Shown here one piece after another: positions 1 to 41,101 of a stretch of DNA of 41,101 bases (the stretch's first letter is position 1; each line of letters opens with the position of its first letter). The DNA comes from an uncultured Neglectibacter sp. Its GTDB lineage: Bacteria; Bacillota; Clostridia; Oscillospirales; Acutalibacteraceae. The translations under genes were made by a program, and so were the position numbers. Where the stretch lies: the NCBI GenBank assembly GCA_947647615.1, contig CANSKS010000025.1, positions 1 through 41,101 on the forward strand, read 5' to 3'. Under the pieces are notes generated by a model. It made no database searches. It was given only the letters and a program-made list of their open reading frames with translations, and had not been told where the DNA came from.

Positions 1-262
1 GACCAGCGGCCCCCGTAGGACCTGCCGGGCCTTGCAAGCCTGTTGGACCAGCGGCTCCTGTGGGACCTGCCGGGCCTTGCAAGCCTGTTGGACCAGTGGC
101 TCCTGTAGGACCTGCCGGACCTTGCAAGCCTGTTGGACCAGTGGCTCCTGTAGGACCTGCCGGACCTTGCGAGCCTGTTGGGCCAGCGGCCCCTGTGGGA
201 CCTGCCGGACCTTGCAAGCCTGTTGGGCCGGTGGCTCCCGTAGAGCCCGCAGGACCTTGCTC
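1..262. repeat. 45-bp tandem repeat inside the collagen-like gene
   Basis: The word ttggacca/ttgggcc recurs at 43, 88, 133, 178 and 223, an exact 45-bp period. Each unit encodes five Gly-X-Y triplets (15 residues), for example [15 protein letters not shown]. Copies differ by a few synonymous or A/T-swapping changes. The array continues past the left edge. Such arrays expand and contract by slippage. Confidence 0.93.
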
Positions 263-886
263 ACCCATTGGCCCCATGGGCCCTTGAGGACCGGTATCGC
301 CCTGGTTTCCGGGAACTCCCTGAGGTCCCTGTTCCCCGCTGGGGCCAGCTGGACCGATAGGCCCTTGGGGCCCTTCCGGTCCAGTAGGGCCTATCGCGCC
401 GGTAGGGCCTGCAGCACCTTGTGGGCCCGGCTCACCACGAAGCCCCTGAGGGCCCATGGGGCCTTGCATCCCTATGGGGCCGGTAGCCCCTTTTACACCA
501 GAGGGACCTTGAGGGCCCTGGGGGCCTTCCGGACCTCTGCTGCCATCCATTCCTGCCGGACCCTGGGGACCCTGGATGCCTTGTGGACCCATGGGTCCTC
601 GGGGCCCCGTAGGTCCGGTAGGCCCTACAGAACCACAGGAAGGCCAACAACAGGGCTCACAAGGACAAGGTGAGCCAGAACATGGGGGCTGAGAGCTCCG
701 GCATGGATCTGAGGTACAAGGACAGGGAGGCGGACATACCGAACCCTGAGTTACTCCAAAATCCGCCGGAGTCAGCGGAGGAATAGGATTTTGAAAGCTT
801 TCGAACTTCTTACATTGATCACTTGGATAAGTAAAAAACCGATCCGGCTTTTTTTCGGACCAAGGCTCTTTTCTCCAATTTGCCAT
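1..886 (-). CDS. Collagen-like Gly-X-Y repeat protein, C-terminus beyond the window
   Basis: The frame is open from an ATG at 884-886 to the left edge, giving about 295 codons with the 3' end missing. A GGAGG ribosome binding site lies 7 to 11 bases upstream. The first ~95 residues are not collagenous. They have no signal peptide and carry a Cys/Pro-rich stretch (around residues 50-92). From there on every third residue is glycine ([16 protein letters not shown]), as in bacterial collagen-like proteins. Such proteins in spore-formers are often exosporium or spore-surface filaments (BclA type), and the sigma-K-like promoter supports that here. The Cys-rich head could cross-link or anchor the fibre. 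The spore location is an inference; a vegetative surface role is the alternative. The end facing the left edge is a tandem repeat, so copy number may vary. Confidence 0.9.
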
Positions 887-926
887 AATCAAACCTCCAT
901 AAGATAAACGGAATTCATCCGTGCTC

Positions 927-953
927 TATCTTATGCCCCGGCTGCAAAAAGGT
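927..953 (-). promoter_or_regulatory. Sigma-K-like promoter of the collagen-like gene
   Basis: On the minus strand CATAAGATA (927-935) fits the mother-cell sporulation -10 pattern CATAnnnTA. An AC dinucleotide in CACC (952-953) lies 16 bases upstream, matching the sigma-K pattern AC-16/17-CATAnnnTA. No good sigma-A promoter is visible. CATAAGATA also forms a 9-bp inverted repeat with 898-906, directly before the GGAGG site, so the element could instead be an mRNA hairpin. Confidence 0.5.
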
Positions 954-973
954 GAGAAGCGGCATTTTAAAAA

Positions 974-2941
974 TTATATTTGTTCTATTGGTAGATGCAT
1001 ATATTGGTTGGCCTCGTTCCACTTCACAGAGAACCCGGCCCCATGGGAACAAAAAACAGAATCCGGTGAATTGGCTACATCACGTTCCGGATCATAGTTT
1101 TTCTCTTCCATCACTTTCCGGACCGATTTACAGGCTTCATAGCCTCCAAATTCCAAAGAAAGCCTCCCTTTTCCTCGAGTAAACACGGCGAATTCCTTGG
1201 GATAATCCATCATGGCACGAATGGGAGCCCGGCCTAAAAGCCTGGCTTGCTCTCCTTCCAATACCGGCGCCTGGCATTCTCCCTCCATACGCATTATATC
1301 GGACTGTACGCGGCCTGCCTGGGCAAGCTCTACCTCTGCAACAAACCGGTAATAGGGCTCCAACAGCAGGTTTTCTCCTTTCATTAGTCCCTGACGGATG
1401 GCCCGGTACACCGCTTCACGAAAATCGCCTCCTTCTGTATGTTTTAAATGGGCTTTTCCGGAAAGGAGCGTCACTTTCACATCGGCAAGTGCCGAGCCGG
1501 TAAGCACGCCTTTATGGGTTTTCTCCATAACATGAGTCTCTATTAGATTTTGCCAATTAGAAGAGAGGGAATCCAAGGGACAATGGCTTTCAAAAGTAAT
1601 GCCGCTGCCCCGAGGGGCCGGTGCAAGCATCAGATGCACCTCAGCATAATGGCGAAGAGGTTCAAAATGGCCACAGCCCACCACCGGAGCTTCCAAGGTT
1701 TCCCGATAAACTACCGAACAGGGGCCGAAGGATATCCTTTCCCCAAAACGTTCCAAAAATAATTCCTCCAGCACCTCCAGCTGGATTTGCCCCATTACAC
1801 GAATTTCAATCTCCTGGCTTTCCTCCTGCCAGAAAACAGAAAGCAACGGCTCCTCTTCTTCCAGCTCTCGAAAACAGGCCAGCATTTTGGTGGCGGGAAC
1901 AGCCGCGTTGAACAACACCTTAGCCGAAAGCAGCGGAACCAATTCCGGCCCAGTCGCTGTTTTGGCCCCTTCCCCTATTTTGTCCCCGACCTTTGCCGCT
2001 TGAAATCCTGTGATGGCGCAGAGCTCACCAGGGCTCGCCTGTTCCGCCAGCTGAAATTTCCCTCCCAGATAATGCCGAAGTTCATTGCATTTTTCCCATT
2101 GTCCTCCCGGCGTCAAAACTTGGGACTTTGGGCGGAGAATGCCGGCTTCTACCTTGAGCCATGTCACCCGGCCGCCTTTTTCATGGCGCACTTGATACAC
2201 CCGGCCGGAAAAAGGTGCCTCTTCTTTCCCCTTAGAGAAAGGAGCCAAAAGCCGGAAGCCGGAAAGCAGTTCCGGAATACCTTCTCCCAAGAGCGCCGCC
2301 CCACGAAACACTGGGAACAGTTCGCGTGTTTCCACCAAACCGCTGGCTGCCGAAAGCCAGGCCTCGCGCTCATAGCCCTTGGCAAAATACCGTTCCAAAA
2401 GGATGTCGTCTAAGCTTGCCAAAAATTCTGCGGCCCGCTCCGAAAACTCGCCCTCTTGGGAAAGCTCTCCATTAAAAAGAAAAAAATGCGGACCACCCAA
2501 CCTTTCTAGCTGGGCAATTACCTTTTCGGCATCGGCTCCAGGCCGGTCCATTTTATTTAAAAATAAAAATACCGGGATCTTCTTTTCTTTTAACAAGTGC
2601 CACAGAGTTTCTGTATGAGACTGCACGCCTTCCACCGCGCTGACCACAAGTAAAGCACAATCCAGCACTTGTAGGCAGCGCTCCATTTCCCCGGAAAAAT
2701 CTACATGTCCCGGGGTGTCCAACAAAAAGAACCGGCGATCGCCCAACGAAAAATCCGCTTGTCCAGAAAATACGGTAATACCCCTGCGGCGTTCAACTTC
2801 CTCAGAATCCAACAGTGTGTTTTTTTGGTCTACCCGTCCGGGCGTCCGCAAAACACCCTGACGATACAATATTTGTTCGGAAACCGTGGTTTTTCCTGCA
2901 TCTACATGCGCTAAAATTCCCAGTACTGTGTTTTTCCTCAT
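974..2941 (-). CDS. TetM/TetO-family ribosomal-protection-like translation GTPase
   Basis: 655 residues; tetracycline ribosomal protection proteins are about 640. Visible G motifs: P-loop AHVDAGKTT (11-19), switch RGIT (53-56), DTPGH (75-79) and NKMD (129-132). An EF-G-like domain order follows, and the tail contains SPDSVFCSHGAGF, which I associate with chromosomal TetM-like GTPases of Clostridia rather than the mobile tet(M) allele. Family role: binds the ribosome like EF-G and dislodges tetracycline, or acts as a house-keeping ribosome rescue or translation factor. It starts at ATG with AAAGGAAG upstream. A strong terminator-like hairpin ends about 20 bases before the start, so expression probably depends on read-through. 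Whether it confers resistance cannot be told from sequence. Confidence 0.88.
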   Translation of the reverse strand: MRKNTVLGILAHVDAGKTTVSEQILYRQGVLRTPGRVDQKNTLLDSEEVERRRGITVFSGQADFSLGDRRFFLLDTPGHVDFSGEMERCLQVLDCALLVVSAVEGVQSHTETLWHLLKEKKIPVFLFLNKMDRPGADAEKVIAQLERLGGPHFFLFNGELSQEGEFSERAAEFLASLDDILLERYFAKGYEREAWLSAASGLVETRELFPVFRGAALLGEGIPELLSGFRLLAPFSKGKEEAPFSGRVYQVRHEKGGRVTWLKVEAGILRPKSQVLTPGGQWEKCNELRHYLGGKFQLAEQASPGELCAITGFQAAKVGDKIGEGAKTATGPELVPLLSAKVLFNAAVPATKMLACFRELEEEEPLLSVFWQEESQEIEIRVMGQIQLEVLEELFLERFGERISFGPCSVVYRETLEAPVVGCGHFEPLRHYAEVHLMLAPAPRGSGITFESHCPLDSLSSNWQNLIETHVMEKTHKGVLTGSALADVKVTLLSGKAHLKHTEGGDFREAVYRAIRQGLMKGENLLLEPYYRFVAEVELAQAGRVQSDIMRMEGECQAPVLEGEQARLLGRAPIRAMMDYPKEFAVFTRGKGRLSLEFGGYEACKSVRKVMEEKNYDPERDVANSPDSVFCSHGAGFSVKWNEANQYMHLPIEQI

Positions 2942-2962
2942 GGCTATGCTTCCTTTCCAGAA

Positions 2963-3007
2963 AAAAGGCCCCTTCTCTACCGCGACACGGTAAAAAAGAG
3001 GCCTTTT
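2963..3007 (-). terminator. Terminator/attenuator between the 97-residue gene and the TetM-like gene
   Basis: On the minus strand AAAAGGCC (3000-3007) pairs with GGCCTTTT (2963-2970), with an inner ACCG/CGGT stem, followed by a run of T. It ends the ireB transcription unit and sits immediately upstream of the TetM-like ribosome binding site. No promoter was found between it and that gene. Confidence 0.75.
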
Positions 3008-3020
3008 CTCCTGTTTCTGT

Positions 3021-3314
3021 TTACTCTTGCAATGCCCTGTTCAGCCATACATCCGCAATATCCAAAGCCAAGTAGAGTCCAGTTTTTTCACTGGTTTTTA
3101 CAATCTGTTTTCTGCTTCGGATTTCAGGGTCAGTATACATAAGCTGTACTACCACTTTATCCGCCACATCCAGATCTCCTACTTTTTTCTTCGTCTTCAC
3201 ATCGACCTTGATGACATATTTATCTGTCATACTGCCGTAATAGATGGTATCGCCACTCCGTACCAAAGGTCTTCCTTTGTAGGTGGGAAAAGAAGTCGTT
3301 TTCTGTTCGCTCAA
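3021..3314 (-). CDS. Small conserved protein of unknown function downstream of ireB
   Basis: 97 residues from a TTG start, with GGTGAT about six bases upstream, 27 bases after the ireB stop. No signal peptide, membrane span or cysteine is present. The sequence is lysine-rich and beta-prone in the first half (GRPLVRSGDTIYYGSMTDKYVIKVDV) and more helical at the end (GLYLALDIADVWLNRALQE). I do not recognise the family. Position after ireB suggests co-transcription. In many Firmicutes the genes following ireB are ruvX and a DUF1292 gene, but this protein resembles neither. Confidence 0.72.
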   Translation of the reverse strand: MSEQKTTSFPTYKGRPLVRSGDTIYYGSMTDKYVIKVDVKTKKKVGDLDVADKVVVQLMYTDPEIRSRKQIVKTSEKTGLYLALDIADVWLNRALQE

Positions 3315-3341
3315 AGAATCACCGCGCTTTCTTTCAAAAAT

Positions 3342-3599
3342 TTATTCGCCCAAATAGGAACGTACCATTGCTTTCAAAAGCTCATCACGGTCGATCCGCC
3401 GAATTAAGCTTCGGGCATTGTTATGAGTTGTAATATAGGTGGGATCTTCCGAAAGGATGTATCCCACGATTTGGCTAATGGGATTGTAGCCCTTCTCTTT
3501 TAGGGCGTCATACACGGTAAGCAAATTGCGCTTCATCTCTTCTTCCCGTACCTCTTCTAAGGAAAAAGTAATGGTTTGGTTTTTAATTTCCTCTGGCAT
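3342..3599 (-). CDS. ireB: IreB-family regulatory phosphoprotein (UPF0297)
   Basis: 85 residues, the usual family size. Recognised from [11 protein letters not shown], the [24 protein letters not shown] core, and the ending [25 protein letters not shown]. In Enterococcus IreB is a substrate of the PASTA-domain Ser/Thr kinase IreK and its phosphatase IreP and affects cephalosporin tolerance; the same link is assumed here, but the kinase is not in the window. I chose the ATG at 3597-3599 because GGGAGGT (3607-3613) is seven bases away; the in-frame GTG at 3608 overlaps that site. The gene has its own promoter downstream of pheT. Confidence 0.93.
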
Positions 3600-3635
3600 G
3601 TGGAACACCTCCCTGTTTTTTTATTTTCTTTATTC

Positions 3636-3664
3636 ATAATACATGATATCCGGGCTGAATTCAA
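3636..3664 (-). promoter_or_regulatory. Sigma-A promoter for ireB
   Basis: Minus strand: TTGAAT (3659-3664), a 17-base spacer, TATTAT (3636-3641). It starts 20 bases upstream of the pheT stop region and precedes the ireB ribosome binding site by about 22 bases. Confidence 0.75.
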
Positions 3665-3687
3665 GGGATTTCCCAAAGAAAATCTTT

Positions 3688-6054
3688 TTAGGCCCTAAGG
3701 GATATGCCCTGAGCCCTCCAACTTTCTACAATTTCATCTACCAAGGGCTGTACCTCTTCTTTGGAGAGGGTCTTCTCCTGAGAGGAGAAAGCAAAGCGAA
3801 GGGTAAGGCTGCGGCCATTTTCCAGTTGGAAAGAATCGATCAAGGAAACGCCGGTAAGGGGACCTTCCAAGGCCTTTGACCAAGCGGGTTCCAGATCGGC
3901 AAAGATTTTCCCTTGGGGCAGCACTAAGGAAAGGTCAATATCAATTCCCGGGAATTTAGAAGGCTCCCGATACACCACATCCAGGGCGGGAAGGGCCGCA
4001 AAGGCATCCATATCCAGCTGTGCTGCCACAACAACAGCCTTTTTATTGATTTTGCCACAAACAGCAGGATGTACCGTGCAAACCCACCCCAGCTCTTCGC
4101 CAAAAGCGGAAACAGAGGCGGTATTTCTGGGGTGCTGCCAGGCATGGACAGGCTTTGCCGGGGAGAAGCTCAGCTCTGTACGCTTAATTTGGCGCCCCAA
4201 GGCCTTTACCATGGCCAAAAGAGCAAAATAGAGCTCCTTTTCGCTGCGCTGGCGGCTGTAAAGCACAATGCCCAGCTTTTTCCGTTCCAAGCATTCTCCG
4301 TTTTCTTTTTTCCCCTCGACCACACGGCCAATTTCAAAAATGCCAAAGTCCGGTGCGAAAGCACGGTTCTCGTGGACAAAAGAAAGTAGCGTGGGACCCA
4401 TATTGTTTCGCAGCACCTCGTGGTCCGGAGTCTGGGCGTTGAGCAGGTGTATATTTTCTTCCGGCAAAATTCCCAGCTCTTTACACTTTTTGCTGTCCCA
4501 CCAAATGTAGGAATGGACCTCATGCAAATGATACTGCTGCACCAAAATATCTTTCGCGAAATTGTCCGATTTATTTCCAGCGCTTCTTTTCTCCGGCGCC
4601 AAAGGGCTTAAAGTGGTCGATACCAAGAAATTGTCGTAGCCATAAATTCTGGTGATCTCCTCGATAATATCGGCTTTTATAGTCACATCCTTTGTGGCCC
4701 GCCAGGAAGGCACCTTCACCGAAAACTGCCCATCCCGGCAAACAGCTTCAAAGCCCAGGGCATTTAGAGTAGCCAAAATTTCTTCGTTGTCAATATCGAT
4801 ACCGGTATACCGGTCTACGTAGCTTTTATCGAAGTTCAAGGAAATTTCCGGATACCGTTTTTTATAGACATCTGTTAAAGAAGAAATCACCTGAGCACCG
4901 GGATCAATATTTAACAGATGCTTCAAAAAGCGGCCAATGGCCAGAGCTGTCATTTCCGGGTCCAAGGTTTTTTCATAGCGCATGGAAGCGTCTGTGCGAA
5001 GGCCTAAGCGGGTGGAAGCCCTACGAATGCTGACACCGTCAAAATTGGCGGATTCCAGCAACAGGCTGTCGGTATTCTCTTCAATTTCGGAATCCAACCC
5101 GCCCATCACACCGGCAATGGCCACCGGTGTTCCCTTGGAACAGATCATCAAAGTGTCTTCATCCACCTTGCGTTCTTCCCCATCCAAGGTGGTAAAGAGG
5201 AAGGGCTGCTGGAAACGCTTTACCTCAATACAATCTACCTTGGCGCAATCGAAGGCATGCATGGGCTGCCCCATTTCCAGCATCAGGTAGTTGGTGAGGT
5301 CCGCTAACAGGTTAATGGCGCGAGTCCCGCAGTAGAACAGGCGAATCCGCATATCAACCGGGCTCACCTTTTTTTGGATGTTCCGGACCTTCAAGCCGGT
5401 ATACCGGTAGCAAAGCTGCGAGTCTTCCACTTGGATGGGGATAGGAGGAAGGTTTTCGAACTGGTCCAGCGCCACCGTTTCCAAGGGCTTTAGCTCTCTT
5501 CCGGTAAGGGCGGAAAATTCCCTGGCAATCCCGTAATGGCCCCAAAGATCCGGTCGGTTCGTAAGGGACTTGTTGTCCACCTCAAACACGATATCCCGAA
5601 TGGCATACTCCTCTGTGATGTCCTTTCCCACCGGGGCATCCTCCGGCAGCTCCATCAAGCCGGAATGGTCGGCGGAAATCCCCAGCTCCTTTTCGGAGCA
5701 GCACATGCCCTGGGATTCAAAACCGGCAATGGTGGCCCGTTTGATCTCCATACCGGCCACACTGCCGCCTTCTTTTACAAAAGGAACCAGCAGTCCCTCC
5801 CGCACATTGGGTGCGCCGCAGACTACATCATATACCTTGTCGCCGCCGTCTACTTTTAACAAATGGAGCTTTTTAGAATCGGGATGATTTTCCACGGAAA
5901 GGATTTTTCCTATGACCACATCCTTTAAATCGCTTCCCATGTGGAACACTTCCTCCACCTCGGCGGTAGAAAGGGTAAAACGGTGGATCAGCGCTTCCAA
6001 ATCCAACCCAGAAAGGTCGACGAAATCGCCGATCCAATTCATTGATATCAACAT
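3688..6054 (-). CDS. pheT: Phenylalanyl-tRNA synthetase beta subunit
   Basis: 788 residues, the normal bacterial length. The protein begins MLISMNWIGDFVDL, followed by a tRNA-binding (EMAP/OB) domain (VVIGKILSVENHPDSKKLHLLKVD), B3/B4 and B5 domains and a C-terminal ferredoxin-like anticodon-binding domain (SKFPGIDIDLSLV onward). With PheS it forms the cytoplasmic alpha2-beta2 enzyme that charges tRNA-Phe and edits Tyr-tRNA-Phe. AAGGAGGAA precedes the ATG at 6052-6054, so the longer in-frame extension to 6123 is rejected. It follows pheS by 115 bases on the same transcript and shares its T-box control. Confidence 0.97.
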   Translation of the reverse strand: MLISMNWIGDFVDLSGLDLEALIHRFTLSTAEVEEVFHMGSDLKDVVIGKILSVENHPDSKKLHLLKVDGGDKVYDVVCGAPNVREGLLVPFVKEGGSVAGMEIKRATIAGFESQGMCCSEKELGISADHSGLMELPEDAPVGKDITEEYAIRDIVFEVDNKSLTNRPDLWGHYGIAREFSALTGRELKPLETVALDQFENLPPIPIQVEDSQLCYRYTGLKVRNIQKKVSPVDMRIRLFYCGTRAINLLADLTNYLMLEMGQPMHAFDCAKVDCIEVKRFQQPFLFTTLDGEERKVDEDTLMICSKGTPVAIAGVMGGLDSEIEENTDSLLLESANFDGVSIRRASTRLGLRTDASMRYEKTLDPEMTALAIGRFLKHLLNIDPGAQVISSLTDVYKKRYPEISLNFDKSYVDRYTGIDIDNEEILATLNALGFEAVCRDGQFSVKVPSWRATKDVTIKADIIEEITRIYGYDNFLVSTTLSPLAPEKRSAGNKSDNFAKDILVQQYHLHEVHSYIWWDSKKCKELGILPEENIHLLNAQTPDHEVLRNNMGPTLLSFVHENRAFAPDFGIFEIGRVVEGKKENGECLERKKLGIVLYSRQRSEKELYFALLAMVKALGRQIKRTELSFSPAKPVHAWQHPRNTASVSAFGEELGWVCTVHPAVCGKINKKAVVVAAQLDMDAFAALPALDVVYREPSKFPGIDIDLSLVLPQGKIFADLEPAWSKALEGPLTGVSLIDSFQLENGRSLTLRFAFSSQEKTLSKEEVQPLVDEIVESWRAQGISLRA

Positions 6055-6169
6055 GTCAATTTCCTCCTTTTCCGCTTTTTTATCGCGGAAAATATTCTTC
6101 AGACTGTGATTTCCGGCCGGCATAATCCAGCCAAAAACAGAGTTCTATTTTCCCTTGGCCACAGTAGTC

Positions 6170-7198
6170 TCACTCATGGGTAAACTGGGATAGCGCCTTT
6201 AAATTCCCGCTGTTCAAATCCCGAATATCTTTAACCCCGTATTTCATCATAACCAGACGGGTGAGGCCCAAGCCAAAAGCGAAGCCGGTATATTCCTCCG
6301 GGTCAATGCCGCCGGCCTTCAGCACGTTGGGGTGGATCATCCCGCAGGGGCAAAGCTCCAGCCAACCGGAATTTTTACAAGAGGGGCAGCCTTCGCCCCC
6401 GCAGATTAAGCAGGAGATATCCATTTCAAAGCCCGGCTCCACAAATGGGAAAAAGCCTGGGCGCAGCCGCACATTAATGTCTCGCTGGAACACCTGGGAA
6501 AGCATGGTTTTCATAAAATAGATCAAATTGGAAATAGAGATGTTTTTATCTATCATAATGCCTTCCATTTGGAAGAATGTATTTTCATGGCAGGCATCGG
6601 TGGCTTCGTTGCGAAAGCAGCGTCCGGGAAAAATAGCCCGAAGAGGCGCTCCATATTTTCGCATAATGGCATTTTGGGCCGCTGAGGTATGAGTTTTCAA
6701 CAGCTGCCCGTTTTCCAAATAATAGGTATCCTGCATGTCTCTGGCCGGGTGGTCCTTAGGAATATTTACTGCCTCGAAACATTCGTAATCGGTAACGATC
6801 TCTTTAAAATCCTCAATGGTAAAACCCATAGAAGCGAAAATTTCTTCCAATTCCCTTTGGACCAAAGTAATGGGATGGTAAGACCCTACCTCTTCTGAAA
6901 CCGGCAGCGTAACATCGTACTGTTCCGCAGCGGCAATTTGAGCTTCCTCTTCTTCCGCCCGAATCTTTTCCACCTGTTCCGCAATTTTTTCTTCCACCTG
7001 CCGCTTCAGTTGGTTGATGTGCTGGCCCATCTCCTTTTTTTGCTCGCCGGCTACATCTTTCAGCTCTTTTAAAAGCTCTGTGACAGCCCCCTTCTTCCCC
7101 AGGTAAGCCACCCTCAGCTTTTCTACGGCCTCGCTGCTTTTGGCATTTTCCAGCTCCTGCTGAAAGCTTTGCTTCAGAGCCTGGATTTTTTCGTTCAT
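6170..7198 (-). CDS. pheS: Phenylalanyl-tRNA synthetase alpha subunit
   Basis: 342 residues, standard for the family. It has an N-terminal helical coiled-coil arm (residues 1-85, rich in K/E/Q). The class II core shows motif 2 as FRNEATDACHENTFFQMEG and motif 3 as GFAFGLGLTRLVMMKYG. A zinc-like cluster CLICGGEGCPSCKNSGW lies near residue 265. The catalytic site for Phe-adenylate formation is in this subunit. The ATG at 7198 is preceded by AAAGGAAG. First gene of the pheST operon, directly downstream of the T-box. Confidence 0.97.
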   Translation of the reverse strand: MNEKIQALKQSFQQELENAKSSEAVEKLRVAYLGKKGAVTELLKELKDVAGEQKKEMGQHINQLKRQVEEKIAEQVEKIRAEEEEAQIAAAEQYDVTLPVSEEVGSYHPITLVQRELEEIFASMGFTIEDFKEIVTDYECFEAVNIPKDHPARDMQDTYYLENGQLLKTHTSAAQNAIMRKYGAPLRAIFPGRCFRNEATDACHENTFFQMEGIMIDKNISISNLIYFMKTMLSQVFQRDINVRLRPGFFPFVEPGFEMDISCLICGGEGCPSCKNSGWLELCPCGMIHPNVLKAGGIDPEEYTGFAFGLGLTRLVMMKYGVKDIRDLNSGNLKALSQFTHE

Positions 7199-7261
7199 CT
7201 CTCTCTTCCTTTCTATACTTCACTTCGATAAAGGTTTCGGGGAATCCTTCTCAAATAACAT

Positions 7262-7550
7262 AAAAAGAAGCTTCCCCCCAAATGCTTGGGGCGAAGCCAA
7301 ACTGCTACGCGGTACCACCCAATTTCAGCAAGCATATTCCAAACAGCCTGCCCTTTCACAGCCTATAACGGCGCCGCACCGTCAGAGCCTACAAGAAGAC
7401 CAAAGCATATTAAAAAAGCTTGGTACGTTCAACTCTGCCGCTCCAAAGGGAACTTCTTTCCATGCGCTCCGCACAAACGCTTCCAGCCGCCGGCGTTTGC
7501 TCTCTGGCCGTGCTACATGGAACTACTTTCCTTCTTCCCAGCGTTTGGAG
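7262..7550 (-). promoter_or_regulatory. T-box leader (tRNA-Phe sensing) of pheST
   Basis: On the minus strand the transcript carries the conserved T-box word GGGTGGTACCGCG (7308-7320), which pairs with the tRNA acceptor end. The base of Stem I is CTCCAAA (7544-7550) pairing with TTTGGAG (7441-7447). The bulged segment just before the 3' strand contains TTC (complement at 7450-7452), a phenylalanine specifier. A terminator (GCTTC-CCCCAA against TTGGGG-GAAGC, about 7267-7298) is followed by TTCTTTTTA. Uncharged tRNA-Phe should stabilise the antiterminator and allow pheST transcription. Confidence 0.93.
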
Positions 7551-7552
7551 TT

Positions 7553-7581
7553 ATCATATCACAATAACATCTAATTTTCAA
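7553..7581 (-). promoter_or_regulatory. Sigma-A promoter of the pheST T-box transcript
   Basis: Minus strand: TTGAAA (7576-7581), 17-base spacer, TATGAT (7553-7558), placed immediately before Stem I of the T-box. Confidence 0.8.
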
Positions 7582-7641
7582 GTAATTTTCTGCCTTTTCA
7601 AAACCGAAAAAGGGAATTTGATAAGATTCATAAAAGATTCA

Positions 7642-7670
7642 TTGAATTCATTCTACCTCTATGATATAAT
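7642..7670 (+). promoter_or_regulatory. Sigma-A promoter of the small membrane protein gene
   Basis: TTGAAT (7642-7647), 17-base spacer, TATAAT (7665-7670). It diverges from the pheST promoter about 60 bases away. Confidence 0.8.
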
Positions 7671-7725
7671 TGTAAAATCAAAATTTTCATCATCAGGCCA
7701 GCGGAAGAAAGGATTGGGTAACAAA

Positions 7726-8265
7726 ATGGGCGACGTTTTTATTGAACGCATGGTAAAGAAAAAAATGGAATCGATAGATATCCTTATCATTGCAGGTATT
7801 GTGTTGGGTATTCTGCTTTTAACTCCCATTCTTTTGCTTTTAAGCATGCAATTTGGTTTATTGACGTTCGGTATGTTGGCTGTTGCCGGTTTGGTGTTCG
7901 GCGGTTACAAGCTTTTATGTACCCGACTTCTAGAATATGAATACAGCCTTACAAACGGCTATATTGCCATAGATAAAATTATGAATCGCGCTTCCCGCAA
8001 ACGATTGACTGCTTTTGAATGCAGCAGTACCGAAGACATTGGCGAATACAAAAAAAATGAGTCTCGGTTAAAAAACCGTTCCTTTGACACCCGCATTTTC
8101 GCCGCTGCCTCTTCCTCCTATGAAAACTCTTGGTTCATGATTGTGCAGAGTACAAAGACCGGGAAGACTTTAGTAGTTTTTGACCCGGACGAAGATTTGC
8201 AGGAGGCTATTAAAAAATTTATTCCTCGGCCCTTGAAGTTCGAAATATTTGGGAGGAATTCTTAA
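7726..8265 (+). CDS. Small membrane protein, DUF6106-like
   Basis: 179 residues. It begins MGDVFIERMVKKK, followed by two closely spaced membrane spans (about residues 17-40 and 45-65: ILIIAGIVLGILLL and LLTFGMLAVAGLVFGGY). A soluble domain of about 110 residues follows (YEYSLTNGYIAIDKIMNRASRKRL ... FMIVQSTKTGKTLVVFDPDEDLQEAIKKFIP), resembling a PH-like domain facing the cytoplasm. I connect the MGDVFIE start and layout with DUF6106 of Clostridia, from memory only. The open frame extends upstream to 7420, but that crosses the T-box and both promoters. The ATG at 7726 with GAAAGGA upstream is the sensible start. Function unknown; it has its own promoter. Confidence 0.8.
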   Translation: MGDVFIERMVKKKMESIDILIIAGIVLGILLLTPILLLLSMQFGLLTFGMLAVAGLVFGGYKLLCTRLLEYEYSLTNGYIAIDKIMNRASRKRLTAFECSSTEDIGEYKKNESRLKNRSFDTRIFAAASSSYENSWFMIVQSTKTGKTLVVFDPDEDLQEAIKKFIPRPLKFEIFGRNS

Positions 8266-8330
8266 TTTGGTTTCTCCTTTACTCGAAAAGGATCGGCCGA
8301 AAAATAAATTTACAAAAAGAAGAATTATTC

Positions 8331-8359
8331 TTGATTTTTTCTTCCTCTTATGCTAGAAT
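8331..8359 (+). promoter_or_regulatory. Sigma-A promoter of the hydrogenase-maturation operon
   Basis: TTGATT (8331-8336), 17-base spacer, TAGAAT (8354-8359). Transcription would start near 8366, giving a leader of about 125 bases before the first gene. Confidence 0.7.
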
Positions 8360-8365
8360 TAAGTT

Positions 8366-8469
8366 GTATCCTGACACCAAAAATGTAATTTGAGGCGGAA
8401 GGTTCGGCAATTTTATAAATAACCTTTTTTGGTTTTTGTGCCGTACCTTGTTTGGGGTACGGCATTTTT
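8366..8469 (+). promoter_or_regulatory. Candidate transcription attenuator in the leader of the hyd operon
   Basis: A canonical terminator (TGCCGTACC 8439-8447 pairing with GGTACGGCA 8456-8464, then TTTTT) lies between the promoter and the first gene. Its 5' arm can instead pair with an upstream segment: AAGGTTCGGCA (8399-8409) is complementary to TGCCGTACCTT (8439-8449) except for one base, so an antiterminator can form. A third helix, AAGGTT with AACCTT (8421-8426), competes with the antiterminator. This is the geometry of a riboswitch or protein-dependent attenuator. I do not recognise an Rfam aptamer in the 30-70 bases available. Confidence 0.65.
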
Positions 8470-8490
8470 CATTGAGAAAGTAGGACGCTT

Positions 8491-8742
8491 ATGGAAACCA
8501 GAATCGCCGTAGTGGGAATTGTGGTAGAAGAGGAAGACTCTGTAGAAGCTTTAAACGAAATTTTACACGAGTACCGGGAATATATTATTGGCCGTATGGG
8601 AATTCCCTACCGTCAGAAAAACCTCAGCGTTATCAGCATAGCGGTAGATGCCCCCCAGGATGTGATCTCCGCTCTTTCCGGCAAGGTTGGTAAACTTTCT
8701 GGGGTCAGCTCCAAAACTGCCTATTCTGCCGTAAAAGGATAA
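8491..8742 (+). CDS. TM1266-family putative regulator of the iron-only hydrogenase system
   Basis: 83 residues, typical of the family. It has a single compact ferredoxin-like/ACT fold: ETRIAVVGIVVEEEDSVEALNEILHEY, then GRMGIPYR and VISIAVDAPQDVISALSGKVGKLSGVSSKTAYS. These small NikR-C-like proteins are found next to hydrogenase-maturation genes and are assumed to bind a ligand or metal. No DNA-binding domain is present. It is the first gene after the attenuator-like leader and is followed 93 bases later by hydE. Function inferred from context; its ligand is unknown. Confidence 0.88.
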   Translation: METRIAVVGIVVEEEDSVEALNEILHEYREYIIGRMGIPYRQKNLSVISIAVDAPQDVISALSGKVGKLSGVSSKTAYSAVKG

Positions 8743-8835
8743 CATTTCTTGAATTCTGCTATGAAAGCCGCAAATGCTATTTTTTAAGAGATCGAAAAAG
8801 ACCGTTTCTCACCTATTTTCCCAAGGGGGCAAACA

Positions 8836-9885
8836 ATGGACGAAAAAATGGAGCTAGCAGCGAAGCTGGTTAAAACCCATGAACTTTCCGAACAAGAGCT
8901 TTTTCGGCTCCTTTCCGGCAGGGATGCGGAGATCTCAGAGTACCTTCGAGGGGAAGCACAGGCTCTTTGCCAAAAACATTATGGAAAGCAAATCTTCATT
9001 CGCGGGCTCATCGAATTTACCAACTTCTGTAAAAACGATTGCTACTATTGCGGCATTCGAAAAAGCAACCGGAATGCGGAACGGTACCGGCTGACAGAGG
9101 ATGATATCCTTTCCTGCTGCGAAACCGGTTTTTCCCTTGGCTTCCGTACCTTTGTTCTACAAGGCGGCGAAGACCCATGGTTTACCGACGATAGACTGTG
9201 CTCTATAGTTTCCCACATAAAAAGGAACTTCCCCAATTGCGCTGTTACCCTTTCTGTGGGAGAAAGGAGTCGGGAAAGCTACGAAAGGCTTTTCGCCGCC
9301 GGGGCCGACCGTTACCTGCTCCGTCACGAAACCGCCACTGCTGCCCACTACGAAAGGCTGCACCCTCCAGAGCTTTCTTTAAAAACCAGAATGTCCTGTC
9401 TTCGGGAGCTACGGGCAGTGGGCTTTCAGACCGGATGCGGGTTCATGGTAGGTTCTCCCTTCCAAACCATCGAAAACCTAGTGCGTGATCTCTTATTTTT
9501 AAAAGAATTCCAGCCACACATGGTGGGGATTGGTCCCTTTCTCTCCCAAAAAAACACACCTTTCCGGGAATACCCCAACGGTTCGGGAGAATTGACCCTG
9601 TTTTTGCTTTCGGTCACACGCCTGCTGCTGCCAAAAGTGCTGCTGCCCGCCACCACGGCGCTGGGCACTCTGATGAAGGGCGGTCGAGAGCAGGGTATTC
9701 TGCATGGCGCCAATGTGGTCATGCCAAACCTCTCCCCTGCAGGCGCTCGGGAGAAATATGTCCTTTACGATAATAAACTGCATTCCGGCGCGGAAGCCGC
9801 CGAAAGCTTAAACCTTTTGAAGGAAAGCCTTTCCCGGATCGGGTATGAAATTTCTCCTTCCAGAGGCGACAGCCTCATGCAATGA
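8836..9885 (+). CDS. hydE: [FeFe]-hydrogenase H-cluster radical SAM maturase HydE
   Basis: 349 residues, normal for HydE. The radical SAM motif CX3CX2C is at C65, C69 and C72 (NFCKNDCYYCGIRKSN). The GGED-type SAM-binding motif follows (LQGGEDPWF), and the barrel continues with GADRYLLRHETATAAHYERLHP, characteristic of HydE/BioB relatives. HydE helps build the organic/iron part of the [2Fe] subcluster in the cytoplasm. AAGGGGGC precedes the ATG. Second gene of the operon; hydG and hydF follow. Confidence 0.95.
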   Translation: MDEKMELAAKLVKTHELSEQELFRLLSGRDAEISEYLRGEAQALCQKHYGKQIFIRGLIEFTNFCKNDCYYCGIRKSNRNAERYRLTEDDILSCCETGFSLGFRTFVLQGGEDPWFTDDRLCSIVSHIKRNFPNCAVTLSVGERSRESYERLFAAGADRYLLRHETATAAHYERLHPPELSLKTRMSCLRELRAVGFQTGCGFMVGSPFQTIENLVRDLLFLKEFQPHMVGIGPFLSQKNTPFREYPNGSGELTLFLLSVTRLLLPKVLLPATTALGTLMKGGREQGILHGANVVMPNLSPAGAREKYVLYDNKLHSGAEAAESLNLLKESLSRIGYEISPSRGDSLMQ

Positions 9886-9981
9886 ACCTTTTCCTTTATC
9901 AAAAGGAAATTGGTTTACAAATTATAAATTCACTGACGGGTAAGAAGCTTTTCTGACCCACAAGAAAGGAAGAAACGCAAT

Positions 9982-11400
9982 ATGTATGATCCAAAATCTT
10001 TAAAAGCCGAGGAATTTATCTCTCACGAAGAAATTCTTTCTACCCTGGAATATGCGGAAGAAAACAAGACTAATGTGGAACTCATCGACAGCATCCTGGA
10101 AAAAGCCAAGCTGCGCAAGGGCCTGAGCCACCGGGAAGCATCTGTTCTGCTTGCCTGTGAAATCCCGGGAAAAATCCAGGAGCTCTATGCCTTGGCAGAG
10201 CAGATCAAGAAAGATTTTTACGGCAACCGCATTGTGATGTTTGCTCCGCTGTACCTTTCCAACTACTGCGTCAACGGGTGCGTTTACTGCCCCTATCACC
10301 TGAAAAATAAGCACATCGCCAGAAAAAAGCTGACCCAGGAGGATGTGGTGCGGGAGGTTACCGCTTTGCAGGATATGGGACACAAGCGCCTGGCGATTGA
10401 AGCCGGCGAAGATCCGGTAAACAACCCGATCGAATACATTCTGGAATGCATTAACACTATTTACTCTATCAAGCATAGAAACGGCGCCATTCGTCGGGTC
10501 AATGTAAATATCGCCGCCACCACCGTGGAAAACTACCGGAAGCTGAAGGAAGCCGGTATTGGAACCTATATCCTGTTCCAGGAAACCTATCACAAAGAAA
10601 GCTATGAATCCCTGCATCCTACCGGCCCCAAGCACAACTACGCCTACCATACCGAGGCCATGGATCGGGCTATGGAGGGCGGCATCGACGACGTGGGCCT
10701 TGGGGTACTCTTTGGGTTAGAGCTTTATAAATATGAATTTGCCGGTCTTTTGATGCATGCAGAGCATTTAGAGGCCGTCCATGGAGTTGGCCCCCACACC
10801 ATCAGTGTGCCTCGTATTAAGCACGCTGATGATATTGACCCCAATGTATTCGACAACGGCATCAGCGATGATATCTTTGCCAAAATTTGCGCTTGCATCC
10901 GCGTTTCCGTTCCCTACACGGGCATGATTATTTCTACCAGAGAAAGCAAGGAAGTGCGAGAAAAGGTACTGCGGCTGGGCGTTTCTCAGGTAAGCGGGGC
11001 TTCCCGCACCAGTGTGGGCGGCTATTCCGAGCCGGAACCGGAAGAGGAAAATTCCGAGCAATTCGACGTTAGCGACAAACGCACCTTGGACGAAGTAGTG
11101 CGCTGGTTGATGGAGTTGGGGTATATTCCCAGCTTCTGCACCGCCTGTTACCGGGAAGGCCGCACCGGCGACCGGTTTATGAGCCTGTGTAAAAGCGGGC
11201 AAATCCAAAACTGCTGTCATCCCAACGCTCTGATGACCCTAAAAGAATATTTGATAGATTACGCCTCCCCGGAAACCAGGAAAATCGGAGAAGCTCTCAT
11301 CGAACGTGAAATGGAAAATATTCCCAAAGAAAAAGTAAAGCAAATCGCTTCCGAGAATTTGAAAAAAATAGAAGCAGGCAGCCGGGATTTCCGGTTCTAA
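9982..11400 (+). CDS. hydG: [FeFe]-hydrogenase maturase HydG (radical SAM tyrosine lyase)
   Basis: 472 residues. The SAM-cluster motif CX3CX2C is at C96, C100, C103 (NYCVNGCVYCPYH). The C-terminal CX2CX22C motif, which holds the auxiliary cluster, is at C386, C389 and C412. HydG cleaves tyrosine to p-cresol and forms the CO and cyanide ligands of the H-cluster. AAAGGAAG lies before the ATG. The 97-base gap after hydE contains a small hairpin (about 9888-9910) but no terminator. hydF begins 15 bases downstream, so the two are tightly linked. Confidence 0.97.
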   Translation: MYDPKSLKAEEFISHEEILSTLEYAEENKTNVELIDSILEKAKLRKGLSHREASVLLACEIPGKIQELYALAEQIKKDFYGNRIVMFAPLYLSNYCVNGCVYCPYHLKNKHIARKKLTQEDVVREVTALQDMGHKRLAIEAGEDPVNNPIEYILECINTIYSIKHRNGAIRRVNVNIAATTVENYRKLKEAGIGTYILFQETYHKESYESLHPTGPKHNYAYHTEAMDRAMEGGIDDVGLGVLFGLELYKYEFAGLLMHAEHLEAVHGVGPHTISVPRIKHADDIDPNVFDNGISDDIFAKICACIRVSVPYTGMIISTRESKEVREKVLRLGVSQVSGASRTSVGGYSEPEPEEENSEQFDVSDKRTLDEVVRWLMELGYIPSFCTACYREGRTGDRFMSLCKSGQIQNCCHPNALMTLKEYLIDYASPETRKIGEALIEREMENIPKEKVKQIASENLKKIEAGSRDFRF

Positions 11401-11415
11401 GAAAGGAAATATATT

Positions 11416-12615
11416 ATGGGATTAAACGATACCCCCAACGGGGAAAGGCTGCACATCGGCTTTTTCGGAAAGCGAAACGTGGGGAAATCCAGTCTGGTCA
11501 ACGCAGTGACCAACCAGGAGCTTTCTGTAGTTTCCCCGGTAAAAGGCACCACTACAGATCCTGTTTCCAAGGCCATGGAGCTCCTGCCTCTGGGTCCGGT
11601 ACTGATCATTGATACCCCTGGTTTTGACGATGAAGGGGAACTGGGCGACCTGCGGGTGAAAAAGACCAGGCAAATCCTAAACCGGGCCGACTGTGCCGTT
11701 CTGGTGGTAGACGCCCTTCAAGGAAAGACTCCTGCCGACGAGGAAATGATCGCTCTGTTCCAGGAAAAGGATATTCCCTATTTGGTGGCCTATAACAAAT
11801 GTGAGCTTGTGCCCCCCCTCCCCTTAGAAGAGCATGAAATTGCTGTCAGCGCCCTGCAAAAGCTGAATTTGGAATTTTTAAAAGAGCGGATTGGGCAGCT
11901 TACAAAAACGGAAGCAGAAAACCAAAGGCTGGTACGGGACCTGCTTTCTCCCGGCGACCTGGTGGTGCTGGTAACCCCTATTGACAGCGCCGCACCCAAA
12001 GGGAGGCTGATCCTGCCTCAGCAGCAGACAATCCGGGACATTTTAGACGCGGAGGCCTGTTCTTTAGTTGTCAAAGAAACAGGCCTGCCGGAGGTCTTCC
12101 GCAAGCTGGCAGTTCCCCCTGCCCTGGTGATCACCGACAGCCAGGCTTTCGCTCAGGTAAACCGAGACACCCCCAAGGAAATTCCCCTGACCTCTTTTTC
12201 TATTCTGATGGCCCGTTACAAAGGCTTTTTAGAGACTGCGGTAAAAGGTGTGGCCGCCATTGACACTCTGCAAGACGGCGACAAAATACTCATCTCCGAG
12301 GGCTGCACTCATCACCGGCAATGCAACGATATCGGCACGGTGAAGCTTCCCAAATGGCTGCGGGAATACAGTAAAAAAGAGCTGCAGTTGGAATATTCCT
12401 CCGGCCTGGGTTTTCCGGAGGACCTTTCCCCTTACCGGCTGATCATTCACTGCGGAGCCTGTATGCTGCCCCAAAGGGAAGTGCTGTACCGGCAAAAATG
12501 TGCCCAGGACGCCGGAGTTCCCTTCACCAACTATGGCATTACCATTGCTCACTTAAAAGGCATTTTAAAGCGCAGCATTGAGCTTTTCCCCCATCTGCAC
12601 CAACTGCTGCTATAA
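11416..12615 (+). CDS. hydF: [FeFe]-hydrogenase maturation GTPase HydF
   Basis: 399 residues. It has an N-terminal TrmE-like GTPase domain with P-loop GKRNVGKS (18-25), G3 DTPGF and G4-type NKCE. A dimerisation domain follows, and the C-terminal FeS-binding domain has the CxH...HCxxC arrangement (GCTHHRQCNDIG and IIHCGACMLP). HydF is the scaffold that receives the [2Fe] precursor built by HydE and HydG and loads it into the hydrogenase. AGAAAGGAAA precedes the ATG. Last gene of the operon; the structural hydrogenase hydA is not in the window. Confidence 0.96.
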   Translation: MGLNDTPNGERLHIGFFGKRNVGKSSLVNAVTNQELSVVSPVKGTTTDPVSKAMELLPLGPVLIIDTPGFDDEGELGDLRVKKTRQILNRADCAVLVVDALQGKTPADEEMIALFQEKDIPYLVAYNKCELVPPLPLEEHEIAVSALQKLNLEFLKERIGQLTKTEAENQRLVRDLLSPGDLVVLVTPIDSAAPKGRLILPQQQTIRDILDAEACSLVVKETGLPEVFRKLAVPPALVITDSQAFAQVNRDTPKEIPLTSFSILMARYKGFLETAVKGVAAIDTLQDGDKILISEGCTHHRQCNDIGTVKLPKWLREYSKKELQLEYSSGLGFPEDLSPYRLIIHCGACMLPQREVLYRQKCAQDAGVPFTNYGITIAHLKGILKRSIELFPHLHQLLL

Positions 12616-12657
12616 CAAACGTCAAAGTGGCGTCCCACAAGGCTATCTCCACAGAAA

Positions 12658-12700
12658 AATCAAAGCGGCCCATGCGAACAGATGGGTCGCTTTGATTTTT
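12658..12700. terminator. Bidirectional terminator between hydF and the sugar ABC operon
   Basis: AATCAAAGCG (12658-12667) pairs with CGCTTTGATT (12688-12697), with an inner CCAT/ATGG pair. It is followed by TTTTTATT on plus and by T-rich sequence on minus. It serves the converging hyd and ABC-transporter transcripts. Confidence 0.88.
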
Positions 12701-12770
12701 TATTAAGCCCCTTAAAGGCAGGTTTTTCTATTTGTTTGACAGCAAGAAATTTGAACTTTCTTTAGAAGGC

Positions 12771-13661
12771 TCAGCCTTTCACCGCACCAATAGTGATGCC
12801 CTTCACAAAATATTTCTGGAAGAAGGGATACACGATCAAAATGGGAAGTACGCCTACCACGGCAATGGCCATTTTTATGGCTGTGCTGGGCATAGTTGCG
12901 GCAATTTCCGCAGCGGCGGCTGCATCCATACCGCTCTTCAACGCCTGCACATCCCGCAGCATGTCGTTCAGCAGCACCTGAATGCTATAAAGGCTCTTAT
13001 TTTGCTGGAGGTAATACAGGCCATTTTTCCAGTCGTTCCAATAGGCCAAACCAATCAGCAGGGTCATGGTAGCGATCATGGGGACGCTCATAGGAAGCAC
13101 GATAGTTAACAACACCCGAAATTCTCCCGCTCCGTCGATCCTTGCGGCCTCAATGACCGCCTCGGGGATATTGGTGGTAAAATAAGTGCGCATCATGATC
13201 ACATAAAAGGCATTTACCAGCAAAGAGGGTATGATGAGCGCCCAGGGCGTATTGCTTATGGGAATATAACGGGTGTACATGATGTAGGTAGGCACCAAGC
13301 CACCGTTAAAGAGCATAGTAAAGAACACATAGAAAGCCATGGCATTGCGGCCTGGCAGGTCCCGGCGGGAAAGAGAATAGGCCATAAGCACAGTCATGGA
13401 AAGCCCGCAGGAAGTTCCCACTACTGTGGAAAAAATGGTCATCAAATAGGCGTTGAAGATTTTTCCGCCGCTTTTGAACATATACCGGTAAGCGTCCAGG
13501 CTCAGCTGAGAGGGCAAAAGAGAATACCCATTGCGGATCAACTCATTTTCATCGGTAATGGAAGACATGATCAGCAGAACAAAGGGAAGGATGCAGCACA
13601 GCGACAGAAAAATCATGACGGCATTTGCCACTACCTGGAAACTCTTATTTTTTTCAACCAT
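12771..13661 (-). CDS. Carbohydrate ABC transporter permease (MalG/LplC type)
   Basis: 296 residues with six predicted spans. The first lies near residues 12-34 (AVMIFLSLCCILPFVLLI). The cytoplasmic EAA loop, which contacts the ATPase, reads EAARIDGAGEFRVLLTIVLPMS. The CUT1 LplC-type opening VVANAVMIFLSLCCILPFVLLI and the tail GAVKG fit. It pairs with the upstream permease and the DUF3502-type binding protein; no ATPase gene is present, so a shared MsmX-like ATPase elsewhere is likely. Last gene of the operon, 27 bases after the previous permease. Confidence 0.93.
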   Translation of the reverse strand: MVEKNKSFQVVANAVMIFLSLCCILPFVLLIMSSITDENELIRNGYSLLPSQLSLDAYRYMFKSGGKIFNAYLMTIFSTVVGTSCGLSMTVLMAYSLSRRDLPGRNAMAFYVFFTMLFNGGLVPTYIMYTRYIPISNTPWALIIPSLLVNAFYVIMMRTYFTTNIPEAVIEAARIDGAGEFRVLLTIVLPMSVPMIATMTLLIGLAYWNDWKNGLYYLQQNKSLYSIQVLLNDMLRDVQALKSGMDAAAAAEIAATMPSTAIKMAIAVVGVLPILIVYPFFQKYFVKGITIGAVKG

Positions 13662-13688
13662 ATCAGTTTCTCTTCCTTTCCACAGTTT

Positions 13689-14660
13689 TTAGAAAAGGGC
13701 GTTTTCTTCGCCGCCTATTTTCTTAACGCTCCAGTTGGCCAACAGTACCAAGATAAAACCGACGATACTCTGGTAAAAGCCTGCGGCGGAGGACATACCA
13801 ATATCGTTCAGCCGGATCAAACCGCGATAAACATAGGTATCGATAGTGCTGGTCACATCCAGCAGAGGACCGGAATCCATAGGAACCTGGTAGAAAAGGC
13901 CGAAATCGGAATAGAAAATTTTGCCGATAGCCATGATCGTCAGCGTGATAATCGTAGGCAACAAGCTGGGTAGCGTCACATGCACCACCTGCTGCCAGCG
14001 GTTGGCGCCATCGATCACCGCCGCTTCATAGTAGCTATGGTCAATGCCTACCAAAGTGGCGTAATACAGAATACAATCGTAGCCAAAGGTTTTCCAAATA
14101 TGTACAATCACCAAGATATATGGCCAATATTTGGGCTCGGTATACCAGGAAACAGGTTCTTTTCCAAAAGCAGCCAATATGGTGTGGTTCACAAAACCAG
14201 TTTCCGAACTGAGCAGAGCAAACACCAAATAGCTCACTACCACAATAGAAATCAAATAGGGTAGCAAAATGACGGTTTGATAGATCTGTTTCAAGGCTTT
14301 CCGCCTAATCTCATTGAGTAATATGGCAATGGTAATGGCAATGACCGTGCCCAACACAATGAATACCACATTATATAGCAGAGTATTCCGCGTGATATTA
14401 AAGGCATCCTTTGTTTTAAACAGATAGGTGAAGTTGCTCAGTCCTACCCAGTCGCTGCCTAAAATGCCCTTGCGCCAATTAACCTTTTTAAAAGCGATGA
14501 TTAACCCACTCATAGGCAAATAATTTTTCATGAACAGGTACAGCGCTCCTGGAAGGAACATCAGGTAAAGGGGCAAATAACGAAGAAAACGCCGGTGTTT
14601 TTTAGGCGCCGCAGAACGCAGCTTCATTTCCTGCTCCAGCGCGGCAGATTTTGTCGGCAT
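13689..14660 (-). CDS. Sugar ABC transporter permease (LplB type)
   Basis: 323 residues from ATG at 14658-14660, with AAAAAGGAGA nine bases upstream. The open frame extends to 14756, but that part encodes the strong intergenic hairpin, so it is rejected. A cationic cytoplasmic tail is followed by six spans. The first is LPLYLMFLPGALYLFMKNYLPM, and the EAA loop is YEAAVIDGANRWQQVVHVTLPSLLP. LplB-type permeases form the heterodimeric channel with the LplC-type protein for oligosaccharides or glycoside-derived sugars. Middle gene of the operon. Confidence 0.93.
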   Translation of the reverse strand: MPTKSAALEQEMKLRSAAPKKHRRFLRYLPLYLMFLPGALYLFMKNYLPMSGLIIAFKKVNWRKGILGSDWVGLSNFTYLFKTKDAFNITRNTLLYNVVFIVLGTVIAITIAILLNEIRRKALKQIYQTVILLPYLISIVVVSYLVFALLSSETGFVNHTILAAFGKEPVSWYTEPKYWPYILVIVHIWKTFGYDCILYYATLVGIDHSYYEAAVIDGANRWQQVVHVTLPSLLPTIITLTIMAIGKIFYSDFGLFYQVPMDSGPLLDVTSTIDTYVYRGLIRLNDIGMSSAAGFYQSIVGFILVLLANWSVKKIGGEENALF

Positions 14661-14712
14661 GGTTGCCATCTCCTTTTTCAAGTTTCCACGCGCCAACTTG
14701 GGTAGTCCAAGA

Positions 14713-14760
14713 GGGCATGGGCATCCATAAAACCTTTTTGTTTTATGGATGCCCATGCCC
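14713..14760. repeat. Perfect 21-bp intergenic hairpin between binding protein and permease genes
   Basis: Positions 14713-14733 and 14740-14760 are perfect inverted complements around a six-base loop. On the minus (coding) strand no T-run follows, so it is not a classical terminator. In ABC operons such hairpins protect the 3' end of the binding-protein message and lower permease expression. Confidence 0.85.
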
Positions 14761-14798
14761 CCTTTTCAGGGGGAAGGGTAAGCTTTTGAAGCTAAAAA

Positions 14799-16400
14799 TT
14801 ATTTATTTTCGGCCAGCCAGCTATCTAATTGAGCCTGCTTTTCCGCGATGATGGCATCAATGCCTGCATCTTTCAATTCTTGATTGAACTTCGGCAGAGT
14901 CTCGGCAGGATCCAATGCACCGCACACCAGGGCCTTGTGATACTTGTTTACCACATTGGTGCAAGCAGTGATCTCGTTAGCAGTCTTTGTGGCGTCGAAA
15001 GAGAAGCCGAAAGCGGCGGATTTATCGGAATTATTATTGAAATCGCGGGTGGCATCCCAATAATCATGGGGAAGGTCGGTACCCCAGATGTCGCCGATAA
15101 ACTGGTTAGGCTGCAGCCAAGTGCCGCTCTTACGGTAGGTAGTCGTGGTAGCATCCAAGCCGTCGGCAAAGGTGATTACATCCTGGCCGTTGGTCACGGC
15201 GCCCTCTTCCACTACCTTGTAATGTACGCCCTCTACACCATACATGTAAATATTAGAAAGCTCTGGGTTGCTGTAAAGCTCGTTCAGGACCTTCATAGCA
15301 GCCTCCGGATGTTCAGTGGAACCGGCAATGGACCACAGCGCCATGGTAACGCGATCCGTAGTAGTCAGGGCAGGCAAAAGATCGATGGTGCCAATCTTGT
15401 TGTTCAGGTTCGGGTTGTTCTCTTCCGCATAATAGGGCTTCAGGTTCGTGAAGTAACCGAAGGCAGTACCGGCCTCTAAGAGCGTGGAGGCAGTTTCGGT
15501 GGTATTCACGGCGTCGGCCTGGATCAAGCCTTCCTGCATCCAGTTGTACATGGTGGTGACCAGATCTTTATATTGGTCGGTTTCGTAAAGGTTGACAATA
15601 GTAGTGTCTTGAGCATGGTTGGCCAGAACGCCCAGGTTTACCATTTCATCGCCTACAGAGTCCCAGTCCCAGTTACGGATATTTTCACCGGCAGATACAG
15701 CCACAGGCCATACATTGGGCTCTTTTTCTTTCAGAGTGGCCAAGGCGGTGTGAAGGTCTTCCAAAGTCTTTACCGAATCCATCTTCAGGTCATATTTTTC
15801 TGCCAGGTCCAACCGGTAGGCAAATCCCTGAGAGGCAGCCAGATCACGTCCCTGGGTAAGGCCATACAGTTCACCGTCTACCCGGCCGCAGTTGATCATA
15901 TCCCAGCCCAGCTGTTCAATAATGCCCTGGCCGTATTGCTCCAACAGATCATCGATAGGCAGAATTTGACCACTGGTAGCGCAGGAAGCATACGGAACCA
16001 TATAAACCGCCATAATGTCTACCCCTTCGCCGGAAGAGAGCATTAAAGTAGTCTGCTCCGCGTAGCTGCCAAAGGGCAGGAAAGTCAAGTTGACGTTTAC
16101 ATTGAATTTCTCTTCTAAGATCTTGTTCATTTCTTCTTCTACTTGGGCAATGCCGCTTTCTTCTTTGCCGGAGGCCATGGTCACAATATCCAAGGTAACC
16201 AGTTCAGACTCACGCAGGTCTTCTCCAGCGGTGCTTACAGCCTCAGAACTGCTCTCGCTCTCGCTTCCGCCCTCATCTGCTGTGGAACTTTCGGTTTTCC
16301 CACTGGAAGCCGGAGTGGAGCCGGCCCCATCGCCACCGCAAGCCGCCAGGCAAAGGACCAGAAGGGCGGCCATCAATACCGCCAAAATTCTCTTTGACAC
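14799..16400 (-). CDS. Lpl-type extracellular solute-binding lipoprotein (DUF3502-like C-terminus)
   Basis: 533 residues. A lipoprotein signal runs from the start to lipobox LAAC with C21, followed by a Ser/Glu-rich linker (22-65). A type 1 binding-protein fold follows (LDIVTMASGKEESGIAQVEEEMNKIL). The end (FGFSFDATKTANEITACTNVVNKY ... LPKFNQELKDAGID) resembles the DUF3502 domain of LipO/LplA-type proteins. It captures a carbohydrate, probably an oligosaccharide, outside the membrane. The start is GTG at 16398-16400, with GGAAAGGA 12 bases upstream. First gene of the transporter operon. The adjacent YesM/YesN system is the likely regulator; substrate unknown. Confidence 0.93.
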   Translation of the reverse strand: MSKRILAVLMAALLVLCLAACGGDGAGSTPASSGKTESSTADEGGSESESSSEAVSTAGEDLRESELVTLDIVTMASGKEESGIAQVEEEMNKILEEKFNVNVNLTFLPFGSYAEQTTLMLSSGEGVDIMAVYMVPYASCATSGQILPIDDLLEQYGQGIIEQLGWDMINCGRVDGELYGLTQGRDLAASQGFAYRLDLAEKYDLKMDSVKTLEDLHTALATLKEKEPNVWPVAVSAGENIRNWDWDSVGDEMVNLGVLANHAQDTTIVNLYETDQYKDLVTTMYNWMQEGLIQADAVNTTETASTLLEAGTAFGYFTNLKPYYAEENNPNLNNKIGTIDLLPALTTTDRVTMALWSIAGSTEHPEAAMKVLNELYSNPELSNIYMYGVEGVHYKVVEEGAVTNGQDVITFADGLDATTTTYRKSGTWLQPNQFIGDIWGTDLPHDYWDATRDFNNNSDKSAAFGFSFDATKTANEITACTNVVNKYHKALVCGALDPAETLPKFNQELKDAGIDAIIAEKQAQLDSWLAENK

Positions 16401-16723
16401 GATTCAAACATTCCTTTCCATATTTTTCTTTCCAAAGCTCCAAAAGCCTTTGGATACCCAATAATATAAAGGATTTTTCTTCATATTTCTGTAAAAATTG
16501 TGACACAGATTATTAAAAACGTGACTTTTTTCTCGAAATTTGCAAGATCACACCTCTGATTATTCAATTTCCAAGGTAAAACAGGCTCCATTTCTAAGAG
16601 AAGAAGAACAGAGAATTTCCTTTTTAGAATACAAAAGATACATATACTCTTAAAATGAATATAATTTTGCATTTGAAAGGCACAAATCAAAAGTCAAAAC
16701 TTTCGGTTTTCTTCCAATTCTCT
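16401..16723. other. Gene-free region holding the transporter operon promoter
   Basis: About 320 bases without a credible gene. The minus strand has an AT-rich stretch with TATATT near 16462-16467 but no good -35 at 17 bases (TTTACA is 21 away). This would fit a promoter needing an activator such as the adjacent AraC-type regulator. No clear repeat or aptamer was seen. Confidence 0.45.
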
Positions 16724-16772
16724 AAAAAGCCAGCCAACCCGAAATTCGTTCTGGCAGGCTGGATGGCTTTTT
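16724..16772 (-). terminator. Terminator of the YesM/YesN operon
   Basis: AAAAAGCC (16724-16731) pairs with GGCTTTTT (16765-16772), with further CAGCC/GGCTG pairing inside. On the minus strand it ends GGCTTTTTAGA, 31 bases after the regulator stop. Confidence 0.8.
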
Positions 16773-16802
16773 GCAGGAGGCGTCTCCCCTATATTCAAAT
16801 AT

Positions 16803-17588
16803 TTATGGTTCCAACTGCTTTTTATGTCGCGCCCGATATTCTCCCGGCGAAAGACCGGTATACTTTTTAAATACCTGGGAGAAATAAGAAAAATTAGAAT
16901 ATCCTACCTTGACGGCCACCAGGCTCACCGGGATGCCGGTATCTGCCAGCAGCGCCTGGGCAGTACGCATTTTTTCCGCTAAAATGTAATCGCTTAAAGA
17001 ACCGCCGGTCTCACGCTTAAAAAGCCGGGAAAGGTATTCTGGATTTAAATAAATGGCTTCTGCTATTTGCGTCCGGCTCAGTTCCGTGTCTAAGTTCCGG
17101 CGAATATATTCCATAGCTTGACGCACCGGATGCGGCTTTCCTTTTTCTTCCCTCACCTCATTTTCCGAAGCGCTGCGGTAATCTTCATATTGGTAATAGT
17201 GACGAAGCCTGGAAGTTTCGCGCACTTTCCCAGCTACTCGGCGCAAAGCCTCCTCGATTTCTTCATAAGGGGCGGGCTGCAAAATATAGTCGTAGCTGCC
17301 CAGCTTTACCGCCTCCTGGGCGTAAGAAAATTCTGCATGAGCAGAAAGAAAAATGCAGGCCACATCCGGCTTTCTCTCCTGCGCCCAACGGAGCAGCTGG
17401 AACCCGTTTTCCGGAGGCATTTCAATATCGCACAGCAGCACATCTATGGCTTCCCTCAGAAAAATGCTTTTTGCTTCTTTTACACTATAGGCCGGGAACA
17501 CCTGGGCAATTCCCGCCCGTTCCCAATTCACCCCGCTGATCACCCCTCGTACCACTTCGGGCTGGTCGTCAATCACCAATACATTCAT
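16803..17588 (-). CDS. AraC-type response regulator (YesN family)
   Basis: 261 residues. The receiver domain has acidic pocket DD (7-8) and phosphoacceptor D54 (LLCDIEMPPENG). The C-terminal AraC/XylS double helix-turn-helix (about 155-256) includes AIYLNPEYLSRLFKRETGGSLSDYI and VGYSNFSYFSQVFKKYTGLSPGEYR. It should activate transcription when phosphorylated by the sensor encoded just upstream. Start ATG and the sensor stop TGA share four bases (ATGA), indicating translational coupling. The neighbouring Lpl transporter is the expected target. Confidence 0.94.
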   Translation of the reverse strand: MNVLVIDDQPEVVRGVISGVNWERAGIAQVFPAYSVKEAKSIFLREAIDVLLCDIEMPPENGFQLLRWAQERKPDVACIFLSAHAEFSYAQEAVKLGSYDYILQPAPYEEIEEALRRVAGKVRETSRLRHYYQYEDYRSASENEVREEKGKPHPVRQAMEYIRRNLDTELSRTQIAEAIYLNPEYLSRLFKRETGGSLSDYILAEKMRTAQALLADTGIPVSLVAVKVGYSNFSYFSQVFKKYTGLSPGEYRARHKKQLEP

Positions 17589-19342
17589 TCAGCCGCTCCC
17601 CCCTCCTTTGGAGAATCCAGGTCCTTTTCTTCTACAGGGATCAATATTTCGGAAACACATCCGGGGTCTGTATTGAAAAAAGCGTACATAACCCCCTCGC
17701 CATAAAGGAGCTTTATTCTGTTTTTTACATTGTTCAGCCCTACATGCCGGCTGGTATAGACTTCGCTGGAACTGCTGTTAATTTCTTGGAGGATCTCGTC
17801 CGAAAAACCCTTGCCGTTATCGCTGACCGTAAGGTCAATATACCTTTGGCCCTCGCTCCTTAGTAACGATGCCTTCACGTCGATTTCCAGGGCAAAGTCC
17901 GGATCTTCCTTGTGCTTTATGGAATTTTCCACAAAGGTCTGTATGGAAAGGGGCGGAACAGGGAAATTCATCAGCCGCGAGTCCGCGCTGATAGAGAGCC
18001 GCGGAGGATGAGCGGCCACAAAAGCCTGCAGCTCCACATAATTTCGCACATGGTCAAGCTCTCTTTCCAAGGGGACAAAAGAAAGATTATCTTGAAAAAT
18101 ATAGCGGATATGCCGGGTAAAAGCCACGATCATCTGCTGCATTTTGCTGTATTCCTGCTGCTGGGCCATAGCATACAGGCCCTTTAGGCCATTCAAGAAG
18201 AAATGAGGGCGTATTTGTAATTGCAGATACCGCAGCTGGGCCTTCTGGGCTTCCAATTCCTTTTCGTAAGATTCTATTTTTAGCTTTTTGATTTGCCCCA
18301 TCATGGTATTAAAGGTTTCATTTACCTGGCGGAATTCTAACACTTGCCCTTCTGTAGGAGCTTGCGCTTCTAAATCGCCGCCGTGGATGCGTTCTATGGT
18401 AACCTTTAGCTGCCCCACTGGTTTTATTAGCAGTCGGTTCAGCCAGAGCATCAAAAAAGGGAGAGCCAGAACAGCCAGCAAAGAAAAAGCCAAAAGCCCG
18501 TTTTGAATAGAGTCCAGGCTTTCCAAATACCCAGACCCTCCTACCAAAAATACCAAATTACAGTCGGCGTTTTCCAAACGCCTGCCAATAATCATATACT
18601 GCTTCGGGGAACCGGAAAGAAAATAGCTGCTGTAATCGCCTTCTAAGTCAATATGCTGCTCTGCAATAAAATTCTCCTGAGTCAGGGGAACATGTTCCAG
18701 TGTGGTGAAAGCAGCCACCGCCTCCTGTTCCAGCTTCCATTCTGTGGAATCTAACAGCAGGTTTAGAGGAGCCATTGCCACCAAGTAAGTACCCCTGCCG
18801 CCAAAAAAACGGAACAAATAGGCCTCTCCCCCTACCCGAGCCCACCGCCAGCCCATTTTCATGGTGATAGCATCCTTGCTCACCGCCTCACGGACAAACT
18901 GGCGCAGCTCTACCTTTTCTGGGTAAGTAAAATTATCGCGGAACATGTCTCTTTCTGTTTTACTGGGAACACTGTAAAGGAAAAAGGCACCTACCGCCGA
19001 ATAGGAAGGCATAATAGGCTTTAACTGGCCGTACAACGCCAAGGCGGAAAGATGGGCCTGCAAGCTGGAAGCCCCACCCGAAAGCGTGATAAAATCTACA
19101 TTTCTGGCTACCACCGCAGTCATAGCTTCATCTACCGCGGCAAGCTGATCTTCAATTTGCCTGGCACAGGCGTCTACTGTGCGCTGGTTCGATTCTGCCA
19201 GCCTCTCGTTAAATGTCCGTATGGAATAAATGGAATTGAAAATAAGCAACACTGCCAAAGGCAAGGCAATACAAACCACGCCAGTAAGCAACAACTGCCG
19301 GAAAGACCATATTCTTTTAATGCTGCATTCCCCTCCCAGCAC
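17585..19342 (-). CDS. Sensor histidine kinase (YesM family)
   Basis: 585 residues. TM1 (about 16-40), an extracytoplasmic sensor of about 240 residues, TM2 (282-304), a HAMP linker (304-356), the His_kinase domain with H380 in QIRPHFFLN, and an HATPase domain (NSIKHKEDP, VSDNGKGFSDE). It likely senses a carbohydrate and phosphorylates the AraC-type partner. The start is uncertain. GTG at 19340-19342 is the longest frame but has a weak ribosome binding site. A very strong GGGAGGGG lies inside the frame and points to an in-frame ATT at 19319-19321, seven codons later; the ATG between them opens only ATG CAG CAT TAA in another frame. Confidence 0.93.
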   Translation of the reverse strand: MLGGECSIKRIWSFRQLLLTGVVCIALPLAVLLIFNSIYSIRTFNERLAESNQRTVDACARQIEDQLAAVDEAMTAVVARNVDFITLSGGASSLQAHLSALALYGQLKPIMPSYSAVGAFFLYSVPSKTERDMFRDNFTYPEKVELRQFVREAVSKDAITMKMGWRWARVGGEAYLFRFFGGRGTYLVAMAPLNLLLDSTEWKLEQEAVAAFTTLEHVPLTQENFIAEQHIDLEGDYSSYFLSGSPKQYMIIGRRLENADCNLVFLVGGSGYLESLDSIQNGLLAFSLLAVLALPFLMLWLNRLLIKPVGQLKVTIERIHGGDLEAQAPTEGQVLEFRQVNETFNTMMGQIKKLKIESYEKELEAQKAQLRYLQLQIRPHFFLNGLKGLYAMAQQQEYSKMQQMIVAFTRHIRYIFQDNLSFVPLERELDHVRNYVELQAFVAAHPPRLSISADSRLMNFPVPPLSIQTFVENSIKHKEDPDFALEIDVKASLLRSEGQRYIDLTVSDNGKGFSDEILQEINSSSSEVYTSRHVGLNNVKNRIKLLYGEGVMYAFFNTDPGCVSEILIPVEEKDLDSPKEGGAAE

Positions 19343-19367
19343 AGGAACAAACTGCTCTTTTAGAAAT

Positions 19368-19412
19368 ATTATACAAGATCATTTTCTAAGGCGCAAGAGT
19401 AAGCTCTTGCGC
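19368..19412 (-). promoter_or_regulatory. Promoter of the YesM/YesN operon with overlapping palindromic operator
   Basis: Minus strand: TTGCGC (19391-19396), 17-base spacer, TATAAT (19368-19373). The -35 box lies inside the perfect inverted repeat GCGCAAGAG (19391-19399) / CTCTTGCGC (19404-19412), four bases apart, so a dimeric protein bound there would block or alter RNA polymerase contact. Confidence 0.72.
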
Positions 19413-19456
19413 AAGACAAATAAATTTTTTACACAATTTTCCGGATTTCCTATCTC

Positions 19457-19485
19457 TTGACAGCCAAATTCAGGCATCCTATAAT
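19457..19485 (+). promoter_or_regulatory. Consensus sigma-A promoter of the 254-residue membrane protein gene
   Basis: TTGACA (19457-19462), 17-base spacer, TATAAT (19480-19485): a perfect match to the consensus. It diverges from the YesM/YesN promoter. Confidence 0.85.
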
Positions 19486-19588
19486 TGAAAGAAATATAAT
19501 TCCGAAAATTTGAACAACCAAGTCTCTCATTCTTGCTTTTACAAACCAGCTTTTGAGTAAATAAACCTACAGAAAGGGGAGGTCCATT

Positions 19589-20353
19589 TTGGAAAAAACA
19601 GGAAAGCGCTTTTTTTCTCTCTGTTTGGCGCTTTTGTTGCTGGCAGCATTCCCGGTTCTGGCTTCCGCTAACGCGGCGGAGCCCCCTTGTTTCACAGTGC
19701 TGGTCAGCAACGCCCCAAAGGGCCTAAAGCTTTCCGTACAATACCCGGATGGCAGAAACTACGGACCTGTGTACCTTTGCGAAGATGACAGCCGCGGCTG
19801 GGAAAGCTACTACCGCTTCTTTCGCTCTCACGGTTTCAGTGAAGCCGATTTGGGAAAGGCACAGCTTGTGGTGGAGCTGCCGGAAAAATGCTTTTCCTGC
19901 CCGTTCCCGGAAGGCGCCGTCCAAAAATATAACGCCCTTTTTGTTTTAGATATTGGGAGCAAGGCCTTAAAGCCGGGGACCTCCCTCTTTCGCACGCCGG
20001 TGCTGGTAGGGCTGCGCATTTTGTTGACACTGCTCATAGAGGGCCTTGTGTTCTTTGCTTTTGGCTACCGAAGCAAGAGCAGCTGGCAGGCTTTCGTCAT
20101 TGTTAACCTCATCACCCAGGTGGGCCTGAACCTGCTGTTTCTGGGGGAATCTTCTGTAAATGGCAGCTACTCCAACACGATCATGCTGCTGTTTTACGCA
20201 TTCGCCGAAGTTCTGATCTTTATGGTGGAAGCCGTTTTGTTTGGGCTCCTGCTGAAGGAACATTCCGACAGACGCGCTTTCTTGTACGCTCTGGCCGGCA
20301 ACTCGGCCAGCCTTTTGGCCGGAGGAGCGTGCATCCTGCTTCTGCCCTTTTAA
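19589..20353 (+). CDS. Unknown membrane protein with signal peptide and four C-terminal spans
   Basis: 254 residues from TTG at 19589; AAAGGGGAGG lies six bases upstream. A signal peptide (cleavage near ASANA, residue 28) precedes an extracytoplasmic domain of about 100 residues with three or four cysteines (CFTVLV, CEDD, CFSCPF). About four membrane spans follow (roughly 132-155, 163-182, 193-220, 228-250). Weak resemblance to uncharacterised Firmicutes membrane proteins; I do not recognise the family. It is monocistronic under a perfect promoter, so it is probably well expressed. The divergent palindrome shared with the YesM/YesN promoter is the only regulatory hint. Confidence 0.78.
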   Translation: MEKTGKRFFSLCLALLLLAAFPVLASANAAEPPCFTVLVSNAPKGLKLSVQYPDGRNYGPVYLCEDDSRGWESYYRFFRSHGFSEADLGKAQLVVELPEKCFSCPFPEGAVQKYNALFVLDIGSKALKPGTSLFRTPVLVGLRILLTLLIEGLVFFAFGYRSKSSWQAFVIVNLITQVGLNLLFLGESSVNGSYSNTIMLLFYAFAEVLIFMVEAVLFGLLLKEHSDRRAFLYALAGNSASLLAGGACILLLPF

Positions 20354-20363
20354 AACCCCCGTT

Positions 20364-20400
20364 CCTCTTGCCCGATCGCCAAACCGCAAGGGGCTTTCTC
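20364..20400 (+). terminator. Probable terminator of the membrane protein gene
   Basis: CCTCTTGC (20364-20371) pairs with GCAAGGGG (20386-20393, one G-U pair), followed by CTTTCTCTATTT. A second hairpin (TATGAGGT 20405-20412 with ACCTCATA 20430-20437) follows directly. Confidence 0.5.
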
Positions 20401-20546
20401 TATTTATGAGGTGCAATAGTAAGCTTCAGACCTCATATATTTCCTTACACCTTTTCGGCCCAAACCTTCCCCTAACAACTATATTCGGGCAGCATATGAG
20501 GATGCTGCTATCGAAACAAGCGAAGATTAACTTATGGGAAATATAT

Positions 20547-20584
20547 CAACATCGCCGGAACCTTTAGAAGTTCCGGCGATGTTG
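20547..20584. terminator. 15-bp hairpin downstream of the clostripain-like gene
   Basis: CAACATCGCCGGAAC (20547-20561) and its exact complement (20570-20584) form a stable stem with an eight-base loop, 48 bases beyond the protease stop on minus. The following minus-strand sequence ATATATTTCCC is only weakly T-rich, so this may be a 3' stabilising hairpin as much as a terminator. Confidence 0.6.
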
Positions 20585-20632
20585 TACTCAAGACAGCAGG
20601 ATTGCTCAAAACCCTCCCTACACAAGGAAAGT

Positions 20633-22630
20633 TTAATAGACAGAAGTCGTGATTTCCCCATTGGCACAGTCAAAAGTTACTGCCTCCGAATAGGCATAAT
20701 TTCCCAAAGCGTCTTTCATTTCAAAAACCATAGCATATCTGCCATCCGGTAAGGAGGCCTCTCCGAAGGAAGTGCTCGCTGTGACGGTAATTTCTTCCAC
20801 CGTATAGGTTTCAAAATCGTCATCTCCACTGTGAGACGACATCTTCCACAGGATGGTAATCACATCGCCCTCTTGAAGGAGCCGCATCTCCTTGCTGGCC
20901 ATGCCGGACTCCTCCAACCCGGGGGAGGCGCCTAAAATGCTCCATGTCTCACCGGAGAAATCATAGGCCACCTGAAGGTTATACGCCTGGCCGTTGAGCA
21001 GGATGGGCACTGAATAGAGGTTATAGCCTTCCCCTTCGAAGGAAAGCTCCATATATACAAGATGCCCATCAATAGCTCCCCAAACTCCTCGGAAATTGTC
21101 GCGAAAAATTCCGTTTTCCCAATCGGCAAGTATATCGTTATCGGTTCCCAGCAGCAACATGATATCGTTCTCTTCGTCTACACGGAACAGGGAAAAACCA
21201 ACGCTCGCCAGCACTTTGTTGGCCTGAGCGCCCAGCTCCAGGAAGGAAGTCCCGTCCTCCTCCAAGTCTAAGGATGCGCCTTCCCAACCCATGTCCGACA
21301 GCGTAATAATGTCCGGCAGTTCCTCAATATCCAAAGAAGCCAGGTACTCTTCCCCACCCTCGGTAAGCTCGCCCGTAAGGCCGTAGGAGTACAGCTGTTT
21401 AAATGCCTGACCGGTACCCAGGGCGGCATAACCGTTAAAATTCTCAATGTCGCCATCGTAAACATAGTAGCAGCTCAATCCTGTAGCCTCCGAACGGTAC
21501 GGCCCCCCCACCTGGTAGAGCACGCAATCGGCTAAGGCATCACAAATCCCCTGTGCAGAGGGCAGCATCCAAGCCAGCTTCCGAGCCAAATGGCCCAAGT
21601 CCACCATGTTGGTATAACCCTGATCCCGAGTATTGCCGCCATAATTCTCGCTTTGAGCGGCAACACGGCCCAGCTCGGCAAAAAATCCCGGATCCGCAGC
21701 GGCGGCAACAAAGGCCTCTTGGCCAAAGGTTTCATAAGCTTCCAGCAGCGGGGCAAGCTTTGTCAAATCTGTGACAGAAAGAGTTACCTGCTCCTCTGTA
21801 CCTACCTCCTGGCAGCCTTCGTAATAGGAGTTGCAAATGGCCGTACCCAGGCTGCCGCCATCCATAGCCGGGTTCTGAGCCAGCTCTTGCAGCCATCCGG
21901 AGTAAAGCCAGCCGTTTCCAGGCTCCACCTCTTCAGATGCCACCAGGTACTTGGCAAAGTTTTGAAATACAGCCGCCACGTCAATAGTGGCCATAAGGCA
22001 GGCGTCGAATCCCACCAGCTCCAAAGCAGGATTTGCCGTATCGGCGGGCCAGACCTCTTGAAAGGCCTGATACATCTCGTTAAGATCCAAGGAATCCATG
22101 TCATAGAGCTCATCAAAAGCGGCGCCGCTTACCGAACCACCGCCATGGTTCCAAAAGGTGACCGCCACCTTGTCGGCAGGATAGTTGGTATTGGCGAATT
22201 CCAAAAACTCATAAAGGGTCTGGGCATCGCCCATGCTGGCAGAGTCTACCTCTTCCACCAAACTCATCCCATCCTGGTTGCAAACCCAGCGCTGAAGCTT
22301 TGTGGGGTCGATCTCTTCGTTCTGCCATTCACTGGCTCCGCCGGTCTGTATGACTACCGTCACATTTTCCGGCAGAGCGATCTCCATCATCTCGCTCAAG
22401 TCCGTACTGGCATATCCGCCATTACTCTCCAGATCACTGCCGCAGAGGTACCAATATATGGCCCAAGTTCCCTCTTCGGGTTGAGAAACAGGTTCCGGAT
22501 CCGCGGAAACAGGAGCCGACTGTTCCGTGGAACTGCTAAGTTCTGAGGAGGTTGAAGTCCCATTTCCACCGCAGGCTGCCAAGGATAGGCAGAGCAGCAG
22601 TGACAGTAAAAATGCGATTGCTTTTTTCAT
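20633..22630 (-). CDS. Clostripain-family (C11) cysteine peptidase lipoprotein
   Basis: 665 residues. A lipoprotein signal ends in lipobox LAAC with C20; a Ser/Pro/Glu-rich linker reaches residue 53. The C11 domain starts at TWAIYWYLCGSDLES. The catalytic dyad is visible as H162 in FWNHGGG and C211 in VGFDACLMAT. The remaining 400 residues include a beta-rich C-terminal part (YTVEEITVTAS). It should be a surface-anchored endopeptidase; clostripain prefers Arg/Lys, but specificity here is not shown. AGGAGGAC precedes the ATG. Its promoter carries the 29-bp direct-repeat element also found before the channel operon, which suggests control by the nearby LytTR regulator. Confidence 0.93.
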   Translation of the reverse strand: MKKAIAFLLSLLLCLSLAACGGNGTSTSSELSSSTEQSAPVSADPEPVSQPEEGTWAIYWYLCGSDLESNGGYASTDLSEMMEIALPENVTVVIQTGGASEWQNEEIDPTKLQRWVCNQDGMSLVEEVDSASMGDAQTLYEFLEFANTNYPADKVAVTFWNHGGGSVSGAAFDELYDMDSLDLNEMYQAFQEVWPADTANPALELVGFDACLMATIDVAAVFQNFAKYLVASEEVEPGNGWLYSGWLQELAQNPAMDGGSLGTAICNSYYEGCQEVGTEEQVTLSVTDLTKLAPLLEAYETFGQEAFVAAAADPGFFAELGRVAAQSENYGGNTRDQGYTNMVDLGHLARKLAWMLPSAQGICDALADCVLYQVGGPYRSEATGLSCYYVYDGDIENFNGYAALGTGQAFKQLYSYGLTGELTEGGEEYLASLDIEELPDIITLSDMGWEGASLDLEEDGTSFLELGAQANKVLASVGFSLFRVDEENDIMLLLGTDNDILADWENGIFRDNFRGVWGAIDGHLVYMELSFEGEGYNLYSVPILLNGQAYNLQVAYDFSGETWSILGASPGLEESGMASKEMRLLQEGDVITILWKMSSHSGDDDFETYTVEEITVTASTSFGEASLPDGRYAMVFEMKDALGNYAYSEAVTFDCANGEITTSVY

Positions 22631-22677
22631 TTCCGATTAGTCCTCCTGGGTCTATGTATGCGGCCTTACGGGCCACG

Positions 22678-22749
22678 ACTATAAAGTATAAGCTTTTTTT
22701 GAAAAAATGAGTGCGACAGGCTGAATCGTACCGAAAAAGTACCGAATCG
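22678..22749 (-). promoter_or_regulatory. Probable LytTR operator and promoter of the clostripain-like gene
   Basis: Element 22721-22749 has two 8-bp direct repeats, CTGAATCG and CCGAATCG, with starts 21 bases apart, the two-turn spacing typical of LytTR-domain regulators. On the minus strand 37 bases separate it from TATAGT (22678-22683). No good -35 box is present, as expected for an activated promoter. The element matches the one at 24521-24549 at 26 of 29 positions. Confidence 0.7.
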
Positions 22750-22766
22750 CTAGTCAGGAGCAGCTC

Positions 22767-23600
22767 TTATATATGGTTTTCTCTTTGCTTTAAAAGTTTT
22801 TCCACATGGGCCAGCTGTTTTTGCAGCTCCTCAAGCTCTTTCTGAAGCTGGTTGGGTTCAATGGGTTCCCTTTCTGTACGTCCCTGCTCCTCGCTTACTT
22901 GGCTGATGGCGTTTACTACAATGCCTACCACCACATTCATAATTAAAAAAGCAGTGCATAACACAAAGGGGACAAAATAGACCCATGCCCAGGGAAAGAT
23001 CTCCATCACCGGCCGGGAGATACCCATGGACCAACTCTCCAAAGTCATCACCTGGAAGAGTGTGTAAAAGCTCCTTCCTATGGAGCCAAACCAATCGGGG
23101 AACTCGGCGCCGAATAAAGTAGTTCCCATGATGGAAAAGATATAGTAGACCAGCATAAGCAGAATCCCGCTCCAAAAGATGCCAGGGATAGAGCGCCCTA
23201 TGGCCTCCACGATCAGCCGAAGCTCTTTTAGTCCTGACACCAGCCGAAAACCCCGCAGGCTTTTTAATGCCCTTAGCGACCGCATAACCCGGAAAATACG
23301 GAATATCCGGAAAACCGAGAAGAAGCTGAGGTCCGAAAACAGCGAAATGATTACGATTAGTAAATCAAATAAATTCCAGCCGTCCCGAAAAAAGTGGAGC
23401 CGGTAAACGATAAGCTTCATAAGCAGTTCCACCACAAAGATCCACAGACAAACGCTATCGAGACAAATGAGTACCTGGCGCGCGACATCCGGGAGGTCCT
23501 TTGCCGTTTGTATGCCCATAATTGCCGCGTTTAGGGCGATCACTGCCAGAATGAAGTTCTGAAACAGGCGGCTCTCCACAAATTTTTTGAGTTTTTCCAT
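22767..23600 (-). CDS. Voltage-gated ion channel of the bacterial sodium-channel (NaChBac-like) type
   Basis: 277 residues, the length of single-domain BacNav proteins. Six spans are visible. S4 carries a positive residue at every third position (R98, R101, R104, R107, R110, K113, R116, R119), the voltage sensor. The pore loop reads TLESWS (186-191), the sodium-selective filter sequence of NaChBac relatives. S6 is FLIMNVVVGIVVNAI, and residues 247-273 form a Gln/Glu/Leu coiled coil as in BacNav tetramers. It should be a tetrameric plasma-membrane Na+ channel opened by depolarisation. AAAGGAGC precedes the ATG. The gene follows the 256-residue membrane protein by 36 bases, so they are probably one transcript. 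Confidence 0.93.
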   Translation of the reverse strand: MEKLKKFVESRLFQNFILAVIALNAAIMGIQTAKDLPDVARQVLICLDSVCLWIFVVELLMKLIVYRLHFFRDGWNLFDLLIVIISLFSDLSFFSVFRIFRIFRVMRSLRALKSLRGFRLVSGLKELRLIVEAIGRSIPGIFWSGILLMLVYYIFSIMGTTLFGAEFPDWFGSIGRSFYTLFQVMTLESWSMGISRPVMEIFPWAWVYFVPFVLCTAFLIMNVVVGIVVNAISQVSEEQGRTEREPIEPNQLQKELEELQKQLAHVEKLLKQRENHI

Positions 23601-23636
23601 GGCTTCTCGCTCCTTTGGCTTGAACTAACTACGGCC

Positions 23637-24407
23637 TTAGCCGCCAGTGAAGAAGCTGGCAAGGTTGAACCCCGTAGGCATGGGAATTGTAAACATATAA
23701 ATCGTCGCCAACAGAAACGCCACCAGAGAAATCGCCACAATGGCTATCTTGTTCTTGGTATTGTTAAATGTGCTGACAATACCAAGCAGGAACAACACCA
23801 CGCTATAAATAACCGTCACTAAGCCGTAAGCATCACCATTGGCATTGGCCTGTTTTCCAACCTCCAGTGCTTCCCGGGACTGGGCCAACAGCTCATTGGC
23901 TGTCTCGAAGTACCCTGCAAGATATTCCTCGTTAAAGAACGGCGATGTATATGCCTCGTCGCTTTCCAGCCAAGCAAGTACTGTACCTACAGGGTCAGAT
24001 TTTTCTTCCTCGCTGAGCATGTAATTCCAGCCGATAGCTTCGGCCATGCGTTCCGAAAGGTTTTCATCCAGCTTAAAGAAAAGCTGAGTACTCACCTTTT
24101 CTACCGTGTCATTATCATTTTTGCCCTGGGCGAAAGAGATCTCCATTTGCATATCGCTGACATCATTCCACAACAACATATCCTGGTTCATCTGCTGGAC
24201 TCCGGCATTATATTCGGAGTTGCCCTCGGAGGCCAAGTTGTTACTTGTGGTATAGCTGGTGGCTTGGTTTCCGCCGTGCAGGCTGCCGATCCAGCTGCCC
24301 CAAGCGGTGAGCAACGCGGTGATGCCCAACATGATCACCACTATTAACTCTATGATTTCATCCTTGCTTCTCTTTTCGTTGTGCTTTGAAGGGTTCTTTT
24401 CTTCCAT
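23637..24407 (-). CDS. Unknown three-span membrane protein co-transcribed with the channel
   Basis: 256 residues. A Lys/Glu-rich N-terminus (1-17) is followed by TM1 (18-42), a large loop of about 150 residues that is acidic, Asn/Gln-rich and cysteine-free (YNAGVQQMNQDMLLWNDVSDM), then TM2 (195-214) and TM3 (221-243), and a short Gly/Phe tail. There is slight resemblance to DUF4337-type proteins but no secure family. First gene of the operon: AAAGGAT precedes the ATG, and the LytTR-type element lies upstream. Linkage to the channel suggests an accessory or partner subunit, which is inference only. Confidence 0.8.
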   Translation of the reverse strand: MEEKNPSKHNEKRSKDEIIELIVVIMLGITALLTAWGSWIGSLHGGNQATSYTTSNNLASEGNSEYNAGVQQMNQDMLLWNDVSDMQMEISFAQGKNDNDTVEKVSTQLFFKLDENLSERMAEAIGWNYMLSEEEKSDPVGTVLAWLESDEAYTSPFFNEEYLAGYFETANELLAQSREALEVGKQANANGDAYGLVTVIYSVVLFLLGIVSTFNNTKNKIAIVAISLVAFLLATIYMFTIPMPTGFNLASFFTGG

Positions 24408-24476
24408 GAGGTTCTCATATCCTTTCTAAAAAATGAAGTGCTGCCGACGCGTGAGCACCGGCAGCCACTAAGTCGA

Positions 24477-24549
24477 ACTATAGCATAAATCAAATTCCAA
24501 TAAAAAGAGATCCCTTCGTCCTGAATCGTACCAAAAAGGTACTGAATCG
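24477..24549 (-). promoter_or_regulatory. Probable LytTR operator and promoter of the channel operon
   Basis: Element 24521-24549 contains two perfect copies of CTGAATCG (24521-24528 and 24542-24549), starts 21 bases apart. On minus, 38 bases separate it from TATAGT (24477-24482). It begins eight bases past the sensor kinase stop. Same element and geometry as at 22721-22749. Confidence 0.72.
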
Positions 24550-24557
24550 GCTTAAAA

Positions 24558-25844
24558 TCACAGGCACACCCGCAAGATAAATTGGCCGTTCTCGACAAGG
24601 AAGGCACAACAGCCTCTATACCGCTCCACAACCGCGTAAATGCTCTTGGTTCCAATTCCATGGCCCGGCTGTCGGGACACCGGCAGCCCCTTTTCAAAAA
24701 GAACGTCGTCTTCACAAGGATTGGATATCTGAAAAAGCAGCTTCCCCTTTCTTTTTTCAGAATGGAACCGCAGCTGGATCTCACAGAGCTTTCCCGAAGC
24801 GGCAAGAGGAAGGCATGCGTGCAGAGCGTTCTCCAGAGCATTCGAAAGGATAACACAGAGATCATTATCTGAGACTGTCAAAACAGCAGGAAAGTTTCCT
24901 TGAACTTTCATGGCGATCCCGGCTTTTTCTGCCCGCGCCGCAAAGGCGGAGAGGATCAAATTCACTGTTTCGTTCTCGCAGTACCTCTGGACACGCTGGC
25001 TTTCCAGTTCCGCGCATATTCCGGCAATATAATCTTGCGCCATATCGGTCCGGCCGTTCTCAATGCAGGACAAAAGGTACTGCATATGATGGCGCAGGTC
25101 GTGGCGGTACCGGCTGGCCTGTGCCTGAGACTCCCGAAGGGAACTTATCTCCCGAGTAGCCTGAGAAATTTGCAGAGTAAGGTTATCCTGCGTCTGCTGG
25201 AGCAGACTCCGCTTGCGCTCTTCGGTTGAATCGTATGCCAAGAAGCAAAGATAGGCCACGCCGCAAACTGTAGGCATGAATTCCACCACCACCGGCGCGC
25301 CGGTAGACAAAAGGTCTGTATAGACTCGGGAGAGATAATCGAAGGCGTAGTACATGGCAGAAATAGAACCGAACTGGCATTGATTTTTTACAGGGTACTC
25401 CATGAGCTGCCGGAAAGCGGGCGCTGCGAAATGCAGCAAGAGCAACAGCAACGGAAGGGTGATGACCAGCTCTGTAAGCTTCTGGGTCATATCGTCTCCC
25501 TGGAGTACCGCCATAGAGAAAAGCGCCAGCCAGCGCCGGATTTGGCAGAACAGGTAAGCGGAAAGTATGGAGATCAGCGGCCAGAGCCACTTTCCGGTGA
25601 GAATGCGCAGGAGAACAAGCAGGGGAAAATGCAGGATGAGAGGGTATATCTCCATTTTAAACCGCGCGTCTAAAAAAAGGTACGCCATTCCCTGAGGGAT
25701 AAGCATCAGCGCCATTCCCAACCAGAAGATAAGGCGGCAACGCCGGGTATCCAGAGCGCCGCAGAAGGCTGCAGAAAGTACCCCGCCAAAAATGCTTACC
25801 GCTGCGTCATTCAGCAAGGAGACCACTATCTGCACTGTGTTCAT
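24558..25844 (-). CDS. GHKL sensor histidine kinase (AgrC-like)
   Basis: 428 residues from ATG at 25842-25844, overlapping the regulator stop as ATGA. About six spans occupy residues 1-205. The dimerisation helix has the GHKL-class histidine H248 in RYRHDLRHHMQYL. The ATP-binding domain shows the N box NALENALHACLP and the G box GHGIGTKSIYAVVERYRG. Kinases of this kind often detect peptides or membrane stress and pair with LytTR regulators. A longer frame to 26018 runs back into the regulator gene without a ribosome binding site and is rejected. The signal is unknown. Confidence 0.93.
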   Translation of the reverse strand: MNTVQIVVSLLNDAAVSIFGGVLSAAFCGALDTRRCRLIFWLGMALMLIPQGMAYLFLDARFKMEIYPLILHFPLLVLLRILTGKWLWPLISILSAYLFCQIRRWLALFSMAVLQGDDMTQKLTELVITLPLLLLLLHFAAPAFRQLMEYPVKNQCQFGSISAMYYAFDYLSRVYTDLLSTGAPVVVEFMPTVCGVAYLCFLAYDSTEERKRSLLQQTQDNLTLQISQATREISSLRESQAQASRYRHDLRHHMQYLLSCIENGRTDMAQDYIAGICAELESQRVQRYCENETVNLILSAFAARAEKAGIAMKVQGNFPAVLTVSDNDLCVILSNALENALHACLPLAASGKLCEIQLRFHSEKRKGKLLFQISNPCEDDVLFEKGLPVSRQPGHGIGTKSIYAVVERYRGCCAFLVENGQFILRVCL

Positions 25845-26575
25845 AGCCACACCTGCCCGTTTCTGAAGGCATACGCCAAAAACGCATCCTTGATTTCGTT
25901 GTATTTTCCCCGAGGAATGGGGATCTCCGCAAGGCTTGCCATGGACACCGCCCGGTAAGAAATACTTTGTACGTAGTCCAGGTTCACTATATAGGACCGG
26001 TGAACCCTTAAAAAGCATCCGTAAGGGGCGAGACGGTTTTCCAACTCGTCCAATTTACCGGTGCTTTCCAGCACCTTGCCCGAGGACTGGTGCAGCATCA
26101 GCGTGCGGTGTATCACTTCACAGAACTCCAGCCTCCCTACATCAATGGAGACGATGCTGCCCTTGCACCGTAAGATAAGCCGGTTTTCCCGGTCCCAGCA
26201 GCATTTTTCCAGTACGGAATCCATTACCTGTAAGAAGCTCTCCCAGCGCAAGGGCTTGAGTTGGTAAAAATACGCGTCTACCTGGTAGGACTGCACGGCA
26301 AACTCAGCCGAGGAAGTGAGAAAAACGATTTTGACATCGCTGTCTCCCTCCCGTATTTCTGCCGCAGTTTCAATGCCGTTTTGTCCCGGCATAAGGATAT
26401 CCAGAAATATCACATCGAACTTTACGCCCTTCTTAATTTCAGCCAGCAATTCCACCGGACTGCAAAAGGCCGTATAGGTTATTTCCCGGCCTTTCTCCTC
26501 ACAGTACCGGTCCAGGAAGGACTGTATTTCGCCAAGAGTTGAGATGTCATCATCGCAAAAAGCCATTTTCACCAT
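25841..26575 (-). CDS. LytTR-family response regulator
   Basis: 244 residues from ATG at 26573-26575, with GGGGGG ten bases upstream. The receiver domain has DDD (8-10) and phosphoacceptor D59 (FLDILMPGQNG). The LytTR DNA-binding domain (about 140-244) includes LEFCEVIHRTLMLHQSSGK and FLRVHRSYIVNLDYVQSI. LytTR proteins bind pairs of short direct repeats two helical turns apart, and two such elements stand before the channel operon and the protease gene. The sensor gene overlaps its 3' end. Its 5' untranslated region is about 220 bases. Confidence 0.94.
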   Translation of the reverse strand: MVKMAFCDDDISTLGEIQSFLDRYCEEKGREITYTAFCSPVELLAEIKKGVKFDVIFLDILMPGQNGIETAAEIREGDSDVKIVFLTSSAEFAVQSYQVDAYFYQLKPLRWESFLQVMDSVLEKCCWDRENRLILRCKGSIVSIDVGRLEFCEVIHRTLMLHQSSGKVLESTGKLDELENRLAPYGCFLRVHRSYIVNLDYVQSISYRAVSMASLAEIPIPRGKYNEIKDAFLAYAFRNGQVWL

Positions 26576-26799
26576 ATTGCCATTGCCCCCCTTCTGCGAT
26601 AAACGCATATAAAAAGCCATTCTACCCTGTATTAACTAAAAAACTACCCATTGCTCCGGGCCTGCCCCGAAATGAACAAGAAAAGGAAGAAGCATCCTTA
26701 TGGGGCGCCGCCCCATTGCTGCGAGAGAAAGGAGGCCGTTTCCGGCAATGGACTCGGCACCAATATTTCCCACGTCTTTTCTCAACGAGTTTCTTCCCT

Positions 26800-26828
26800 A
26801 TTATAGTCAAATCACGGGAAGGGTTCAA
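26800..26828 (-). promoter_or_regulatory. Sigma-A promoter of the LytTR/GHKL pair
   Basis: Minus strand: TTGAAC (26823-26828), 17-base spacer, TATAAT (26800-26805). The transcript would have a leader of about 220 bases, including a GC-rich hairpin ATGGGGC/GCCCCAT (26700-26716). No gene was seen in the leader. Confidence 0.7.
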
Positions 26829-26856
26829 GCCCGGAACTGCAGAATATGGAATAGCC

Positions 26857-26886
26857 TTGACTTCTTGAAAAAACCTGTGCTATATT
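26857..26886 (+). promoter_or_regulatory. Promoter of the ABC exporter leader transcript
   Basis: TTGACT (26857-26862), 18-base spacer, TATATT (26881-26886). It diverges from the LytTR/GHKL promoter; the -35 boxes are 28 bases apart. Confidence 0.65.
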
Positions 26887-26918
26887 TACAACAAAGAAAT
26901 ACGAAAGAGGTGTGCCAT

Positions 26919-26996
26919 ATGGCAACCGTACGAATTAACAACCCGGTACAGCGGAGGCTGGGCTGTACTGGGAGCAGACGGAAGTGCCGTCAATAG
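26919..26996 (+). CDS. 25-residue leader peptide upstream of the ABC exporter
   Basis: ATG at 26919 has AAAGAGG eight bases upstream. The peptide begins MATVRINNPVQRRLG and ends CTGSRRKCRQ; it is strongly basic with two cysteines and is followed by TAG. The coding sequence overlaps the first arm of the hairpins that control the exporter ribosome binding site. Two roles are possible: a cis-acting leader peptide on which ribosomes stall (basic-X-basic motifs such as K-C-R are known macrolide-dependent stall sites in erm leaders), or a small peptide secreted by the exporter. The hairpin layout favours the first. Neither is proven. Confidence 0.6.
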   Translation: MATVRINNPVQRRLGCTGSRRKCRQ

Positions 26997-27048
26997 CAGC
27001 TGACGCTGTACCGCTATGAAAAACCATTTCATAGAAGAGAGGTACAGG
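26944..27048 (+). promoter_or_regulatory. Candidate translational attenuator before the ABC exporter
   Basis: Four complementary segments are present: 1, GGTACAGC (26945-26952); 2, GCTGTAC (26962-26968); 3, GCTGTACC (27005-27012); 4, GGTACAGG (27041-27048). Segment 4 forms part of the exporter ribosome binding region. Pairing 1:2 plus 3:4 would mask it. Pairing 1:3 (extended to ten perfect bases, 26944-26953 with 27004-27013) would free it. The 3:4 stem is extended by CTATGAAA/TTTCATAG (27014-27021/27027-27034). Confidence 0.68.
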
Positions 27049-27050
27049 AA

Positions 27051-28733
27051 ATGAATGACACAAAGCTAGTCATAAAAAAGAACAGGACACTGTGGGCAGT
27101 CTGCCTGCTATTGGGAGGTTTCAACTCCTTCCTGGCAATATTCAAGGTTGGCTTTTTTCAAAAACTGGTAGACGGCCTGGCAGAAGGCTCTTTGGCTCTT
27201 GGAACTATTTTTCTTTACGGCCTAATTTTGGCAGTCAACTATGTAATGAATTATGTGGACAACTATCCCTATGAAAAGCTAAAACATAATATTTACCTGG
27301 ATTTTAAGCTGCTGGCCTTAAAAAAGTGCAGTTCCATCAGCTTTCTGGCCTACCAAAAAACCGGGACAGGAAAACTTGTACAGCTGATAGAGAACGGCGC
27401 CCAGGCAGGGCAAAACATACTGGAGGGCTTTTGGCTGAAAATCTTCCGGGAACTGGTGCCAACCGTAATATTCAGCATTTGGTTTATTTGGCAGGCAAGT
27501 CCTTTAGTAACCGGCGTTTTGATTTTCGGATATTTCTTTATCTTCCTTGTTACAAGCCTTTTGCTCAAATCGCTCTACCGCATAAAAGACAAGATTCTTG
27601 ACAACGAAGAACTGTTGAATCACTTTCTGGTACGGGGCCTTATGGAAATGGTGACTTTCCGTCTGGCCCGGCAGTTTCCCGCAGAGCTGCAAAAGGCCGC
27701 GAGCGCCAAAAAGGCGATCGTTTCGTCCAAGGTAAAAATGACGCTTATTCACGAAGCGTTTTTCACTATTTTTGTTCTTATGGTCGCTTTCTTGGATGTG
27801 GCAATTCTGGTTTTCGCCTGGCAGACCCATACCTTAACGGTAGGCGCGGTGGTGACGCTGCTCTCGCTCATTGAAAACGCTTATATGCCAATTGCCATTT
27901 TTAATGTGCTGTTCGTGCAATACAAGCTGGACAAGTCGGCATTTGCCCGTTACCAGCGGTTTTTGAGCCAGGAAGATGACCTGCAATTGAATGTGGGCCA
28001 GACAGTCACAAAGCTGCGGGGAGAAATAGAAATCAGCCATTTGTGTTTTCGCTATGAGAATAACCTGCTGTTTTCAAATTTAACCATGCATATTAAGGCT
28101 GGCGAAAAAGTGGCCTTTGTAGGAGAAAGCGGTTCCGGAAAATCGACGCTCATTAAGCTTCTGTTGGGGCTGCTCAAGTACTCATCCGGCAGCATAAAGT
28201 TAGATGGGAAAGAGCTGAAATATCTAAAGCTCAACGACCTGTACAAGTTCATTTTCTATTGCTCCCAGGAACCGCCTGTCTTTCACGGCACTCTGAGGGA
28301 GAACCTGTCGTTTGGGCAAAAATTTTCTTCAGAACGTCTTCGGGCTGCACTGGAGCACGCCCTGCTCCCGGAATTCGCAAAAAATCTGGACCGGGATATT
28401 GGAGAGCGGGGCGCGGGCTTATCCGGCGGGGAAAAGCAACGGCTGGCCTTGGCGCGCCTTTGGCTGAACAATTCTCAGCTGGTGATTTTGGATGAAGCCA
28501 CCTCGGCCATGGACAATATCACCGAAAAGGCCGTGATGCATGGGCTGGTGGAACAATTAAAAGGCTGTACCGTCATTGCCATAGCTCACCGGATCAGTTC
28601 TGTCGCTGGCTTTGACCGGCTTATCGTTTTTCGGGAGGGGCAGATCATTGGCCAGGGAAAATACCGGGAATTGATGGAGAACAGCCCCTATTTTGCCGAG
28701 CTTGTCCAGCGCGGGCAAAACGCGGAAGGCTAA
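27051..28733 (+). CDS. ABC exporter, fused membrane and ATPase domains
   Basis: 560 residues. The type IV exporter membrane domain (1-300, six spans) is followed by the ATPase. Motifs: Walker A GESGSGKST (358-366), Q-loop Q406, signature LSGGE (457-461), Walker B LVILDE (477-482) and switch H513. There is no N-terminal peptidase domain, so it is not a double-glycine peptide processor. It probably works as a homodimer exporting a drug, lipid or peptide. It is preceded by the leader ORF and hairpins and followed 14 bases later by a VOC-fold protein, a pairing that suggests an inducible resistance cassette. Confidence 0.93.
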   Translation: MNDTKLVIKKNRTLWAVCLLLGGFNSFLAIFKVGFFQKLVDGLAEGSLALGTIFLYGLILAVNYVMNYVDNYPYEKLKHNIYLDFKLLALKKCSSISFLAYQKTGTGKLVQLIENGAQAGQNILEGFWLKIFRELVPTVIFSIWFIWQASPLVTGVLIFGYFFIFLVTSLLLKSLYRIKDKILDNEELLNHFLVRGLMEMVTFRLARQFPAELQKAASAKKAIVSSKVKMTLIHEAFFTIFVLMVAFLDVAILVFAWQTHTLTVGAVVTLLSLIENAYMPIAIFNVLFVQYKLDKSAFARYQRFLSQEDDLQLNVGQTVTKLRGEIEISHLCFRYENNLLFSNLTMHIKAGEKVAFVGESGSGKSTLIKLLLGLLKYSSGSIKLDGKELKYLKLNDLYKFIFYCSQEPPVFHGTLRENLSFGQKFSSERLRAALEHALLPEFAKNLDRDIGERGAGLSGGEKQRLALARLWLNNSQLVILDEATSAMDNITEKAVMHGLVEQLKGCTVIAIAHRISSVAGFDRLIVFREGQIIGQGKYRELMENSPYFAELVQRGQNAEG

Positions 28734-28747
28734 AGGAGATAATCCAT

Positions 28748-29134
28748 ATGAAAAATTATACTCAAGTTTACGTAAAAAACAGTATAGAGGCTGCAAAAAC
28801 ATATTGTAAAGCATTTGGCGCAGAAATAACCCTTGAAATGAAAAACGACAGCGGCACTGCCTATGAGCACTGCGAATTATCTGTTGATGGCGAAGGTTTT
28901 TTAGCAATAGGAGAAGCAAAGAACCCGTGTGACATAGAATTTGTTCACAAAATGAAATGGGAAACCATGACCTTTAATGTGTTTGAAATGGGAACCGAAG
29001 AGAATGTCCGCCGCGCCTTTGATGTTTTGCGTGATGGCGGTGTTGTCTTGGAAGCAATTCACGAGCTGCCATGGAGTAAATATTGCGCCACGGTTCTGGA
29101 CAAGTATGGCGTATGTTGGTGGATCGCAATTTAG
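28748..29134 (+). CDS. VOC-superfamily (PhnB/glyoxalase-like) protein
   Basis: 128 residues with the paired beta-alpha-beta-beta-beta modules of the VOC fold: YTQVYVKNSIEAAKTYCKAFGAEITLEM ... YEHCELSVDGEGFLAIGE, then MTFNVFEMGTEENVRRAFDVLRDGGVV ... YCATVLDKYGVCWWIAI. The closest type is PhnB-like. The fold is shared by antibiotic-sequestering proteins (bleomycin), fosfomycin enzymes and metal-dependent lyases; which applies is not evident. AAAGGAG overlaps the exporter stop codon, so translation is coupled. Confidence 0.85.
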   Translation: MKNYTQVYVKNSIEAAKTYCKAFGAEITLEMKNDSGTAYEHCELSVDGEGFLAIGEAKNPCDIEFVHKMKWETMTFNVFEMGTEENVRRAFDVLRDGGVVLEAIHELPWSKYCATVLDKYGVCWWIAI

Positions 29135-29235
29135 GGGGAAACGTTGTTTTTCCTTTGTAAAACTGTAACAACCTTCTTTTACGGCGTAGCTGCCGCAGAA
29201 AAATGAAATACCTGCCGCTCATCACAGCGGTACGC

Positions 29236-29270
29236 AAAGCAGGAAACCAAAGAGAGGTTTCCTGCTTTTT
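29236..29270 (+). terminator. Terminator of the exporter/VOC operon
   Basis: AAAGCAGGAAACC (29236-29248) pairs perfectly with GGTTTCCTGCTTT (29256-29268), seven-base loop, followed by TT. The region 29135-29365 holds no gene. Confidence 0.85.
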
Positions 29271-29365
29271 GCGTCGGTTTTCCGGTATTTTAAAAGTCTC
29301 CGGCAGTTTTATGGGGCCATTATTTTTGTGCGCTGCCATTTGCGGATGGGGCCATCGAAAAAGCC

Positions 29366-30694
29366 TCAATAGTGAAATTTCTTCCGTTTTCCCAACAGGA
29401 ATGCCCCTGTTACTGCTGCCGCCATAATCTCGGCGGCCACGATAGACATCCAAATGCCCTCTATGCCCCAGAGCAACGGAAACAACAGTACTGCCGCTAC
29501 CTGGAATACCAGGGTACGCAGGAAGGAAATAAGTGCTGAGGTCAGGCCATCGTTGAGTGCGGTGAAAAAGGCGGAGCCAAAAATAGCGATGCCCGCGAAC
29601 AGGAAGGAAAAAGAGTAGGTGCCAAAAGCCTTTACCGTCATGGCAAAAAGACTGGCGTCATAGCCTACAAAAATGGCAGAAAGCGGCCTTGCCAGCAGCT
29701 GGGCCAGGCCCAACATGGCTATGGAAAAAGAAAGGATGATGGTTAGGCTTTTCGCGCACAGGCTTTTCAATTCGTCCTCGTTATTCGCGCCGAAATGGTA
29801 CCCCACTACCGGGGCTATTCCCGTGGAATAGCCAATAAAAACAGCAAGAAAAATCATGTTCACATACATAAGCACACCGTAGGCCGCAATGCCGTCTTCC
29901 CCGGCGTAGCGGATGAGCTGGGTATTATAGAGCATACTGACGAGAGACATAGAAATGTTGCTCATCAGTTCAGAAGAGCCGTTGGTACAAGCTTTCAAAA
30001 GGGCTCTGCCGTCAAAGGAAGTCCTGCACAGGCGTAAACGGCTGGTGTTTTTACGTCCAAAATAGAGGAGAGGCACAACGCCGCCCACCACCTGGCTGAA
30101 AGCAGTGGCCATTGCTGCACCCGCTAACCCCCAAGAGAGTACGGCAGTGAACAGGGCATCCAGCACAATATTTGTCACACCTGCAGCTATGGTAACAGCC
30201 AGACCAAGCTGCGGTTTTTCTGCGGTGACAAAAAAGCTTTGGAACTCATATTGCAGCATAAGGAAAGGCATGGCCAGTAAATTTATCCACCCGTACAGCA
30301 CACAGTTTTCCAGCATGACGCCTTCTGCTCCCAACCATGCAGCCACCGGACGTAAAACAAGAATGCCCACCGCTGCGATGACCACGCCGGAAATAATGGT
30401 GACATATACAAGCAGAGAAAAAAGGCGTTGGGCCTTTTCCTCATCCCCCTCCCCCATAGTTCGTGAGATTAAAGCGCTGCCGCCTGCGCCCAGCATAAAC
30501 CCCACAGGACCCAGGATCATCAAAAAAGGCATGATAAAATTGACGGCGGCAAAAGGAGTTTTGCCCACAAAATTCGACACAAAAAAACCGTCTACCACAC
30601 CGTAAACGGAGGTAAATATCATCATCACAATAGAGGGTAGCGTAAAACGGAATAGCTTACCGTAGCCAAAATGGTCGGATAATTGGATTTTCAT
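29366..30694 (-). CDS. MATE-family multidrug efflux transporter (MepA-like)
   Basis: 442 residues with about 12 spans in two halves. Characteristic MATE sequences: FTLPSIVMMIFTSVYGVVDGFFVSNFVG, GSALISRTMGEGDEEKAQRLFS, and FIGYSTGIAPVVGYHFGANNEDELK in the second half. It is a cation-driven exporter of drugs or dyes in the plasma membrane. It is co-transcribed with a MarR repressor 37 bases upstream, the arrangement of mepR-mepA in Staphylococcus aureus. Substrate range cannot be predicted. Confidence 0.94.
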   Translation of the reverse strand: MKIQLSDHFGYGKLFRFTLPSIVMMIFTSVYGVVDGFFVSNFVGKTPFAAVNFIMPFLMILGPVGFMLGAGGSALISRTMGEGDEEKAQRLFSLLVYVTIISGVVIAAVGILVLRPVAAWLGAEGVMLENCVLYGWINLLAMPFLMLQYEFQSFFVTAEKPQLGLAVTIAAGVTNIVLDALFTAVLSWGLAGAAMATAFSQVVGGVVPLLYFGRKNTSRLRLCRTSFDGRALLKACTNGSSELMSNISMSLVSMLYNTQLIRYAGEDGIAAYGVLMYVNMIFLAVFIGYSTGIAPVVGYHFGANNEDELKSLCAKSLTIILSFSIAMLGLAQLLARPLSAIFVGYDASLFAMTVKAFGTYSFSFLFAGIAIFGSAFFTALNDGLTSALISFLRTLVFQVAAVLLFPLLWGIEGIWMSIVAAEIMAAAVTGAFLLGKRKKFHY

Positions 30695-30731
30695 AAATTT
30701 TTTCCCCTTTCCTGTGGATTCCGAAATGAGC

Positions 30732-31169
30732 CTAAAGTTCTTTGGCCTTTTCCCGCAGTTCGGTGAGAAAACGGTGAGTTAACCGGATATACATTTCCTG
30801 ATCTTCTACAGACCAAGCCGCGAATACTTCATTTTCCATTTTCATCAGCCGCTGAGCCGTACCCTGCGCCAGCGTCCTGCCCTTTTCCGTTAAACAGACG
30901 CGCTTTTTGCGGTTCCCATCGGCTTCCAAATAAAGGGCCCCCTCCTTCTCCAGCTTGCGCAAAGCAGAATTGATAGTCTGCTTGCTCAATCCGGATAACT
31001 CTATGATCTGGCTCAGCGGGCAATCTCCATCAAACATACACATCGTATATAAAACGATCATAGCACTGTCTGTTAAGCCCAACTTCAAAGTGGCTTCGTG
31101 GTAAACCGCATCGATCTCCGAAGTGAGCAGGTTCAGGCGTTTCATTTGGTCACCGGCTGTTGTTTCCAT
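30732..31169 (-). CDS. MarR-family transcriptional regulator of the MATE operon
   Basis: 145 residues. A winged helix-turn-helix (about 40-105) with CPLSQIIELSGLSKQTINSALRKLEKEGALYLE and the wing NRKKRVCLTEKGR is flanked by dimerisation helices. I chose ATG at 31167-31169 because AAAAGGAGG is seven bases upstream; the longer frame from TTG at 31235 would start inside the promoter. It probably represses its own promoter and the MATE gene, and is released by a substrate of the pump. Confidence 0.93.
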   Translation of the reverse strand: METTAGDQMKRLNLLTSEIDAVYHEATLKLGLTDSAMIVLYTMCMFDGDCPLSQIIELSGLSKQTINSALRKLEKEGALYLEADGNRKKRVCLTEKGRTLAQGTAQRLMKMENEVFAAWSVEDQEMYIRLTHRFLTELREKAKEL

Positions 31170-31184
31170 AGTGAGCCTCCTTTT

Positions 31185-31235
31185 GTACGAAATCGTACTA
31201 TATGTCAGTATAGTACGATTTCGTACGTTTGTCAA
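31185..31235 (-). promoter_or_regulatory. Promoter and double palindromic operator of the MarR-MATE operon
   Basis: Minus strand: TTGACA (31230-31235), 17-base spacer, TATACT (31207-31212). Positions 31185-31202 and 31209-31226 form a perfect 18-bp inverted repeat around a six-base centre. Each arm itself contains the palindrome GTACGA-AA-TCGTAC. One palindrome fills the -35/-10 spacer, the other lies just past the -10, so a bound dimer pair would shut the promoter. Confidence 0.85.
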
Positions 31236-31277
31236 GCCAAAAAATCCTTATGGCTTGGCAAAAGCACAAAAGAAAGC

Positions 31278-31302
31278 TGGGGTACCCAAAACGGGTACCC
31301 CA
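31278..31302 (-). terminator. Terminator of the TetR operon
   Basis: TGGGGTACCC (31278-31287) and GGGTACCCCA (31293-31302) form a perfect stem with a five-base loop. On minus it is followed by T-rich GCTTTCTTTTG, 17 bases after the TetR stop. Confidence 0.75.
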
Positions 31303-31318
31303 CTATTGCAATGGTAAG

Positions 31319-31903
31319 TCAAAATTCCTCTGGCTTACGAATATTTCTCATAATGATCTGCGCGATCTCTTCCATCGTCTCCAGACACCCATTCTTCAGC
31401 CATTTCATTATCATCGCCACAATGCCGCAAATATAAAAAATCATGGTGTATTCCTTAACCTTTTGAGGTACTAAAAAGCGCTCCAAAATGGGATCAAAAA
31501 TATGCCGGAACATATCTTGATACGCCTTCTCCAAACCCAGCGTAGTAGAATGCTCTACCATGGTACAGAACAGCTTTTTGTTATCCCGGATATAAGAGAG
31601 ATAAGGAAAAAGGTAGCGGGGCGTGATGAGGATAAGTTCATCCAAAGGGCAATTTTTAATATCTTGGCAAAACTCTTCTTCCTGGAAATGCTGCAAAAAT
31701 TCCGCCATGATGTGCTCTCCGCTTTCCTTAAGAAGGTCGCCCAGGTTTTCGTAATGCAGGTAAAAAGTAGAGCGGTTCACACCAGCCCTCCGGCAGATCT
31801 CCTTCACGGTAATGTATGCAAAATCCTTTTCTGCCAGCAGTTCCAGAAATGCCTTGTCCATTTTTAGTGCCGTGCTAAAATATTTGCTCTCCTGCTTTGT
31901 CAA
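31319..31903 (-). CDS. TetR-family transcriptional regulator
   Basis: 194 residues. The N-terminal helix-turn-helix reads YITVKEICRRAGVNRSTFYLHYENLGDLL. The C-terminal ligand domain resembles the TetR_C_7 type (TPRYLFPYLSYIRDNKKLFCTMVE, MKWLKNGCLETMEEIAQII). The start is TTG at 31901-31903, which overlaps the preceding stop as TTGA, with AAAGGTGG upstream. As the last gene of a three-gene overlapping operon it probably regulates that operon. Confidence 0.92.
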   Translation of the reverse strand: MTKQESKYFSTALKMDKAFLELLAEKDFAYITVKEICRRAGVNRSTFYLHYENLGDLLKESGEHIMAEFLQHFQEEEFCQDIKNCPLDELILITPRYLFPYLSYIRDNKKLFCTMVEHSTTLGLEKAYQDMFRHIFDPILERFLVPQKVKEYTMIFYICGIVAMIMKWLKNGCLETMEEIAQIIMRNIRKPEEF

Positions 31904-32808
31904 GCTCCTCCCACCTTTCGCAGTTTTCTCCGAGCATCTATTGTCATGTACAGGGCGACACCCAGCGCCAAAGCGCATACCCCAATGCCTGTGATGCTGT
32001 TCATCTTTACCCGGAAGCCGGTGCCGTCCCCACCGAAACGGGCGATTATAGCCGTCTGCAGGCCCATGAGAGACATGGCCGCGGAAACCATATTGAGAAA
32101 CTTCGCCGCTGCTAAAACAGGAGATTCCATTTTGCGTGTTTTCCATAGGTTTATAACGGAAACCGTGGCCATATAGAAAGTATAGAATGCCGAAAGGTAG
32201 ATAACAAGCCCGGGATAGACAAATCCGGAGTTTTCAAATATCACAAGACATACCATGCCGCTCATGGGAATGTTTAACAGGAGCAGAAGCTTTCCCATTG
32301 TTTGGTAGCAGCGATACTCATAGGCAAGGGGATTTTGGGGCCGGCGCCTGTAGCAGCGTACCAGATAAGCACGGAGAATACCAAGCAAAAAATAGTAAAC
32401 CGCCATGGAGATAAACCAGGGGGATGCATATAGGATTCCTGTGACGGCTCGGAAAACCGTGTATAGAAAATTGACGGCCATCCCCAGAGAAAGGCCGGTA
32501 TTTACCCGGAAGTCCCGGTTGTTCAGGTATGCTCCCCCAAAGGTAGTTTTACGGATTTTCCCCAATATACGGCTGTGCTCACAAACCTGGACGATACGCT
32601 TTTTTATGTAAGCCTTTAGCCGTGGAAGAGCCGCGATATCTACCGTAAGCGCGTAGGCGGACAAGGTATAAACAGCATACTCCGCAGCCGGGTGCAGTCG
32701 AGGAACGAGCAGCAGGAAAAATCCTCCGTAGCCCAACAGGGTGGCCGCCAGCACAACCCAGCCGGGCGGGAACAGGAGGCAGCGCAAGAGACGCCTCCCC
32801 TTTCTCAT
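31900..32808 (-). CDS. Unknown multi-span membrane protein
   Basis: 302 residues with about eight spans (from WVVLAATLLGYGGFFLLLV near residue 18 to GIGVCALALGVALYMTI near 275). A cytoplasmic cationic loop lies at about 62-100 (RLKAYIKKRIVQVCEHSRILGKIRKTTF), and another runs RCYRRRPQNPLAYEYRCYQ. I do not recognise the family. Its ATG overlaps the stop of the preceding small gene (ATGA), and its stop overlaps the TetR start, so all three proteins are made in a coupled ratio. Confidence 0.82.
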   Translation of the reverse strand: MRKGRRLLRCLLFPPGWVVLAATLLGYGGFFLLLVPRLHPAAEYAVYTLSAYALTVDIAALPRLKAYIKKRIVQVCEHSRILGKIRKTTFGGAYLNNRDFRVNTGLSLGMAVNFLYTVFRAVTGILYASPWFISMAVYYFLLGILRAYLVRCYRRRPQNPLAYEYRCYQTMGKLLLLLNIPMSGMVCLVIFENSGFVYPGLVIYLSAFYTFYMATVSVINLWKTRKMESPVLAAAKFLNMVSAAMSLMGLQTAIIARFGGDGTGFRVKMNSITGIGVCALALGVALYMTIDARRKLRKVGGA

Positions 32809-33164
32809 TCCGGCTTTTCGCTAATTTGCCTGGCAAGCTCCACGATTTCAAAAGCATATTTCCTTTTGCCTTTTTCCAACAGCTTTTTGTAGACAGGGAA
32901 GTTTAAGCCGGCCCCGGCTATTCCCAACAGGCCAATGGCCACTCCTGCCGCCATGGCGCCTGTGCCGCCGGGGCCAATCACTTCCATGCTAAGACACATC
33001 CCCGCGCCCATTACCAGCGCGGAAAGAATGCCGAAGGTGTAGGCGAAAATCGTAGCGGGCATTTTTGCCTTCGCATCCAATTTTTTGAGAGCCACCACCT
33101 TGGAGGCTTCCTTTGGAGCGTACTCATTGGCCAGTTGTTCAGCGTAAATCTTGTCTGTGTTCAT
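32805..33164 (-). CDS. Small two-span membrane protein, often annotated dihydropteridine reductase
   Basis: 119 residues from ATG at 33162-33164, with AAGGGAG upstream. A polar N-terminus (MNTDKIYAEQLANEYAPKEASKVVALKKLD) is followed by two spans (about 37-60 and 65-85: ATIFAYTFGILSALVMGAGM and GAMAAGVAIGLLGIAGAGL) and a cationic C-terminal tail. I recall relatives labelled dihydropteridine reductase, but no nucleotide-binding motif is visible and that name looks unsupported. First gene of the operon with the larger membrane protein and TetR. Confidence 0.82.
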   Translation of the reverse strand: MNTDKIYAEQLANEYAPKEASKVVALKKLDAKAKMPATIFAYTFGILSALVMGAGMCLSMEVIGPGGTGAMAAGVAIGLLGIAGAGLNFPVYKKLLEKGKRKYAFEIVELARQISEKPE

Positions 33165-33189
33165 AAAATTCAACTCCCTTGTTTTTGTG

Positions 33190-33217
33190 ATTTTATCATA
33201 GCTAATTTTCTTGTGAA
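33190..33217 (-). promoter_or_regulatory. Promoter of the membrane-protein/TetR operon
   Basis: Minus strand: TTCACA (33212-33217), 16-base spacer, TAAAAT (33190-33195), about 25 bases before the start codon. Confidence 0.5.
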
Positions 33218-33352
33218 ATGGAACAACATAAAAAGGACGTCGTGTTGGGTGAAAGGACAAATCGCCCTTGGGGCAGCAGCTGGGCATAGAGATTCGTTAA
33301 ATGCTATTGGCTCTTCAAATTCTGTGTCGCAAAACAGGAAATAGTCCATTAG

Positions 33353-33700
33353 GTGGAGTCCAAGGAAGACGTTACCGCCGCCAACGTGACTCTGCCCGCC
33401 AACACGGGCACAGGCGGCAACAGCTTTGCCCCCGGCCGGGACGTGACCCGTGAACAGCTGGCAACCTTCCTGTACCGCTACGCCAAGGCCTACGGCGTAG
33501 ACACTGCCGGCCGTACGAACCTCGCTTCCTTCCCCGACTCCGGAAACGTGAGCGGCTACGCCAAGGACGCCCTGGAATGGGCCTGCAACGCCGGGCTCAT
33601 GAAGGGCAGCTCGGACGGTAAACTCAACCCCACCGGCAGCGCCAAGCGGGGCGAAGTAGCGGCAATCCTCATGCGGTTTGTGGAATACATTAACAAATAA
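33353..33700 (+). pseudogene. Orphan C-terminal fragment with S-layer homology (SLH) domains
   Basis: 115 residues corresponding to about one and a half SLH domains: FAPGRDVTREQLATFLYRYAKAYGVD, then FPDSGNVSGYAKDALEWACNAGLMKGSSDGKLNPTGSAKRGEVAAILMRFVEY. SLH proteins normally have three such domains and a signal peptide or catalytic part. Here there is neither a signal nor a proper ribosome binding site, and the frame begins abruptly near a GTG. GC is visibly higher than in neighbouring genes. It is best read as the 3' remnant of a larger surface-protein gene left by a recombination event. It still has its own terminator. Confidence 0.8.
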
Positions 33701-33716
33701 TAGTTTTCATAGTGAG

Positions 33717-33750
33717 AGCGGTCCGGCTGCAGCCGGACCGCTTCTTTCTT
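33717..33750 (+). terminator. Terminator of the SLH remnant
   Basis: AGCGGTCCGGC (33717-33727) and GCCGGACCGCT (33732-33742) form a perfect 11-bp stem with loop TGCA, followed by TCTTTCTTTT. Confidence 0.88.
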
Positions 33751-33822
33751 TTGATTGATGTGCCCTTATGAAATGTGATCATATTTTAGAAGGTCGCGGA
33801 AACGCATTCAAACCAGGACAGC

Positions 33823-36800
33823 TTACTCCCTCTTGCGTTTCGTGCGGAGATATAACAGGAGGGAAGCAGCAGCGATCAAGAAAAGTCCTCCTGCTGTATA
33901 CAAAACGGTGCCAAAACCTCCGGTGGCAGGCAGCTCATAATCATTCGTTACATTCTCAATACACAGCGGTTTGCCTTTATTTCCTGCCTCGTCGCTATGA
34001 TCCTCGAATTCCACCTTGTACTCCATTGTGGCAGCATTTTGCGTTATGGTCACTGTTATTTTTTTGTGGTTCTCAACGTAGCCCATGGGAACTTTGGTCT
34101 CTTCCAGCGTGTATGTTCCCTCTGTCAGGTCGCGGAATTCCAGGAAGCCGTTTTCGTCACTGGTGGCTGTATATGCAGTCCCACTCTCTTTGGTCAGAGT
34201 AAACGTCGCCCCTTCGATCGCAGCTCCACTTTTGCCGTCTACCTTTTTGATTATAAACCCGGCAAAGGGAATCCGCGTCCAGACGTTATTCGATTCCTTC
34301 ACGGAGGATTCACCGTCGGTCTTATAACCGAAGGTGTTAAACGCTTCCAGATAAGCCATTGTGCCGGATTGCTGGTCCTGATACACTTTTTTCTTTAACT
34401 TTTCCATAGACTCTGCAGACAGTTCAGTAGGAATGCGAGCAGGAATGCGCACCTCAAAAGGAGAATCCTTAGACAACATCGTTCCTTCATCTGCCACCAG
34501 CTGAAAAGCTGTGACTTGAGACCAGTCGGTTATTTCATTGGCCGTAACCCAAATCTCTTCCTGGTTTATCATATTTTCCATGCCGGCATTGACGACTTCT
34601 TGGGTGGTATAATAGGCCGTATAGCCGTTCGGCGCTTCAATGGCATTCCTCAAGTGCACTCGGAACTCCGAATTGCGGGGGATCTCACCAAAAACGCCTT
34701 TGTCGCCAATTGCGGGCAGTGTGTCATACACGACCAGCCCGGTTTTTTTATCATCGGTCTCGTTTGTGACCTTTAACCTGTAGTCGAAATCCGACCCGGC
34801 TTTCAGCGACAAGCCCTGCTTGCTCCAGTTGTCCGAGCCCGCCGGGGCAATGAATTTTTCGGCGTAGATAGACCGCGCGGCGATGATGGTAGCGTCCGAA
34901 TGGGAATAGCCGATCTTGTCGTTTGTACTGCTGTCGTTATCCAGGTCGTAAATATCCTCTGCGTAGCCGGTAGAGCCATTATACTCTTCCAGATTATCGC
35001 CAACCACATAAGCATCATTGCGCATCGTGCCCGGATGGGCATCCTCGCGGATCCTCACTACAAACGACACAAGTCCATTCCATCCCTCTTTCCAACGTTC
35101 TGTCAGCTTCTCATATGTGATATGGTAGATCACGGCTGTCCTGCCGGAATTCTTATAATTTTCAATGATGTCAGGCTTAATCCTATCCCCGCTAACAGAT
35201 TGCCCTTCGCTGTTCGTATATTCCCCCCAACCGTTGGTCGTCTTTACAAAATCGACTTCATTGGGTAAGAGATCAACAATACGGATATCTCCATATTTTT
35301 TCTGCTCAGGGCTCAACAGAGAACCCCTCAGGTAAATATAATATGCATATTCCCCTCCGATCATTTGATTTTCCGTTTTTTCATTATTCCATGTCTCCTT
35401 GCTTATCTTTAGCTCCTCTTTGATAGGAAACATGTCGTAGCCGCTCCAGGACCACAAAAAAGCCTCTACAGGTGTGCCATCGCTTTTTGTATATTCATTT
35501 ACAGATCTCGCGTTGTTTTCATAGTAAATTTTTTCTGTTCCCTCCGGCACACAGGTTTGGTCCGGGTTGCGGTAAACAGTGTAAGCCTTGAAACTGGCTG
35601 CTTCTTTAAAGGCCATCTCATAATCCTTTTGGAAAATTATGTCATAGCCATTACATTCCTTCGCCTTATCGAACTCTATAAGGAAGTTTCCGGAACTGGC
35701 ATCCACCTTATCGGCAATAGGAATTTCATCCTTTGAGCCATCCGTATAGTAGGCGACCACTTTATCTACGATATCTGCAAAGCTTTTTCCCGTCGCAGGA
35801 ATAGAATCGGACAAATCCGATTCCAGTTTGACAAACTTCAGCGCCTCATCCAGTCCTTTCAACACGACCTCACCATTTTCGCCCACGATCTTGTGGTCCT
35901 CAATCCTGATATTCCGCAGTGGCTGCATACCATCGTTAGAAAGACGGATCCGCCAGGGATAGGGGTTGGTCTTATACTCTTTCAAGTCGTAGATGTTGCC
36001 CTTCAGTTTGACCTTAGTAAATTTCCCCTTTGTGCCCAGGTCGTCGCTTATCACAAAATTAAGAGGATCATTGGCCGTAGGCTTGGTTTCTCCCGTAACC
36101 ATGTTGCTTGGGATGGCCACCAGATCGACCTCATTTTTCAAGTTTGCATAAACACTCCCGTTTTCTTTTGTTTTATCAAGCTTCAATCCGGGGAACCGGA
36201 GCTGCAATGTGTCGTTATAAATCTGGTTCAGCACATCTGAGGATTTTGTTCCGGTGTACGTCTTAGTGACCTTCGTTCCATCGTCACTGAGCGTCCAACC
36301 CGGGTTCACACCCGCGTCAAAGGCCGCAGTACACCATTTTCCATCCTTGTCCTGATAGCGAGGCAAGGTATCCGTCAGCGTCACGCTGGTGGCATCCCGG
36401 TAATCCGCCAGATCGCTGCCCAAATTGATGACGTTATTGACCCTAAAGGCAAATTTCACATAAGCATCGTCGCCCAAATAAGGGTTACCGCCTTCTATTT
36501 CCGGTGTCACAATGGCCTCAGCGCCATCCCTTTGAAAAGCATCTTCCCGGTTTGAGTTGACGAATTTGCTGATGCCCCAATCCTTATATTGCGGTTTATA
36601 AATATTCGGGCTCGTAGTGCTCCAGAGCGTATCATCTTGAGAAACGCTTGCCTTGACTTCCAACTCATAATTATCCGGGACTTTGTCGTCCAAGAAGCTG
36701 AGGGCGAAAGGCAGTTCCAGTGTCTGGGTCTTGTCATAGGCAGAGAAGTGAATGCTGATGCAATAATTCTCCCCTTCCTCCGTTACGGAAGTAATCTCAT

Positions 36801-38052
36801 ACTTCGTAATTTGGGAGTTGGTGTTAAACTTCGGAATATTGATAGAATCCTTTTCCACATATTCTTTGGGAATCGTTAGTGTAACGGTCACATTTTCCAA
36901 ATTATCGGTCAGGTTGTTTGGCTCCAGCTTAATGTAGCCGGACATGGTGCTATGCGTGTAATAAGACTGCCCGTCCGGATGCTCCGATTGCTCTTTTTGG
37001 TCCCCGTACAAAAGAGAAATTTTTAATCCGGCCTGTGACGGATCGGACAGGACATGTGGTTTATCCGCTTCGGACTCCTCATCCTGCATACTGCTCGTTA
37101 TGTCTTCGGTCTTTTTCTTGTGGGATATATTATCGGATACACCGCTAGTGATATCCTCGGACGCGTTGCCAGAGATATCCTCGAGCGTACTGCTGGAGAT
37201 ATCCTCGGATGCGCTGCCGGGGGCATCCTCTTTCGTACTCTCCAGGCTTTCCTGCTGCTCGCCGGCAGGCTGGCGCTCCTCCTTGCCGCAGGTCAGTTCC
37301 CAGGTACCATAGCAGAGCGGGCCATGCGTATGGCTTTCATCCTCAGGAAGGGTACACGTCAAGCTCGTGGTATCAACCGGTTCCTCCACAGTCTTAAAGC
37401 AGGCCTCGGTATGCTGGTGCGCCAACACCTGCACTTTGCCGCATACCAGATTCCCCATCTCGTCACGGCAGGAATCTGTATGCTCGTGAAGAATAATCTC
37501 CGGCTTGCCGCAAACCAGCACTGGCTCGGGGACAACCGCCTCTTCCGCCGCCATAGCGGTTTCTTCCCCCTCCGTCTCGGCGGCTTCCTCCTCCAATTGG
37601 GCAAGTGAAATATCGGTTGTCTCTTCTACCTGCATATAGCACTCATCGGTATGCTCGTGCTCTTCAACCTCCGGAAGTGTACATAAGAGGTTCCCGTTCT
37701 CGTCATAACAGTAATCATCATGCTTATGTACAACAAAATCTGCGTACCCGCAAACCAAATTTCCCTCACTGTCATAGCAAGCACTGCTATGCTTATGCAG
37801 CTGTACATTCTCGTGGAGTTGTAGGTTCTCGATGTTACACGCCAGCTGGACTCGGGATACGGAAGTCACCTGGGTATAGCATTCGCTGGAATGGATGTGG
37901 TTGGATTCCATGGCAATACCGGACCGTATCAGCACATAGACCGTGCAGAGCACCGTCACGCAGGCCAAACCCGCCACAACCCTGTACCAGCGTTTTTTTC
38001 TCTGCTTTTCCTCGATATATTTCTCTGCTCCGTGCAAAGAATTCCGTTTCAT
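33823..38052 (-). CDS. Large LPXTG cell-wall-anchored protein with His/Cys repeats
   Basis: 1409 residues. An N-terminal cytoplasmic segment and span (24-43) serve as signal. Residues 52-256 carry seven HxHxxxC motifs (starting near 52, 86, 109, 132, 189, 212 and 241), several followed by GNLVCG. Next is an acidic 8-residue repeat segment (EDIS type, about 270-310). Long beta-rich adhesin-like domains follow. A SpaA/Cna-B-like domain (about 1273-1345: FIIKKVDGKSGAAIEGATFTL) precedes the sortase signal LPATG (1374-1378), a hydrophobic span and RTKRKRE. It is anchored to peptidoglycan by sortase; ligand unknown. The His/Cys repeats could bind metal. Flanked by an SLH remnant and a decayed recombinase, so probably acquired. 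Confidence 0.93.
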   Translation of the reverse strand: MKRNSLHGAEKYIEEKQRKKRWYRVVAGLACVTVLCTVYVLIRSGIAMESNHIHSSECYTQVTSVSRVQLACNIENLQLHENVQLHKHSSACYDSEGNLVCGYADFVVHKHDDYCYDENGNLLCTLPEVEEHEHTDECYMQVEETTDISLAQLEEEAAETEGEETAMAAEEAVVPEPVLVCGKPEIILHEHTDSCRDEMGNLVCGKVQVLAHQHTEACFKTVEEPVDTTSLTCTLPEDESHTHGPLCYGTWELTCGKEERQPAGEQQESLESTKEDAPGSASEDISSSTLEDISGNASEDITSGVSDNISHKKKTEDITSSMQDEESEADKPHVLSDPSQAGLKISLLYGDQKEQSEHPDGQSYYTHSTMSGYIKLEPNNLTDNLENVTVTLTIPKEYVEKDSINIPKFNTNSQITKYEITSVTEEGENYCISIHFSAYDKTQTLELPFALSFLDDKVPDNYELEVKASVSQDDTLWSTTSPNIYKPQYKDWGISKFVNSNREDAFQRDGAEAIVTPEIEGGNPYLGDDAYVKFAFRVNNVINLGSDLADYRDATSVTLTDTLPRYQDKDGKWCTAAFDAGVNPGWTLSDDGTKVTKTYTGTKSSDVLNQIYNDTLQLRFPGLKLDKTKENGSVYANLKNEVDLVAIPSNMVTGETKPTANDPLNFVISDDLGTKGKFTKVKLKGNIYDLKEYKTNPYPWRIRLSNDGMQPLRNIRIEDHKIVGENGEVVLKGLDEALKFVKLESDLSDSIPATGKSFADIVDKVVAYYTDGSKDEIPIADKVDASSGNFLIEFDKAKECNGYDIIFQKDYEMAFKEAASFKAYTVYRNPDQTCVPEGTEKIYYENNARSVNEYTKSDGTPVEAFLWSWSGYDMFPIKEELKISKETWNNEKTENQMIGGEYAYYIYLRGSLLSPEQKKYGDIRIVDLLPNEVDFVKTTNGWGEYTNSEGQSVSGDRIKPDIIENYKNSGRTAVIYHITYEKLTERWKEGWNGLVSFVVRIREDAHPGTMRNDAYVVGDNLEEYNGSTGYAEDIYDLDNDSSTNDKIGYSHSDATIIAARSIYAEKFIAPAGSDNWSKQGLSLKAGSDFDYRLKVTNETDDKKTGLVVYDTLPAIGDKGVFGEIPRNSEFRVHLRNAIEAPNGYTAYYTTQEVVNAGMENMINQEEIWVTANEITDWSQVTAFQLVADEGTMLSKDSPFEVRIPARIPTELSAESMEKLKKKVYQDQQSGTMAYLEAFNTFGYKTDGESSVKESNNVWTRIPFAGFIIKKVDGKSGAAIEGATFTLTKESGTAYTATSDENGFLEFRDLTEGTYTLEETKVPMGYVENHKKITVTITQNAATMEYKVEFEDHSDEAGNKGKPLCIENVTNDYELPATGGFGTVLYTAGGLFLIAAASLLLYLRTKRKRE
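37127..37245. repeat. 24-bp degenerate tandem repeat in the surface-protein gene
   Basis: The word gatatcctcg recurs at 37150, 37174 and 37198, with a diverged copy near 37222. This 24-bp period encodes the 8-residue unit EDIS(S/G) plus three variable residues on minus. Low-complexity linker between the His/Cys head and the adhesin part. Confidence 0.8.
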
Positions 38053-38687
38053 ATATCGATCACCAGCCTTCCTGTTTCAAAATTTTCATTATAAATCACC
38101 TTTAAAGGGGGAAAACTCTTAACCTGAATTTTTGAAGGATTCCTAAACGCGTAAACAGACAATATTCCCAAGAAGAAGGGGCGTTCCTTTCTTCATTAAA
38201 GTGTACTTTACCCGACAGGCATAGACCTAGGACATGCCTGGTTTTGTTGAGAAATGGGCATTGACGTCTGTCTCATACACAGGAACTGCCGCAGGAATGA
38301 GGATTCCGGCTTTACAAAACGAAATAACGCAACCACGCCCAACAAAGAACTCAGAAAAGTCTGAATCTTCTTGTGTGCGGTGCGCAAAAATATATTTCTT
38401 CGGCAAGCCCAACGCCATGCAGTGTAATACTCGATGGCAATTCTTAGATTGAAAAGATAAAATTGCTCGAGATACGGGCGAGCCTTGCTTTCCTTTTATC
38501 TGGCTGAAAGAAGAGAAACCTGTCAAACAGAGTGTCTTGTATCTGCATAAAACGGAGCCAGCCTTTCAACGGTTTCTGTCCGGACAAGTGTAAGTTTTTG
38601 GACAAGTGTTTTTCCCGAGATCCTGCTTAATTTTTCCAGAATATGGTCGAGATATTGTATATAGTCAGGGAAAAAGCGCTAAATAAG
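38053..38687. other. Gene-free region upstream of the surface-protein gene
   Basis: About 630 bases with no supported gene. TATAAT on minus (38088-38093) may be the -10 of the surface protein, with a poor -35. The 99-codon minus frame at 38227-38526 lacks a ribosome binding site and protein-like composition. Two copies of GGACAAGTGT (about 38582 and 38600, 18 bases apart) lie near the recombinase scar. Confidence 0.5.
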
Positions 38688-38725
38688 CAATGTCCGATAA
38701 ATCACAGATTTTCGGACATTGGCTT
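38686..38725. terminator. Hairpin at the 3' end of the decayed recombinase, terminator or res-like
   Basis: ATGTCCGA (from 38690) pairs with TCGGACAT (to 38719); on plus it is followed by TGGCTTTTTTATTT, a good terminator. On minus the tail is TTGCTTATTTAGC. The 28 bases between the outer TGTCC and GGACA also have the layout of a serine-resolvase crossover site. Confidence 0.6.
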
Positions 38726-38900
38726 TTTTATTTGCTTTTCGGCGTTTTCTTTCTGTTTTGCAGCATCGTGAAAAGTAGATTTTGGCAGGCCACGCCCGCA
38801 GGCTGATCTCCTTCACTTGCCATGCCCGGCATCATTCCGAGAATTTCTCCGGCAGCTTCTGCTCCGTACTGGAAACGCGGGTGTAATCGTATATTTTCAT
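38702..38900 (-). pseudogene. Decayed serine recombinase (resolvase family) with internal deletion
   Basis: GGGAAGGAG precedes an ATG that opens MKIYDYTRVSST, the N-terminus of resolvase-type serine recombinases, including the catalytic-serine region RVSST. It passes directly into EQKLPEKFSE, which resembles the C-terminal segment of the same proteins. A TGA follows, then CRAWQVKEISLR in the same frame and GLPKSTFHDAAKQKENAEK in another, which looks like the C-terminal helix-turn-helix. So most of the catalytic core (about 150 residues) is missing and there is a stop and a frameshift. Family assignment is from memory of such sequences. It marks a former mobile element next to the surface-protein gene. 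Confidence 0.68.
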
Positions 38901-38963
38901 AGTGACCTACTCCTTCCCGTGGTAATGACATTTTACAACATAAACACGAGGTGACGAACCCTC

Positions 38964-39002
38964 AAAAAAAGACGCCGTGCGTTTGCACAGCGTCTTTTTT
39001 TG
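38964..39002. terminator. Bidirectional terminator downstream of the glycosyltransferase
   Basis: AAAAAAAGACGC (38964-38975) pairs with GCGTCTTTTTTT across an inner GTGC/GCAC stem; both strands end in T-runs. The 220 bases between it and the glycosyltransferase stop hold a short minus-strand open stretch of no recognisable family. Confidence 0.85.
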
Positions 39003-39224
39003 CCATATTTACTTTTGGAAAAGGGGCCTCGTCCCGCAGCAGGCAATCGTCTACGGTCTTCTTATAGGAAGACCACGATCCACACCTGCCAGTTCTATAA
39101 TCATTCCCACACTGGGCATGGCCCCCGTTCTCGTTTGGCTCGCTCCCAAGCCTTTGGGGTATTTCTTGAACCCGGTAAAAGACAGCCTGCCTCCTGCGCA
39201 GTGCTCCGAGTTGCCTTTAAATGT

Positions 39225-40649
39225 CTACTTTGCTTCGTTATGCCGGATCCGTTTGATGGCTCCCCAATTCTTCTTGTTCTTCCGGTACCGGAGCAGGGCG
39301 CTCAAGCGAATAAAGTCGAATACGAAACGGAAGAATACATTTTCGATCAGGCACATGACAGAGGCTCGGACCACATCTTGGCGGCTGATATGGATATTCT
39401 GCGTATAGATCCGCTGGAAAAACGCTGTCATTGTCAAAATAGCGCTGTAGATGGCAAACATCAGATAGAACTGCAGCATAAACTTTGCGTTGAGCATACC
39501 CGCCAGGGCAGCCAAGACCGTAACAACCAGGCCTATCACCTCGATAACAGGGGAAAATAATTCATACAGCAGGTAATAAAGGTATGAGACCGTACCCACC
39601 ATTCCAAAACGGGACTTCAGAAACATGAAACGGTACCTTGCCATGCATTGGAGCAGGCCAATATGCCACCGGCGGCGTTGCTTAAACAGGTCGGGCAGCG
39701 TGGAAGGAGCCTGGCTCCAGCAGACGGCATTGGGCTCGTACCGGATGGAGTACCGTTCCATATTGGTCCGGCAGTAGGCATGGAGCTTTGCCACCAATTC
39801 CATATCTTCGCCCAGCACGTCCACAGCATATCCCCCGGCAGCGATGACCACACTCTTTTTAAAGAGGCCGAAGGCCCCGGAAATGATCAAGTTCCCGTTA
39901 AAGCCATCCAACAGGATGCGTGAGGCCAGAAAGGAACGGTCATATTCCATTACCTGCATGCTGGTCAGGAAGTTCCAAGGCAAGTGATAGCTCAGCTTTC
40001 GGTGAGCTCCGCCGCTGCCGTCCGGGTCAAACCGGATGCACTGGGCCACACGGATCAGCCCCCCTACGGCCACCACATCGTCGTCCTCCATAACGGGCTG
40101 GACAATGCGCTCCAGCGAATCCCACTGCAGCACGGAGTCCGCATCGATACAGAGAAAGTAGGGGTATTGAGAGGCGTTGATCCCCGCGTTCAGCGCGTCG
40201 CCTTTGCCGCCGTTCGCCTTGCGCAGCAATGTCAGACGCACCCGGGTATCCGGGGCCTCATAAACCGTCTGGATGGGTTGGCAGGGAATGCTCAGGCGGA
40301 TGGGACGGTTGACCTCTTTCATATGGAAATGGTTGATCAGCACTTGACTGGTGTTGTCGCCGGAGCCATCGTCTATAACAATCACTTCATAGAGCTGGTA
40401 GTCCAATTCCAGCAGGGACTGGACGTTATCTAAAATTGTGACCTCTTCGTTGTGGGCAGGCACCAGGATAGAAACGGGAAAATAAAAACCATGCTTCAGT
40501 TCGTTTTTGACAGTGCGCATCCGGTCCAGGTGGTAAAGCCTCCAGGCCCCTACGGCTACGGACAAAAACAGATAGGAGGCGTACAGCAATAGATACAGCA
40601 GGAAAAATGCCTCGACCCATTGCAGGATGTGATAAATGATTTCGCTCAT
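39225..40649 (-). CDS. Membrane glycosyltransferase family 2, processive type
   Basis: 474 residues. TM1 (about 10-34) precedes the GT-A catalytic domain: nucleotide-binding VSILVPAHNEE (59-69) and DDGSGDNT, metal-binding DAD (169-171), acceptor-site ED (281-282) and QRRRW (324-328). Three or four C-terminal spans follow (345-415). This is the layout of BcsA/PgaC/HAS-type synthases that polymerise and export a polysaccharide through the membrane. The polymer is unknown. Start ATG overlaps the stop of the HEAT-repeat gene (ATGA), so the two are coupled. Confidence 0.93.
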   Translation of the reverse strand: MSEIIYHILQWVEAFFLLYLLLYASYLFLSVAVGAWRLYHLDRMRTVKNELKHGFYFPVSILVPAHNEEVTILDNVQSLLELDYQLYEVIVIDDGSGDNTSQVLINHFHMKEVNRPIRLSIPCQPIQTVYEAPDTRVRLTLLRKANGGKGDALNAGINASQYPYFLCIDADSVLQWDSLERIVQPVMEDDDVVAVGGLIRVAQCIRFDPDGSGGAHRKLSYHLPWNFLTSMQVMEYDRSFLASRILLDGFNGNLIISGAFGLFKKSVVIAAGGYAVDVLGEDMELVAKLHAYCRTNMERYSIRYEPNAVCWSQAPSTLPDLFKQRRRWHIGLLQCMARYRFMFLKSRFGMVGTVSYLYYLLYELFSPVIEVIGLVVTVLAALAGMLNAKFMLQFYLMFAIYSAILTMTAFFQRIYTQNIHISRQDVVRASVMCLIENVFFRFVFDFIRLSALLRYRKNKKNWGAIKRIRHNEAK

Positions 40650-41101
40650 ACCGCCGCCAATGCCTCACTTTCTTCTCCTGTCTCCGGGGCGGCAGGATGC
40701 GCCCCCAGGATGTATTCTAACATTTCTGCTGCGTAGCGGTCGTCAAGGAAACCGGCACGGGCTTCCTCCCAAGTGATGCCCAGCGTCTTCAAAGAGCGGG
40801 CCGCATTCTGCCGGACGTACCAGTTAGGGTTGTGAAGGGCCTCCTTCAGGGCCTGACTGGTCTCACTGCCCGGATAAGAAACAAGGGAAGCCGCCGCCGC
40901 AATGGCAAGCTCCCGGTTTCCATCCGTTGTCCCCTTCAGCATCCGCAGGAGCATCGGCTTTGCATTGGGGACAGCATGACGGCGGAAATAGCGTACCAGT
41001 GTAAACTGCGTCTCGGTGGGGAGCGGTTCCGATTCCAGCGCCTTCAGGAAATCCTCTGCAAAGTCGTCGCCCTCCAAGGCATCGGCAAACCGGAAGGTCC
41101 C
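40646..41101 (-). CDS. HEAT-repeat protein, N-terminus beyond the window
   Basis: 152 codons are visible and the frame is open at the right edge, so the apparent TTG start at 41077 is probably internal. The sequence consists of paired helices with HEAT/PBS-type pattern: FLKALESEPLPTETQFTLVRYFRRH, NRELAIAAAASLVSYPGSETSQALKEALHNPNWYVRQNAARSLKTLG. It ends in an Ala/Glu tail. HEAT proteins are scaffolds. Overlap with the glycosyltransferase gene suggests a partner or regulator of the synthase at the membrane, which is inference. Confidence 0.85.
   Translation of the reverse strand, partial: GTFRFADALEGDDFAEDFLKALESEPLPTETQFTLVRYFRRHAVPNAKPMLLRMLKGTTDGNRELAIAAAASLVSYPGSETSQALKEALHNPNWYVRQNAARSLKTLGITWEEARAGFLDDRYAAEMLEYILGAHPAAPETGEESEALAAV

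Follow-up and report, generated by a model that had tools for sequence, protein, structure and literature searches.

Two nearly identical 29-base elements lie near a gene for a LytTR response regulator in the window, i.e. the whole stretch of 41,101 nucleotides that was analysed. The question is whether these elements belong to that regulator and, if they do, what it would control through them. Sequence comparison points to an answer that we consider very likely: the LytTR regulator encoded next to the elements uses them as its operators and would co-activate a C11 peptidase gene and an operon made up of mem256, encoding a membrane protein, and a voltage-gated channel.

The locus and its duplicated element

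On the minus strand, the order is regulator, GHKL kinase, element B, mem256, Nav-type channel, element A, and C11 peptidase:

25841..26575, minus strand: LytTR response regulator gene (Pfam Response_reg and LytTR; start set by orthologue alignment)
24558..25844, minus strand: GHKL sensor kinase of 428 amino acids (Pfam HATPase_c_5); overlaps the regulator stop
24521..24549, minus strand: element B, predicted LytTR operator of the mem256-channel operon; minus strand CGATTCAG-N13-CGATTCAG; also in 5 relatives
23637..24407, minus strand: mem256, a membrane protein of 256 amino acids; conserved, recurrent channel neighbour
22767..23600, minus strand: voltage-gated ion channel of bacterial Nav type (Pfam Ion_trans, PDB sequence search, alignment); filter stretch TLESWSM
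22721..22749, minus strand: element A, predicted to serve the C11 peptidase gene as LytTR operator (sequence comparison)
20633..22630, minus strand: Peptidase C11 (clostripain family) lipoprotein (Pfam Peptidase_C11, PF03415, E 1.8e-40); lipobox LAAC, read directly in the sequence

The regulator combines a receiver (PF00072, 3.4e-13) with a LytTR DNA-binding domain (PF04397, 4.1e-13), both above the Pfam cut-off, and is as such a LytTR-type response regulator. Its longest open reading frame begins at 26620, while the start at 26575 comes from the alignment with orthologues. The Pfam domain likewise places the peptidase in the clostripain family. AgrB is not among the nine window proteins in the Pfam scan, and an Rfam scan of the window returned no family at threshold.

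Elements A and B are identical at 26 of 29 positions, and no alignment between them extends into the flanks outside the 29 bases. Each contains 8-base direct repeats whose starts are 21 bases apart, namely CTGAATCG twice in site B and CTGAATCG with CCGAATCG in site A, and the minus-strand half-site reads CGATTCRG. Both sites have the form of a LytTR operator—i.e. two direct repeats of about nine bases on one helix face, with a period near 21. The coordinates, identity, and repeat spacing are those given in the preliminary description of this DNA, which had also placed the regulator about 1.3 kb from the nearer element; the distance from the end of the regulator gene to site B is 1.29 kb. Across nine aligned copies, 16 of the 29 positions are invariant, and conserved GTAC and T-tract positions are also found between the repeats. 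The element is rare: a search with 27 specified positions of 29, allowing up to 3 mismatches, finds exactly two copies in the 2.8 Mb of its own genome, neither more than 3.1 kb from the regulator gene, and none in the remaining 199 genomes of a 200-genome family sample at the same tolerance.

An ABC transporter gene (27051-28733) was considered as a further part of the unit and rejected, as the 19.9 kb around a 78% identical relative hold no regulator orthologue, the sole resemblance to the regulator being a 63-residue receiver match (32%). The region ahead of this gene (26919-27053, plus strand) contains a strong stem, CGGTACAGCG / CGCTGTACCG, with a fold z-score of -4.3, and a reading frame of 25 codons. 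In another genus member, the transporter with 78% identity is preceded at the same place by a short frame (L133:16125-16199) that is 52% identical to the one in the window, and the region looks like a leader-peptide attenuator.

Conservation of the element in relatives

Searches of 28 other genus members with the channel, the regulator, and the C11 protein found no match to the channel and, over the peptidase part of C11, best matches of 30-38% identity. The regulator's best match in the genus (39% identical) is a paralogue in its own genome, where 23 proteins match it, itself included. No regulator match was obtained in 397 other family genomes at E <=1e-38, a strict cut-off with at most six candidates scored per genome. 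Matches to mem256 are found in 28 of 115 genomes of one family and in 6 of 391 genomes of the class, own included. Some of the samples searched (115 genomes of that one family, 391 of the class, and 236 relatives) are subsets of larger groups, and loci that fall on short contigs are truncated.

It was through mem256, and independently of the element, that a genome of another family (G446) came to light. Its orthologues of the regulator (63% identical), kinase (55%), and mem256 (82%) stand in the same order, with a C11 gene (77%) on the same strand, farther downstream of mem256. This genome has three copies of the element, located before the regulator gene, before mem256, and before the next gene, which encodes a lipoprotein. 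The preliminary description had named absence of the element from relatives that keep the genes as the finding that would speak against its reading; G446 keeps both the genes and the element. Between a MerR-like gene and the pre-regulator element, the same locus also has an inverted repeat, GAATCGTACCC / GGGTACGATT (L184:1030-1060).

The three G446 copies and the two window copies were combined into a five-copy pattern, and 236 relatives of G446 were searched with it at 3 mismatches allowed. This yielded 7 matches in 5 genomes, and a reversed control pattern yielded 1. Chance matches are far poorer, with 8-10 mismatches in the best match to the pattern over 20 first-order shuffles of the window; the zero mismatches of the window sites themselves are no test, since the pattern is partly derived from them. 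Most of the searched genomes of G446's own genus lack the element in this search, which scored them for the element alone.

In 4 of the 5 element-bearing genomes, the element adjoins an orthologous regulator-kinase pair, and in the fifth a kinase remnant. The four regulators are 57, 58, 63, and 72% identical to that of the window, and the genes around them vary: the C11 peptidase is common to 2 of the 4 pair-bearing genomes (75-77%) and mem256 to 1 (82%). For example, the one copy in G1043 lies directly past the kinase gene; a C11 gene that shares 75% identity with that of the window begins 0.5 kb farther on, and a single doubtful opposite-strand reading frame stands in between. The one copy in G1053 lies between the kinase gene and a lipoprotein-LemA set, and that in G958 between the kinase gene and a LemA gene. 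The fifth genome, G993 (L220:8909-9507), has one copy beside a kinase-like stretch (46 residues by tblastn, profile E 5e-17) and no regulator in the 2.3 kb remaining to the contig end; this locus is perhaps a decaying copy of the unit.

Conservation of the predicted operator with the regulator across species is seen, when one starts from the element, in 4 of the 5 element-bearing genomes of the 236, the fifth having a kinase remnant, and, in the direction from regulator to element, in one genome, G446. The finding that distant relatives with the same regulator carry the same element leads us to regard the two window elements as, very probably, the adjacent regulator's own docking sites. The preliminary description had proposed that the LytTR pair exerts its control through the elements and had pointed to related genomes as the place to look for them; the pair's presence beside the element in four of five such genomes supports that proposal at the level of sequence.

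The same copies bear on two other accounts of the element. One is that a small mobile or repetitive element was duplicated by chance, as an identity of 26/29 within 1.8 kb might suggest; yet the genome holds just two copies at up to 3 mismatches, the flanks are unlike beyond the 29 bases, and all five other element-bearing genomes have a regulator-kinase pair or its remnant adjoining, and we find this origin extremely improbable. The other sees the element as a terminator or attenuator, or as active in RNA. Both window copies start shortly past the stop codon of the preceding gene (8 bases for B and 17 for A), and B holds, by eye, a five-pair stem, GTACC-TTTTT-GGTAC. However, inspection of the nine copies by eye finds that stem complete in B alone, with at most four pairs in the other eight, no T run follows it, and the G446 copy that precedes the regulator gene comes after an opposite-strand gene. 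An RNA function is, in our judgement, very unlikely.

The C11 peptidase, mem256, and the regulator have close matches in another family, and the searches of 28 genus members with the channel, the regulator, and C11 gave none as close; this pattern of sequence similarity suggests that the unit moved between families.

Repeat spacing and promoter layout

Direct repeats with the same period are frequent around related regulators. We scanned the intergenic stretches of 58 neighbourhoods of the regulator's genus matches (18 + 40), chosen by overall similarity to the window regulator, for direct repeats of nine bases at spacings from 12 to 44, allowing one mismatch. Spacing 21 gives 42 matches in 32 of the 58 loci; each of the other spacings gives 1-16 matches, spread over no more than 15 loci. 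Taken by themselves, the first 18 loci give 13 matches in 12 loci at 21 and 0-7 at other spacings. As a control, ten channel loci from other phyla have 4 matches at 21 and 0-5 elsewhere. The repeat words vary by locus, many having a CATTTC or ATTCG core, and several genus sites read CATTTCAT. Three loci (L064, L071, and L072, two of them alike) resemble the window in the placing of the repeat, which lies between the kinase gene and the gene that follows, at the former's end or just past it. Two further loci, L145 and L148, have three 21-base-repeat matches each, and several operators per LytTR regulator may be common.

Under the same criteria, 3 of 6 sampled LytTR-type neighbourhoods in the own genome (L058, L060, and L062) have a 21-base repeat, which makes the repeat common and not universal. 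These paralogues matter for the possibility that another regulator, such as a LytTR paralogue, uses the element as its operator, which would then stand here by chance or through cross-regulation. A genome with 23 matches to the regulator, itself included, the best paralogue being 39% identical, offers candidates for such a role; but the three sampled paralogues have different 21-base repeats of their own, and the element follows the orthologues of the window regulator into another family. We consider a different regulator unlikely.

Operator specificity is not readable from the protein by this route. The identity of LytTR domains correlates with the similarity of their repeats across 26 loci (Spearman 0.27, a value reached in 5 of 2000 permutations). 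Among the 291 pairs with less than 60% identity, however, the coefficient is 0.003, so the signal comes from close relatives alone, and the approach was ruled out.

The distance from the repeat to the promoter appears to follow a rule as well. Of 44 repeat sites aligned by a motif model, 26 were kept, some related pairs among them, and 18 were dropped for a model score < 7 or a near-duplicate downstream stretch. A -10-like hexamer, defined by a match of at least 4/6 with A second and T last, peaks in these 26 sites at two distances past the right 12-mer, 30 bases (in 7 sites) and 31 bases (in 5), i.e. in 12 of 26. Other distances have 0-3 sites each, except 54 with 4, two of which are start codons. 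In the relatives, all seven elements have such a box at 29-31 (7/7), and 2 of the 7 have one at 34-37. In the window, boxes of this kind lie 28 and 35 bases past the repeat at A, and 31 and 36 at B. The four candidates are:

24482..24487, minus strand: TATGCT, likelier -10 of promoter B by the spacing rule; 31 bases past the right 12-mer repeat
22685..22690, minus strand: TATACT, likelier -10 of promoter A; 28 bases past the right 12-mer repeat, one base under the relatives' 29-31
24477..24482, minus strand: TATAGT, named earlier for site B; 36 bases after the 12-mer, preceded by TGC, outside the relatives' 29-31
22678..22683, minus strand: TATAGT, named earlier for site A; 35 bases after the 12-mer, outside the relatives' 29-31

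The relatives' box position favours TATACT at A and TATGCT at B as the -10. A shift of 5 bases is half a helical turn, and the VirR boxes of Clostridium perfringens keep the same position relative to the promoter, with the spacing and helical phasing of the two boxes making a difference (5-bp changes between them), as described in sections of PMC2838878; this lowers the standing of TATAGT, which is probably the less likely -10. The preliminary description had named TATAGT as the -10 box, and its positions, 37 bases from element A and 38 from element B, are correct; its role is what the spacing in the relatives (29-31 in 7/7, vs 35 and 36) speaks against. The two TATAGT boxes do agree better in spacing (35, 36) than TATACT and TATGCT (28, 31). 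A scan of hexamers 15-19 bases upstream of each of the four candidates bears out the earlier remark that a proper -35 is missing: the best, TTTTCA before the TATAGT of A, matches TTGACA at 4/6, and the remaining candidate boxes have 2-3/6.

From the element, its rarity, its conservation beside orthologous regulators, and the spacing rule, all plain in the sequence, we infer a course of phosphorylation, binding, and activation, along with the identity of the -10 boxes. The GHKL kinase would sense a signal and then phosphorylate the regulator, two molecules of which would bind the two half-sites (minus strand CGATTCRG), where starts 21 bases apart, or two helical turns, would place both on one face. 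The bound regulator would recruit RNA polymerase to a promoter with its -10 about 30 bases downstream and no -35 box, and the C11 peptidase gene (site A) and the mem256-channel operon (site B) would be switched on together. Among the observations that count against the operator model, the window sites differ in their spacing to a fitting -10 (28 vs 31), and the window has no copy before the regulator gene, where G446 has one.

The regulator might also repress the two promoters instead of activating them. However, the -10 lies downstream of the repeats and clear of them, and there is no good -35; this is the layout of activated promoters, and repression seems to us unlikely.

The putatively regulated genes and comparison with known systems

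The surface protease and voltage-gated channel of the preliminary description can be given as a Peptidase_C11 lipoprotein and a Nav-type channel of the Ion_trans family. The channel matches solved bacterial channels near full length (3-273 of 277, E 1.9e-67 in a PDB sequence search), including a PDB entry named NavAb (7.6e-58); the value of 1.9e-67 is equally reached by a T-type calcium channel, through matches to several domains. A six-helix Ion_trans domain, an arginine-rich S4, and a TLESW filter mark it, as far as sequence features tell, as a bacterial voltage-gated Na channel. The stretch TLESWSM, which we take to be NavAb's filter, is invariant in six aligned channel sequences, window included. 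At E <=1e-20, Nav-type channels are present in 3 of 391 class genomes (own included) and in 11 of 115 genomes of one family.

Of the 17 channel loci, 6 have mem256 beside the channel (window, L042, L044, L118, L120, and L126), and 25 of 31 mem256 loci have no channel in the fetched stretch; a role as obligate channel partner is unsupported by these counts. The mem256 loci examined include L118, L120, L126, L042, L044, L184-L188, and L190-L209. A LytTR protein occurs within the fetched stretch in 5 of the 31 (window, L042, L044, L209, and G446, the last as L184/L221). In three loci of another family (L207, L208, and L209), mem256 and a C11 gene are neighbours, and L209 also has a LytTR regulator and kinase, oriented divergently from this set. 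No Pfam family scores above cut-off for mem256; its fold model (mean pLDDT 85.5) is predicted to be mostly helical and has no PDB match at E <=0.001.

A 21-base repeat lies within 350 bases upstream of the channel operon in 2 of the 17 channel loci, and the other 15 have none in that interval. With only 2/17 loci, predicted LytTR-site control of such channels is not general. In L042, the genes of the channel and a LytTR regulator diverge, with a different 21-base repeat, TTCGTGCGA, between them; this hints that LytTR control of such channels arose more than once.

Bacterial voltage-gated sodium channels are widely used models of nerve channels, and to our knowledge their natural role is little known outside a few bacteria. 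A signal-response switch whose operator can be named, and which also governs a protease and a membrane protein, would offer a way to ask when and why a bacterium makes such a channel, and the 21-base repeat with a gap of about 30 bases to the -10 is a simple rule for finding other LytTR targets in the class. More tentatively, GHKL kinase, LytTR regulator, and 29-base operator could form a portable sensing unit that moves between families of one class with exchangeable membrane or surface cargo. Here, such a unit might make electrical excitability (through the Nav-type channel, of which mem256 may be a partner subunit) inducible and co-expressed with a secreted protease.

Among known systems, VirS/VirR of C. 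perfringens is one of the closest. The VirR box word, presumably CCCAGTTNTNCAC, is not that of our elements, as the nine copies share, by eye, CGATTCRG-type repeats. VirR is cited as being of LytTR type in PMC4847170, and according to portions of PMC2838878, VirS/VirR of C. perfringens acts on paired imperfect direct repeats upstream of promoters, with the alpha-clostripain gene as the sole VirSR target found in all strains compared; VirSR control of alpha-clostripain is also given in part of PMC4963840. The window locus resembles this system in its kinase and response regulator, its paired direct repeats, and its C11/clostripain target. VirR boxes differ in being placed before a -35 element (same sections of PMC2838878), and the targets named in those sections include no channel or mem256.

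LytTR sites more generally consist of two repeats of 9-11 nt with spacers of 11-13 nt and no common word, and the YpdB site has two direct repeats GGCATTTCAT (both from portions of PMC4847170). YpdA/YpdB and other LytTR regulators with a period of about 21 bases share the two direct repeats with the window; YpdA/YpdB has other genes and another word, and the window elements add the conserved GTAC and T-tract between the repeats.

The open-licence literature yielded no paper joining LytTR with a voltage-gated channel, no match for LytTR and clostripain together, and, among the matches listed and judged by title or start of abstract, nothing related on NaChBac with a response regulator or on a voltage-gated sodium channel in Lachnospiraceae. 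The preliminary description had called the combination undescribed. This holds in part: a NavAb-type channel under LytTR control appears to be new, whereas the C11 target has its precedent in VirSR. The channel itself is like those of the NavAb and NaChBac type in its near full-length match and TLESWSM stretch, and unlike them in being rare in its class and in forming, together with the gene of a conserved membrane protein, a putative regulated operon. The locus would thus add a new regulon to a known type, its target being the unusual part.
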